A stretch of 64,000 nucleotides of DNA from Pneumocystis sp. 'macacae' (lineage: Eukaryota; Ascomycota; Pneumocystomycetes; Pneumocystales; Pneumocystaceae): contig CM030735.1 in assembly GCA_018127085.1 (NCBI GenBank), positions 248,001 through 312,000 of the forward strand, given 5' to 3'. Under the pieces are notes generated by a model. It did no database searches and was not told where the DNA came from. It worked only from the letters and a program-made list of their open reading frames with translations. Shown one piece after another: positions 1 to 64,000 of this stretch. The position numbers were made by a program, and so were the translations under genes. Numbering within the stretch: the stretch's first letter is position 1; every line of letters starts with the position of its first letter.

Positions 1-529
1 AAGTTTTTTTTTTATTTCTTACAATAATTCTAAAAGTAACAGAAAATAAAATAGTTTTTATATTAAAATATTTGAAAACTTATTTAAAATTATACTAGCT
101 TTATCAATTTTAACACAAATTTATATTATGTTATTTATATCTAACATATTTAATTGTTAAGTTTTAAAATAATTTACTAAGATTTATTATAACTTGAAAT
201 ATTTTTTTATAAACAATATTATTAAACTACATATAAATTATCCCTAAAATGCAATTTCAGTATCTATTGAAAACTCTTATTAAATATATATTGACTTGTT
301 TACCCTATATCAAAAAAGTTTTACATAGAAATAGCTGATTTTAAACGCTATGATTATGAGTTTTTATGATAAATGGAACTAATCTAAAAAATACATGGTA
401 AATTAGATAAAGTATTTAAGTATTAAAATATTGATTTATAGTATTTTCATAATTCATTTTTAAGAAATTTTATCATCTGAAATTCCATAATAATTAATAT
501 AAACCTAAAAATAAAGATAATTTTTATCA
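1..529. other. AT-rich intergenic sequence at the left window edge
   Basis: No convincing coding exon, RNA gene or repeat is seen. It is the 3' flank of the RNA14 gene, which is transcribed towards it. The only open frames are short and stop-rich. Confidence 0.6.
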
Positions 530-3421
530 TTAATGTTTAGAATCATCATCAGAATTTTTGTGTTTATTTAATATATTTACTTTTTTTTTAAAAAATGCAG
601 AAACATCCACATCAGAAATCAATTTCATAAGCTCGTCAATTTTGAAAGTAGCCCCTAAAACATTATTAAATATAAATAATAAATATAAACAAATTACCAG
701 TATACAAAGAAGCAGGAGGAAGAATACTCAAAAAATATAAAATAGGTTCAGGAAGATTGAAAGATTTATCATTAGTTGTTAATAAAGATGTACTTAAATT
801 TTTTTTCCTAAAGTCAATATCTAATTTGAATATATTATTATTATGCATTTCTGTAAATCCTAACGGAGAATTTAATTCCATTCCTAAATCTTTTTCTAGA
901 ATTACATCTAAATCATAAAACTTAAATCTTTTAGAAAACCTTAATATAGAAGAATCTACTAGATTATAAGCCATATTTTAAGCTTGAAAAAATTAAAATT
1001 TACGCACCGTTAGGATACAGTTCAATCATTCTTGAATGCAATTTTATAGTTGTCGAAAGATCGCCATATATAGATTCATAAATATATAATTTTTCATGCA
1101 GTTGTTTAACAGCCAATGCATCAAGATGAGTAATTGTTTTCTCATACAAAGCTCTTGCATCTATAAAAATAAATAATATATTTCTTTATAAATGAACTAC
1201 ATACTTGTATCATCATTAGTATTTATTAAAAATGTCAAGTAATGCAATACATAATCTGGATCATTTCCAAAACTTTTAAGTCCTAAATCAAAAATCTTAC
1301 TGGCTATTGTAGAATCCTTACTGCAATGATATTCCATTAATGCTATGTTTTATTACATATCTTGATAATTTAATATGTTTATACAAACCAGAAGCTACAT
1401 AAATATGATAAGTTTGATTAGGTACCTTTCTAGCTTTTCCAAAAACTTGTCTTGCTGCTTTTATACCTTCTGTTCTCCTAACTGCTCTCATAAAAACACT
1501 CCACACAATAGATGCATTCCTTGATAATTTATTTAATTCTTCTATACCTTGTTTTTCAATATTTTGTAACTCCTTTGGAGACTGCTTTTGTATTTCGCCT
1601 TCTTCAACAGGATCTTGGGGTTTTATATATTCTAAATACCTAGAAACTTCAGATAATCGATTTTCTACACATTGCGAAATTCTTTTAGATTCTTTTGAGA
1701 GGTTTCCAATAAGTGTTTCATAAACTGTTCTCATTTCTTGAAATCGTTTATTTTGTTCTAAAAAATCGGCATATTGAAAATGAAGTAAGTAACTAAATTA
1801 TTATTAATAATAATAATAAAATAGAAACAAACCTAGTAGGATTCGCAATAATTCCATTTTTCATTACTTCTATAGCTTCTTTTTCTTCATTTAGAGATAG
1901 CCAATATTCTGCAGCAGAAAACCTATTATTATTAAATTTTAGAACTAGCACATTAATTAATATTGTACCAAATTTCTGGAAAAAATCTTAATGTAATCAT
2001 AGCTTGTTTATATGCATATTTTACTCGTGCTGAAATAGCTGGTTTCAATTTAAGATCCAAAGGATTAGACATTTCCCATTCGATCCATTTTTTCCATTGT
2101 TCAACCTAAAAAAAAAATTAAGTAAATTTATAACCAAAAATACGTATAGTTACTTCTTCAACATTTTTCTCAGTCCAAACAGGAACTTTTGGGACAGTAG
2201 TTGCACGAAATCCAGCAGTCATAGTAGACATGTCTTTCCATGCGGTTCGCGCCAACATATAACTTGAACTTTTTTCTGAAAGAAATTTTCTGGCCTAAAA
2301 TAAAAAAAAATTAGTTTTCAATTAATTGAATAAATAAGGACCTACTGTAGACCTATTGACAGTATTTTCAAAAGTATCATACTCCCGCCACAAGGTTTCA
2401 ATATTTGCAATTGGAGTAGATATAGCTCGATGATAAATACGACGAATATGATCTATTCTTTGTTGTTCTTCCCAGGTAGAATTTCTCTATATTAAAAAAA
2501 TAGTAAGTATAGAACCAAAAGAAAATATAACAATTATTTAATAAATTACAAACAAAAAACTACAAATAAAGATGAAAAGAAAATAATTAAATGTATTCCT
2601 TGAACTTACCTCTGCTGTTTTCACAAAATTGATATAATCTGACCATATAGATCCACAATCTTTATCAATCCCAATATGTGCTAAAACAAATTCATAGGCT
2701 TGAGATATAACCAATCGAGCTTGAGAGCCACCAGTTGAGACATTGTTGACGCGACGAATATAATCTAGGTAAAATTTCCATAGATCAACACTCAAAACAG
2801 ATCTTAAACATCTTGAAAAAATAGTTTCTACACGAATAAATTCATTATTCGTCAATTCCATATCAGCATAATCAATCCATTGTTGTGCCTAACGATGTCA
2901 ATAAAGTAATTCCAAAAAATAAACATACAACATACTGCAGTAGGAAAAACTTTCAAAAATCGTTCATATGTATTCCTTGCTTGATCAATTTTGTTTCTAT
3001 TTTGATATTCTTTGATCAATTTTAACCAAGGAGAAGCATTCCTTTCGTCAAAAGCAATCTGGTCTTCTAATTGGCCAACACGATCATGAGATAAACGCTT
3101 TCTTTTATGTGTTTTTAATGAGAATGGATTATTCAAGGATCCTGACTCTGTAGTAATTTTTTCACTTGAAGATGCATTAATTTCCCCATTTCCTGATTTT
3201 TCCATAGTTGAATTATTCGTAAAATTTTCTTTAATATCATTTTCATTTGTTTTATTATGTTCTTGATTCATATTTTCGTTATTAACTTTTAAATGTATTT
3301 TTGAAAAATCATAATTTTCTGTCGATTTTTTCTCACTCAAAAGTGTTTCTTTAGAAACAAAGACATCAGAAGATACTGGAAGAGATATTTTTTCTACTTC
3401 TTCTGGGACTTCATGCCCCAT
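530..3421 (-). CDS. RNA14: mRNA 3'-end processing factor Rna14 (CstF-77 family)
   Basis: Rna14 is the HAT-repeat scaffold of cleavage factor IA, which cleaves and polyadenylates pre-mRNA in the nucleus. The gene has many exons. Exon 1 (from ATG 3421) encodes an acidic, low-complexity N-terminus ending ...LKVFPTA. A 47-nt intron (2889-2935) is followed by AQQWIDYADMELTNNEF and HAT helices such as WKFYLDYIRRVNN and WSDYINFVKTAE. The exon at 1318-1734 carries ARKVPNQTYHIYVASGL, a very characteristic Rna14 segment. The C-terminal exons carry the LPPASLYTG motif and end in GATFKIDELMKLI, the Pcf11-binding tail region, with stop at 530-532. The family, strand and stop are secure; not every internal exon boundary was fixed. 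Its 5' end faces glutaredoxin across a gap of about 180 bp, so the two probably share a promoter region. Confidence 0.9.
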
Positions 3422-3598
3422 CTTTATTTTTCTTCCAAATACAGTTTTTTTAACGTTTAAAATCGCACCCGCTTTCAGAGATCATAATTCTAAAATATAA
3501 AAAACTTCCAAGGCAGAATATATAATAATTTTTATCGTTAAACATTGAAGGTAACTTTATCTATTTCTAAGCTTAACAGTATACTGAATTTATTAAAG

Positions 3599-4053
3599 AT
3601 GACAAAAGAAATCATGACCTATGTAATTTTTCTTTTTTATAAAAAGCAAAAATTAATTTTTAAAACAGGTAGATCAGATCATCTCTGAAAATAAAGTTGT
3701 AGTTTTTAGCAAATCATACTGGTAAGTTAATTTTCCGAATTAATAGTATTATTTTAAAATTCTCTATTAAGTCCTTATTGTGACAGAACGAAAGAATTAT
3801 TTCAAAATTCACAGATTAATTTTACTGTTTTAGAATTGGATGTAATAGGTAACATTTATATTAAAAATATTTCAGAAATATCACTAAACTATTGCTGATA
3901 GCGCAAGGAAACAAAATTCAAGAATATTTATTTCAAAAAACTGGTCAAAGAACAGTACCTAATATTTTTATTAATCAAGAACATATTGGAGGGAACTCCG
4001 ACCTGGAAGCGCTTAAGAATACCGGAGAACTAGCCCGATACTTAAACAAGTAA
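3599..4053 (+). CDS. glutaredoxin (dithiol, CPYC active site)
   Basis: A small glutathione-dependent thiol-disulfide oxidoreductase of about 101 residues, the normal length for cytosolic Grx1/Grx2. There are four exons. Exon 1 encodes MTKEIMTY, exon 2 [17 protein letters not shown], and exon 3 opens with the active site [11 protein letters not shown]. The last exon begins after a 53-nt intron whose acceptor is the second AG; using the first would give an in-frame stop. The conserved [14 protein letters not shown] segment (cis-proline loop and glutathione site) and the terminal [11 protein letters not shown] helix are intact. All splice sites are GT...AG. It is divergent from RNA14. A 20-nt tandem repeat follows its stop codon. 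Confidence 0.9.
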
Positions 4054-4068
4054 TATTTTCATACTTTT

Positions 4069-4148
4069 ATATGTATTTGTAATTTATTATATGTATTTGT
4101 AATTTATTATATGTATTTGTAATTTATTATATGTATTTATAGTTTATT
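4069..4148. repeat. tandem repeat, about four copies of a 20-nt AT-rich unit
   Basis: The unit TATATGTATTTGTAATTTAT is repeated directly with only small changes in the last copy. It sits in the short space between the converging glutaredoxin and phosphoglycerate mutase genes, so it may form part of their 3' ends. No coding role is apparent. Confidence 0.8.
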
Positions 4149-4168
4149 AAAATATATAGAACTTTTTA

Positions 4169-6174
4169 TTATTGTTTATAAAGGTGAGTTGTTTGTACTA
4201 AGCGGGATATTCCAGACATTTCTTCAGGTATTTCTATCCCCATTAAAGCTAATATTGTTGGTGCAATATCGCATAGTGCACCTACTATTCCTTTTTGAAG
4301 GATATACTTTTCACTACATAATATAAAAGGGACATGATTACATGTGTGAGACGTTAAAGGATTGTTATCTTTATCAAGCATAATTTCTGCATTTCCATGA
4401 TCCGCAGTAATCTATACTTTAGTTATAAAGTCATTTCCTTAATAACGTACCAATAATATATATCCTTCTTTTTTACATGCATTATAAATAATCTTAATAG
4501 CATTATCAGTATGCTCAACAGCTTCAACAGCGGCATCATAAACACCAGTCTAGTTTTATATTATTAATGCTAGAAAATATAAATTTAAGTTTTACATGAC
4601 CAACCCTATTAAGAAATTAACTAAAAGTTATAAAAATAACAAAAACTTACATATCAGGTGGAGCCTAGTACATTCAATATATTAATGAAGTTTATTATAT
4701 TAATTACTTACTAAGTTACACATCACAAATGAATATTTTTTTTCTGAAATTCTTTCAGATACTTTCTCAGCCACACCATAAACACTCATTTTAGGATCTT
4801 TATCATATGTAGAAACCTTAGGAGATGGAATCATATCACGATATTCTCCAGAAAACTGTTTTTCAAGACCCCCATTAAAAAAAAATGTTACATGGGCGTA
4901 TTTTTCCGTCTCTAAGGGATCAGTTATAAATAAACTGAAAAAACTATACCCGCAATATGAGACTGTAATAGATTTTTTTTCGATAGCCATTCTGCCAATA
5001 CATTAGACATTTTTTGAGGAGGAAAAGCAACTGAAAAAGGATAATCTGCTTTATATTGAGTCATTGTTGTAATACTAAGGTTTTTCGGGATCTGGACAGA
5101 TGTCAAAGTTGAGTCTATACCTAAGACTTGAGTGATTTGCCGAACTCTGTCTGATCTATAATTGAAAAAAAAAAGAGTATCACCGTCTTTAAATGTTATA
5201 AAAAGTATATTTTATTTATTTATTATACCTGAAATGCATCCCTTTTTGTTAACAATAATAGGTTTCAAAAATTCATCAGTTTCATTTTTTTGATACCGTT
5301 CATTAATAACTCGTATAACATCGCTATCCACTTCTCCTTTCCCATAAATAATAGCCTCAAGAGCGACTGTTATTCTTTCCCAACGCTTATCACGGTCCAT
5401 AGCATAATAACGACCCATTACAGTAGCAAGTTCACCAATGCCAAGATCTTCCATTTTATTTAGAAGCTCTTTTACATAAATGATAGAAGAAACAGGATTT
5501 GTGTCTCTTCCATCGCTAAAAAAATGAATATATACTTCTTTTAATCCTACTTTTTTTGCTACTTCTAAAAGATGAAAAAGATGAGATATATGAGAATGAA
5601 CGCCACCGTCAGAAACCTTATATAATACATTAGAATAATATAGATATACGTATGCACTTTTAGGGAAAAATACTAATCCTAAAATATGAAAACGACCGTT
5701 TCCTGCTTTTGAACGTTTCATTGAATTAAGAATAGATTCTACAGACATAAAAGAATCCTTTTTCATAACATAATCAATACGAACAGAATCTTGCCATACA
5801 ACACGACCTGCTCCTATATTCAAATGGCCTACTTCAGAGTTCCCTAATAAATATTTAAACATAATAAAATATTCATCAAAAATAACAACCCATTAATCCT
5901 TCCAAAAGACCTACAGCATTTCCATGCGCTTCAAGCTCTATCCAACTGTATCTCTGCATAAGATAATCCATAGTAGGTGTCTTTGCTGCTGCAATGGCAT
6001 CACCTTTAGAATTTTTCTCTGGATTAATCCCTATTTTATTTAATTCAATCCAATTTTTTCAAGAAAAGATACCCCATCCATCAATACATATGAGACAAAC
6101 TAAAATATGATAAATTTATATTTATTTATAGTTATTTATGTCTTAAAGTTACCTTTTTCTCTTAATTCAGTCAT
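4169..6174 (-). CDS. 2,3-bisphosphoglycerate-independent phosphoglycerate mutase
   Basis: Interconverts 3- and 2-phosphoglycerate in glycolysis, using Mn2+ and a phosphoserine intermediate (alkaline phosphatase superfamily). Exon 1 encodes only MTELREK. The next exon gives [12 protein letters not shown], the first metal-binding region. After another short intron comes [20 protein letters not shown] with the catalytic serine. Further landmarks are [45 protein letters not shown] and the metal cluster TADHGNAE followed by [10 protein letters not shown]. About 520 codons remain once introns are removed, which matches the family. Several exons are split by introns of about 45-55 nt. The start codon lies 109 bp from the oppositely oriented MED9-like gene. 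This family is unrelated to the cofactor-dependent mutase of animals and of Saccharomyces. Confidence 0.95.
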
Positions 6175-6283
6175 AGCTTAATTTTTTCTTAAAACTTTCG
6201 ATAATTAAAAAAATAATGAACTATAAATATCATTTAATATATAATTATATAGTTTTTCTTAAATTTAAAAACAAAATTTATCT

Positions 6284-6672
6284 ATGGATCTTTCAAATGC
6301 AAATTTGATTCCTCAAATTATACGAATTTTACAAATTTTTAGAAATAAAGAAGAAAACTTTAAAGAATTTAACAAAGAAGTATCTTTTACTAATTCTAAA
6401 ACGATAATTAAGTCTAAGTATTTTCCTAGATTTCAAACCTTTATCAACAAATATCAAATATTCGGAAAATGTTGCAGTCGCTTCCAGGTAAAGATCTGAG
6501 TATTTTAGATCAGGAGAAAATAATTCAGCACCTAGAAAAGCAGATTTCAATACAAAAGTGAATAAATAAATTATTATATCATTTCTAATCTGCGTTTAGA
6601 GAATTATTAGTTGAAATAAACACAGTAGAGCAAGAACATTTATATCCATTAAATAAAATACAAAAAGGCTAA
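6284..6672 (+). CDS. MED9-like Mediator subunit (probable)
   Basis: A small protein of about 95 residues from three exons. Exon 1 encodes MDLSNANLIPQIIRILQIF. A 50-nt intron is followed by EISNLYQQISNIRKMLQSLPG and then KDLSILDQEKIIQHLEKQI. A second 42-nt intron leads to KELLVEINTVEQEHLYPLNK and the stop. The pattern of an N-terminal LIPxI helix, a coiled coil, LPGxDxSxxxQExxIxxLE and a final helix resembles fungal Mediator subunit 9 (Cse2/MED9), part of the middle module that links regulators to RNA polymerase II. The assignment rests on that remembered pattern only; another small coiled-coil nuclear protein is possible. It shares a 109-bp divergent promoter with phosphoglycerate mutase. Confidence 0.5.
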
Positions 6673-7168
6673 TCATTTTTAAAGAAGTATCTTCACATTT
6701 CTAGATTTCATTAAATTATTAAAGACTTCTATATCTTCAACAATGTCTATATCTTTAGATACATGATATAAAATGTTTCAACATTTACAAATATTTTACA
6801 TATTTAAGACAATAACCGTAGTGCTTGCTACAGGCTACTATTTTTCTCTAATACTCAAAAAATACTGAAATGTCTTTAAGACTAAAATTATTCTATTACA
6901 TAATTATGTTAACACTAAGTACTTAGAATATATTTTTTATTTTTAAAAAAAAAAATAAAATTAAGGCCAATATTAACACAGAAAATTGATATTAACATGT
7001 AAAATGAATGCTTCATATTTTAAATCTAGATTTATTGCATTCATTTTAAGTTTCGATAAATTAATATATTGAAGACCGTAAGCGTTTGTAAAAAAACTAT
7101 AAATTGGAAAATTATTTTCAATTTAGTGTTTTAAATATGATTATTTCAAATATATCCTACATTCGTGT
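6673..7168. other. intergenic sequence upstream of lipoamide dehydrogenase
   Basis: AT-rich, with no supported gene. A slightly more GC-rich patch near 6815-6840 can form a short hairpin (GTAG...CTAC) but has no recognisable RNA boxes. Confidence 0.5.
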
Positions 7169-8964
7169 ATGAGATTTTATGTTTGTATCTTTTTCTGAAA
7201 AATTGATTATCTAGTTTATCTCGTTAAAAACACCAAAAACAGCACTTCATTTGTTAGGATATCGCTTTTATACTTCATTTTCTAAAGAATATGACGTAGT
7301 AATTATTGGAGGTGGGCCTGGTGGATATGTTGCGGCTATTAAAGCGGCTCAATATGGGTTAAAAACTGCATGTATCGAGAAACGAGGAACGCTTGGAGGA
7401 ACCTGTCTAAATGTTGGTTGTATTCCATCAAAATCATTATTGAATAACTCACATATCTATCATAAAATACAACATGACATTGAACATAGGGGAATTCAAG
7501 GTTTATTAAAAAAATATTCACAGCAAAATTTATTAATCATGTTTATAGTTTCAAATATAAAATTGGACTTAGAAAGAATGATGAAAGCAAAAGACCAGAC
7601 AGTAGATTCATTAACTAAGGGGATAGAATACCTTTTTAAGAAAAATGGTGTTGAATATTTTAAAGGTATAGGGAGATTTTTAAACCAAAATGAAATAGAT
7701 ATTAAAGGAATTCACGGGCATATGGATAAAGTTATCAGTTCAAAGAACATAATAATTGCAACAGGTTCTGAAGCAATATCCCTTCCAGGACTCAAAATAG
7801 ATGAAAAGGTTATTGTTTCTAGTACAGGTGCATTATCTTTAAAAAAAGTTCCGGAAAAAATGGTTGTGATTGGAGGAGGAATTATTGGTCTTGAAATGGT
7901 AAATCGTTTTCTAAAATATTTGTTATTATTTCTAATAAAAACTAGGGCTCTGTATGGTCTCGATTAGGATCTCAAGTTACTGTAGTAGAATTTGCAGATT
8001 CTATCGGAGCTGGAATGGATGAAGAAATTGCAAAACACCTATCAAGTATCATCAAAATCCAGGGATTAATATTAAAAACATCCACAAAGGTTTTAGGATG
8101 CACTATTGAGGGAAATAAAGCTAAAGTGAATATTGAAGTTTTAAAAAATGCAAAAAAAGAAGCAGTATAACTATACAATTATTTAGAATATCTATTAATA
8201 GTTTTCAGTTAGAAGCAGATGTTGTTCTTGTTGCTGTTGGGAGACGACCATATACTGAAGGTCTTGGTTTAGAGAATATTGGAATAGAATTTGATGAAAA
8301 AGGACGCATTGTCGTCGATTCTGAGTACCGTACTAACATTCCTCATATTCGTGCTATTGGTGATGTTACTTTTGGTGCAATGCTTGCACATAAAGCAGAA
8401 GAAGAAGGGATCGCAGCAGTAGAGTATATTAAAAATGGATATGGTCATGTTAATTATAATGCAATACCTTCTGTGATGTATACGTATCCAGAAGTTGCAT
8501 GGGTAATTCTTTTTTTAATTCAACATCTGTTATAACAGTTTATAGGTTGGACAAACAGAACAACAAGTTAGGAAATGTGGTATTAACTACGTAGTTGGAA
8601 CATTCCCATTTGCAGCAAATTCTAGAGCAAAAACGAATGTAGAAACTGAAGGTCTAGTAAAGTTTATTACAGATAAAGAAACTGATCGAATCCTTGGAAT
8701 TCATATTATTGGCGTAAGTTTATGAATATCTTTTAGTAATTCTTTTTAAAAATTTCTGTTTAGCCAAATGCAGGAGAAATGATTGCAGAAGGTGTATTAG
8801 CTGTTGAATATGGAGCAAGTGCAGAAGATATTGCACGAACGTAAGAAATAAATTAAACATTATTTTTATACTGATTAAATAGTACACATGCACACCCAAC
8901 ACTTTCTGAAGCATTTAAAGAAGCGGCTTTAGCTGCATGGTCAGGAAAAGCGATTCATTTTTAA
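7169..8964 (+). CDS. LPD1: dihydrolipoamide dehydrogenase (E3), mitochondrial
   Basis: FAD-dependent E3 subunit that reoxidises lipoamide for the pyruvate, 2-oxoglutarate and branched-chain dehydrogenases and the glycine cleavage system in the matrix. Seen in order: a basic, hydroxylated N-terminus suited to mitochondrial import; the FAD motif [14 protein letters not shown]; the redox disulfide [16 protein letters not shown]; the NAD-binding motif [12 protein letters not shown]; the second FAD site [20 protein letters not shown]; and the catalytic [14 protein letters not shown] near the end. The start is inferred: a 4-codon exon MRFY at 7169, then a short intron with a weak GTTTGT donor. An ATG-less frame continues upstream of the conserved domain. 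One intron (7501-7548) is 48 nt and has no stop in frame. The other introns carry stops. Stop codon at 8962-8964. Confidence 0.93.
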
Positions 8965-9230
8965 TTTATAAATTTATTACTATGTTTGTATTTAAAATAA
9001 TTTAATTTTTTAAAATGTTTACGTTAAAGAACCTATTTTTGTATATTTAAAAAAGAATCATCTTCAATTGAAATAAAATTATTTATAGTATTATAAATCT
9101 AACTATATATTTTTGTTTTTAAAGGATTCTAGAATTTTTATAAAATTAAAAAATTATATTCGAATGTATCTTTAAAGTATTTAATGAATAATAAAAATAA
9201 AGATTATTTAGTTCTTGAGGAGGTAGAATT

Positions 9231-11903
9231 ATGTCAATGATAATTGTATCCTTTTAATTAAATTAGAATGTTATTAGGGGTAAACTTAAAAAAGATATTT
9301 CTCGTTCTTTTGAAAACAAACATGAATTTCAAACGAAAAAAACGTCTATATCAAGGTCTTTTTCTTTAAATGATTTGGAAAATGCAAAAGGAATTTATAA
9401 TACTTTTCAAGCACATAAAAATATGAATTATTATACGTCATTGATACTGTTTGATGAAATAGAAAAATCAATAGAAGATCAACAAAATCTCTGCTTTAGG
9501 TATATTTATTAATCTTAATATAGCTTAGGTGTTATCATTTTATAGATTACTTAAAAAAGAATATGCTAAGAAATTGTCTGTATGCGAAAATCTTATGACA
9601 CAAGTTTCAGATATACTAGAAAAATTAAAAGTAATAAATAATAATTTAAAAAATGTATATAAGAAAAGCTATAATTTTAGATGTGATTATGAAAAACTTA
9701 TTCAAGAAGAAGTTTGTTAGATTTTTATAAGATTAAAACATATTTACATTTTATAGCAAAGTATGATAATATTAAATGATCAAATTACAGAAAATCTTGA
9801 AATATACGATTCTCTTGATGTAATTTTTAAATTATTAAGTTCTTCTGGGACTGAGATTGTTGAAAAACCTGAATTTTTAGATATTCTTAAAAAACTAGAT
9901 AAGGGTTTATTAATAATGAAAAAACATGTATGTTTGCTTAGTTTGTTTTTTATTTTATGTTTCTAATGATTTTATTAGCCAGAATATAAAGATTCCAAAG
10001 CCTATAGTATAAAGTATAAACAATGTTTAACAAGAGCTATGACATTAATTTGTATTTTTTTTGTACAAGCAATGAAAGAGTTGAATGATGAGATTGATAA
10101 AGAGATATCTTATAAGGTCTTTTATTAAATCTTATATTCTTTTTTACTAAAAAAAACAAGGAATCTGATAATATTATTCAGTCTACTTTATTATATAGAA
10201 AATTCCATGTTCGTGCTTTTCAATTAAAACCATATATCGAAGAAATAGAGTTAAGGGTTAATGATCATGATACGTATGATTATTATACTATTATATAAAA
10301 TAATTATAAATAAAAACTTAGGTATCATATATTAATTAATGATTGCGAAAACTCTTACTTTGGAGTAAGGTATAAATTAATTAATCGAATTGTCTTAGAG
10401 AAATTAAATGAATTGTCATCAAATAAAAATCTTGTTGCATTTGTAAGACATAAATAATAATTTATATCATTTTTTTAATTTTCTATAGACTAGATTAACT
10501 ATTACGTTTTTTCAAAGTCTTTGTCTTGATGAATTTTCTCTTTTTCAAAGATTTTTTGAAAATAAAAGTTCAAAGTTTTAGTATGATTTTTATTGTCTTA
10601 GTTTATATCTAATTTTGATAGTGATTTTTCTCAAAAATTATTTAAGCCAATATCTACTTATTTGCAATCAAAACTAGATAAGGAATCGAAATTATTATTG
10701 CACTGTGATATTTTGTCTATTATTAAAATGCAATTGTTTCAGAGTACTGAAAATGGTATTAATAGAACTAAGTCATAAATAATTAAAAGTATTTAGAAAA
10801 GCTATCAGATACACCTTCAAGTTATCATAAATTGGATTTTACTATTATATTTAGTGAAATTATTCAAACTCTTGAGTCTTATATTGTACTTGAAGTCCGG
10901 AATATAGCTATATCAGAAATTCAAAATTTTGTTTCTAATAAAAATGATTTCAATTTTTTTGAAAATTTGGAGAAAAAAGATGAACTTAATTCATTATTTA
11001 CAGAAACATCTGATATACAAAAAGAAATTTTATTTAACGACGTCTTTATTACTGGATGGTATCCTACATTAAGCAAAACAATTTCATTGTTATCAAAAAT
11101 ATATCCTATATTAAATGTAAGAATTTGTTTTTAATAACTTTTTTAACATTAAATTACGATTTAGACCGAATCATTTACTAGTGTTGCTTATGATATCATT
11201 AAATTTTGCATTTCTTCTCTTGTTCATGCATCTAACATACAAACGGATATTTCTATTAGAAATAATCAATTTTTCCTTATAAAACATTTGTTAATATTGA
11301 GGGATCAAGTACTGAAATTTAATATAAATTTTTTCCATTTTGAATCGGAAGCAAATATTAACACTGTTAGCATTAATTCTTGTGATGTTTATAGCAAAAT
11401 ACAATTATTTGATCCATTAAAGTTTTGTAAATCTACATGGACTAAGATTTTTAGGTCTTCAAATGATGAAAAAGATGTGTTTTATGTTTGCTTACGTCAT
11501 TTTTAATATATTTACTTATCATTTTTAGAAATTTAATTATGTACTTCAAACTGCAATTAATACGTCTATTGAATATTCTTTAAAACCATTTATGGAACCT
11601 ATTCAAAAGATACAAAATATTAGAAATCTATCAAATGATATTATTCAAGGAAAAATCAATGAATCTCTTATACTAATTAAAAAAGAAACACCTATCCTTA
11701 AACATGAATTTTTGAATTACATTGAAAACCCTCAAATTATACAATTTTTTTTCGCTGAAATTATTAAAGAATTCTCAAAAAGACTAGATAACATAAAAAA
11801 AGATCTTCCATCACAATTTTTAACAACATGGTCTCAAACAAACCAACTTATCTCTTATTTAACTAATTTTTTACTATCTAATAATGCTATAGGAAATTTT
11901 TAA
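9231..11903 (+). CDS. COG3: conserved oligomeric Golgi complex subunit 3 (Cog3/Sec34)
   Basis: A subunit of the COG tethering complex, which captures vesicles recycling within the Golgi. The Sec34 domain is clear: CENLMTQVSDILEKLK and NNLKNVYKKSYNFRCDYEKL form the N-terminal coiled coil. The following exons carry ITENLEIYDSLDVIFKLL and LDILKKLDKGLLIMKKH. The most diagnostic stretch is HPEYKDSKAYSIKYKQCLTRAMTLI. The rest is a helical C-terminal half spread over many exons separated by introns of about 40-50 nt, with stop at 11901-11903. The start is uncertain. ATG 9231 gives MSMII, but the first intron that keeps the frame would be only about 21 nt, so the true first exon may differ. Two more COG subunits lie in the window (COG8 and a COG7-like gene). 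Confidence 0.88.
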
Positions 11904-12059
11904 GAAAATAAAGACTAATAAATATAATATATTTGAACTACTTATAAAACTTTATTTATGTATATTAAAATATATTATTATTATTTGATCGAATTTAATA
12001 TTTTTAAAAATTTAAAAATTTAAATTTTGATTTTTCTATAAAATCTACGAATTTTAGAG

Positions 12060-12956
12060 ATGTCAAATGGTGTTTCATTGGAACCAGAATTTTCGCATTT
12101 TCCGTCAATTGCAGCAGTTCCTGTATCACGATCTAGTTTAATTCAACGTTTAATTGATGGAGTTGACCGGTATAATCCTCAAAATGCACCTTTATTAGAA
12201 GAGTATTTAGCACAACAGTGTCAAGATGGAAGTTATGATTGCATGGCGAATCTTGCTATATTAAAATTGTGAGTAAAAAGTATTTTTTGGTGTCCTGAGA
12301 GACTGATGAAATAAACATGTAAAAATATGAACATTTTTTGTAATGAAGACATATATTAGCTCTATCTGATATTTTAATGGACTCCTGAATATACTCTTTG
12401 TGCTTTACTTTTCTTACTTTTCATTAGGTATCAATTTAATCCTCATCTTTCAAAGGACGAAGTAATTACAAATATTCTTGTTAAAGCATTAACTGTTTTT
12501 ACACAACCAGATTTTTCTACGTGTTTACATTTGCTTCCACCTTCTATTCTTCTTCCTAGAGAAAGTTCTGAAGGGGATTCTTTATACGAAATTGTACAAA
12601 AACTACATTCACTTCATCTTCTTTTAGATGCAGCAAAATACAAAGAATTTTGGCAATCGATAGATAATGATGATCTTTATGCAGATATGATTGCTGATTG
12701 TATTGGGTTTGAAGATACTATTCGATTAGGTATTGCAAAAGTTATTTCACAAACAATGAAGGAAGTTAAACGCGATGTTTTAGAAAATTGGATTAATCTT
12801 CGGGATGAAAAACTAACAGTATGGATTCAAGATGTATTTCATTGGGAAATATCAGGCGAAATAATAAAATTGCCACAAAATAAGGATAATTTACCTTTAA
12901 ATAAAGTAACACGCGAAAAAATTCCTTTTCCAGATTTATATCAGCTTTTAAGATAA
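12060..12956 (+). CDS. translation initiation factor eIF3 subunit k
   Basis: A non-core subunit of the eIF3 complex, about 245 residues, close to the usual 220-245. Exon 1 (12060-12268) encodes the N-terminal HAM helices, including SRSSLIQRLIDGVDRYNP and LLEEYLAQQCQDGSYDCMAN. Exon 2 (12428-12956) encodes the rest of the HAM and winged-helix region, with FTQPDFSTCLHLLPP, YKEFWQSIDND and IRLGIAKVISQTM. The two exons join in frame across TT|G. Budding yeast lacks this subunit, whereas many other fungi keep it. The single intron is 159 nt, about three times the local norm, and carries a C/D box snoRNA (listed separately). Splicing should therefore yield both the mRNA and the small RNA. Confidence 0.93.
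12289..12385 (+). ncRNA. intronic C/D box snoRNA, U44 (SNORD44)-like
   Basis: It lies inside the eIF3k intron. Box C is CTGATGA (12303-12309) and box D is CTGA (12366-12369), giving a 67-nt core. A C'-like TAATGAA is at 12341-12347. Just outside, GGTGTCC (12289-12295) can pair with GGACTCC (12379-12385) at six of seven positions, a plausible external stem. Upstream of box D, TATTAGCTCTA (12354-12364) is perfectly complementary to TAGAGCTAATA, a universally conserved stretch near nucleotide 165 of 18S rRNA. By the box-D-plus-five rule the target is the A in UAGA, equivalent to human 18S A166. Human U44 has the same guide core and target. Ends are approximate. Box C starts with C rather than the usual purine. 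Confidence 0.8.
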
Positions 12957-13877
12957 ATGTAATTTTTAATAGTGTAATATATATGTATATTTAACCAAAA
13001 ATAGTGATTTAAAGTCATTTTAAAATCACATAATTAATGTTTATTTTTTTAGTTGATTTTTTTTAAAAAAATAAATTTCTGTTATTTTTCATTTTTTTTT
13101 TTAATTATTTAATATATGTATATTTATTTCCCAATACTTTTATATTTTATTATTGTATTTTAGTTTATATATAAAAAAATTATAAGAATTAAAATAAAAA
13201 AATGAAATATATGAATTTAATACTAAGAGTTTAAAATTACCTATCAATAGTAAAAATTTCCTATTATGAATTAATATTTAAAAATTTTCAAAAATATGCG
13301 GATAATTATAAATATAGAAGTTGAAGAAATATTCTATTAGATCAAATATATATTATTTTTCTATATAATAAAAAATAAAATATATTTAATTTAAATATTA
13401 ATTTTGCATATTTTTTGATCAATTTTTACTTATTAAAAATTATACTAAATTTCAAAATCTACAAATAATTAATATGAAAAGCATTTTTTCATCCATTTTT
13501 ATAAATATTTATTTTAAAAATATTAAAAGATAGTTTTTAAATTTTTCCTGAAATTTTTATTTTAATTAAATTAAATTATAAAACAGTAGTTTGTATTTAG
13601 AGTTACCTTTAAATATTACCTATGATATTAACCCAAAGTTCTTACCAGTAATTAGAATATCCTGTTTATAATTAAATTTATATAAAAAATATAGACTTTA
13701 AAGACCTTTAAAAAAATATAAATTAATTAAGAAATGCTGAAAATATTTAAAAAATATGTTTGATAGTTATAAAATTATATAAAAATTATTTTTAAAGTTT
13801 TTAATATATGTTTAAATTCCAAAAAAATATTAAAATTGTTTTAAATTATTAAAATGTATTCATTAGTATTACTAAAA
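12957..13877. other. AT-rich convergent intergenic region
   Basis: About 920 bp between the converging eIF3k and SGD1 genes. It is extremely AT-rich with homopolymer runs. No coding exon, RNA gene or ordered repeat is seen. Confidence 0.6.
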
Positions 13878-16262
13878 TTAAATATTTTTTAAAAGATCTA
13901 AAGTTTCCAATATCTTTTTAAAGCCCTGAATGAATGCTTCTTTATCTTGTTTTAAACTAATTATTTTGCTTTTTTTTAAGTACTTTATTAAAAAAAACTT
14001 AATTCCTTCAACCAAAGGTGGATATGATGAAAGTTTTTTAAAAATTTTTTGAATTAGTTCTGCACTTTGAGAATTATATTCTTTTTGTGTTTCCAAAATT
14101 AATGTAGAGAAAAATACTTCTATAAATGATCTTGTTTTGTACTGAAGATGAAAAAAGTTAAGTTTCTATTAATTATTTTAAACATTTAATAAGAATGAAA
14201 ATAAATTTACTTTAAAAATTGTTAAATCAAGACCCTCCTTAACTACCAAAAAAGCGTATAATCTTCCCAAGTTTACAATACGCCTCAATGGAACATTTTC
14301 TAAATCCTCATTACCAATATCTCCAATTACTTGAAATTCTTTTTCTCCCATAGATCGAAATAAATCCCATAAACAAAATTTAAAAGCTGTTCGTATAGAA
14401 TGTATTTTAACACAAAACCTAAGTGCAACATAAGCATAATAAGGATTATAGTTCTGTTCATTTCCACAACAATGAAGCAGTACTCTTGGTATTTCTAATT
14501 TTTGTACTTTTTTTAGTCCTAATTTTAAAAGTTTCTCAAATGCATCTACAAAATCCTTTAAAAGTTAAAACAATTTTATTATTATTATTATTAAACAAAA
14601 CAACCTCTCCACTCATTATTGTAATAAAAATAGATCTACGAATATCAGTATTCATCCTTTGTGACTGTGCTAATTCAAGAAGTTTTTTTTTTTCTTCATG
14701 AAAACTATTTTGAATTAAAAATATTGAATCTTTTTCTTCTTTTTTAGGAAGAGTCCCTATATGCCACCATTTATCATTTTCACCTGTAGATTCTATATCA
14801 TGTAATGAAATTCTTAAAGGTTCTGTATTTCTAGTAGAATTACGATTAGATAATGTTCCTAGAAACTTTTTCATCCTAAATATATCTTCTTGTATTCTAT
14901 TGTTATAAGATATATCCTTAATTTTGTTATTTTTTAAATTATCAATAGATTCAACCATGAATTTTGTCCTTGCACTAAAAAATATTAAAAACAAAAACAA
15001 TATATAATTACTTATTATACTTTAAAGTAACACCAGTTTCTGAAATCTTCTGACGCATCATAATAACAATATCTTTTAAAGACAACGGATCATCATGACG
15101 CAGTTGATTTCCAGAATCTATATTATAAATTATATAAAAATTAGAACATTGCAGACCTCACTTAAAATAATCTTTAATAATAATTCTGTATTTAAATCAG
15201 TTATCTCATTCAAAAATAACTTTATTAAATCGTATATTAAAGTGCAAGAAATGACCTGAAAACTATATAACTCACTTAAAACAGAGACTAAATTAATACA
15301 TTCTTTACTATATGAAACAATAGCATCATTAGTATTTTTTTTTAAATTCTCTTTTGAATAAAATTCATGAAAAGTTTTAAAAAGTTTCTGAAGAAAAGAT
15401 GCTCCAAAATCTATTCCAATTATTCTATATAAAGCTGCAATAAAACCAGAATACTGTATTAAATATGAATCTTTTAGCATTTCTTTGGATGTTATGTATG
15501 TTAATAATAGAATTATTAGCTCTAAATTAACAAAATAGCGAGGATTTAAATTATATAAATTTTCAACCTCGTTTAAAATGAACAACATATTTGATTCGCT
15601 TAATCTTTTTAATAAGAAAACATGATTTTTAAATTTCTTAAATTTACCTGTTCATTAATCCTTTTATTTTTCGTCTTAAATGGAGTATTAACTCCGTATC
15701 ATCCTTTTTGCTATTTTCTAAAATATTATCTTGAACAACAGATGTATTATTTTCAAGTGGAGCAATGTATGGATTTTCTTTTTTTTTACCAAAAACATTT
15801 GTATCTTCCTTAAATAAGCATGTATTATTTTCTTTATTTCCAGGAAAACAATCAATATTTGTATTTATTTTATTCTTAAAGTGACCAGAATTATTAAAAT
15901 CAGAAAACTCTTCAGTAAAATGAAAATTTTCAATTTTTGAATTTTCCATATGATTCAAGTCATCCAAAAGATAATCGAGTTCATCTTTTTTATTTTTGTT
16001 ATATTTATGCTGCTTTTTATGTTTTAGTTTTTCTTCCAAATAGAAAATAACTGAATCATCTTGACTAATTTCCTTATCTTTTTTATTGTATTTTATCTTT
16101 TTGTATATTTTATTTCTTTTTTTTTGCAAATCCTGATTATCTAAGTGTTCATTTTGGAAACAAATTATTGTTTTTCTCCTCTATAACACATAAAACTTAA
16201 TTTTTGAAATATTTATGAGTACTTTTTTTATATTTTTTGTTGCAAGACTTTTTTTTTTCCAT
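13878..16262 (-). CDS. SGD1: nucleolar MIF4G/MA3 protein Sgd1 (NOM1)
   Basis: A ribosome-biogenesis protein of the small-subunit pathway. The N-terminal exon is lysine- and acid-rich and contains DSVIFYLEEKLKHKK, DELDYLLDDL and a run that ends ELILHLRRKIKGLMNR, leading into the MIF4G domain. The MIF4G helices are in the exon at about 15150-15588 (YSGFIAALYRIIGIDFGASF, VSVLSELYSFQVISCTLIYDLI). Next comes ARTKFMVESIDNLKNNK, then RMKKFLGTLS and SQRMNTDIRRSIFITIMSGE, signatures of the Sgd1 family at the start of MA3. The C-terminus, with stop at 13878-13880, is helical. The first exon is uncertain: ATG 16262 followed by a 66-nt intron with a weak donor would give MEKKKRRKTII, but other starts are possible. 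Confidence 0.85.
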
Positions 16263-16755
16263 TCTTTTTTTTTATCAAGTATTTTTATTTTTTTAAATTT
16301 CATTTTAATAAAATCTAAAAAGATTAAAAATATATATTAATTATAAAAAATTAGAACTTATAGTTTTAGTCTTTCTTCAAATTTTGTTGGTAATTTCAAA
16401 ATCTTTTAATATGTTTTGGTCTTTTTAAACATTTTCTAAAATAAATTTAATGAGATCGATGATTACATTGGATTAAATAATAAAAATATATTGAAATATT
16501 TTTAATTTTAAATATGAAACTTTATTATTTTTTATTATATATAACTAAAATTAATTGGATTTTTGATATAAATTTTATATATAAATTCTAAAATACTTTT
16601 TTCAAAAATAAAAGCCAAATTATTTTTACTAATATAAATAGTTAAGTTAAAATATATATATTTTATTTAAAAATGAGGACTTATATACATTAATTCTCTT
16701 CTATCTCGTTATCACCCGGTAACGTTAATAAATTTATAATTTCAAATTTTATGAA
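16263..16755. promoter_or_regulatory. divergent intergenic region, SGD1 / SRP14
   Basis: About 490 bp of AT-rich sequence shared by two divergent genes. A hairpin-forming palindrome, CGTTATCACCCGGTAACG (16707-16724; a 7-bp stem counting one G-T pair), lies about 30 bp before the SRP14 start and is markedly richer in GC than its surroundings. It may be a protein-binding site. Confidence 0.4.
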
Positions 16756-17200
16756 ATGTTATTATCAAATGAAGAAGTATAGCCTGCATTTATAATTGAA
16801 ATATTAAGCTTATGTTTCTTTGAAAGTATTTAAAATCATTAAGTTTACTTTTTATATCAAAAAAAGAGAAAGGCAGTATATTTTTAACACAAAAACGATG
16901 TAAGTAAATAATAAAAACAATTTATAAGTAATAAGAATAGATTCATATAAAAATTCTGAAGACATATTAAAAGAAGAAAATGAAACATCTAATAAATCTT
17001 CTCCGACTTATAGACTTCTTTTTAGGGCTACAGATGGAAAAGGCTTGAAAATTTCTACACTTGTAGATTCTTCGTTTTTAGTATCATTTTTTTCAAAATA
17101 CACAGAAATATGCAAATCTGGAATGGTTTGTTTAAAAAAACGTAATAGAAAGAAACAACGATCTAAAAAAAATAAACCAGTTCATGTAGACGCAAAATAA
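16756..17200 (+). CDS. SRP14: signal recognition particle subunit SRP14
   Basis: The Alu-domain protein of SRP, which slows elongation while ribosomes are delivered to the ER. About 117 residues from three exons. Exon 1 encodes MLLSNEE. A 50-nt intron is followed by YLKSLSLLFISKKEKGSIFL and TQKR. A second intron of about 43 nt leads to YSYKNSEDILKEEN and then YRLLFRATDGKGLKISTLVD, the RNA-binding core. The protein ends with the basic LKKRNRKKQRSKKNK tail. Every element of the family is in order: MLLSNEEF-like start, GS(I/V)(F/Y)(L/I)T, RATDGK, KIST and LKKR. It is divergent from SGD1 and about 210 bp upstream of RSC1 on the same strand. Confidence 0.93.
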
Positions 17201-17410
17201 CAAGATTGACTAATTTGTTTTTGACTATATTGTTAGAATACATTTTTATATACTAATGATATCATCAAATAGTATTTTTAAATATATTTATTTAAAAGAT
17301 TCATTATCTAATTTATAATTTTGTAAACCATATAGATTTTGCTTAATTATGCTTGTCAATCGTCACTACGATTTAAAACATTAAATTTGAATAAAAACGT
17401 TGTATTAAAA

Positions 17411-20161
17411 ATGAATCATATTCCTCTAACAAAGGCGCATAAAGATGCTATTAAGAAGATTCTAAATATTCTTTATAATGCAGTTGATGAAAGGTACAAA
17501 AAAAAGTAAAAAAAAAACATTGATTTATGCTTGAAATAATAGTGGTCGTTCTATATCTAAGATATTTGAAGAATTACCGGATAAAAAAGAAATTCCTGAT
17601 TATTATGAAGTAATTAAAAGACCTATGGCTCTAAATATTATTAAAGTATTATTATTATTATTTATGCAAAATACAAAGATTAATCGACAGGAAAATGTAA
17701 ATAAGAATTTATATAATACATTCCATGATTTCATAACTGATGTGGCTCAAATATATTATAACGCTAAGTTGTATAATCGTCGTTCATCTGTAATATATTC
17801 TGATGCATGTTTAAATGAAGTAATTTTGCTATTATTGAATTAAAATTGCTTACAGAATTGTAGATGATCATTGTGAAAGAGCTATCTGTTATGAAAGATA
17901 AAAAGCTTGTGGATGATAGCATACTTCCTGTCCTTGGACCTCTGCCTCCAAGTTCTCCAGGAGAAGAAAAGTCCGATGATGATGGATTTGATCCTGATGT
18001 TGAAGATAAAAATGATGAAGATGATGAGGAGGAAGAAGAAGAAGAAGAAGAAGATATTCGTCATAAAAGAAGACGAAGAGAAACTAGGATTAAGTCTTAT
18101 GAACCTCCTAAGGTCATGAGATTTGATACAGGTGATATAAAAAGAAAAAGAGGTCGACCTCCAAAAGTAGATACACCTGATGAAGCAAGAATGAAAATTG
18201 TTTTACGTGTCATTCGTAAAGAAAAAGATGAAAGGTATTTAATTCTCTTATTTATGGATAAAATAATTAAAATTATAAGGGGACGTACTTTATTTACATG
18301 GTTTGAAAAATTTCCGGATGACAAGTTAAACCAAAGTCATAAAATTAAACAATCTATATCTTTAGAGGATATTCGGGTATTTTTTTTCATTTTTTTTTTC
18401 TTTTTAATCGGTTTAGCAAAAATTAAAAAGAAGAGAATATAAAACGCTTAAATCTTTTTTGGATGATTTGGATTTATTATATAATAATATAAAGCTTATA
18501 AGTCCTCCTGGAAGTCATATGTATCGTGATGCTGATTATTTACAAGTTATTTAATATTATTTTTTTTAGTTATCTAATAGTATTAGCAAGTTACGCATGA
18601 AGTAGCTTCAATTGAAGCTTCTAGAAGAGATATTGATTTTACAGGGTATGAAAAAGATCCAACTTCTAGTGTTGGCACATTAATTAAGATAAATCGTACA
18701 CCATTACCTAAAATTGAAGTTAAAGGTGAGGCTTTAGAAATTGGTTAGTTATATTTTTTTGATTATAAAAAAATTAAGAATATATTTTTAGGTGATTGGG
18801 TTCACTTAGTAAATCACAACGATGCAAATAAACCAATTATTGCTCAAATATTTAGTCTATGGGAAAATTTAGAGTATGTATATCACTGATTATAGATTCA
18901 TAGAATTCAAATATATTTTTAGAGGGGAAAAGTGGATAAGTGTTTGTTGGTATTATAGACCAGAGCAAACAGTCCATAGAGCAGACCGAATATTTTATGA
19001 AAATGAAGTTATGAAAACTGGACAATACCGTGATCATCAAATTAATGATATTATTGATAAGTGTTTTGTCATGTTTATTACTAAATATATAAGAGGAAGG
19101 CCTAAAGATGCAGGAAATAAGTTAATTTATGTTTGCGAATCTCGATATGATGAAGAAACAAAAATGTTCAATAAAATCAAAAGCTGGAGAGCATGTATTC
19201 CAGATGAAATTAGAAACAAAGAATATGATATGTATTATTTTGAGAGACAACAACAGCCGAAGAAAATACTCAGTCCTATTTTGCATCTTTTACCATCAAA
19301 AGTAATGGAGGATCCTAATGCACCTATACCCGAACCGACTCAAGGAAAAGAAAATGCACCACCTATTATCGGTGCAATAATTCCTGCGCCAATACCGGAT
19401 GAATCGACACTTAACGTATTATTTTTTTCAAACTTCTTAAATACTAATTTTTATAGCCACCGGAAGTTTTTATACCATCTATAATATCTACTCCTATGAT
19501 TCCACAAAAACCTATTATTCCGTCTTTAGTGACACAAACTCACACATCTGTTGTAATTAACCCAAATAATCAACAGCAAAATAATCGCAAAACACATATT
19601 CCATATTACCCTCCAGTTGCTTTTACATTACCAGTAACAGATTTAAATTCTGAAAATACACAATCAGAAAATGTTGATCTATCTGAAAACGGTTTAAGAA
19701 ATTTAAATAAAGAAAAAAGCAATGATGATGGCAAAAATATAAATAAAAATATAAAAGACGTTGATATGAAAGATGAAATTGAAAAAATAGATGAAAATAT
19801 CAATTTAACTGTTGAAAATGATGATAAAACTGTTGAAAATATTAAGAGTGTGAAAAAAAATAATAATTTTTCAGATGAAGTAGCTGCACTTTTTTCTCGA
19901 GATGACCGAGGTCGAGTATTATGGTTTCCTGTTCCACCAATAGATGTTGTTTCACCAACGTTAGAATCATTTGTTGAAGGTAGAAGTCTTGCATATTTAG
20001 CAAATCTCTGCAATATGACAAAAAAAGATAATGAAGAATTCAAAAAAGAAAAAAAACAGAAACTTAACATTACAAAACCTTTAGATAATTCTAAATTCTC
20101 GGAATTTCTTATTAATGCATTAAACATTATGACACAAAATATAAAATCTAGTATTCATTAA
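17411..20161 (+). CDS. RSC1: RSC chromatin-remodelling complex subunit Rsc1/Rsc2 (two bromodomains plus BAH)
   Basis: A subunit of the RSC nucleosome remodeller. The order is: bromodomain 1 (FEELPDKKEIPDYYEVIKRP ... IYYNAKLYNRRSSVIYSDA, with the acetyl-lysine-binding asparagine in KLYN); a linker with a long Asp/Glu run; an AT-hook KRKRGRPPK; bromodomain 2 (GRTLFTWFEKFPDDKLN ... FLDDLDLLYNNIKL); the BAH domain (GDWVHLVNHNDANKPIIAQI ... KWISVCWYYRPEQTVHR); and a Pro-rich then Asn/Lys-rich C-terminus, stop 20159-20161. Bromodomain 2 has ISPPGS where the YN of AKxYN is expected and NQSHKI where PDYY is expected, so its ligand pocket looks altered. There are many short introns. The last exons (from about 18900) are long and clean. 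Subunit identity rests on the bromo-bromo-BAH order. Confidence 0.92.
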
Positions 20162-20595
20162 GTTTCTAAATAAAAAGTATTATAGTTTATTTCGATAATA
20201 TTTATTTTTTGTAGTATTTTTATTATATTTGATACTGGTACAAATATAATTATGAGTTAATATTTCCTTAAATATTTTTACAATTATTATATAATACAGA
20301 CTTTAAGAAGTATATTTATTAACAATATTTATTAACAGTATATATATTAATTTAAAATAATATGTTATTTGATGATATATTTTTTCAAATAGTATTTACA
20401 AATATATATTAAACATATAAAGCACATATTTCACTTCATTGTTGAAAGTTTAATAACATTAATTCCAAATTTCAATATTTTATAATAATTATCTAAAATA
20501 ATAATATTTTTAAAAATACGAATAATATTAGGAATCAGTTTTTATAAACCAAAAATAAAGAGAATAAATTATGTGTCATCTCATATTTATGTTTA
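20162..20595. other. AT-rich convergent 3' flanks of RSC1 and eIF2A
   Basis: About 430 bp with no supported gene or structured repeat. Presumably it holds the two 3' untranslated regions. Confidence 0.55.
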
Positions 20596-22879
20596 CTAAG
20601 ATTTCCAACCTAATGTTAAAAGCTCTATTCTTATTTGATTTTCTGTAGCTATTTTTTTTATTTGTGTGTTTTCTAATTTTTCACCTTTTGTTTGTAGTGT
20701 TTTTAATTCTTCAATAGCTCGTAATTTTTTAAGAAGTGAACGAATTTTCTTATTTTCAGTATCGAAAGAGTCCTGAACAATCTGATGAGAGCTCTTTGAA
20801 TCAAAAGTAGTTTCTTGAGATAACACATCACCAGTATTTAATGCATTATTAATTCCCATTTCTTTTGCTTTTTTCGCTGCATCTCTTCTTTTTTTATTTT
20901 TCAAAGCCGCTTTACTACAATTTAAAATTTGGTTATGTGTTGAAATGCCTGCTCCAGGAACAAATGAACTTATAATTGATGTTTTAGGATATGTTTTTTG
21001 AATATTTACTTCAATATTGATTTTTTCGTCTTCTCTTTTATATTCTTGAGGAGTAGCGGTAGAACGAGCATGAGGAGGTCTATATGCTCCTACCGGTTTA
21101 GTTGGTGTTTTATTGGTTATAAGTGAAACAGAAGGATGCGGTATGGGTGTAGGCGAAAGAGATGAGCGAAGAGGATAAGTTTCAGGATCTTGTGGTCTCC
21201 AAAGAACCTATAACTAAATTAGGTGTTAAAACCTAAGAAGTTCAATACCTCATAAAGCTCATTTATTTCTTCATTATACATCAAAGCACCAGTATAATGC
21301 CAAATCTTAATTCCATTGTCTACTCTTAATCTTGGACTTGTTATTCCTGTTAAAATATGTCTACCATCAGGACTCCATTTACAAACACTAGAATTACTAG
21401 CTTCTATTGTTGCTATTTTCGCCATTTTTTTTTCTTTATCATAAATATCTATTGTTCCTTGTAAATTCCCAAAACCTGCTACTAAAACAAACCGATCATG
21501 AGGAGAAAAAAGTATCATATTACGAGGAGAAAGAGATAAAGAATGAATAATATTTGCTTGATGATCAAAGATAGTAGCTTTAGAAGGCATGTCTTTATTG
21601 AATTAGTTTACCATGTGTAGACTAATCACTGTACATACAACCGTATACTACCCCGAATTCACGCGAATTTGGAGACCATGATACATCATGAATAGGACCC
21701 TCTTTGTCTTTTAATTGTTAAATTTGATAATTATATTAATATTTTTTAATACCAAGGATAACTTTAGAATTGTAATTTCTTATTGCACTTAAAATATACA
21801 TATTTGTTTCTCCGTAATAACTTTTATTTGTTTTATCTACATCAGTAGATGTTGAAATGATCAACATAGTCCCAATTTTATTCCATTTCATTTGAACATT
21901 ATCTGCTTTATAAAATGTTTTCTGGTTAACAATAAAAGAGAAAGTTGGAATATTATAAATTGATACTGTTGCTGGTTTTCCCTGGTTCCAAACATTAATA
22001 ATATAGTTATAAAACACAATTAAGTTTAAGTTTACTTTTATTTCTGGAATAAACACTGCGACTACATTGTTTTTTCCTGGAGATAATGAGAACAATGATA
22101 TGCCTTCAGCATAAAGTTTATATATAGGACCTAAAAATATTAATTAATGAACTAATATTTTTATCTTCAATTACCTTTTTGCATATTCGTAGTTTCAAAA
22201 AAATGAACTTCATTTGTTACTTTACGTGCACAAAGTCTCTCGTCTGTTGTATATTGTAGATTCCTATATAATATACATATAAGTTTGATAAGCATGTAAA
22301 TCATACCAATTATAAATTACCATATTTGACTTTTTTGAACAAAAGAATACACGATCTTTGCTGTACTTGTATCCCATATTTTGAGATTTTTATTAGCAGA
22401 ATTGTCGTCTGTTTTAGCTAAAATTATTATATTTTTGTAATTCTGAAAAAAAGATAAAATTACATGGTCTTTGCCACGTAGTTATATAACTACTCTTCGG
22501 AGACAATCTAATTTCACATACTTTAGGAATATTCAAAGTCTGAACTAATTCTCCTGTTGACGCATCGACAATTTTAACACTTTAATATTAAATATAGAAT
22601 CACAAAATTTATTAAAAATAACTTTTCAGACGAAGACCAGGCGAAAAAACGTCCATCAGGCCCATATGAACATGTTAATATGTCTTTTTCTGGTCTAAAA
22701 TACATCTTAAGTATGTATACAGAAATTCAGTAATCAATATACTTATGAAAACCTGAGACTGGTGTGTACAGAGGATATCCGTTTGTTAAACTAATATATT
22801 GCGCAGTCCTGCCTAGAACGTAATATTATATATTAAGTCATTAAAAACATTTCTTACAAGCAAATTGTGTATAAATCAT
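20596..22879 (-). CDS. eukaryotic translation initiation factor 2A (eIF2A)
   Basis: A WD-repeat beta-propeller protein that can deliver initiator tRNA in a GTP-independent way; cytosolic. Exon 1 (ATG 22877-22879) gives MIYTQFA, continued after an intron as CRTAQYISLTNGYPLYTPVSG. The middle exons carry propeller blades, with SLSPGKNNVVAVFIPEIK, YNIPTFSFIVNQKTFYKADN and MKWNKIGTMLIISTSTDVDK. The exon at 21219-21590 has PRNMILFSPHDRFVLVAGFG and CKWSPDGRHILTGITSPRLR plus DNGIKIWHY, the hallmark of eIF2A. The C-terminal exons hold Pro-rich and basic helical segments ending ...IRIELLTLGWKS. The gene has about ten introns of about 45-60 nt. It is divergent from BUD20 across 1.2 kb. Confidence 0.92.
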
Positions 22880-24093
22880 TTTTAAGAAACGTTTTTTTAA
22901 ATATTTTGCGATTTTAAAATCTAGGTTTATATAATATATTTGAAAAATAAAATGAAAAATTTATACAGATTATTAATTAAATAAGAATTTCTCATGCAAA
23001 ATAATATGCAAGTTAGATATGTCAAACATGTAATTATAAATAAAAAAAAACTATATTGACATATTTTAAGAGTTTTATAGTATATACTTGTGATTTTAGT
23101 TAATGGTGAATATTTCTTTTTATTGTAAACATAATTTTTCAGAAATAAGGAATAATGATATATTTTTAGTAAGAAAAGTAAATAGATTCTAATATTTTTA
23201 TTGGTAAAAAAACAAATATTAAAAATATCAATTCATTCTGCTATAATAAAAAAATGCATATTTCTCAATAAAACAAAGTTTAAACTATTTTTAAATTTAT
23301 TAGAATTAAATGATCAAACTTGATTTCAAAAAAATATTAATATTAGAGAATAGAGAAAAATTCTAGAAATTTGAAAATTATTTTTAATATTTACCTCATT
23401 ATTTATTGTCATAAAAATATTTAATATTTATACAATAAATGTAAAAGGTTTTAAATTAATCTTAAAATATAAATTTATTATATTCATAGTAAATAGTAAA
23501 GCAAAAATTCAAATATTTTGATTACGTAATCTTAAAGCAATGAAAGTAACTAATTGTCTTTTTTATACAAAAATTTTAGAGCTTTTAGTATATATTTAAA
23601 ACCTTTTTTATTTTATATTCAAATTCATAAAAATATGAATGTTTTTACACTTTTTCTAGGAAATATTTAATTAAAAATATAATTTCATTTTTAATAAAAC
23701 AACTCTTTCCATTTAGAATACTTAAATATATTTTGCAATTTACGTTTAGATGATACTTTTAAAATAAAAGTATAAATATAAATATTGTGAAAAGATATAT
23801 CTAAATTCTGTAGATTTCTATCTATTTCTTTATGTTCTAGCCGGTAAATAAAATAAATAAAATAATAATATAAATTATTTTATAATATCTTAGATATAGT
23901 TCATTCTAAATATTATTAAATGAAACTTTCGATCTTTCGATCCCTTAATTTACTATAAAAATAATATATATATTTTTTTATTTAAACTATTCAATTTTAA
24001 GAAAAAAAGCAATATTATTTTAAATAAAATCATTTACTTTTAATCAGGAAGATGAAAAAATAATTTTACACATTGACCTTTTTGAATATAAAA
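22880..24093. other. long AT-rich divergent intergenic region
   Basis: About 1.2 kb between the divergent eIF2A and BUD20 genes. It is far longer than most promoters here. No open frame with conserved sequence, RNA boxes or clear repeats were found; it is dominated by A/T runs. Confidence 0.55.
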
Positions 24094-24529
24094 ATGAAGA
24101 CAAAACCTAAAAGAAAACATACATCGAATGGAAGACATAAATTTTATAAGACGAAACGATGCCAAAGAGGAATCGACCAAATTCATGAAGATATTACAAC
24201 ACCTGAATTAAGAATAGCGTTATTGTCACAAAAAATCGATGTTGATTTGCCAGGACTTGGTATAAAAACTTTTATTACTATGATTATTTTTCTAAACATA
24301 TAGGTCAACACTATTGTATCGAATGTTCAAGATATTTTGAATCAAATAATGCATTAGTAAAACATCAAACTGGAAAATTTCATAAGAAAAGGTTAGTTTT
24401 AATATTATTGATATTTCTTTGATTAAGGATTACAGAGTAAAACTTCTTAAGGAAGTGCCTTACTCTCAGAAAGAAGCAGAAGCTGCAGTTGGCATAGGGA
24501 TTAAGAACAACATACTTTGTACTTTCTAA
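24094..24529 (+). CDS. BUD20: Bud20/ZNF593-like zinc-finger protein
   Basis: A shuttling protein associated with pre-60S ribosomes and needed for their nuclear export. About 115 residues in three exons. Exon 1 is basic: MKTKPKRKHTSNGRHKFYKT, then RCQRGIDQIHEDI. After a short intron comes the single C2H2 finger HYCIECSRYFESNNALVKHQ ending in GKFHKKR. After a second intron comes VKLLKEVPYSQKEAEAAVGI. The order of basic arm, finger and KxLKxxPYSQxEAExAxG is specific to this family. It converges on OTU1 across about 210 bp. Confidence 0.92.
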
Positions 24530-24741
24530 AATTTATATATGAACATGTTTTATATAAAAAAAATAAATCCTGTTATTTTAAGTAAATTGTTTTTAAATAA
24601 TAATTATTATCTGTTTCTGAATTACACTTTTTTCCATTATTATTAAAGTTTTAATATTTTGTTGTAAAAAATTCATTATTGGATTCTACTATTACAGTAT
24701 TTTTAAAAAAATCTTTAAACATTATACAGTTTTTCTAGCAT

Positions 24742-25859
24742 TTAGTATTCATCAAAATTTGCATGTCCCGTCATTTTAACATGATCTAATGCATCCTTTT
24801 TTCCACGAAGATTGATATGACAATCTTTACATTTTAATAAAAAATTTGCAGTATCTGTATAATAATGAATTTTCCGTAAATGGTCTGTAAGCTTAAAAAT
24901 TGCATTTTTCACGTCTAAGTCTTCAACTGAGAAGATTGTCGTATCAAAGTCAGGTGATGCACCTGACCTTGGTGTTAATGCTATAGCATCATAATGAATC
25001 CCTTGTTTATTGTTAATAAAGATAAATCAATTCTTTAAATCTGAATATCACCTGAATACACAATAAATCCGCACATAGGTCTTCCTTCTCCTAAATGTAG
25101 TTATTTAAAAATTAAATTTGAAAATAAAAAACAAAGTATGAGTATACCAAAACGATCTGCTCTTCCTGTAGCCACATCTATTGAACATATTTCAATGTCA
25201 AAATGATCAGCAAGAATTGATATTTCAATTGCACCACCCCAGCTGTTAGTCTTATTAATCCATTTACAATACTCATCCCTCGAACGTCCAAGAATTACAT
25301 CTGAATATGTTATTGGGTCATTTTGGATTGTTTGTGCCACCAATGACCGCAATTCATTTGCAGTATCCATTTTTCCCATAATCAAGTACCCTACTGCGCG
25401 AAACAAACATGAATTACTGTTTCATTATTAAGCAACTAAAATTTAAAGTTTAAAGATATACTCATTTTCCATAACCCTTAGAACTATTTTTTCGTCCCCA
25501 TATGCAAGTTCTATCTCTGGCGGAGAAAATAAATCATATGAAGATTCAGAAACATGTGTTTGTACTAATTCAGCCGAAAATGTATTTTTTTGGTCGAAAT
25601 TTTGATTCTTTTTGCTAGAAAAAAACAAAGAAGGCTTAACATCTTCAATTATAAGAACTTCTGCATCACAAATGCTAAAAAATTTTAAAGTTTTATCAGA
25701 ATCAGAAATATCAATTTTCTGTGGAGGGAATTTATGTTTTATTTCAAAATTATCAACATCTAAAATAGACATAATAGTTGCTTGAAGGTCTTCGACTGTA
25801 TCTTCTTCATCTAGCTCAATTTCATGTACATTTTCTTTATACTTGATTTTTAGGCGCAT
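24742..25859 (-). CDS. OTU1: OTU-family ubiquitin thioesterase Otu1 (YOD1)
   Basis: A deubiquitinase that works with Cdc48/p97 in ER-associated and other proteolysis. The N-terminus is a ubiquitin-like UBX-type domain (MRLKIKYKENVHEIELDEED ... FFSICDAEVLIIEDVKPS). A linker is followed, after an intron that splits the active-site aspartate codon, by ENDNSCLFRAVGYLI with the catalytic cysteine. Then come RSRDEYCKWINKTNSWGGAI and ILADHFDIEICSID. The catalytic histidine lies in FIVYSGIHYDAIAL. A C2H2 zinc finger (LKCKDCHINLRGKKDALDHV) closes the protein. This is the full Otu1/YOD1 domain order. The start codon is only 45 bp from that of the divergent MTF1-like gene. Confidence 0.95.
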
Positions 25860-25904
25860 TTTAATGTTGAAAATTAATCGTCTCCATACGATGACATTAA
25901 AAAA
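25860..25904. promoter_or_regulatory. 45-bp bidirectional promoter region, OTU1 / MTF1
   Basis: The two start codons face away from each other with 45 bp between them, the shortest divergent spacing in the window. Promoter elements must lie here or inside the first exons. No TATA-like box was identified with confidence. Confidence 0.4.
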
Positions 25905-27182
25905 ATGACAACATTAACATTAAAGTCTTTTTTACAGAAAAATCTTCATAAAACATGGAAAAATTCAGTATTGATCAATCCAGTTATTGCAGGTTTTTTC
26001 TTTAAAAAAACTTCAAAAAAATTAATATTTATTAGAACGAGCAGTTAATATTTTAGAATTAAATACATATCATGATGCAACAGTTATTGAAATGGGTCCA
26101 GGTAGATTTTATATTGAATAAAAAGTATTTTTGATGGGTTAAGGTCCAGGAATGATGACTCAAGCATTGTTAAAAAAAGTTAAACCAAAATACCATATTC
26201 TTATGGAACCCAATAAAATATTTCATCCATTTCTTGAAGTAGAATCATTGGATCCATTATAAAACGGTGGTTTTAATCTGATGGTTAGAAAATTCGAGGA
26301 AAATCGCCTAATCAGGTTATTTTAACAGAATTAGATGGTTTTTTATGGTCATCATATTCTAAATTAGTAACTCAAGAATTACTTAAACCAACTTACCAAC
26401 CAATGGATCGAATTCACTCATCGCTTTTATTTGTAGCGCACCTTCCATATGGGTCTTTAGGAGAACAATTACTTGTACAATTTTTTACTGCGCGCTTCGA
26501 TGAAATATGGATTCATCAGTATGGACGAATACGCATGCTTCTATGGATTACAACGCCTTTAGCAAAAAGGCTTTTAGCAATACCTGGAAAACCAGGGAGG
26601 TGTAGACTTGGCATTGTTCGTGAATCCGTTGCTGACTGTAGAGTTATTGTTGGGAACAATGATTTTCCAGGGTTACAGCCTACATTAAAGACCGTATCGA
26701 GTGATTTTATTCGAGAGGTTAATGAAATAAAACATTTATTAATTTATTTACATATAATTTTAGAAAGATTTGATATTAATAGAAGTTATTCCATTATCAA
26801 AAATTCCAACCAAAAGTAAGTACTAAACACTATCTTTTTTATTTTTTAGTAATTTTATATCAATAAAGCCCCATTAGAAATATTTGATTATGTTGTTAGG
26901 CATCTTTTCGCTTTGAAAAAAACACCTCTTATAAAAGCATTAGGGTAATTCTTATTATAAAATGAATCTTTATGATTTTTTAGAACACTTGGGCCAGGTG
27001 CTGATACATTGGCAAAAGAATTATCTTCAGAATTACTTGAGAAAAAAGTAGATGAGATGACACGAGATGATTTTGATGAAATTGCACAACTTTTCGATAA
27101 ATGGCCCTTTAGACCTAAAATACTATTTGATCAGTGGGTAAATAATAAAGAAGGATCTTCTAATATAATTGGTGGTATATAA
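25905..27182 (+). CDS. MTF1: mitochondrial transcription factor B / rRNA dimethylase-fold protein (Mtf1-like)
   Basis: Belongs to the rRNA adenine dimethyltransferase fold that fungal mitochondria use as the RNA polymerase specificity factor. Exon 1 gives MTTLTLKSFLQKNLHKTWKN and VLINPVIA. Later exons give TYHDATVIEMGPGPGMMTQA, a good S-adenosylmethionine motif I, then YHILMEPNKIFHPFLE, NQVILTELDGFLWSS, LLFVAHLPYGSLGEQLLVQF and IHQYGRIRMLLWITTPLAKR. The C-terminal exon includes YVVRHLFALKKTPL-like and LGPGADTLAKELSSELLEKK segments, with stop at 27180-27182. About 350 residues once introns are removed. It could instead be an rRNA dimethylase; the divergence from Dim1 and KsgA motifs favours Mtf1. 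Confidence 0.78.
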
Positions 27183-27919
27183 AATATAATTAACTATATT
27201 ATAGAAATAAATAGCATGAAACAATTTATCTAAATCGGCAATAAAATAAAAATAATATTAGAATCGAATTATTAAAAAAAAATATTAATTCATGGTGCCA
27301 TATTCTTTTAGTTCTTTGTGGTTTATTTTTTCATTTTTGTTTTCAACTTATTATGAATGAATGTTTTTATATAATTAAGGTTCCTTAGGAAATATTTACT
27401 TGAAGTTTGTATATACTTTTATAAATACATTATTTTAAAGATATCTTGTATTCTAAAGAATATAAAAATATTTGAAATTATTTATATAATTTTAATGAAT
27501 TTTTAAATAGAATAAATGTTGTTTTTTATAATAAAAATTTATAAGATTTTATAAGATGAACTATAATTAGATCTATTTAAATATTAAATATTTATTAAAA
27601 TATATATTTATATTTATATTTTTTATAAACTATTAAATTAATAAAAATAAAAAATTGATAAATATATGTTTTTACTTAAAAATATTTTGAATATTTTTTA
27701 CTCAATTTTTTATAAAAATTAACTTAATATTTTGTGTATCATAATTTTTTTAAGATCATATTTATCATTTTTATTTTCTTTATTATATGATTAATTTCTT
27801 TAAGACGCTAATTTTTAACGTTAGGATAATGACTATTGCTATAAATAAATGTTAAATAAGAGTATTTTAAGAAAAAATGTTCGGGCAATCTATATGGAAC
27901 TTTCTTTTTATCTTTTATT
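27183..27919. other. AT-rich intergenic region
   Basis: About 740 bp between two genes on the same strand. No coding exon, RNA boxes or ordered repeat recognised. Confidence 0.55.
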
Positions 27920-28883
27920 ATGAAGACATTTTTATCTTTAAAACATAATTTTCAGAATAAAATATCCGTTCCTCAAGTGAAACTTGGTAGAATTTGGGGA
28001 CAGTATTTTCAAAATATATCGAAAAAAATAATCTGTAAAAGACCTCAATTTCATTGTAGTTTATTTAATTTAAGATTTTATCCAAGAAAAGATTTAAATA
28101 CACCTTCTTCAGATGGTGAAAATATTGAAAAAAGTGTTTATAGAGTTAATCGCCAGTCAAATGTTTATTATCTTAGAGGATTAATTCGTATAACTGTTCT
28201 AACATCTAAAAAACGTATATCAAATATTGCATGTACTAGATCTAAGATACGCCGACGTTTAAGAGAAGCGGCTCGTCAGGTTTTACTTTTTCGAGATAAA
28301 AATGGTTTCCCATATTTACCAGGTACTTAAAAATTTTTCTCTTAAAAATATATATTAAGTAGATTAAGTTATGCCATATGATTTATTCTTTGTAGCAAAA
28401 GCAGATATACTGGATGAAGATTGGAAAAAACTACTTTGGTATGTTAAAAAAGGATTACAGAAAGCCCAGCAAATACTAAATGATGGACATATATCAAGCA
28501 GATTTGTTTCAATTAAAATAAATGATTTGAAGAATTTTTCTATAGAAGATTCATCTTTAAAAAAGAAAACAAATCAAAAACATTCCATATATCAATCTTT
28601 TAAAACCAAACCTCTAAATGATTTGGAAAAACAAGAAACCTTTCAATCTAATGATCTTATTACACTTCAATTTATTCGTTTTATTATAAAACTAACAAAT
28701 TCACCATGTAGTACATCAACTGATACTCTTTCTAAAAGTATACTTTTTTTATTAGAACATTATAAACTAAGGAAAATTACATTATTTGATATAGAAATGC
28801 TAATAAATTCTTCTAAACAATTTCATGACTTAAATATTAGTAGAAATTCTGATATTAACAGGATATTAGAAATAGATGATTAG
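27920..28883 (+). CDS. RnpA-like (ribonuclease P protein fold) protein, probably mitochondrial
   Basis: A protein of about 305 residues in two exons. The N-terminus MKTFLSLKHNFQNK is basic and hydroxylated, compatible with mitochondrial import. The centre reads YYLRGLIRITVLTSKKRISN followed by CTRSKIRRRLREAARQVLLF, matching the RNA-binding RNR motif of bacterial RnpA. A 46-nt intron then joins PYLP to VMPYDLFFVAKADILDEDWK, the equivalent of the DIVVIARK strand and last helix of RnpA. The remaining 140 residues are an unrecognised extension. The spliced join reproduces the family order, which supports the model. Whether it acts in RNase P, in mitochondrial ribosomes or elsewhere cannot be told from sequence. 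Confidence 0.65.
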
Positions 28884-29217
28884 TCATATGTTTTAGTTCA
28901 ATGGTTTTTTATAATTGTTAAAATTAAAATTTATATTAGTACTATTAAATTAGTAATGTAATTTTAACTTTTTTATTTTCTTAGAATTTTTCCAAGTGTA
29001 ATTAAATTAATAAGCATATTTAAATTCTAAAATATTTAATATTTATTTGTAGACAAAAGAAATGAATAGATAAAAAATAATTTTTTGAATGTAAATTGAA
29101 TTAAAAAAAATGATTCTAATATTTAGAAATATAAATCAAAACTTAAATTGTTTATTAATATAAAATTTAAATTTTTAAATTATTTGATTTAGATGTTTTT
29201 ATTGATTTCAAACTTAA
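28884..29217. other. AT-rich convergent 3' flanks
   Basis: About 330 bp between the converging RnpA-like and eIF3e genes. Nothing recognisable beyond A/T-rich 3' sequence. Confidence 0.5.
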
Positions 29218-30837
29218 TTATGTTGCTATTTCAGGTATTGTTTCTTTTTTATCTCCTTGTTGACGACGAGCAATTGTTTGTGCCAAAACCTGAGTTCTAA
29301 AATTTAATCCTTTTGTACGTTCGATAACTTGTTGATATATAGGTTGAGAGATGTGATTCATAACAATAGTGCCCTTTAACATTAATATATAATTTATATA
29401 TCCAAAGAATATATTTACTTCTTTGAAATCTATTTTTGCATTTAAATCTACAAGATCATCATGAATAAATTTAACAATTTGATCATGCGAAAAATTCAAT
29501 CGTTTTGAAAGATCACTGTTTTTCAATATAAAAAATACAAAATATCATATACTTACTCAATATCAATACGTTGATAAATCTTACAATATGCCTCTGCCAT
29601 AAGATAGTGTGCAGAATCAACAAATTCAGAACATGTCCCTACTAAAAAGAAATCATTCTTTAATACTTCTTCTGCTTCTTTAAGAAAATTTTGAGCATCT
29701 TCAAAATCAAACTGAATATACAAAACTTTAATGAATTGTATAACAGGATCTGTATATTCATATAACTCTTGGTCAATTACTTTTATTAATTCTTTCATAC
29801 GACGTTGATAATGCATTGCATTTCGTACTTGTGACCGCGTTGTAATAACAGCAACAGTCAAATACCTCAAAATCCATGGACATGATGTTTGAATTGTATT
29901 CATGTATGACGGAGAAAAGAATAGTTCACAGAGTGCTATTTTTCCTGTTTCGTGGTTAAAAAACGGGAAAAGAGACCAATGAATTAGCCACGTCCGATGT
30001 TTAAGCTGAAAAATTGGACTGGAAAAGTTCTAAATATAAAACTATTAAATACTGAATTATCCTTCTTAAACAAAAACCTTTGAATCGATAATATCTTTTA
30101 ATTTATTTACTTCTTCTAAAGCACGTTCCCAATTAACTGTTAAAATTTCAGATGCTAATTTTCCCCACGTTGCAGAGACATTTAACTCATTATCTATAGA
30201 CTAAAAATACGTTAACTTTCATAATTTTTAAAAAACAAATATTACTAGGGCTCTAAAATGGTAGAGAAGATCTACTGCACTTGCATAATTACCAGAATTA
30301 TATTGAAACTTTCCAAATTTATACAAAGAATTAATCATTTCAACAGTAAGCTATCCCATTGCGTTAGAATTTCATAATATTTTAATTAGAAAAATAAAAA
30401 TACATACCCCATGTGAATCTTTCAAATATTGTAAATTTTGTGCTTTATCTTGTTTTAACGCAACAATTACCTCAGGATTATCAAGTACTTTCAAAACCTT
30501 CTGACTTTCAGTATTTAGTAGGTCAAACATTTCTGTTTCTTCTTCTCTTTTTTTATTAAATTCTATGCAACTTTTGAACAAAGGATCTATAAGGCTCATT
30601 TCTTGTGATAAACTTATAATATAATCGGTCATATAAGTTTCAACTAACAAGTCATATTTTGCTTGAAGCATAACCTTTTTCTCATATATATTTTTTTGCT
30701 GTAAAAATTCCAAGAGAGGAAAAATTAAATGTTTATCAAGATACGGAAGCATACATGGAACAAGATCATATTGAAAAGAACCTATTAAAATTAATATATA
30801 AAAAAAAGAACTAACTAAAAATAGAACCTGAAGACAT
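29218..30837 (-). CDS. translation initiation factor eIF3 subunit e (Int6)
   Basis: A PCI-domain subunit of eIF3. Exon 1 (ATG 30835-30837) gives MSSG, then after a 45-nt intron [20 protein letters not shown] and [18 protein letters not shown], the conserved N-terminus of Int6. Later exons carry [21 protein letters not shown] helices (about 30240-30350), [24 protein letters not shown] sequence, and [20 protein letters not shown]. The PCI/winged-helix end is [20 protein letters not shown] followed by [20 protein letters not shown]. About 440 residues in all. Budding yeast lacks this subunit; fission yeast has it. Stop at 29218-29220. Confidence 0.93.
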
Positions 30838-31128
30838 AATAGGTGCTATTTTTTTCTATTTTAGAGCTTATATTAGATGAAACATCGAGATTTTAAAACT
30901 TCGCTTAAAATTTTAAATTTCGATTTTTAATATTAATTCATATAAATTTTAAAATGAAACATTTAATTACTTAATAAATAAAAATTCATTTTCTTACACA
31001 AAAAGAGGTGAAATTTTACATAAATTTTTCTAGAAAGACAAAATCTTTTTTTGAAAAAATCAATATTTTATAGTATTTTTTCAAAAAAATATAATTAATA
31101 AGCTTATTTTGTGATAGAAATAAATAAA

Positions 31129-31466
31129 ATGTTTCTTAAAAATACTCGACTATTTTCTTATTCTACATATTGCCGGAGCTATATTGTTAGAAGGACACGG
31201 TTCGGAAGCCTTCCTGTTTATCTGGATATCAAAGGTGGTGGGACTAAATTTCAAACAATCATTCGAAGAGTAGAAGGAAATGTTTATGTAAAATAAATGG
31301 GGTTTATTCAATTATCTTAATGTTTCAGGAATTATGTAAAAAACTTGAAAAAGATCTTAATCTAAAAGAAAAAGAAGCATTCGTTAACCATTTAACAAAA
31401 CATATAATCATAAAAGGTTCAAAAGTAAATCAAGTGAAAAATATACTCTCCAAAGATGGGTTTTGA
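31129..31466 (+). CDS. IMG2: mitochondrial large-subunit ribosomal protein mL49 (Img2)
   Basis: A mitoribosomal protein, about 99 residues, two exons. The ATG at 31129 gives MFLKNTRLFSYSTY, an import-like presequence, followed by RSYIVRRTRFGSLPVYLDIK and GGGTKFQTIIRRVEGNVY, the core motif of the Img2/MRPL49 family. A 41-nt intron leads to ELCKKLEKDLNLKEKEAFVN and the KGSKVNQVKNILSKDGF tail. The reading frame extends upstream without an ATG, so 31129 is the natural start. It converges on SWI1 with about 110 bp between stops. Confidence 0.87.
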
Positions 31467-31575
31467 CTTCCAGTATGTACGAAAATATGTTCCAATGATG
31501 ATCCCAAAGATAAATGATATTATATACAACTCAATTTATATAATTCTGAAATATGAGAAAACATAACAAAATATA

Positions 31576-34302
31576 TTATAATATTTCCATAACATTATCC
31601 TCTTCAACTAAAGACCATAAATTTTTTATAACCATGCCATCCATATGCGGTGTGAGAAGGCTTCCTAAAAGCTGTTCTTTTTTTGATGTTGTAAAAAATA
31701 CACGATACATTTCATCGAGAGGTTTCTCTTTTTTAGCTTTTTTAATTAAAATATGTAAAATATTCATTATGCGTCGAGCAAACCGAGAAAATGGATTTGA
31801 TTCTATATTATAAAATTGATGGGGTGACTGACCTCCTCCAATAGAACTAAGTAGACAAGCCAACCTTATAAGATTATTAAAAAAACTATCATCAGCAAAT
31901 AGCAAAGATCTAGCAAGACTGATTCCTTTTGGGAAAATGCTAACAATTGTTTCAGCAGCAAGTGTACAATGTTCAAGTAGAGCAAGTCGCATTTCACATG
32001 TATGAATCGGATGAGCTAGATCAGACAAAGGTATTGGTGATATACAAAGTAAAAGTGCTCGAATAAAAATGTTATCTCTAAGACATTGCTTAGAAGATAT
32101 TGAAATCATAACTTTTGTAAAAATATGTCTATTTGGAAAACTTCTTGCAAATAGTTTTGCAAGAGTATCTACTGCTGCTGGAAGGTATGGATGTAATGTC
32201 GGATTGTAAGATGTGAATAGAATTTTATTTGGATTCGACGAAATATTTGAATAAGGAGAAAATGCAATGATTAAAGAAATTATCGCTCTAGCAGTGGAAA
32301 CGTTTTCTATAAGAATACTCTGAGAAATATTCGAAAGAAGAATAATTAAATCTTTCGCTAAGTCTAATCGTAAACGGTATGATATTTCTGGAATGTCAGT
32401 TTTTGATATCATTATTATTAAATGTTCTATCAAAATAAGTAGTGAAATGTTTTTTGCCATAAAGTCTTGATTTTCTTCGGTAAAAGATAAATTTCTTAAA
32501 ATGGTTGCAATACATAAAATCTTTTCAGCTGATTTAATTTTGTTATAACCCAGACTCCCTGGTCGATAATTAACAATTAAATTTTCTATCTCATCATAAC
32601 ATAAATTCATCATTTGCTCATAAGATAATACAGACATAGTTTCATCCATTACCCTTATATCCTCAATTAATAAACTATACTCATCATCTGCCATCTCTAT
32701 TATACAATCCAATAACTCTCCACATTCTGCAAGTGGCAAACCCCATCTTTTATCTCCTGTAATAATTGTAAAAACATCAAGTGCTCTATTTACTTCTGAA
32801 TGCAATCTTGATTTAATACTCATTATTAAAGCATAAATATTAACAGTACCCAATTCATGTAATCTAGGTGGTTTACATTTAAGACCTTCTAAATCTAAGC
32901 TCATTTTTGTTATTAGTTCCATATCAAAACCACCATACGTTTCAACAACTCGTTTCTTTGGCTTATATATCTGCGTAGAAGATATTTTCGATGATGTATT
33001 TCTTGTTGATTGAGAATTATCACCACTAACCAAAGCTGTTGATTGCAAGGCAGGTTTCAACTGTATTGGATGCTCTTGAGAATGGAAAGATACTTTATTT
33101 GCTGCATTATAAATCATATTTTTTTGTAAATCATTTTGTTCTTGTATAAACCCACGCTTGACTTTATCAGAAGGTGGCTGTTGTACTTGTGCCTGTTGTT
33201 GCATCAGCAGTTGCTGATTATATGTCCATGCTTCTTCGTACGGTGCAAGATATGTTTCATAGCATTCTGCTAATTGCTGAATACCACTCGGTACCAAATT
33301 AATACCAAGAGCCTGAGCAATACTCGGCCACGCATTAGTTTGTATAACTTTATACTTTCCACCTAGACGCATCACGTGAATATACAATGTTGTTAAATTC
33401 ACCTGCTGTTCGCCAATATACGGAATTGCTGTTATTGGAGTGCCTCTTTTGCTCATAAACTCCATTAAGGATGACATAAAACCATCCGAAACATCTTGTT
33501 TTGCTAATGTCGATGGCATTGTCAATGTAGTAGAAGCAGATGAACGTGTAGATGGGACTACTTTCTGAAAATATCCTATACCTGTATAAAAAGGTAACCC
33601 CGGATGTGGTTGAGAAGAAAGTTGTGGTGAAATAGCAGCAACAGTGTTTGAAGATGGTAGGAATGAAGATGGGATTCCTGTACTTGCAGATGCGTTAATT
33701 GGTCCATTAATTGCAGTACTAATTGACGGATTAATTGGTCCATTGATTGCAGTACTAATTGATGGATTAATTGGTCCATTGATTGCAGTACTAATTGATG
33801 GATTAATTGGTCCATTGATTGCAGTACTAATTGATGGATTAATTGGTCCATTAATTGCAGTACTAATTGATGGATTAATTGGTCCATTAATTGAAGTACT
33901 AATTGATGGATTAATTGGTGCTGTTGTTTGAGGACCTGTTTGAGAGTTCATTTGATTATTAATTGATGCATATGGTACACCAGATGCACCTGCTAAAGTA
34001 TGTGTACCATATCCATAGATAAGGCCTGGTGTATACATCGATTTTCCGGTTCTTTGTCCCGAAGCACTAACATCCAATGATGCTGCAGATGTATATACTG
34101 GATAAACGGACTCTGAAAACCCCATGAGATCTTGTCTTTGTGTATATATTGGAACTGTATGTATTGTATGTGTCCCTGATTGTACTGCTTGCTGATGTTG
34201 TATAAGTTGTTGCTGAGTAGGTTGCCATTCATAAAGAGGTTGCATCGCCCACGGAAAATATGTAGACTCTGTTTGTTTTAAAAAGTTTTCCTGAGCTTTC
34301 AT
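31576..34302 (-). CDS. SWI1: SWI/SNF complex subunit Swi1 (ARID protein)
   Basis: A DNA-binding subunit of the SWI/SNF remodeller. A single 908-codon exon, unusual in this intron-rich setting. The first third is Gln/Thr/Ser/Pro-rich, with a tandem array of a 12-residue unit (INPSISTAINGP; about six copies). The ARID domain follows: FMSKRGTPITAIPYIGEQQV, LYIHVMRLGGKYKVIQTNAW and IAQALGINLVPSGIQQLAEC, then YETYLAPYEEAW. The C-terminal half is an armadillo-like helical region (KIKSAEKILCIATILRNLSF, YHPYLPAAVDTLAKLFAR-like), typical of Swi1/ARID1. The ATG at 34302 is preceded by an in-frame stop, so the start is reasonable unless a short upstream exon exists. Stop at 31576-31578. Confidence 0.92.
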   Translation of the reverse strand: MKAQENFLKQTESTYFPWAMQPLYEWQPTQQQLIQHQQAVQSGTHTIHTVPIYTQRQDLMGFSESVYPVYTSAASLDVSASGQRTGKSMYTPGLIYGYGTHTLAGASGVPYASINNQMNSQTGPQTTAPINPSISTSINGPINPSISTAINGPINPSISTAINGPINPSISTAINGPINPSISTAINGPINPSISTAINGPINASASTGIPSSFLPSSNTVAAISPQLSSQPHPGLPFYTGIGYFQKVVPSTRSSASTTLTMPSTLAKQDVSDGFMSSLMEFMSKRGTPITAIPYIGEQQVNLTTLYIHVMRLGGKYKVIQTNAWPSIAQALGINLVPSGIQQLAECYETYLAPYEEAWTYNQQLLMQQQAQVQQPPSDKVKRGFIQEQNDLQKNMIYNAANKVSFHSQEHPIQLKPALQSTALVSGDNSQSTRNTSSKISSTQIYKPKKRVVETYGGFDMELITKMSLDLEGLKCKPPRLHELGTVNIYALIMSIKSRLHSEVNRALDVFTIITGDKRWGLPLAECGELLDCIIEMADDEYSLLIEDIRVMDETMSVLSYEQMMNLCYDEIENLIVNYRPGSLGYNKIKSAEKILCIATILRNLSFTEENQDFMAKNISLLILIEHLIIMISKTDIPEISYRLRLDLAKDLIILLSNISQSILIENVSTARAIISLIIAFSPYSNISSNPNKILFTSYNPTLHPYLPAAVDTLAKLFARSFPNRHIFTKVMISISSKQCLRDNIFIRALLLCISPIPLSDLAHPIHTCEMRLALLEHCTLAAETIVSIFPKGISLARSLLFADDSFFNNLIRLACLLSSIGGGQSPHQFYNIESNPFSRFARRIMNILHILIKKAKKEKPLDEMYRVFFTTSKKEQLLGSLLTPHMDGMVIKNLWSLVEEDNVMEIL
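33695..33916. repeat. 36-bp coding minisatellite within SWI1
   Basis: About six direct copies of a 36-bp unit encode INPSISTAINGP on the minus strand. The three middle copies look identical in DNA. The outer ones differ by one to three bases (GAC/GAT, CAT TAA/CAT TGA, GCA/GAA). A degenerate seventh unit (INASASTGIPSS) follows. The unit is a multiple of three, so copy-number change would keep the SWI1 frame. Confidence 0.95.
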
Positions 34303-35704
34303 CCAGAGACGCTTCTTCCATCAAATATACTCAATAGGACTTGACTGATAAGGCGTATCGAATACAGATGCGGTAGCCGTACTAGTGATAAATAATCATG
34401 ATGTGTTATGTGAATCTGTAAGACGATCAGCATATGAATGAACGTTTCCTGTTTGACAGAGAAGGTAACGCTGCCGTACACTTTAGTATAAATAGAAAAA
34501 AGAACTTTTTCTATATGCACTTATTAGTTAAATAACGTCCGTTAGTTTATCCGTTTTTTTCCAAGTTGAAATTTAGTTATTAGGTGTACGAAAGCTTAAG
34601 AAAAAAGCATAGTGAATATAATCTAAATATATATACATATACATATATTTAGTGTTTATGTGATGCAAATAACTTAATAAGTGTAATTTAGTGCATTAAT
34701 TTTAGAATATAGCTTCAAGTCTCGAATATAGAGTACAAATATATAACGTATATACAAGTATGAAGCATATAGTACAAAATAGTACTTATATTAGTGAATG
34801 TGTTGATCTTGTATTATTATTATACAACCAAATTTATTTATTTACTCAAAGCAACAATGCACATATATATATTTTAATATATATCATGTATTTCAATAAT
34901 TTAATCAAATGTTTCAAAATTTATGATTCGCTTGCGGTGCATATATTTTGTTTAAGAATATATATATAACCGGATTTTGAAGATTGAATACTAAAGTATT
35001 GATTAGACAATAATATCTTAACTGTATATATACAATAAAATAAAATCGAATGCATTGTTGATTAGTTATATATATTAAAACAGTAATCTCATCAATAGAC
35101 AGTAATTTGCATATATTGATGTATATATTAAGTTAAATACATTTTATATATTTTGATTATTTCCTAATTACATAGAACCACAACGTATTTAAAAACATAC
35201 TTATTTTTCAAATTATATTTTCCCATCTATTAATCTACTTGAAACAACGTTATCGTTTTGTCCTATAAATTATATGTAAAAGCATATGTGTTATATATGC
35301 ATTATATGTATTATACGCTTTAGGTTCTATGTTAGAATTTTTAGTTTTTTAAACGAATCTTTCATTTAAAAACATATATTTATTTAATATAGTTTGTTTT
35401 TTATATTTAAATAGACGTTTGCAATGTAACAAAATATTATGATGTATATTAGTAAATTTCTATAATGCATATTTATCACTCATATGCATAACGCTAGGAA
35501 TTATATATACTATATACCATGCATTATTAAAGATATACATATTATTTATACATGTTTTCTAATTTTTATTACATCGTTTTTTTGTTTAGTTTACCTAATA
35601 CATATTAGCGTTGATTCAGGCAACACTTATCAAAAATACTTAAAAATAAAATGATTGAAATATTATAAAGAATTAAATAAGTCAACTATTTCTTGCATAT
35701 AAAA
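34303..35704. other. long divergent intergenic region, SWI1 / YEN1-like
   Basis: About 1.4 kb. The first 200 bp next to SWI1 are moderately GC-rich and have a short open frame on the minus strand, so they could be a 5' leader or an unseen upstream exon. The rest is rich in TATATA, ATGCAT and TGTATA palindromic words, without recognisable RNA boxes or coding exons. It is large enough to hold regulatory sites for both genes. Confidence 0.5.
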
Positions 35705-37575
35705 ATGGGAATCCCTGGTATATGGACATTTTTTAAAAACTCTAAAGAGAGGATTTGTAATAACTTGAAAGCTACAGTACAGTATCACTATTAACAAGAA
35801 TAGCATTAGCAAAACTTGCATCAGAGGCCTATTTGTCCGATCGCCGGTCACCTAGAGGGTTCAGAGTCGGTATTGATGCATCTATATGGCTTTATCAAGT
35901 CCGTGCAGGACAGGGCGGACAAAATCCTGAACTGAGGACATTGTATTTTCGTCTTTGTCGACTTCGTTATCTTGGCATTCTGCCTATTTTTGTGCTAGAT
36001 GGGGCACACAGACCCTTTTTCAAAAGGAAAAAGAAGATACGGAAAACAGCATTTCAAATGGCAAACATGATTCGTCTAATCAAACTATTCGGCTTTCCTG
36101 TTTGGTATGCACCAGGAGAAGCTGAAGCAGAATGCGCACTGCTCAAAAAAAAATCAATCATCGATGCTGTTATGTCCGAAGACGCAGATTGTTTTATATT
36201 CGGTTCCGATTTCGTAATCAAAGATTGGGGAGGCGATGATGAGCTCAAGACAAACACCTCCACACATGTTTCTCTCTACACAATGGATAAAATCGCAAAA
36301 AATACACATATTACTCAGGCCGGCATCCTCCTTATAGCCCTGATGTCCTCGGGCGACTACGACTCAATCGGCATCCCTAGCTGCGGGATCAAGACTGCCA
36401 TCGATGCTGCCAAGGCTGGCTTTGGCGACTCCCTCCTTGCCCTCATAAATTCCAAATCCGACCTCACCGATTGGAAAAACTCTCTTGAATACTCCCTCCG
36501 CACCAATGCATATGGCCACTTCTCCTCCAAACACCCTTCTCTGCGCCTCCCTAAAGACTTCCCAAACCTCGATGTGGTTAAGTTCTATATCGATCCTGTA
36601 ACAAGCTCTGACTCAGTGCTCAAAAAAAAAGCTGCTCATCTCGCCTGGAAATGGCCCATCGACGTGCATGCTCTTTACCAGTTTGTTCTTCACCACTTCT
36701 CCTGGTCTGGACTCCCAGGGATCAACCGCTTTATACATTCTCTTGCTCCCTGCTATCTGGTTTCTCTACTAAAGCACCACACACTCGCTGCACCAGGCTC
36801 TCTAGGCACCTCTCGGGACACAGTGAAGTCACGTGAAGGACAGTCCTTACAGAACACACCATCCACGAGGAACATAGTTCGTATGCCGCATAGACAGAAC
36901 ACGCTAAGCAAGCCGTGCACGTATAGCATGCAAAATATCTGAACACTGATAACACCACATAGGCAGAACACCTCTTTAGGATGCAATACACAGTGCTCTT
37001 CGGACACATCATCCAAGACAGGCACACCCACCCACAGGAACACATGTATTCAAGCACCGGGTGTCCTAAACATTTCACGGGACAACCCCCCACCGAGCAC
37101 CCTCTACTCAGTATACTTTACCAACGTCAAGGAGTATCTGCGCAGCATCAAGGCTCCCCTCCCATCTGCACCGGACATAGAGGTCGGTGCATTCAGGACC
37201 CATGTTTCCACCGACTATTCCCCCGAGTTCCGTGTTTCTTTCTGCCCCTTCAAGCTTATCGGTCTTACGCTGGACGGACCCGTCGTCAGCACACTCAGCG
37301 CCGCCAACAGTGCCTCTTTGCCCGACGAACCCAACAGCCCTGACGATCCCGACAGTCTTCTCGACAAGATCGACTATGCCTCGAGGACTGCTGTCTGGGT
37401 TCTCGAGCCCTATCTCGGTGCCCTTGCACGCCACTGTCCCCGTCGCCCTGCACTCTCCCGTGCACCCCGTGCCCGCCCATCTCCAGCCCTTGGCCACGAC
37501 CAGGCCGGCGCCATTGAGGCGTATCTGTGTACCACCCGCCCAGCCCGCCCACCCTGTCTCGCCTGTCCCCTCTGA
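35705..37575 (+). CDS. XPG/FEN1-family Holliday-junction resolvase, Yen1/GEN1-like
   Basis: A structure-selective nuclease that cuts Holliday junctions and flaps. Exon 1 starts MGIPGIWTFFKNSKERI. A 47-nt intron (GTAATA...AATAG) joins it to SLAKLASEAYLSDRRSPRGF and RVGIDASIWLYQVRAGQGG, the XPG-N domain. XPG-I follows with FVLDGAHRPFFKRKKK, APGEAEAECALLKKK and SEDADCFIFGSDF; all the acidic metal ligands expected of the family are present. Then come GDYDSIGIPSCGIKTAIDAA and the chromodomain-like stretch ending FIHSLAPCYLVSLL. An in-frame TGA (36940-36942) is removed by a 42-nt intron (36930-36971). Downstream, GAFRTHVSTDYSPEFRVSFC and ASRTAVWVLEPYL match the Yen1 C-terminal region. The 5' third is moderate in GC and the rest is very GC-rich and C-biased. 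The linker join between 36,830 and 37,130 is the least certain part. Confidence 0.82.
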
Positions 37576-39890
37576 TCCAGCGGCAGCAGTGCTGCCCGCG
37601 TGCCATTGTGTGCTGCACACAACTGCATCCGCCTCAGCCAGTGCCGCACGCTGGCCGGCGTGTCTCGCGCTGCCCATCCTCCCCTCTTGTGGTGCCTCGC
37701 TGTCCGAGCCGAATGCTTGTCCAGTGCCCCGTGCGTAGGCTGTCCGCTCACCACCCGCATTCCCGTTTCCAGCTGCAGCATAGCCGCATCAATCAAAGAA
37801 CACAGCCCGGCACACGCAGCTTGGATTTGCCTCAGAGGGACTGTGTGTTGAGCATGAGCAACAATGACTACCATGTAAGTAACAGGACAAGCATGCTGAG
37901 CAAGGAAGCAGTGCCCGCCGGAGTGCGGAGTACAGCAGACGGAGCACCACGCCTGCCAACAGTGCTGACATGAGTAGAAGGCGGAAGACGCAGGTATAGA
38001 CACAGCACACGAGGCACAGCAGGCAGCACAGCAGGAGCCGTCAGACGGCAGTGCAAAGGCGCTGCCGTGCACATATGTAGACGAGAAAAAGGACGGTGCA
38101 GACGGCACCGGCGGGACAGAGGGCGACATCTTTTCGCAGACGTATGATATCCGGGCGGGGAACCCGTTTCCAGAAGACCCAGATGCACCAGTGGAAACGC
38201 AGCAGCTGACAGTGCGGGCGATCCTGGTGGGGAGCATGCTGGGGGCAGTAGTGACTGCGTCAAACATCTACTTGGGGCTGAAGACGGGGTTTACGTTTGG
38301 GGCACAGCTGTTTGGAGCAATTTTTGGGTTTGCAATCCTGCAGTTTGTGTCGCGGACGCTGCCGACATGGTTTGGAGGGGGCTACTTTGGGCCAAAGGAG
38401 AACTGCACAGTGCAGACGGCAGCGACGGCAGCGGGGGGGATGGCAAGCATGTTTGTGTCGTCGATCCCGGCGATGTACACGCTGAGTCTGCTGGGGAAGA
38501 GCCCGGAGGCAGACTTTTGGCGGCTGATCAGCTTTGCAGCGGTCAGTGCGTACTACGGGATCTTTTTTGTGATTCCGCTGCGGAAGTTCTATATTCTGTA
38601 TCAGCGGCTGGTGTTTCCGACGTCGTCTGCGTGTGCACTGACGATCCGGTCGCTGCACTCGGGGACAATCGCACACTCGGTGATCCGCAAGAAGACATGG
38701 TCTCTGGGGCTGTCGTTTCTCTTTGCAATCCTGATGCGGGTGTTCTCGGACTATGCACCGGGGATCCTGTGGAACTGGCACATTTTTTGGTGGATGTATG
38801 AGCGGGGGTGGAAGGGAGCAATTGTAATGGAGAACTGGGGATGGTGGATCCAGGCGACGCCGGCGTTTCTGGGTGTCGGGTTTTTCACGGGGATGAACGC
38901 GGCGTACAGCTTTTTCCTGGGATCAGTTATTGCATGGGGAGTTCTGGGGCCGATTATTGCAAGCACGGGGGTTGCGCCGCAGCATGTGGTGCTGTCGCCG
39001 GAGCACCCGGACTGGCGGGGATACCACTCGATGAATCTGCGGTCGCGGCTGAGCCCGAAGGGGTTCGATCCGATCCGGAATCCGTCGCCCCGGTACTGGT
39101 TGATGTGGCCGGGGGTGATGCTTATGCTGTGTGCGTCGTTTGCAGAAATCTTTATGAGTGGAGGGGTAATTTGGCGGGGAATCAAGCAGATGTCCCAGTC
39201 GGTCTACTACAAGGTGCGGAGGCGAGAGTCGGAGGTGTTCAAGGATGCGATTGAGGACCCGGCGCCGCCAGAGACACAGATCCCGATATGGCAGTGGCTG
39301 CCGCTGCTGTTTCTTTCGGTGGTGTTTACGTGCGTGGTCTTGTACTTCCAGTACGGGATTGGGGTTGGGCTGTCGCTGCTGGCGATTCTGCTGGGGTTCG
39401 CATTTTCGTTTATTGGGGCACAGTCAACTGGGGCGACAGACGTAAACCCGCTGTCGACGTGTGCAAAAAGCTCGCAGCTGATTTTTGGTGCGATTTCGAG
39501 TGCTCAGAAGATGGACGAGGTTGTGGCCCAGCGGCTCAACCTTATAGCAGGGTCGGTGGCAGCGTCGTCGGCGTCACAGTCGGTGGACATGATTGGGGAC
39601 CTGAAGACAGGGCATCTTCTCGGGGCAAAGCCGAGGGTTCAGTTTTATGCACAGATAGTCGGGTCGTTTTTCTCGGTCTGGCTGAGCGTGGTGCTTTATA
39701 TCCTGTTTAGCAAGGCGTATCCGTGCTTTACGTCGCAATTCATGGCAAACTATCCGGAAACAGAGACGTGTGTCTTTGGGGCGCCGGCGGTGGCAGCATG
39801 GAGGGCGATTGCGAGTGCAATGACTAACCCAGAGCTGCCGGTGCCGCCGTCGTCGGCGTATACGTCGCTTGGGCTTGGAATTTTGTCGGT
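36300..39890. other. GC-rich compositional island
   Basis: Sixty-base lines counted by hand give about 60% GC at 36361, 70% at 37501, 58% at 38221 and 65% at 39061. They give about 42-48% at 35881 and 36121 and 35% at 39901 and 40021; the neighbouring genes are visibly far more AT-rich. The left shoulder lies inside the YEN1-like gene and the right edge inside the OPT gene. On the + strand the left part is C-rich (for example 24 C to 5 G at 36481; 32 to 12 at 37441) and the right part G-rich (24 G to 12 C at 38341), with the switch near 37,800. Confidence 0.92.
37576..37969. other. GC-rich spacer between YEN1-like and OPT genes
   Basis: About 390 bp. It must hold the 3' end of the resolvase gene and the promoter of the transporter. 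Many overlapping open frames occur on both strands, as expected where stop codons are rare, but none resembles a known protein. ATG 37854, followed by a perfect GTAAGT donor at 37875, might be an upstream first exon of the transporter. Confidence 0.5.
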
Positions 39891-40209
39891 GATTATGGTT
39901 GTTTATAAGCATTCTTATTGTCCGCAAAAGTACAGGGCTTATATTCCTAATTTCAATGCGATTGGTCTTGGGTTCGTTGTGCCACAGACGTATTATGCAA
40001 CGGCTATGATTATTGGGGCGATTATAGCACATTTCTGGAAAAAATACAAGCCAGTGTCTTATGATATTTATGCACTCGCGATCGCTACGGGTTTCGCAGC
40101 GGGTGAGGGTATGGGGGGTGTTGTTAACGCTGTTTTGCAGGTTTCAGGGTTGCCTGGTCATAAATATGGTACTCGGATTGGATGTTCTTACGATACATGG
40201 TGTGGTTGA
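37970..40209 (+). CDS. OPT-superfamily oligopeptide/metal-chelate transporter (YGL114W-like)
   Basis: A polytopic proton-coupled transporter. The conserved entry reads GNPFPEDPDAPVETQQLTVR, then AILVGSMLGAVVTASNIYLG and LKTGFTFGAQLFGAIFGFAI, a signature of the YGL114W/TIGR00733-type OPT clade. More than a dozen hydrophobic segments follow. Conserved polar motifs include GGGYFGPKENCTVQTAATAA, STGATDVNPLSTCAKSSQLI, HLLGAKPRVQFYAQIVGSFF and ATGFAAGEGMGGVVNAVLQV. The C-terminus is GTRIGCSYDTWCG. About 730 residues. The start is uncertain: ATG 37970 gives MSRRRKTQ and a 41-nt intron (37994-38034) that splices in frame. ATG 37854 is an alternative. The body is one long exon. Codons end mostly in G or C until about 39,890, after which they become AT-ending like the rest of the window. 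Confidence 0.88.
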
Positions 40210-40547
40210 GTCTTCGTATACCTGAATGTGTTTGTTATTGCGTGTATAAAGCGGAAGCTGTCAGGATGTTTTATCTATGGGTTGCTAATACTTGGCTTTT
40301 ATAAAATATTTAATGATATATATTTATGCACAGCATTGTATATACATATATATATTTCTTATAGCATTAGATTCATGTATGTTTGGATTCTTTGAGATAT
40401 AATGTATTCTTATGTTAATGAAATCTGATTTTTTTTCGCTCTTCGTTATATATACGTTCGAAGTTCGTTTCGAAGAGCCAACAATATTTGGTTTCAGGGC
40501 AGAGGAAGTCTTAAGCCGTCTTTGTAATCTTTAGGACGGGGAAGGAT
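40210..40547. other. intergenic region upstream of SPB4
   Basis: About 340 bp. Composition falls back to AT-rich. Two nearby TTCGAA words (about 40455-40475) form a short inverted arrangement that may be a promoter element. No gene is seen. Confidence 0.45.
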
Positions 40548-42542
40548 ATGTCTGGTTTCTCTTCTCTTTTATGGGAAGATATTGGGGTTTCTTTGACTCC
40601 CTGGATGTTTGTTTTTTTGCTTAAAAGTCAATTATGTTAATATTTTCTTGGATAGAAGAAAGGCCATAGATACTATGGGATTCCAAAAAACAACACCGGT
40701 TCAAGCAAGCACTATTCCCCTCTTTATGAAGAATAAGGATGTCGTTGTTGAGGTATACATTTGTTGTATTTTTTTTGCTTATTTTTAGGCGATGACAGGA
40801 TCAGGAAAAACCTTGGCTTTTTTGGTGCCTGTACTAGAAAAATTAATTAGAAGAGAAGAAATATTAACTAGACATCATATAGGATCCCTGATTATTTTGC
40901 CTACAAGGTTTGCTGCAGCATGTGTTGGGTTATTTGTTTAAAATTAGGCAGAGAATTGGCGACCCAAATTTACCATGTCTATGAAACTATTATAGGAATG
41001 TCAGAAGAAACAGAATTAAATTTAAAGGCACAGCTTGTTATCGGAGGAGTAATGACTATACAACATGATATATCTGAATTTGATAAAATGTCTCCTTCAA
41101 TTATTATCGGAACACCTGGCCGTATAAATGATCTTCTTTTATCATCCATTGTTAAAACTAAAGAATTAGAGATACTTGTTATGGATGAAGCGGATCGGTT
41201 ATTAGATATGGGCTTTTTGCCTGTAGTAGAATCTATTATTAGAAAGTTGCCTAAACAAAGACGAACGGGTCTTTTTAGTGCTACTATGACTGATGCAGTC
41301 GATAAATTGGTTAAAACGGGATTAAGAAATCCGGTTAAAATAGTAGTTAGGGTAGGGAACCAGAAAAATGATCAAGAGGACAGGTGTACTCCTTCATGGT
41401 TGTTTTTTTCCTTTTGTACGACATTACGTTTAATTCTTTTAGTTTACAGATAGGATATATTGTTATGAAATCGGAAGAAAAATATTTACAGCTAATTAGG
41501 CTTTTGAATTATTCACTTGATAAAGAAAAAATGAAAAAGTTTATTGTTTATTTTCTCTCATGCGTTTGTGTTGATTATTTTTCTCTGATTTTTTCAAAGA
41601 TTCCATATTTAAAGAAGACATTTAAAATATTTTCTCTCCATGGTCGGCAAAGTTCTTCTTTAAGAATTAAGAATTATAAGAATTTTTTTAATATGTTATC
41701 TGAAACGCCAACAGTATTATTTACTACAGATTTAGCTGCAAGGGGTCTTGATGTTCCCAATGTTGATATGGTTATTCAAATGGATCCTCCACTAGATCCG
41801 AAAGTGTTTTCGCATCGCTGCGGAAGGGCAGGAAGAGCTGGTAGACCTGGTAAGGCTATTGTTATGTTGAATAAAGGGAGAGAAGAAGATTATATACACT
41901 TGTTGAAAGTAAGAAAAATACCTCTTGAATCTTTGAAAAAAATTGGGAAAAATGGTGATATTATAAAAAATGACGAAGATGAATCTAAAGAAGAGATATT
42001 TTCACTAGTTAGTGAAATACGGAACATTGTTAAGAAGGATAGAGATTTGTATGAAAAGGTATATTTGTATTTGTTTTTTTAGTGGAAAGATTATAAATAT
42101 ACTTAGGGTCTAAAGGCATTTGTATCTTATGTAAGAGCATATTCAAAGCATCAGGCACATTTCATTTTTCGTGTTAAGGATCTTGATTTTTCTGGAATAG
42201 CATATTCTTTTGGGTTACTTCATCTTCCTAAAATGCCAGAATTAAAGAATCTAGCATTAGATTTTGAAGAAGAAATTGTAGATGTAAGATATCTATAATT
42301 TTTTTTCCTATATTAATTTGTTTTAGAAAGATAAATTGGCTTATGCTAATAAAGAAAAAGAAGTCTCTAGACGAAAAAAAAATGAAAAGAAATTAATGAA
42401 TGAGAAAAAAAATATAATTTTAAAGAAAAAGTCAATTTCATGGTCAAAAAATATAAAATTAAAGGAAAAGCGAAAAATTCGCCGGAATAAACATAAATTT
42501 AAAAAAGAAAAAATTTCTTTGAAAAAAGACTTGGTATGTTAA
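40548..42542 (+). CDS. SPB4: DEAD-box RNA helicase Spb4 (DDX55)
   Basis: A nucleolar ATP-dependent helicase required for 60S subunit assembly. Exon 1 gives [20 protein letters not shown] short intron joins it to [20 protein letters not shown], the Q motif region. Then come [20 protein letters not shown] (Walker A), [23 protein letters not shown], the DEAD box in [24 protein letters not shown] (SAT), [20 protein letters not shown] and [20 protein letters not shown]. The C-terminal region ([34 protein letters not shown], then a Lys-rich tail) is typical of Spb4. There are several introns. Some keep the frame open, so the retained-intron reading near 41384-41470 should be ignored. Confidence 0.92.
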
Positions 42543-42738
42543 AAAATATAGAAACAAAGAGGTATATATATTTAATGTATTGTAATATAAGAATATTTTT
42601 AATGTCTTTCTATTTTCCACTGTAATATGTATTAACGTTTCAAAATTCTATGTGCATTATACTTTTAGTATTTTATGGTTTCATCAATATTTTCACTTTT
42701 AACATTATTAAACGTTGAATATATCGATTAGAAATACT

Positions 42739-43974
42739 ATGAATATTGCGAATAATTATAATGATTCTACCTACTTTTCATTTGAGCCATTATTAACACT
42801 TCTTTCTTCAGAATTTCCGTCTAAAAAAATCCAATATAATCCTTTTGTTGTATCATATTTATCAGAATTACTGGAGTCTTCTGTTTCTGAATTATCTGAA
42901 AAATCTAATGAATTAGTTCTTGAAAATCAAAGGATTATATCTGATTTAGTTGAAATCACACAAAAAGAACATAGTAATCTTGTTACAATTATAAATTATG
43001 GGAATCGTTTCTTTAAATCCTTTAATACTCTCAATGAATCTGTTAATAAAATTCAATCAACAATTATTTCTATTAATGAAAAAATTTCAAATTTTAGAGC
43101 TTCGAAAGATTTATTGAATGAAACTTTCAACCAAACTCGTTTATTGTATCAATATCAAGAATACATTTTAAACATACTTGAGATTCCATCTTTAATAAAG
43201 ACTTTTACAAAAAACGATTGTTATTCAGAAGCAATAAGTTTAATATTTTATGCAAGACAATTAGGATCTAAGTATTCTCAAATTGGGATAATTCAAAACT
43301 TAGTAGAACAAACTAATCATATGTCAGAATATATGCAAAAACAATTATTATCCCTTTTAAGAGGGCCTATAAAATTAACAGAAGCAACTAAGGTAAAAAT
43401 TAAACTAATTTTGGTTTTTTAAAGTTAAATAGGATAGGTTATTGGTTATCTTCATAGAACAAATGATTTTTCGGAGACTGAATTATGTTATACATTTTTA
43501 CTTTGTCGTTGGAATTATATAGAAAAACTTATTTCTAAGTTGATTCCCCCTAAACAAGGAGAAGATTCCGGAAAATACCTTAAAGAGTATATAGAAATAT
43601 TCAGAGAACATAGTTTCAGTATATTTTCATATTATACTTTAATATTTTTAGAAGAATCTGCATTTCAGTTAGAGAAAAATTTAAAAAACATTCTAATAAT
43701 GAATGAAAATGAGTCAAATGAGAAAGTATTAAAGAAAAAATTACTTTCAAACTTCGCATTATTTATAGTGTCTGAGATAAAAAATACATTAATAACATAT
43801 GTTCCTTTCATTTTTGAAGAAAAAACAAAAACATTAATACTTAATCGAATTTTCAATTGTGGACAAAGTTTAGGAGGAATTGGTGTTGATTTTAGTTTAG
43901 CATTAGTTAGTGTTTTTGGTGATGAATGGGTGGATGCTATGAAAAACGATCAAAAAATAATAAAATCAGATTAA
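42739..43974 (+). CDS. COG8: conserved oligomeric Golgi complex subunit 8 (Cog8/Dor1)
   Basis: A COG lobe B subunit. Two exons, about 395 residues; family members are often 400-600. The ATG at 42739 gives MNIANNYNDSTYFSFEPLLT. The Dor1 domain follows: YNPFVVSYLSELLESSVSEL, a coiled coil with NRFFKSFNTLNESVNKIQST, then TRLLYQYQEYILNILEIPSL, CYSEAISLIFYARQLGSKYS and KQLLSLLRGPIKLTEATK. A 47-nt intron leads to VIGYLHRTNDFSETELCYTF. These are the best-conserved Cog8 segments. The upstream open frame without ATG is leader sequence. Confidence 0.9.
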
Positions 43975-44035
43975 TATAAAAACTCAAACATTTATATAAT
44001 TTTTTTGTCCATTAATATTTTAAGATATATAATTT

Positions 44036-45030
44036 TTACATTGTAATTTCATTCATTACTACTGTGTCAGTTAAACCAAGTTTTTTAATGCACGAAAAGT
44101 ATCTTGTATGATCTTCTTTACGTAAGTATTTTAGTATTTTTTGGCGTTTATGTACTAAATGTCTTAATGCTCTGAAAGTATTTTTATCTTTATGATGAAA
44201 AGAAAGATGAAAATTCAGATAATGTATACGAACTGTAAATATTGCAGCTAAAATTATATTATATAGAAGAATTTATCAATAGTATAAATTATACCTTGTA
44301 CTTCTGGGGATCCGGTATCTGATTCATGTTGTTTAAATTGTTGAATAGCCATAAAGATATTTTGGAGCTGTATTGCTTTGTTGTTACTATTTTTTAAACT
44401 CATAATTCGTTTTATAACCTCCGCTTTTTTATCTTCTTGCTTGTATATTTTTTGAATTTTATAAATAGATGCTAGTTTAATAATATGATTTTTTGTATTT
44501 TCGCCCTTATTTGAATCAAATGCTTCCTGTATTTTATCATTCTTAGAAATAGTTTCCAATAAAGATTGGATATCAGCTTCCTCACTAATATTAATATATT
44601 TAGACATTTTTTCTTTAAGCTCTGTTAGATTATTCTCATTTATCATTGATGACGAAAGCCCAACACGATAAAGGCTTGCTTCTTTTGCGGATTTGAGAAT
44701 TGTGTTTAATTCTTCATTAGAAAAAAAAAAATTTGCATAATTTATGAAAGGACTTGTTTCTGTAAAAACGTCTTTTGGATATAAAATGGAACGGGTAAAT
44801 TCTGTAGAAAATGCAATGACTGGATCACACACTTTAAGGGATCGCTGTTCCTTCAATTTCCTTTGTTTTTCAATATTTTTTTTTTTACGTTGAATTGATA
44901 TAAGAGATTGTTTCCATCTTGTACTTGTGTTATGAAACTCTGAAAATTTAAACAAAATATATTGTACTTTTTGATAAAGAATTTTTTTACATAAATATTT
45001 ATTTACTCCTTTACGCAATATTCTTAGCAT
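44036..45030 (-). CDS. mitochondrial small-subunit ribosomal protein uS15m (MRPS28)
   Basis: About 316 residues. The N-terminus (MLRILRKGVNKYLCKKILYQ) is a good import signal, followed by a long fungal-specific region. The uS15 domain begins with LQNIFMAIQQFKQHESDTGS. The intron after PEVQ is followed by AAIFTVRIHYLNFHLSFHHK, then DKNTFRALRHLVHKRQKILK and YLRKEDHTRYFSCIKKLGL. The HxxDxGSxExQ and LxxLxxxRxxLLxYLxxxD patterns define uS15. Its start is 125 bp from the divergent NOP58, and its stop is about 60 bp from that of COG8. Confidence 0.88.
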
Positions 45031-45155
45031 ATCTTTACTTTTCTAAAGTAGTTTTTTCAAACTGATCCACTTTTTTAGATGTCGAACAATTTGAAAAAAA
45101 AAAACGAAACTTAAATTAGAGGGTTTTACTAGAATTCCTTAGGGAAAATAAGAGA
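45031..45155. promoter_or_regulatory. divergent promoter region, uS15m / NOP58
   Basis: 125 bp between two divergent start codons. Both products serve translation, one in mitochondria and one through rRNA modification. No specific element can be named. Confidence 0.35.
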
Positions 45156-46897
45156 ATGCTTGGTAAGATAAGTTGTCCTACTTAGGTGTACTTAAAACAT
45201 TTAACTTTTTATAGTTTTAACTGAAACAAGTGCTGGATATGCGATTTTTAAGTTTTCTGCTAAAGAAAAGGTTTTGAAGAAACCAGAAACTTTGTATAAA
45301 AGTCTCGATACTGTAGATAAGGCGTCAAGCTTGTATGTTCCGAAAACCTATACAAAGATTTTCAAACATTTTGCTGAAATGGCCTTTTGGCTTAATTTAA
45401 TAGACTTAAATTGAAAATATTTTCGAAATTTGAAGATACAATAGACGCTCTTAATAATGTATCTGCTGTTATTGAAGGAAAAGTTACTGGGAAGCTTGCT
45501 TCCCTACTTTCAGGATTTTCTGGAAAGAAGGATTCTCTTATTGTTTCGGATCCAAAGTAACTTTTATAATAATATTTAGGTATTTTGTTCAATTTTCATC
45601 TCTAGGCTTGCAAATTCAATCAAAAAGATCCCTGGACTTGATCTTTCTATTATTTCAGATCCTACTGTACAAGAACTTTATCGTGTTATTAGAGAGCATA
45701 TAACAACTCTTATTTCTGGATTAACTCCAACAGATATGTCTAGTATGGTGCTAGGATTAAGTCATAGTCTTTCACGACATAAACTCAAATTTTCTCCAGA
45801 CAAAGTCGATACGATGATTATTCAGGCTATTGTATTACTAGATGATTTAGATAAAGAACTTAATATATATGTGATGCGTATAAAAGAATGGTATGGATGG
45901 CATTTTCCAGAGATGTCACGAGTAGTTTCTGATAATATGGCTTATGTAAGAGTAATAAAGGCTATGGGATTCAGGACTATGGCTGATAAAACGGATTTTT
46001 CTGAAATTCTTCCTGAAGATATTGAAATGTCTTTGAAAGCTATTGCTAAAGTATCTATGGGAACAGAAATAACAAATGATGATTTAGAAAATATTAATTT
46101 ATTAGCAGATCAAATTTTGTCTCTCTCAGATTATCGTATCCAGCTTTCAGAGTACTTACGTAATCGTATGCAAGCTATTGCACCCAATCTTACTGCATTG
46201 GTTGGAGAACTTGTAGGAGCACGTCTTATAGCTCATGCTGGCTCTTTGTTAAATCTTGCAAAGCAACCTGCTTCAACTATTCAAATTTTAGGAGCGGAAA
46301 AGGCTCTTTTTCGAGCTCTTAAAACAAAGCATGACACACCAAAATATGGTTTAATATATCATGCTAGTTTAATAGGTCAAGCTAGTGCAAAAAATAAAGG
46401 TAAAATAGCAAGAATCTTAGCAACGAAAGCGGCAATCAGTTTAAGAGTTGATGCAATGGGAGAAAAGGATATAGGGACAATTGGAATAGAAAATAAATCA
46501 AAAGTAGAGGCAAGATTGCGGATGTTAGAGGGTGGAAAAGTAGAAAAGTCATCTATACCAAGTGAGAAAATATGGAAAAAATATCAAATTCAAGCGTAAA
46601 TGATTTGATGTTTGATTAAATAGAATGTTAAATTGTAATAGGGCACCAAAATACAATATAGATACCGATATTATAATAGATATGGGTTCGCAAAAGGAAT
46701 TTGGAAAAAATGAAAAAGAATTAATTTCGGAAACTGAAATATCTAAAAATTTTGAGATAGAAACGCATAAAATAGAAAAAAAAGATCAGAACAAAAAAAA
46801 GAAAAGGAAGATAAATGAAACTGAACAAAATGATAATCTCTCTAAATCACATGACAAATCTAAACGTAAGAAAATCAAAGATAAATCTCTTGTATGA
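45156..46897 (+). CDS. NOP58: C/D box snoRNP core protein Nop58
   Basis: A core scaffold of box C/D snoRNPs, which 2'-O-methylate rRNA in the nucleolus. Exon 1 holds only ATGCTTG. The intron then joins it to TTTTAACTG to give [21 protein letters not shown] later 71-nt intron precedes [20 protein letters not shown]. The NOP domain is intact: [40 protein letters not shown] and [20 protein letters not shown], then [20 protein letters not shown] and [21 protein letters not shown] final intron links KKYQIQA to APKYNIDTD and a Lys-rich tail ([16 protein letters not shown]). The window also holds a C/D snoRNA in eIF3k, the kind of RNA this protein binds. Confidence 0.95.
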
Positions 46898-47063
46898 TAT
46901 TTATTTATATTATTCATATTTATAAATTTGTATTTAACTTAATAAAAAAAGTTTTTTAAAGCTTTATAATTCGATTTTTTATTTGAACTATTCTATTTTT
47001 TGTATTTACTTTACCTATTATTAAATTATTTATATATGGAGTATAACTCGAGGAAACTCATTA

Positions 47064-47164
47064 GGTACTATGGCCGAGTTGGTCTAAGGCGTGGGACTCA
47101 AGTTCTAGCTTATAGAGTTTATCTCATCTCGAAAGAGGCCTGGGTTCGAATCCCAGTGGTACCA
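47064..47164 (+). tRNA. tRNA-Leu (anticodon CAA), with intron
   Basis: A class II tRNA. The acceptor GGTACTA pairs with TGGTACC (one G-T) and leaves discriminator A 47164. The D arm is GGCCGAGTTGGTCTAAGGC. The anticodon stem TGGGA pairs with TCTCA, the anticodon CAA is at 47099-47101, and a short intron of about 18-19 nt starts after the following G. A long variable arm follows (CTCGAAAGAG). The T arm is CTGGGTTCGAATCCCAG. CCA is not encoded. The anticodon-proximal ACTC can pair with GAGT in the intron, the usual tRNA-Leu(CAA) precursor fold. It lies about 170 bp downstream of NOP58. Confidence 0.95.
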
Positions 47165-48159
47165 GTATTTTGAATTTTACATTTAAATGTTAAATCTTTT
47201 GATTTTTAGAAATATTTTGGTTTCGTTTTTCAAAATAAAAAAATATATTTATTCAGGTTTTCGTGAAAAAATAATGTGATATTTTATAATATTGCTGACC
47301 TTTAAATTTGAATATTTTTTGATATTTTTAATAAAAATATTTAAATATCTAATTTTGTTCATAATTAATATATGAATTATAAAATGTTGCTTTATCTATA
47401 TAATAGAGTTTGTATTAATTTCAAAAGTTTGTTATTACTATAAATATTTTTTTGGATATTTTTAATTTTTATTTTAATTTAAATTTTTATAAAATTGAAA
47501 AAGTTATTCAAATTTTAATTTTTAAATAGTAAAAAATTGAATAAATAAATAAAAATCATAATATAAATAAAATATTTTTAGATCGATTTATGAATAAATA
47601 TAACTCAAATGTAAATATTTTATTATAAAAATAAATGGTACTCTATGAAATCTTAGAATATAATTTATATTATTTTAAATATCTAAATTATTGAATTTTG
47701 TGATTCCTTTTATGATTTTTGTATTTATAATTTTTTAATTAAATTTTTATATAAATAATTTTATTTAATAAAACATAAACCTTAAAAACTTATAAAGCAA
47801 ATTTTAAGTATATTTTTAACTACAAACTCTTATAATATTATGATATCCATAAATAACTATTTTTATTAATAAATTATAAATTTTAAAAAATAATTTATAA
47901 TCTATTAATTCATTAAAAATTATATTACTCTTTAGTTATTGTATTTTTTATTTTTCTTCGTAATTGTACTTATTCTTTTATATTTCATTAATATATTTTT
48001 ATATTATTACTTTATAAATTTTGAAAGTTATATTTAATTATATTTAAATTTAAATTACTAAAGTTTTAGAGATTGCTATACTGTCTCAAACTGTTGTTTT
48101 TTTCAAAAAGTTATATTTTAATATAAAATTTTAGAATTGATTTATTAAATTTAAAAGTT
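47165..48159. other. AT-rich intergenic region
   Basis: About 1 kb of very AT-rich sequence after the tRNA gene. The first bases are T-rich, as needed for RNA polymerase III termination. No other feature was recognised. Confidence 0.55.
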
Positions 48160-49149
48160 TCATGTTATACGTTTTCGATCCAGCTTGTTAGAATTTACTT
48201 GTCGTTTTATAGCAGTTAAATCTTCCATGATTTCTGATTCTTTTGGACTGAATATATCATTTAAAGAAATTTTATCACGTTCTTTTTCTTGTTTTTCTCG
48301 ATTACGTTCCTTAGTAATTTGTTCTTCTATGGATTTAAGAAAAAAATTAGTATTATCAGAACTCTTTTTATAATTAATACTAGAAGAAAGAGATACTGAG
48401 TCATCAATTGAAGCATTTTTACTATTTCCAAGTCCTTTTCTATGTCGAAGTTTCCTTTTATCTATATTAGATATTGAAGAAACCGGAGATAACAAAGGAT
48501 TTGTTGTAGAATAAGAATGTGGTCCAAGGGACGAATCATTTACAATATCCAACAATTCTTTGTCTTCACAAAGTTTTCGTTTCCTTGAAAATAAATGTGA
48601 AAGGAGCGTAGATTTTAGTGTTGCTTTACTCATCTATATAATATAAATTTTCAGTAGCAAAAAACCAGTAATTTTTTCTTACCAAAAATTCTTCTTCTAA
48701 TTCTTCCACATTGTGCTCAAATTCATTTTCTGCTCTTTTTAACAAAAATTCTTTCATAAGTTGAACACTTTTAAGTTCTTTTTCTCGAATCTCTTCCAAA
48801 TCTCGAAGACCATCTAAGTATTCGCTATGTGTTCCATCATGTAGCTGTTGTATTTCATTCTGAAGAGATAATAATTGATTATGAAAATAGCTTTCTCTAT
48901 TTATTAAAAAATCTCGAGAAATATGATCCAATTTTTCAATTAGTAAACGTCTACGTTTATTTTTTTTAGATTCTATTATTGGAATATTCAATGAATAAGG
49001 ACAAAATCGCTCAACTGATTCTATTGATATTAATTTTTCTTGATTAAATTCTATAATCTATTTCTTTTACCATCTGACCATTCATCATTCTCACGTAACG
49101 CAGCTGTTAATAAATCCATTTTTTGCGTTAGTGATGCATTTAAAGACAT
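48160..49149 (-). CDS. Sds3-like subunit of an RPD3/Sin3-type histone deacetylase complex
   Basis: About 300 residues. Exon 1 (ATG 49147-49149) gives MSLNASLTQKMDLLTAALRE and NDEWSD. A short intron is followed by ESVERFCPYSLNIPIIESKK and NKRRRLLIEKLDHISRDFLI. The coiled-coil Sds3 core follows: NRESYFHNQLLSLQNEIQQL, then HDGTHSEYLDGLRDLEEIRE. The C-terminal exon is basic and Ser-rich, with KERNREKQEKERDKISLNDI and a final helix. The coiled-coil core with LHDGTxxEYLxxLRDLEExR resembles Sds3/Dep1, which link Sin3 to the deacetylase. Which of the two paralogues it represents was not decided. Confidence 0.7.
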
Positions 49150-49347
49150 TTCTCTAGTTCTAAAATCTCAAAGTTACAAGAATAAGATCTAATTATCAAA
49201 GCATTAAATTTTTCCAATCTAGTGCAAATCTTTTTAATTTCATTAGTTTGGTGCTATAAATGTAGATTGCCTTTATACGTTTCCAGGGAAACGTATCTTC
49301 AAAACAATTAACGATAAGCAAGTCTAAGACTTTTTAAAAAGTATAAT

Positions 49348-50808
49348 ATGTCTTTTAGGGATGTAAACAAACAAGAAAATAAAGAACTGTCTACTTCTCC
49401 GGATCCTTTGGATGTTCTTTCATCTCCTAAAGTGTCTTATTTAACACCTCTTCGCTTACAAGGTTCTAGTCAAATTCGTCAAGAATTTGGGCTAAGTAAT
49501 GAAATTCGGCGTATAGGACTCTTTGTAGATATAGGAAATGATAAAGAAGAGGTTTTTTTTGTAGGTTTTTTTTGTAAATTGTGTTTTATTAATTAATTAA
49601 ATAGGTTTCACCTAAAAAAGTAAACGAACAAGTAACAAAAACACCTATATTAGAACATGCAAAGGAAGTAACTAAAGATATCTCGAATGTTCTGAAAAAG
49701 TCTCTCTCATATAAAAATGACAAAAGGGATCTAGATGTGTCTAATGAAAAGCTAAAAAAAACAATACTAAAGCGAAAAAAAAGAACAGTTAAACAATGTT
49801 TAAATATTACTAATATAGATACTATACAAAACGAGAAAAATAGTTTGAGTTCAAGATTAGAGAAGAAAGCGAAAATAATAGCTTCAAATGCAAAAAAGGA
49901 ATGTAATGCAGTTGCATCCAAAAAAAGAAAAATAGAATCTGAAAATTATTTTGATCAAAATTCGATGTATGTTTAAAAAGTTTGGAAAAGCTCTACTCAT
50001 GAGTATTAGAGACTTAGATAATAGAAGTATTACTTCTTTGGCTTCGATAGACAAATTAAGTGAAAAATCTACACATTCTGATATTTCTAAAGAATCAGAT
50101 TTTGAAAAAAAAAATTCTATCCCTACTCAAGATGCATCTTTCTTAGAAAATAATATTTTCCCTTGTCATGAAGAAACTGTTATTTCAAATTCACAGCAAA
50201 AAAATATTGAACTATCTTTAGATACAATTAATATTTTAAAAAATGACTTTGATTTTTCGAATAATCAAGAAGAAAATAGTATTGAAAAAGGTATAAAAGA
50301 AACTAATACCAAAAAAAAATCATTAGAATCGGAAATTTTAGTTCCTTTAGATAACATGTCAAATTCATTATCTAATTTTATCTCTCCTAAAAGAAACAAG
50401 TTAATAGAAGTATCTAGTTCATCAAATATTTCCGCAAAAAGAGTTGTCGATGTTTTAAGACGTACAGGGCATTTTGAGCTTGAATCAGTTATTTGGGGTC
50501 AAAAAGGTTCAAATGGATTTGAAAAAATCCAAGAACAAAAGAATATTTGGACAAAAAATGAATGGAGACTTTTAGAGCAATTATTAATTAAATATAGAAA
50601 AGCAAAATTGGCCTTGGATGAGTTTTTAAGTTTAAATAATAACTTTTCAAAAGAAGAAGTTAATAAACGATTAAAAGTTCTTTTATTTAAAAAAAAAGAA
50701 AATCGTTATATATATATTAAGGAAGATAAAACTGATAATTCTATGAAAGTACAAGACAATAAAATTTCAAGTTTTATTTTTGGATGGAAAAATTGGTTAA
50801 AATGGTGA
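49348..50808 (+). CDS. unrecognised nuclear-type protein
   Basis: About 450 residues in three exons. Exon 1 encodes MSFRDVNKQENKELSTSPDP, then LSSPKVSYLTPLRLQGSSQI and IRRIGLFVDIGND. An intron that is nearly all T follows. Exon 2 is basic (LKKTILKRKKRTVKQCLN; RLEKKAKIIASNAKKECNAV). A 37-nt intron splices NSI to IRDLDNRSITSLASIDKLSE. The large third exon is Ser/Asn/Lys-rich, then becomes ordered near its end: SAKRVVDVLRRTGHFELESV, WTKNEWRLLEQLLIKYRKA, then NFSKEEVNKRLKVLLF. The tryptophan-containing C-terminal block looks like a folded helical module, perhaps SANT-like. I do not recognise the family. Composition suggests a chromatin or kinetochore-type protein, but this is speculation. Confidence 0.7.
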
Positions 50809-51404
50809 ACATCATTTAAGAGGTTTTAAAAATTTAAGATTTTATATGTTTTTGATAAAATTAAATTTATAAAAATTAAATAAAATATTTTTTATTTATA
50901 TTTTTCAAATACCATATATTTTATATTAATTTATATATTTTTTTTGTTTTTTTTTGCAATATATTTTAAATTATTTCTATATCAAAATTATTTATTTTTT
51001 ATAATTTGAATTACAGTATTTAAATATTAAAATATATAATAATACACAGATAAACTTGGTTTTTAAATAATTTTAATAAAAAATAAATATAATTCAAAAA
51101 TAATACAACTTTTAATATGGAAATTTAGTCATATATACATGATAAAGTAATTATATTTATAAAAATTGGATTTAATGTTTTTCTAGGTCATGTTATTTAT
51201 AATGAAGTTAGAATAAAATCGAAATTTTCTAAACTATATTTTATAAATTTTATACATATTTAAATATATACACATAAAATATTTATAGAAACAATTTTAT
51301 ATAAATAAGTCATAAAATGATTTTTCTACGTTAATTTTTATTATAACATTTACGATGATTTTAAAAGAATATTTATCTCTTTTATGAAATAAATTTAAAG
51401 ATAA
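50809..51404. other. AT-rich intergenic region upstream of SOF1
   Basis: About 600 bp of A/T-rich sequence with no supported exon or RNA gene. Confidence 0.5.
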
Positions 51405-52909
51405 ATGGTGATTCATTCATTCTTTATTATTTATACTTAATCTTTTTATATAGAAAGTAAAGACGCTTTCTCGGCCTCTATCATTAGTGATAGCTTCAAG
51501 AGTAGGCGATCAAAATCCAATGCCTAGAAATCTTGATCCTGCTGTTCATCCCTTCGAAAGAGCTAGAGAATATGTAAGAGCTCTTAACTCAGTGAAATTG
51601 GATCGTATGTTTGCAAAACCATTTATTGGACAGTTGGGAAATGGTCATGTTGATGGTGTATATTGTATAGTTAGAGATCCTCGAAAAATTGAGATTATAG
51701 CTAGTGGTAGTGGCGATGGAGGTAGAAGAATTATTTAGATGGACTTTTTCTCATTACTCAGTTCTTAAAATATGGGATCTTATTGAACGAAATGAGGTTA
51801 TATCTATAAATGCACATAATAGTACAGTGAAAGGTTTAGCATATACCGCTTTAGGACATTTGTTGTCTTGTTCTGTAGATAAGATGGTGAAAATGTGGTC
51901 ATTAAGTTCAACGGATGTATATTTTTTTTTGTTTTTTTTTTTTTTTTTCATTTAATTGATATATTTAGCCTATTAATATATATATGGGTACAAATGCTTT
52001 TTCCTCTATTGATCATCATTACTTTGACCCTATTTTTGCAACAGCATCTACAAAAATTGATATATGGGATGAAAATAGAAGCAAACCTATTTTTAGTATG
52101 GAATGGGAAGCAGAGACTATTCAGGCAGTGAAATTTAATCAAACAGAAACCAATATTCTCGCTAGCGCTGGCTCAGATCGATCACTTATATTATATGATA
52201 TAAGAACAAGTAAACCTTTATCAAAATTAATTACACAGGTAAATTTAAACATAATATAAAAAAATATGTTTTTATATATTATTAGCTTCGGACCAATTCT
52301 ATTTCTTTTAATCCAATGGAAGCATTTAACTTCGCTACTGCTTCTGATGATCATAATTGTTATATATATGATATGAGAAATCTTAGTTCTGCAAAAAATG
52401 TTTTAAAGGACCATGTATCTGCTGTAATGGATGTTGATTTTTCTCCAACTGGTCAAGAGTTAGTAACTGCTGGTTATGATAGAACAGTAAGAATCTTTAA
52501 TGCAAGAGAAGGACATTCACGAGATATATATCATACTAAAAGGATGCAAAGAGTATTTTCTGCAAAATTTACATCTGATTCTAATTATATTCTTTCTGGC
52601 TCAGATGATGGAAATATCCGTCTTTGGAGAGCCAATGCATCATCAAGAATGCATATATTTAGTACTAGAGAAAAGACAAAGATAGAATATACAAATGCTC
52701 TTAAACAACGCTATAAACATATGTCTGATATTAAAAAAATTAGTAATAGTAGAAATATCCCAAAAATAATAGTAAAGATGCGAAATACTAAAAAGGAAGA
52801 ATTAACTGCATTAAAACGAAAAGAAGAAAATAGAAGACGTCATAGTAAACCTGAAAATGTAACATATACTCAAGAGCGTAAAAAACATATAGTTGCACTA
52901 AAAAAATGA
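51405..52909 (+). CDS. SOF1: U3 snoRNP/SSU processome WD-repeat protein Sof1 (DCAF13)
   Basis: A seven-bladed WD protein needed for 18S rRNA processing in the nucleolus. Exon 1 is just the ATG (51405-51407). A 46-nt intron (51408-51453) is followed by KVKTLSRPLSLVIASRVGDQ and NPMPRNLDPAVHPFERAREY, which align with the known Sof1 N-terminus. The WD blades include GHVDGVYCIVRDPRKIEIIA, VLKIWDLIERNEVISINAHN, NILASAGSDRSLILYDIR and DVDFSPTGQELVTAGYDRTV, then NYILSGSDDGNIRLWRANAS. The Sof1-specific tail carries REKTKIEYTNALKQRYKHM and the basic RRRHSKPENVTYTQERKKHI. There are three to four short introns. One has a long T run (about 51920-51950). Confidence 0.93.
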
Positions 52910-53032
52910 AAAATAAATCAAATATAAATATATTTGAAACATAGTAATATAATATTAGCAATATCTTCATACTATGAAATAATGTGATATCCTCTTAATT
53001 ATTTCTAAAACAAAAATACTTTAATAACGTAA

Positions 53033-54468
53033 TTATAAACTGGTTTTTAAATGTTTTGATATATATAATTCATTTTTAAAAGTACTCCAGTCTGGAATTT
53101 GTTTTCCTTTCATAAAATCTTCTCTAGTAATTTCGTATACTCCTTCAATTTTAAGATTGCCTAATAAACTTGCTCCTACCCATGCGGCATTTACTCCAAA
53201 TTCATTTCGAATAACTCTTCCTGATGTCTTTATTTCATTATTTATTCGATTTTGGAGACCAGGTATCATAGATAAACCTCCAGAAATAACTAAAGACAAA
53301 GAAACTACTGATCGTATATCTATTGGAAGACGTGATAAACACTGTTTTATGATCTGTGGTATTGAAATTTCATCGTTATCAGCGTACTTGTCAGATGCCT
53401 CGAATAAAGCTTCAGTTATGCAAACGCGAATCCATCCTGGTACATTCAGTTTCAATCCTTTTTGAGAAGGAGGTTCCCAAATAATATCTGAACATTTTAT
53501 ATTTGGTTTATAAATATTTTCTAGTTCATCTAATGGAATAATATTAGATTTTGGTAAGGAAAGTGGTGATGATGGTAGACAAAAAACTGCTCTTTGTAAA
53601 AAATCTTGGACATCATAAAATGTTAAAGAAGTAGGTAGTGGATTAGAATATTGCATTAACAAATATTTCAATCTCAAAAAACAAAAGTCAGATGCTAATG
53701 ATGATGTAGCAACAAATGACGTCATAGGACGCAAATCATAAATCTATAAATCATTAAGTAAATAAATAGAAATATATACTATTCCTACATACAGGAAGGA
53801 TACTAGTTTCTTTAGATCCAATGTCAATGACAACTCCATTGCTTAATCCAAGAGAAATAAGTACAAGAACATGAGACAATAAAAATGTTATACTAGGAAC
53901 CTATAAATAAGATCAATATATAAAATTAAAATGTAATACAATACTTGAAAATATGTAAATAATGTTTTTGCTATAATAACTTTGAATTTAATTGGAAGTA
54001 GAATATATTCTACTAAGCTTACTTTTCTTGACTTATTGCTTAAATTGAGCCATCTAATATAATATTATTTAAGATTCCACCATCAAATTAAAAAAACTTG
54101 TTATATGCCTCTCTTAAATATATTTCAAGTTTGTCCCCTACGAGCTCTAAATCAGTATCGTCCCACAAAATATATTCAAGCTAAATAAAAATTCAGATTA
54201 ATCTTAGAATTTTTGATAAATTTACATTGATTGGCCATCGTGTAATATTTTCTCCAAAAGTACTACGATATCCAAGAAAACTTCTTTCATCATATTCAAT
54301 AATACCTCTTGGGCTATTTTCTCCGCAAAATCCTACTTTAAGATAACGTGATCCAATATCTAAAACTACATGAGGTTCCAATCCATAAAGGATTTCTAAA
54401 CGATTTGAATATGAATTATTAGACAAAAAATTTTCAACTTGTGATTCAGAAGAATATGAAAATGACAT
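53033..54468 (-). CDS. ARP10: actin-related protein Arp10 (dynactin pointed-end complex)
   Basis: A divergent actin fold that caps the pointed end of the dynactin Arp1 filament. The N-terminal exon ends with LYGLEPHVVLDIGSRYLKVG and FCGENSPRGIIEY, the phosphate-1 region of the actin fold. The middle exons (about 53750-54180) hold LVLISLGLSNGVVIDIGSKE-like phosphate-2 sequence. The C-terminal exon (53033-53734) carries WEPPSQKGLKLNVPGWIRVC, VSLSLVISGGLSMIPGLQNR and FGVNAAWVGASLLGNLK, then YEITREDFMKG. The SGGLSMIPG and AWVGASLLG motifs and the short terminal region fit fungal Arp10/Ro7. Several short introns are present. Confidence 0.78.
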
Positions 54469-55431
54469 ATTTTGAATTTGGTTTAAATTTTAATATTTAA
54501 TTTTTTTAATATATTTATAATAAATTTATGAACATTTAAAAAATTTAGAATAGAAATAAATTAAAAAATAGAAAATATAAATATAAATATAAAATAGGAA
54601 AAAGATAAAACTTAAAAATTTTATTAGAACTAAATTTTTAAAATGATATAAATGAACTAAATAATTTCAAAAATTTTAATCATAAATATATGCATATATT
54701 TATATCAACCATAGTAAAATTTTAAATAGATTTATAAAACTTTTTTAATAATTATATTTTATATTCTAAGCATGTTTATATTAATTTGATCTACTTATTA
54801 AATAGTATATTTCAAGGTTAAATATTAATACTAGGTATTTGATTAAAAGTAAATTTTAAAATGTTTATATTTATTAATAAAAAATTCTAAAATATTATAA
54901 ATTTAAAACATTGTTATAATTTCATTAAATTTTAATTCTAAATTATCATATTTTAAATTTCACAATATCTATAAAAAGTTTATTATTAGTAAATGATTTA
55001 ATTTAAATGAATATTTAAGTTTCGATCAAATAATTATTAAAATTAAAAAAATCAAAAGAACATGAGATTTCTTGTAAATTTTACATATTTTTATATTAGA
55101 AAAATTTAGAAAAATATTCTAAATTATAAAAAATATTTTTATATGTTTTCTATACTACAAATTTTAAAACTAATTCTTTTTAAACTAAACTATTATATAT
55201 ATTATAATATTCAATGTTAATATTTTTTAAAAAAATATTTCTCAATTTTTATTTTAACTAAAGAAAATATTATTCGAAGTATAATTTTATACTAAATACA
55301 TTTTTATATTTTATTTTCTTTATAATGTAGCTAGGTTAAAGACCTAAATTCTTTTTACATGACTGTCAAAGTTTTACGGAGTATCAAAAAGATTATTTGT
55401 ATTATTTTCGATATTTAAAAGGTTGTAACTC
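54469..55431. other. long divergent intergenic region, ARP10 / RPS0
   Basis: About 960 bp, strongly AT-rich. Close to RPS0 there is a short palindrome TAGGT-TAAAG-ACCTA (about 55331-55347) and a TGACTGTCA word (about 55361-55369) that partly resembles the HomolD box of fission-yeast ribosomal-protein promoters. Nothing else is recognisable. Confidence 0.45.
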
Positions 55432-56326
55432 ATGGGTATATTTGATCCTCAGCCTACAGACATTGAAATGTTGCTCGCAGCAAATTGTCATATAGGCTCT
55501 CGTAATTGCGAGGTAAAGAAATGTATTTTTTAGAAAAAAATCAAATATCCAAGTAGCTACCAATGCAACCATATGTTTTTAAACGGCGAGCGGATGGTGT
55601 CCATATTATTAATCTTGGAAAAACATGGGAAAAGCTTGTTCTTGCTGCACGAATTATTGTTACTATTGACAATCCTTCTGTAAGTAGTTTTTTTTAATTA
55701 TTATAAATATTTTACCTGAATCATGATAGGACATAATTGCTGTTTCTTCGCGGTTTTATGGACAACGTGCTGTTCACAAGTATGCTATGCATACGGGAGC
55801 ACAAGCTATATCATCACGGTTTACACCTGGTTCTTTTACGAATTATATTACTCGTTCTTTTAAAGAACCTCGTCTGATTATTGTAACGGATCCTCGGACA
55901 GATAGTCAAGCTATTAAGGAGTCAAGCTATGTGAATATTCCAGTAATTGCTCTTTGTGACACTGACAGTCCATTACAATATGTGGATGTTGCTATTCCTA
56001 CAAATAACAAAGGACGACATAGTATTGGTCTTATTTGGTGGATGCTTGCTCGTGAAGTTTTGAGATTAAGGGGAACTCTTGCAAATAGGGATGTTGAGTG
56101 GGGTGTTATGGTTGATTTGTATTTCTATCGTGATTCTGAAGAAACAGAAAAAGATGCGGAAACTGAACAGAAAGCTCTTGAAACAACCAATAATACTGTT
56201 GCTCAATTTACATCAGTACAAGTGGCATCTGAATGGGAAGTCAGCGGACAAGCAACTAACACAGGTATTATTACCAATGTTGCAGGCAATGTTCAGTCTG
56301 TAGGGAATTGGGATGAGAGTTTTTGA
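55432..56326 (+). CDS. RPS0: 40S ribosomal protein uS2 (Rps0/RPSA)
   Basis: A structural protein of the small ribosomal subunit head-body junction. Three exons, about 265 residues. Exon 1 gives [21 protein letters not shown] 44-nt intron leads to [20 protein letters not shown] and [19 protein letters not shown] 50-nt intron follows, then [60 protein letters not shown] and the highly conserved [20 protein letters not shown] followed by [19 protein letters not shown]. The acidic C-terminus ([14 protein letters not shown]) ends in a tryptophan-rich tail. Confidence 0.96.
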
Positions 56327-56467
56327 GTTAAGTTAAATATTCCTAATGTTTAAGTTATTAATATAACACTTAAAAAATCGTGAGATACAAAGTTGAGGAT
56401 GGCATTTAATTTAAAGCATTATAAATATTTTTATCAGAATAAGTATACATTTTTATTTAAATTAATA

Positions 56468-57128
56468 TTATTGTTTTTCAATAAAAATACTTTGTATTTC
56501 CTTATAAACAATTTCCAAAAATTTTCTCCGAGGCAATAAATTTTCAAATATAACTTGTAAAGTGTTTTCATTACGTATAATCAATGCTAAGTAATAACGT
56601 ACTTCTAACCCAATGAATCCCTCATGAATCACAACATCTAAAATATCTGATAATGGAATAAAACGTGTACGAGAAGGAAGAAAAAAATAATGTAAAGTAA
56701 TCTGTAATCCAATATTATGTAAAACAAGTAAAGATTCACCTGAGTGATAAATTAATAAAAGTAAAAATAAATAATATATTACTTGATGGCTTTGGATGAA
56801 TAAGTCTACATATAAAATATAGAAATACCACTATTATTGAATAAAAAAAATATGGTTTACGTATATACATTTCTTGAATCCATTGAATAGGCCCAATATA
56901 TTGTAAGATATAAATAATAAAGTTTAATTGTTGATATTGAATAAAAAGAATTATAAAAATTGAAGAAAAAAATACAAAAATTGTACATAATGTCAGAATC
57001 CTTGCTATATAATTTACAGACCATTTGAAATTCTCATAATATGTAAATTCAACAACATCAGGAGATGGCCGTTTTATTAATAACGGCATTATTATCCGTT
57101 TTAATAGATCCCTAAAGAAAGTGCACAT
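56468..57128 (-). CDS. GPI15: GPI-GlcNAc transferase subunit Gpi15 (PIG-H)
   Basis: A subunit of the ER enzyme that starts GPI-anchor synthesis on the cytosolic face. Exon 1 (ATG 57126-57128) encodes a basic N-terminus and two hydrophobic segments (ARILTLCTIFVFFSSIFIIL and YFFYSIIVVFLYFICRLI). A 44-nt intron joins HPKPSS to ESLLVLHNIGLQITLHYFFL and RTRFIPLSDILDVVIHEGFI, then YYLALIIRNENTLQVIFENL and LPRRKFLEIVYKEIQSI. ESLLVLxxxGLQ and FIPLSxIxDVVIxEGF are the PIG-H domain signature. About 205 residues. The start lies 109 bp from the divergent COG7-like gene. Confidence 0.9.
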
Positions 57129-57237
57129 TTAGCAACCTAAATATTTTAAAGTCATAAAACATTATTTTTTTAATATATTATTAAATCTCAATATTTTACT
57201 ATCATTTTTTTTAAATAATCTTATTCTCGGAGATAAA
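57129..57237. promoter_or_regulatory. divergent promoter region, GPI15 / COG7-like
   Basis: 109 bp between divergent starts. Both genes act in the secretory pathway. AT-rich with a T run; no specific element identified. Confidence 0.35.
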
Positions 57238-57909
57238 ATGGATATTTTCATAGATCCAAAGGTCTATACTGAAAATGAAAAAGATATCAAGTCAAACATA
57301 CAAACTAATATAAAAGACGTGATTTCTTTATTTTCATCTTTATCATATCTACCATCAACATATATTAACTCATTTCTTCCATCTACTATATCATTAATAG
57401 AAGCACAAAATAAAATAACAGATCTTCTTTCGTCTCTTGAATTTGCATCTGGATCAGCTATTGAACAGCTACATGGAGTCGTAGATGAAATTATTCAGCA
57501 ATCACCACGATTGAGTTACGACGTTGAACTTTTACACAATAATCTAACAATTTTTTTTGAAATATTAAATAGAAAAAAAGAACAAGTCAATACATTTAAG
57601 AATGAAGAAAAAAGCAATACAATTGATTATTTTATTAATCTTGAAATTATAAAACAAAGAATTCAAACAACATATTTTATCTTAGAAGAAGCAAAAAATT
57701 GGAAAAATATAGAAACAGAAAAAAAAAATATTGAACTTTTAATAAAGGACAATCAAATCCAAAGAGCAAAAAACACTATTGATAAACTGAAAAGCCTTGT
57801 GGAAGTATGGAAAGGAACTAATGAGTATGATGAGAGATTAGATATGATAAAAAAATTAGAACAAAAAATATGTGAAAATTTAATAAAAATACCAAATGAT
57901 AATATTTAA
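57238..57909 (+). CDS. COG7: COG7-like Golgi tether subunit (short form)
   Basis: A single exon of 223 codons. MDIFIDPKVYTENEKDIKSN, then ISLIEAQNKITDLLSSLEFA, EQLHGVVDEIIQQSPRLSYD and VELLHNNLTIFFEILNRKK are followed by LEIIKQRIQTTYFILEEAKN and NTIDKLKSLVEVWKGTNEYD. The order of an early (I/F)DP start, a long coiled coil, an xxxPRxxxDVExL motif, a KxRxxxxxxxLxEAxxW motif and an EYxER motif fits the N-terminal domain of Cog7. Animal Cog7 is more than 700 residues; fungal Cog7 proteins can be far shorter, so this may be complete. Identification is from pattern only. Confidence 0.6.
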   Translation: MDIFIDPKVYTENEKDIKSNIQTNIKDVISLFSSLSYLPSTYINSFLPSTISLIEAQNKITDLLSSLEFASGSAIEQLHGVVDEIIQQSPRLSYDVELLHNNLTIFFEILNRKKEQVNTFKNEEKSNTIDYFINLEIIKQRIQTTYFILEEAKNWKNIETEKKNIELLIKDNQIQRAKNTIDKLKSLVEVWKGTNEYDERLDMIKKLEQKICENLIKIPNDNI

Positions 57910-58133
57910 TAAGTTTAGTAATTAAATCGTTTTATTTTAAATTATATCTAAATCATTAGTTTATGAAGCATATTACGAAATTGAATTTAATTAAGTTTTT
58001 TTTTTATTTTAATAAAACAAAATATCAGTATATTTTTTGTTTTTTTTTTTTCAATATTTTTAAATGTTATCTTTAGGATTTTATCGTAATTCAAAAATAC
58101 TTTTAGGACATATATTAACTTATACTTTTTCAA

Positions 58134-59381
58134 ATGACAAAAAAAAAAATATTTTTGCCTAATTTTTCTTCCATAGAATCTAGAATTACTGATTATTCTT
58201 CATGGACAAAAGATGATTTGATTAAAAAAATTATAACATTAGAACAAGAAATGTTATTTAAAAAGAAAAAAGGAAATACATATACAGGAGAATATATATC
58301 TGAGGATTCAGGTTTCTCTCATGAGAATTCTGTCTCTGTAAAAAGACCTTTTTTGATGTCAAATTATAACCAAAGATATATTGCTTTCAAATTTGCGTAT
58401 TTAGGATGGTACTATAATGGTCTTGTAACCCAAGGAAATGAAACACAACTACCTACAGTGGAAGAAACTATATTCTTTGCCCTTAAAAAGGCTAAACTTA
58501 TTGATCATGAAAGTAGTTGCAATTTTTCAAGATGTGGAAGAACAGATAAAGGTGTTACTGCTATAGGTCAAGTAATGGCACTTAATGTAAGAAGTAATAA
58601 ACCTTTTAATGAGGATTCTGAAGAAGAATGGGATGAAATAAAATATGTAGATATTTTGAATAGATTGCTTCCAAAAACCATTAGAATATTAGCATGGTGT
58701 TCAGATCTTCCTTCAGATTTTTCTGCTCGATTTTCATGTCAAAAAAGACATTATAAATACCTTTTTTTCAAGAACTCGCCTAATATTCGTCTTGATATAG
58801 GAAAAATGTCAAAAGCAGCTAGTTACTTTATTGGAAAACATGATTTTAGAAATTTTTGTAAATTAGATACAAGCAAGCAAATAACGAATTTTACGAGAAT
58901 AATAACTAGATCTGAGATTAATAAGTATAATAAAATTGAAGAAGAAGATCCTCTTTATGTTTTTGATTTAGAAGGTACTGCTTTTTTATGGCATCAAGTG
59001 CGTTCTATGATTGCTATTCTCTTTTTAGTTGGTCAAAATCTTGAAGAACCTGAAATTGTAAAGACATTGTTAGATATTTCTAAAACACCTAAAAAGCCTA
59101 TATATAATATAGCACATGATCTTCCTCTTATACTTTATGATTGTCATTTCCAAAATCTTAATTGGAATTATGGAAAAGAAACTTTTTCTCAAAATCTTTA
59201 TAGGAATATTTATGATTTATGGCATACAGCAAAAATTCAAAATACTATTATTGATCTTCTTTTAAACAATGTACAAAATAATGGAGTTTTAAATAACAGT
59301 ATCACAAAAAAAATACTAATTAAAAATGGAACTGGTATTAACCAATCTTTGACAAAATATGTCCAAATAAAAAATAGATAA
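58134..59381 (+). CDS. DEG1: tRNA pseudouridine synthase Pus3/Deg1
   Basis: Makes pseudouridine 38/39 in the anticodon arm of tRNAs. One intronless exon of 415 codons. After a short N-terminal coiled coil, the TruA-type catalytic domain starts at QRYIAFKFAYLGWYYNGLVT. It continues with QLPTVEETIFFALKKAKLID and FSRCGRTDKGVTAIGQVMAL, with the catalytic aspartate in GRTDKGV. Then come LPKTIRILAWCSDLPSDFSA, RFSCQKRHYKYLFF, GKHDFRNFCKLDTSKQITNF and FLWHQVRSMIAILFLVGQNL. The order and the FRNFCKxD motif separate Pus3 from Pus1/2. It converges on the seryl-tRNA synthetase with about 65 bp between stops. Confidence 0.94.
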   Translation: MTKKKIFLPNFSSIESRITDYSSWTKDDLIKKIITLEQEMLFKKKKGNTYTGEYISEDSGFSHENSVSVKRPFLMSNYNQRYIAFKFAYLGWYYNGLVTQGNETQLPTVEETIFFALKKAKLIDHESSCNFSRCGRTDKGVTAIGQVMALNVRSNKPFNEDSEEEWDEIKYVDILNRLLPKTIRILAWCSDLPSDFSARFSCQKRHYKYLFFKNSPNIRLDIGKMSKAASYFIGKHDFRNFCKLDTSKQITNFTRIITRSEINKYNKIEEEDPLYVFDLEGTAFLWHQVRSMIAILFLVGQNLEEPEIVKTLLDISKTPKKPIYNIAHDLPLILYDCHFQNLNWNYGKETFSQNLYRNIYDLWHTAKIQNTIIDLLLNNVQNNGVLNNSITKKILIKNGTGINQSLTKYVQIKNR

Positions 59382-59446
59382 ACAAGTACAAACATACTAA
59401 ATAAACAATATTAAGAAAAATAGTCAATGTTTATGGATTAAAGTAT

Positions 59447-60849
59447 TTACAAATCATACATATCATGTTCTTTTTTTATAATTGTCATACCACCCATATA
59501 TTTCTGCAAAACACTTGGGATTCTAATACTTCCATCATTGTTCTGATATGTCTCCAAAATTGCAATAATTAATCGTGGTATTGCAGCCAAAGTACCATTT
59601 AACGTATGCGGCCAATTTAATTTATCGCCGGGATAGGCCATATAGCGAGTATTTAATCTTCTAGCTTGGTAATCTGTACAATTGGAACACGACATAACTT
59701 CTCCCCACGTACCGCGACCAGGCATCCAAACTTCTATATCATATTTTTTATATGCTGAAGCACCTAGTTCGAATGTAGGCATATCCAATATTCTAATTAA
59801 CTAAATACTATTTGTTCATATACAAATGCTTTACCTTGCATATAATCCAAGCTCTTTTATAATATTTTCTTGCAAATATAGAATATCTTCCAGCATTTTA
59901 TTGCTTTCTTCAGGATCAGTCCATGCAAATAATTCTGCTTTTGTAAACTCGTGTACTCGATACAAACCTTTTGATTCTTTTCCTCTTGCACCCGCTTCAG
60001 ACCTATAAACACGACTGATACCAACTATTTTTTTTGGAAGATCTGAACCTTTCAAAATTTTATTAATTCCTATACCTGCTATAGGGATTTCAGAAGTCCC
60101 TGCAAGACAATGCGTTGGTTCTATAGAAGAGTGATGTAAAAAATATATTTGTGTATTATTAAAGTTATCTCTAGGTTGAAAACCACATGCTGAAATAACT
60201 TCCGAACGAACAATACTTGGTGGTATAACAAATTTCCACCCAGAATTTATTGCTTTTACTAAGGCATAGTTTATAAGAGCCAATTCCATAAGTGCAGCTT
60301 CATTTTTAAGAAAATAAAATGCATGTCCTGAAGTTTTAGCTCCAGAATCAAAATCAATTAAATCCAAAATATCAGCAATAATAATATGATCTTTTGGTTT
60401 AGATATAAAACATTGTTTATCTGAGTTAATATACCTTACGATTTTTGCATTTTCTTCTGGCCCTATAGGCGACAATGGATGAATATCATTTGGTATTGTT
60501 AAACCAAGTCGTAAAAGTTCTAATTTAGTAAAACGTAGATCTGTTTCGGTTTTCTGAATACTTTTTTTTATTTCTAAAGCACTATTGATGAGTTTTCTAG
60601 AAGAAAAATCGTTTTTATTGATAACTGTTTGTTTAATTTCATCTGTTAGACGATTTCTTTGGTTTAATAAATTATTTCTTAATTTTATATGTTTAAGATA
60701 AATTTCATATAAATCAACAATCCTCGAAACATTATCAAATGAAATTTTATTATTCCTCTTGAGGCATCTGGACTTTACTTCTTCGCTATTATCTCTTATA
60801 TATTTATAGTCTATACAAGCTTGAAATATCTTCTGTTGTTTTGTACATA
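59447..60849 (-). CDS. seryl-tRNA synthetase, mitochondrial type (Dia4-like)
   Basis: A class II aminoacyl-tRNA synthetase that charges tRNA-Ser. The N-terminal coiled coil reads IDYKYIRDNSEEVKSRCLKR ... YEIYLKHIKLRNNLLNQRNR. The catalytic domain has SGHAFYFLKNEAALMELALI, PIAGIGINKILKGSDLPKKI, motif 2 in GISRVYRSEAGARGKESKGL, and FTKAELFAWTDPEESNK. After a short intron come LDMPTFELGASAYKKYDIEV, EVMSCSNCTDYQARRLNTRY and motif 3 (LNGTLAAIPRLIIAILE). The sequence is closer to organellar/bacterial-type SerRS than to cytosolic SerRS. The first exon was not found: the frame is open up to about 60849 but has no in-frame ATG, so a short upstream exon, perhaps with the import signal, must exist. Confidence 0.85.
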
Positions 60850-61162
60850 CTTAAAATAATTAATAATGTGTTAATTTTATTTTTTCAAGATATACTAAAA
60901 AAATTTTTTATGTTAGGAAATATTATATATTTATTATAATTATTTGATTTCTTTATGAAAGATAGATTAATTACCATTCATTTAATATTTTAACGTTTAA
61001 AAATACTGTCGGTGTCGGCAAATCAAAAGTTTAAAAAATTGCAAAAAAATAGAATATTTTATAAATAAGAAATAAAACAAAGAAAATATGAGAAGTCCTG
61101 TAATTTTAATGAGTAATTACCATTGTTTGACAAGCTTTATCAATTAATGATTCTAAAAAGAT

Positions 61163-63010
61163 ATGAATTCAAAACGACAATTGGGTCGAAAAGCACAATT
61201 ATCTAATATTTATTCAGCCAAAAATGTAGCAGATGTAAGTATTTCTAAGAAAGAACAATTGACTAATTTCCTTTCTAGATCGTTCGAACATGTAGGCAAA
61301 ATATTTATAATTTGTACTTGATTAATAAAATGAAGGCTTAGGACCTAATGCAATGTTAAAAATGATACTTGATCCAATGGGAGGGGTACTTCTTACAAAT
61401 GATGGGCATGCAATTCTTCGAGAAATTGAAGTCGCACATCCTGCAGCAAAATCTATGATCGAATTAAGTAGAACTCAAGATGAAGAAGTTGGTGATGGAA
61501 CAACCACTGTTATTATATTAGGTAAATAATAGATTTAATGGTATCTTTTTAATCAAAGAAAAGCTGGAGAGTTTTTGGTTCATGCTCTTCCACATCTTGA
61601 ACGGAATATTCATCCAGTTGTTATAATATCTGCATTTAAACAAGCACTTGCAGATGCTCTAGACATAATTGAAGAGATTTCGCAGAAAGTAAACATAAAG
61701 AATGATAAAGAAATGCATGAACTTATAAAAACATCTATTGGGACAAAATTTACAAGTCGCTGGAGTGATTTAATGTGTAATCTTGCTTTAAAAGCTGTTC
61801 GTATTGTTGAAAATAATATTGATGGAAAACATGAAATAGATATTAAACGTTATGCAAAAGTTGAAAAAGTTCCGGGAGGAGAAATTGAAGAAAGTGTTGT
61901 TTTAGATGGTGTTATGCTAAATAAAGATGTTACTCATCCTAAAATGAGAAGAAAAATCGAAAATCCTAGAATTATACTTTTAGATTGTCCTTTAGAATAT
62001 AAAAAAGGGGAATCGCAAACAAGTATTGAAATAACTAAAGAAGATGATTGGAATAGAATCTTACAAATTGAAGAAGAACAAATATCACAAATGTGTGAAT
62101 TAATTTTGTCTTTTAAACCAGATATTGTTTTTACTGAAAAAGGTATATCGGATCTTGCTCAACATTATTTTTTAAAAGCAAACGTCACGGCTATTCGTCG
62201 ACTTCGGAAGTCTGATAATAACAGAATTGCTCGTGCTACAGGTGCAACTATTATAAACCGTATAGAAAATCTTCGCGAATGTGATATAGGCAAAGATTGT
62301 GGGCATTTTGAAATAATTAAGATTGGTGACGAATATTATACCTTTTTAACTAAATGTAAAAATCCTAAAGCATGTACTATTTTATTGCGTGGCCCTTCTA
62401 AAGATATTATCAATGAAATTGAACGTAACTTACAAGATGCAATGTCTGTCACCCGAAATGTTTTTCTTCATCCAAAACTTTCTCCTGGTGGTGGTGCAAC
62501 AGAAATGGCAATTAGCGTGAAATTATCAAACAAAGCAAAATATATTGAAGGCGTAGAACAATGGCCTTATAGAAGTGTTGGTCAAGCTATGGAAATTATT
62601 CCTCGAACATTAGTACAGAACTGCGGTGCAAATTCTGTAAAAGTATTGACACAATTAAGAGTATAATATAAATTTACATATCGAATATTTTATAATAAGT
62701 ATCTAGGCAAAACACATTAATGGACAACATTCATGGGGAATCGATGGTGAAACAGGAGAACTAGTTGATATGTGTTCTCATGGCGTATGGGAACCACAAG
62801 CTGTAAAACTACAGTCCATAAAAACTGCTATTGAAGTAATATTATATTAATTTTATATAATTATTTCTAACCCTAATCAAGAGTGCTTGTCTTCTTTTAA
62901 GAGTTGATGATATTGTTAGTGGTATTAAAAAATCTAAAGAAAAAGGAAATTCTGCTGCTGATGTGCATAATATTTCTGAAAAAGATGGTTTTCAAGATCA
63001 GGGAGAATAA
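61163..63010 (+). CDS. CCT3: chaperonin TCP-1/CCT subunit gamma
   Basis: A subunit of the cytosolic group II chaperonin that folds actin and tubulin. Exon 1 gives [20 protein letters not shown] and NVAD. Next are [24 protein letters not shown] sequence, [20 protein letters not shown] and [20 protein letters not shown] (ATP site). An intron follows, then [20 protein letters not shown] and the main exon, which has [60 protein letters not shown] and [16 protein letters not shown]. Late exons give [38 protein letters not shown] and [14 protein letters not shown], matching CCT3. Short introns; stop at 63008-63010. Confidence 0.96.
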
Positions 63011-63152
63011 AACAAAACCCATATTAAATTTTAAATAATGTACATTTTTAAGCAATAATTATATTTAATTCCTTTGATTTTCAATGTTTTGTTTTTATTT
63101 GAAATTTTTGATAAATTTCAACCCTATATTCCACAATAATTTTTTATAAATT

Positions 63153-63602
63153 TTAATCTTGAAAGTCCAATGGCATTTCATTATGGATGCGATCTAGAAT
63201 TTGCTGCAATTGTTCTAAATTAAACCGCTCTTCACACTCTTCGATCAATATATACAACTCAACAAGAGTATCCGGCCTTGAATTAACAATCATAAGTTTT
63301 TCAGCTTTTGTCAATGGATAGTTTTCTAATTCTTTAGTAAGTTTGCAGACTTGCTCTGCAGATTGTTTTTTTGCTGGAAGTTCTTCTAAATACTTTCGAA
63401 GCTATATATAATATATATAAATATAAACTTAATCAAATGTATTTAATTTTACCTCAAATTGTATTGTACGAAGATTTTCATTTATAAGTTGTCTTGATTT
63501 TGTATTTTCTATATTGTGTTTTTCTTCAAGTTCATCTTCATATATATGTTTAAGAACTTCATAATCGGTTAAAAATGCATCCCTTTTTATCAAAACTTTC
63601 AT
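63153..63602 (-). CDS. RPC17: RNA polymerase III subunit C17 (Rpc9/CRCP)
   Basis: A subunit of the Pol III stalk (with C25) that contacts TFIIIB for tRNA and 5S transcription. Two exons, about 133 residues. Exon 1 (ATG 63600-63602) gives MKVLIKRDAFLTDYEVLKHI and a stretch ending RQLINENLRTIQFE. A short intron (about 63403-63452) is followed by LRKYLEELPAKKQSAEQVCK, LTKELENYPLTKAEKLMIVN and RPDTLVELYILIEECEERFN, then LEQLQQILDRI. LTKAEKLxxxNxRPxTxVELxxxIEExEERF is the HRDC-like signature of C17. It shares a 120-bp divergent promoter with VMA6. Confidence 0.93.
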
Positions 63603-63722
63603 AAATTTTAAGTTCGACGTATCTTCTTATATTCAGATTATCGAATTTTTCTATATCCTAATTCCATACATCTACTATTTAATTTAAAAAAACTATACAT
63701 TTAATAAAAAAGACGTATTATT

Positions 63723-64000
63723 ATGGGTATTTTAAAAGATTCACTTTTTTGTCAAGATATGAATTATATTGATGGACTGGTTCGGGGTTATAAGACTAAT
63801 TTTTTGACAAATACAACATATCAAAACTTAACACAATGTGAATCACTTGACGGTGATACCTGAAAAAAATTAAGCAGGTTTACTAAGTTTACTAAAAATA
63901 AATAGATCTTAGGATGCATTTATCGTCTACAGAATACGGAAACTTTCTATCAAATATATCGACTTTAACGACATCTATTATAACTCGTAAAGCTATTGAA
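63723..64000 (+). CDS. VMA6: V-type ATPase V0 subunit d (Vma6), 5' part, cut by window end
   Basis: Subunit d couples the V1 rotor to the membrane ring of the vacuolar proton pump. Exon 1 gives MGILKDSLFCQDMNYIDGLV, then RGYKTNFLTNTTYQNLTQCE and SLD. An intron of about 54 nt (GTGATA...AAATAG) is followed by DLRMHLSSTEYGNFLSNIST and LTTSIITRKAIE, running off the window. DGLVRGYK, LTQCExLDDLxxHLSxTxYGNF and the spacing match Vma6. An earlier-ending frame in exon 1 is simply the unspliced intron. Confidence 0.92.

What the first reader, a model, noticed from the sequence alone, without database searches (positions are those of the whole stretch)
36300..39890. GC-rich island whose edges fall inside two genes
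Within a window that is strongly AT-rich elsewhere, about 3.6 kb reaches roughly 55-70% GC (lines counted by hand: 60% at 36361, 70% at 37501, 65% at 39061, against 42% at 36121 and 35% at 39901). The left shoulder is inside the YEN1-like nuclease, after its conserved N-domain. The right edge is near codon 640 of the OPT transporter, whose last 100 or so codons return to AT-ending. Both proteins remain conserved across the edges. An inserted foreign block or contamination should break at gene ends or disrupt the proteins. A local process acting on DNA, such as GC-biased gene conversion at a long-lived recombination hotspot, fits better.
Basis: partly seen in the sequence, partly recalled or inferred. 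Interest (0 to 1): 0.85.

Follow-up and report, generated by a model that had tools for sequence, protein, structure and literature searches.

The report
GC islands with mirror-image strand bias
In the AT-rich genome of a macaque lung fungus, short GC-rich islands cut across gene boundaries and carry extra C on their left half and extra G on their right half, a pattern best explained by repeated DNA break repair at long-lived recombination hotspots rather than by foreign DNA.

Summary
The island is real: GC is at least 45% over window 36,192-40,053, against a sampled median of 28%. The genome is Pneumocystis sp. 'macacae'. It is not foreign DNA: both proteins are vertically inherited, and YEN1 and OPT carry consecutive locus tags in three other Pneumocystis species. 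It is one of many. None of 142 AT-rich control windows reaches this contrast. At four-fold degenerate sites, left halves are 57% C and 9% G, right halves 63% G and 11% C, whatever the gene orientation (16 of 17 segments). An 11-bp minisatellite marks many islands: 8 of 8 further sites tested lie beside GC-rich DNA, though only 5 of those 8 clearly showed the expected skew order. Best explanation: long-lived double-strand-break hotspots with GC-biased, strand-asymmetric repair. Symmetric gene conversion alone would not give the strand contrast. Insertion, codon selection, centromeres and transcription of the known genes fit poorly. No recombination, read or population data were available, so the hotspot step is inferred.

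The parts
36192..40053 (.). GC island core (500-bp windows with GC of 0.45 or more); C16:284192-288053
   Evidence: profile
35705..36191 (.). left shoulder, GC about 0.40-0.43, inside YEN1
   Evidence: GC3 0.32-0.34 in YEN1 codons 1-150
36192..37814 (.). C-rich left half (GC skew -0.27 on the + strand)
37815..40053 (.). G-rich right half (GC skew +0.21 on the + strand); the flip near 37815 lies 39 bases before the OPT start codon
35705..37575 (+). YEN1/GEN1-like nuclease gene, predicted exons 35705-35756, 35804-36920, 36963-37575 (593 aa)
   Evidence: Pfam XPG_N and XPG_I; splice model; relatives
37576..37853 (.). YEN1-OPT spacer, GC 0.637, holding the skew flip; probable OPT promoter (inference)
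37854..40209 (+). OPT oligopeptide transporter gene, predicted exons 37854-37874 and 37978-40209 (750 aa)
   Evidence: Pfam OPT; exon 2 start KAEDAG shared with P0001; no stops

Best explanation
The island is one of several tens of long-lived meiotic double-strand-break hotspots in P. macacae. Breaks form mostly near the island centre, usually between genes (here just upstream of OPT). Repair tracts reach about 2 kb to each side and over evolutionary time favour G:C over A:T. The favour is strand-asymmetric: on both sides G accumulates on the strand whose 5' end faces the break (the one resected and resynthesised) and C on the 3'-tail strand. Shown here: the GC rise, the mirror-image skew, its independence of gene orientation, its recurrence and the vertical inheritance of the two window genes. 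Inferred: that the process is Spo11-type break repair, that the centres are promoters, and that the asymmetry comes from mismatch choice or repair synthesis.
For: Five of 5 fully read islands on C16, C1 and C2 are C-rich left and G-rich right; midpoint-split contrasts +0.41 to +0.63 against a maximum of +0.36 in 142 overlapping AT-rich control windows; 0 of 2000 block shuffles reach it in each island. Four-fold sites follow side, not gene strand, in 16 of 17 segments. Cores of 3.7-5.7 kb are of the scale of conversion tracts (recalled). In 4 of 5 islands the flip lies between matched genes. Amino-acid replacements gain GC increasingly toward the centre in YEN1, C-type left and G-type right. 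A Spo11-type domain is encoded.
Against: No recombination, break or population data. Standard gene conversion has no strand preference, so an extra, unproven step is needed. DnaJ_C, at the far edge of island A, has the opposite bias. At two of eight probed minisatellite sites (C7, C10) the expected skew order was not seen. No Y-family polymerase domain was found, which removes one candidate for biased synthesis. OPT residues 681-750, outside the island, also gain GC against P. canis.
Confidence: 0.58

Rival explanations
1. Each island centre is a strong bidirectional promoter; divergent sense and antisense transcription over about 2 kb on each side leaves G on the non-template strand, with GC raised by some promoter-linked process.
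For: Flips lie between genes in 4 of 5 islands; the direction of skew is the one that outward transcription would give.
Against: Known genes pointing at the centre (YEN1, FCF2, TBP, actin, IleRS) have the opposite bias on their coding strand, so unseen antisense transcription would have to dominate. It does not by itself raise GC from 28% to 60% or more.
Confidence: 0.13
2. The islands are replication origins whose leading and lagging strands mutate differently.
For: Negative-to-positive GC skew along the + strand is the classical origin signature (recalled).
Against: The skew is confined to about 4-5 kb, and the flanks show no consistent sign, whereas forks travel much farther; a rise in GC is not expected at origins.
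Confidence: 0.08
3. Two separate processes coincide: ordinary symmetric gene conversion raises GC, and an unrelated strand-asymmetric mutation process near the same sites adds the skew.
For: On the right the T:C ratio also moves toward C (0.10:0.11, against about 0.5:0.1 in background genes), as symmetric conversion would do, beside the much larger G gain.
Against: Skew and GC rise share borders in the five islands read, which favours one process.
Confidence: 0.1
4. Selection on codons or expression made these genes GC-rich.
For: Some islands hold genes expected to be highly expressed: a histone pair, actin, a tRNA synthetase.
Against: Neighbouring genes prefer opposite third bases (FCF2 85% C, RFX BCD 88% G; YEN1 exon 3 54% C, OPT 68% G), and spacer and OPT intron are GC-rich too.
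Confidence: 0.02
5. The island is foreign DNA, contamination or an assembly chimera.
For: Sharp composition contrast. Reads were not available to me.
Against: Trees place both proteins in Pneumocystis at 100/100; consecutive locus tags in three species; edges inside conserved genes; the same build on three contigs. The species was assembled from Nanopore and Illumina reads (PMC7940399 section 6).
Confidence: 0.02
6. The islands are kinetochore-related sites.
For: PMC10327204 section 9 reports 4-6 Mis12 peaks per P. macacae chromosome that tend to occur in GC-rich regions.
Against: The same section says the extra peaks may be artefacts, and the mapped centromeres of P. murina and P. carinii are one per chromosome and on average 3.9% lower in GC. 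C16 has at least three islands. Kinetochore binding would not explain the composition.
Confidence: 0.03

Closest known systems
GC-biased gene conversion at meiotic recombination hotspots (general knowledge; introduced in PMC7403616 and PMC9001825, passages seen)
   Same: Local weak-to-strong shift at all kinds of sites, kilobase scale, independent of gene borders, changing proteins as well
   Different: Ordinary conversion is symmetric for G and C; here G and C are split between the two sides of a centre
GC-rich gene clusters of gerbils (PMC7403616, passages seen)
   Same: Extreme GC rise in local blocks, raised amino-acid change, explained by recombination; genes there are easily missed in assemblies
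   Different: In that paper 'GC skew' means GC bias; the passages I saw describe no strand contrast or mirror image
GC skew at CpG-island promoters (R-loops; recalled)
   Same: GC-rich DNA with strand bias around a start site
   Different: There the bias follows transcription of the gene; here it follows position relative to the island centre
Nucleotide skew around mouse meiotic hotspots (recalled, no paper read)
   Same: Purine/pyrimidine asymmetry that changes sign at the centre
   Different: As I recall it, weak and seen on averaging many sites; here each single island shows it
Pneumocystis centromeres (PMC10327204, sections 9 and 12 read)
   Same: Kilobase-scale regions spanning active genes
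   Different: Those are single per chromosome and GC-poorer; these are several per contig and GC-rich

Membership tests
GC-biased gene conversion hotspot | Weak-to-strong shift at silent and noncoding sites irrespective of gene function | tested here: met
   GC3 and noncoding GC; four-fold sites in five islands
GC-biased gene conversion hotspot | Kilobase scale, as conversion tracts | tested here: met
   cores of 3.7-5.7 kb
GC-biased gene conversion hotspot | Symmetric for G and C | tested here: not met
   left C 0.57 and G 0.09, right C 0.11 and G 0.63 at four-fold sites; hence filed as working like it, not as an ordinary member
GC-biased gene conversion hotspot | Raised recombination rate or breaks at the site | not testable with these tools
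   no crosses, population or break data
GC-biased gene conversion hotspot | Break-forming machinery present | tested here: met
   TP6A_N (Spo11-type) match over the cut-off on C12
Transcription-linked (R-loop) promoter skew | Skew follows the direction of transcription | tested here: not met
   5 inward-pointing genes are C-rich on the coding strand; antisense transcripts not testable
Replication origin skew | Skew extends along the replicated arms | tested here: not met
   confined to the islands; flanks without consistent sign
Replication origin skew | Replication starts at the flip | not testable with these tools
   no replication data
Pneumocystis centromere | One per chromosome and GC-poor | tested here: not met
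   three GC-rich islands on C16; definition from PMC10327204 section 9
Horizontally acquired or contaminant block | Proteins group with a distant donor | tested here: not met
   trees of 21 OPT and 14 YEN1 proteins

The most novel reading that the evidence does not exclude
Break repair at long-lived hotspots is strand-asymmetric in what it writes (G on the strand resynthesised outward from the break), so that base composition of a single genome shows the position and both arms of many old hotspots, in a fungus without reliable continuous culture. The window's hotspot would date from before the split from the closest relative sampled (P0001, perhaps P. jirovecii).
Probability: 0.42. Interest if true: 0.9.

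Novelty: new variant of a known kind. Interest (0 to 1): 0.78.

Why it matters
If true, hotspots could be mapped from one genome without crosses, hotspots could be shown to last very long in a fungus, and a strand-asymmetric bias of break repair that symmetric gene-conversion models leave out would become testable. It also warns that genes in such islands can be missed: the public YEN1 model stops in a predicted intron, and no P. macacae-named OPT protein was among the 120 listed hits.

Tried and rejected
Insertion or contamination was rejected by the trees and the locus-tag neighbours, without read data. Codon selection was rejected by opposite third-base choices in neighbouring genes. A centromere reading was rejected on GC and number. 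An RNA gene at the centre was looked for and not found: no tRNA in 30,000-46,000, and the one Rfam match in the window is a tRNA at 47,064-47,164, outside the island. Error-prone synthesis by a Y-family polymerase could give the right strand bias (recalled), but no such domain was found in six frames, introns unaccounted for. Cytosine deamination of the 3' tails would deplete C there, the opposite of what is seen. The repeat finder for dispersed repeats, the promoter and terminator scan, and structure prediction were not used.

My probe grid was imperfect: it missed an island on C7 near 120-121 kb that lay between probes. The first splice model of YEN1 intron 1 gave stops and was replaced.

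Full report
What is there. The window is C16:248,001-312,000 of an 8.27-Mb genome in 19 contigs; C16 has 345,501 bases. A public protein of Pneumocystis sp. 'macacae' (PMAC_001634, 396 aa), on a contig of exactly that length, matches YEN1 at 100% over 66% of my model. The GC island is confirmed at 36,192-40,053, with a shoulder from about 35,700.

Genes. YEN1 (XPG_N and XPG_I domains) has predicted exons 35,705-35,756, 35,804-36,920 and 36,963-37,575. The last exon holds a C-terminal part also seen in the relatives from five other Pneumocystis species and is absent from the public model, which stops in the predicted 42-base intron. OPT (PF03169) has predicted exons 37,854-37,874 and 37,978-40,209; the start of exon 2 (KAEDAG) is shared with relative P0001. 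The spacer is 278 bases.

Not foreign. In trees of 21 OPT proteins (20 relatives picked from 120 listed) and 14 YEN1 proteins (13 picked from 120) the window sequences fall in Pneumocystis clades with support 100/100. OPT and YEN1 bear consecutive locus tags in P. oryctolagi (PORY_001185/001186), P. canis (PCANB_001696/001697) and P. carinii (T552_03526/03525). The YEN1 branch of the window is long: 0.74, against 0.23 and 0.28 in P. oryctolagi and P. canis.

Not unique. In the first 264 kb (window and 20 tiles of C16) two more islands appeared on C16, at 120.3-125.2 kb (A) and 169.3-175.0 kb (B), with 300-bp GC up to 0.74. GC-rich stretches also lie in the first 20 kb of C16 and were not studied. 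Then 78 probes of 400 bases, 4.5 kb apart on C1, C2, C4 and C7, gave 2 with GC of 0.45 or more; both were read in full and are islands, C1:153.3-157.8 kb and C2:194.9-198.6 kb. Four further 10-kb tiles had none. The grid can miss islands: one on C7 was missed.

Mirror-image skew. All five fully read islands are C-rich in the left half and G-rich in the right half of the + strand. Split at the midpoint, without choosing the flip, right minus left is +0.41, +0.44, +0.57, +0.53 and +0.63. Among 142 overlapping 4.5-kb windows of the AT-rich sample (islands with margins and the first 20 kb of C16 left out) the range is -0.35 to +0.36. Shuffles of 30-base blocks within islands never reached the observed contrast, 0 of 2000 in each of five.

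Strand bias follows position, not genes. Seventeen coding segments in the islands were read at four-fold degenerate third positions. They were chosen from Pfam matches and, for one IleRS piece, from my reading of the translation; two squalene synthase pieces overlap by 73 bases in different frames. H3 and H4 are named from recalled sequence; Pfam says histone or histone-fold. Left: 495 sites, A 0.15, C 0.57, G 0.09, T 0.20. Right: 969 sites, A 0.17, C 0.11, G 0.63, T 0.10 on the + strand. Sixteen of 17 segments fit their side; the exception is DnaJ_C at the far right edge of island A. Genes pointing at the centre (YEN1, FCF2, TBP, actin, IleRS) are C-rich on their coding strand; genes pointing away (OPT, RFX, squalene synthase, CAC2, H3, H4, Mcp5) are G-rich. 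A process tied to DNA geometry explains this; codon preference or transcription of the known genes does not. On the right, C stays near its background share (0.11, against 0.05-0.12 in three background genes), so the gain is nearly all G. That is not ordinary gene conversion, although T falls relative to C as well.

Where the flip sits. It lies at window 37,815, between YEN1 and OPT. In the other islands it falls between the matched parts of FCF2 and RFX, of TBP and squalene synthase, and of the divergent H3 and H4 genes; in island B the genes next to the flip were not resolved. A place between genes suggests promoters, as for meiotic breaks in budding yeast (recalled).

Proteins pushed by the process. 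Against five relatives, replaced residues of the window's YEN1 gain codon-position-1/2 GC (expected from amino acids) of 0.05-0.13 per differing site in residues 1-183, 0.22-0.36 in 184-390 and 0.63-0.85 in exon 3, with C gain above G gain in exon 3 in 5 of 5. OPT residues 71-680 gain 0.13-0.39 against five relatives, G above C in 5 of 5; pairs among the other species give -0.17 to +0.10. Against P0001, an unnamed relative (91% over the search query, 88% in the full alignment), the net gain there is +2.0 over 58 differences, so P0001 has an equally GC-rich protein. P0001 may be P. jirovecii (inference); that split is put at about 62 million years (PMC7940399, passage seen). The picture is not perfect: residues 681-750, outside the island, gain 0.42 against P. 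canis but -0.07 to +0.15 against the other four, and in the first 70 residues P0001 exceeds the window by 0.52 per differing site.

A minisatellite marks islands. An 11-base unit, GCATACA plus four bases, forms short arrays in islands B, C1 and C2, not in the window island or island A. A 18-base word of it with up to three mismatches occurs 165 times in the genome (101 forward, 64 reverse; the word read backwards 0 and 2). The 100 listed places form 37 sites on 15 contigs when merged within 2 kb, 24 of them with two or more hits. I probed eight of the multi-hit sites outside the read islands, seven on both sides and C7 on the left only, where a grid probe lay to the right. Fourteen of 16 new probes have GC of 0.45 or more, and each site has at least one of 0.58 or more, against 2 of 78 grid probes. 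C7 was chosen because the grid probe beside it had GC 0.39. The skew order left minus, right plus held at C4, C5, C8, C15 and C9 (right probe GC only 0.39). C3 was uninformative (left probe outside the island). C10 (+0.02 then +0.32) and C7 (+0.20, -0.14, then +0.50 in the grid probe) did not show it clearly. So there are probably several tens of islands.

Mechanism. If breaks fall at the flip, resection leaves 3' tails that are the + strand on the left and the - strand on the right. Both are the C-rich strand; G is enriched on the strand that is removed and resynthesised. Two steps could do this: mismatch repair that depends on both mismatch and strand, or biased repair synthesis. A Spo11-type domain is encoded on C12, UDG-family matches lie at two places, some with stops inside the matched span, and no Y-family polymerase was found. 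This part is inference. PMC9001825 (passages seen) reports strand-biased mismatch resolution during break-coupled annealing in mouse cells, a precedent for strand dependence but not for this G preference.

Literature. PMC10327204 (abstract, sections 9 and 12, part 1 of section 33, passages) notes that P. macacae Mis12 peaks tend to occur in GC-rich regions. PMC7940399 was seen in passages and section 6, PMC7403616 in passages. I saw no description of such islands or of their skew in what I read or in the listings of ten searches: Pneumocystis with centromere, GC-rich plus recombination, oligopeptide transporter, biased gene conversion, macacae plus speciation, and GC rich regions; and GC skew, GC islands, strand asymmetry and purine skew with hotspots. 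The library holds open-licence papers only.

Noticed in passing
window 36963-37575: A conserved C-terminal exon of YEN1 is missing from the public P. macacae model PMAC_001634, which ends at a stop inside a predicted 42-base intron.
   Followed up: yes
window 37854-40209: No OPT protein named as P. macacae, P. jirovecii or P. murina was among the 120 listed hits; three unnamed Pneumocystis-clade proteins (P0001, P0004, P0006) may fill the gap. Genes in GC islands may be under-annotated.
   Followed up: partly
L019:3479-3541, L086:6616-6663, L087:6571-6603 and further sites on 15 contigs: A dispersed 11-bp minisatellite (GCATACA plus 4 bases) that lies in or beside GC islands at every one of 11 sites examined. 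Origin and role unknown.
   Followed up: partly
C16:1-20000 (L002, L003): The first 20 kb of the contig is also GC-richer than the rest (tile means 0.399 and 0.345), perhaps a subtelomere with surface-protein genes (inference).
   Followed up: no
whole genome G000: No Y-family DNA polymerase domain (PF00817) was found in six frames, while 11 of 14 control genomes have it; intron-split exons could hide one.
   Followed up: no
window 33576-33887: The ARID-domain gene on the - strand has a tandem repeat of about 11-12 residues (GPINPSISTAIN) in its N-terminal part, visible in the translation.
   Followed up: no
L014:4857-5298: DnaJ_C at the right edge of island A has C-rich third positions where G-rich ones were expected.
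   Followed up: no
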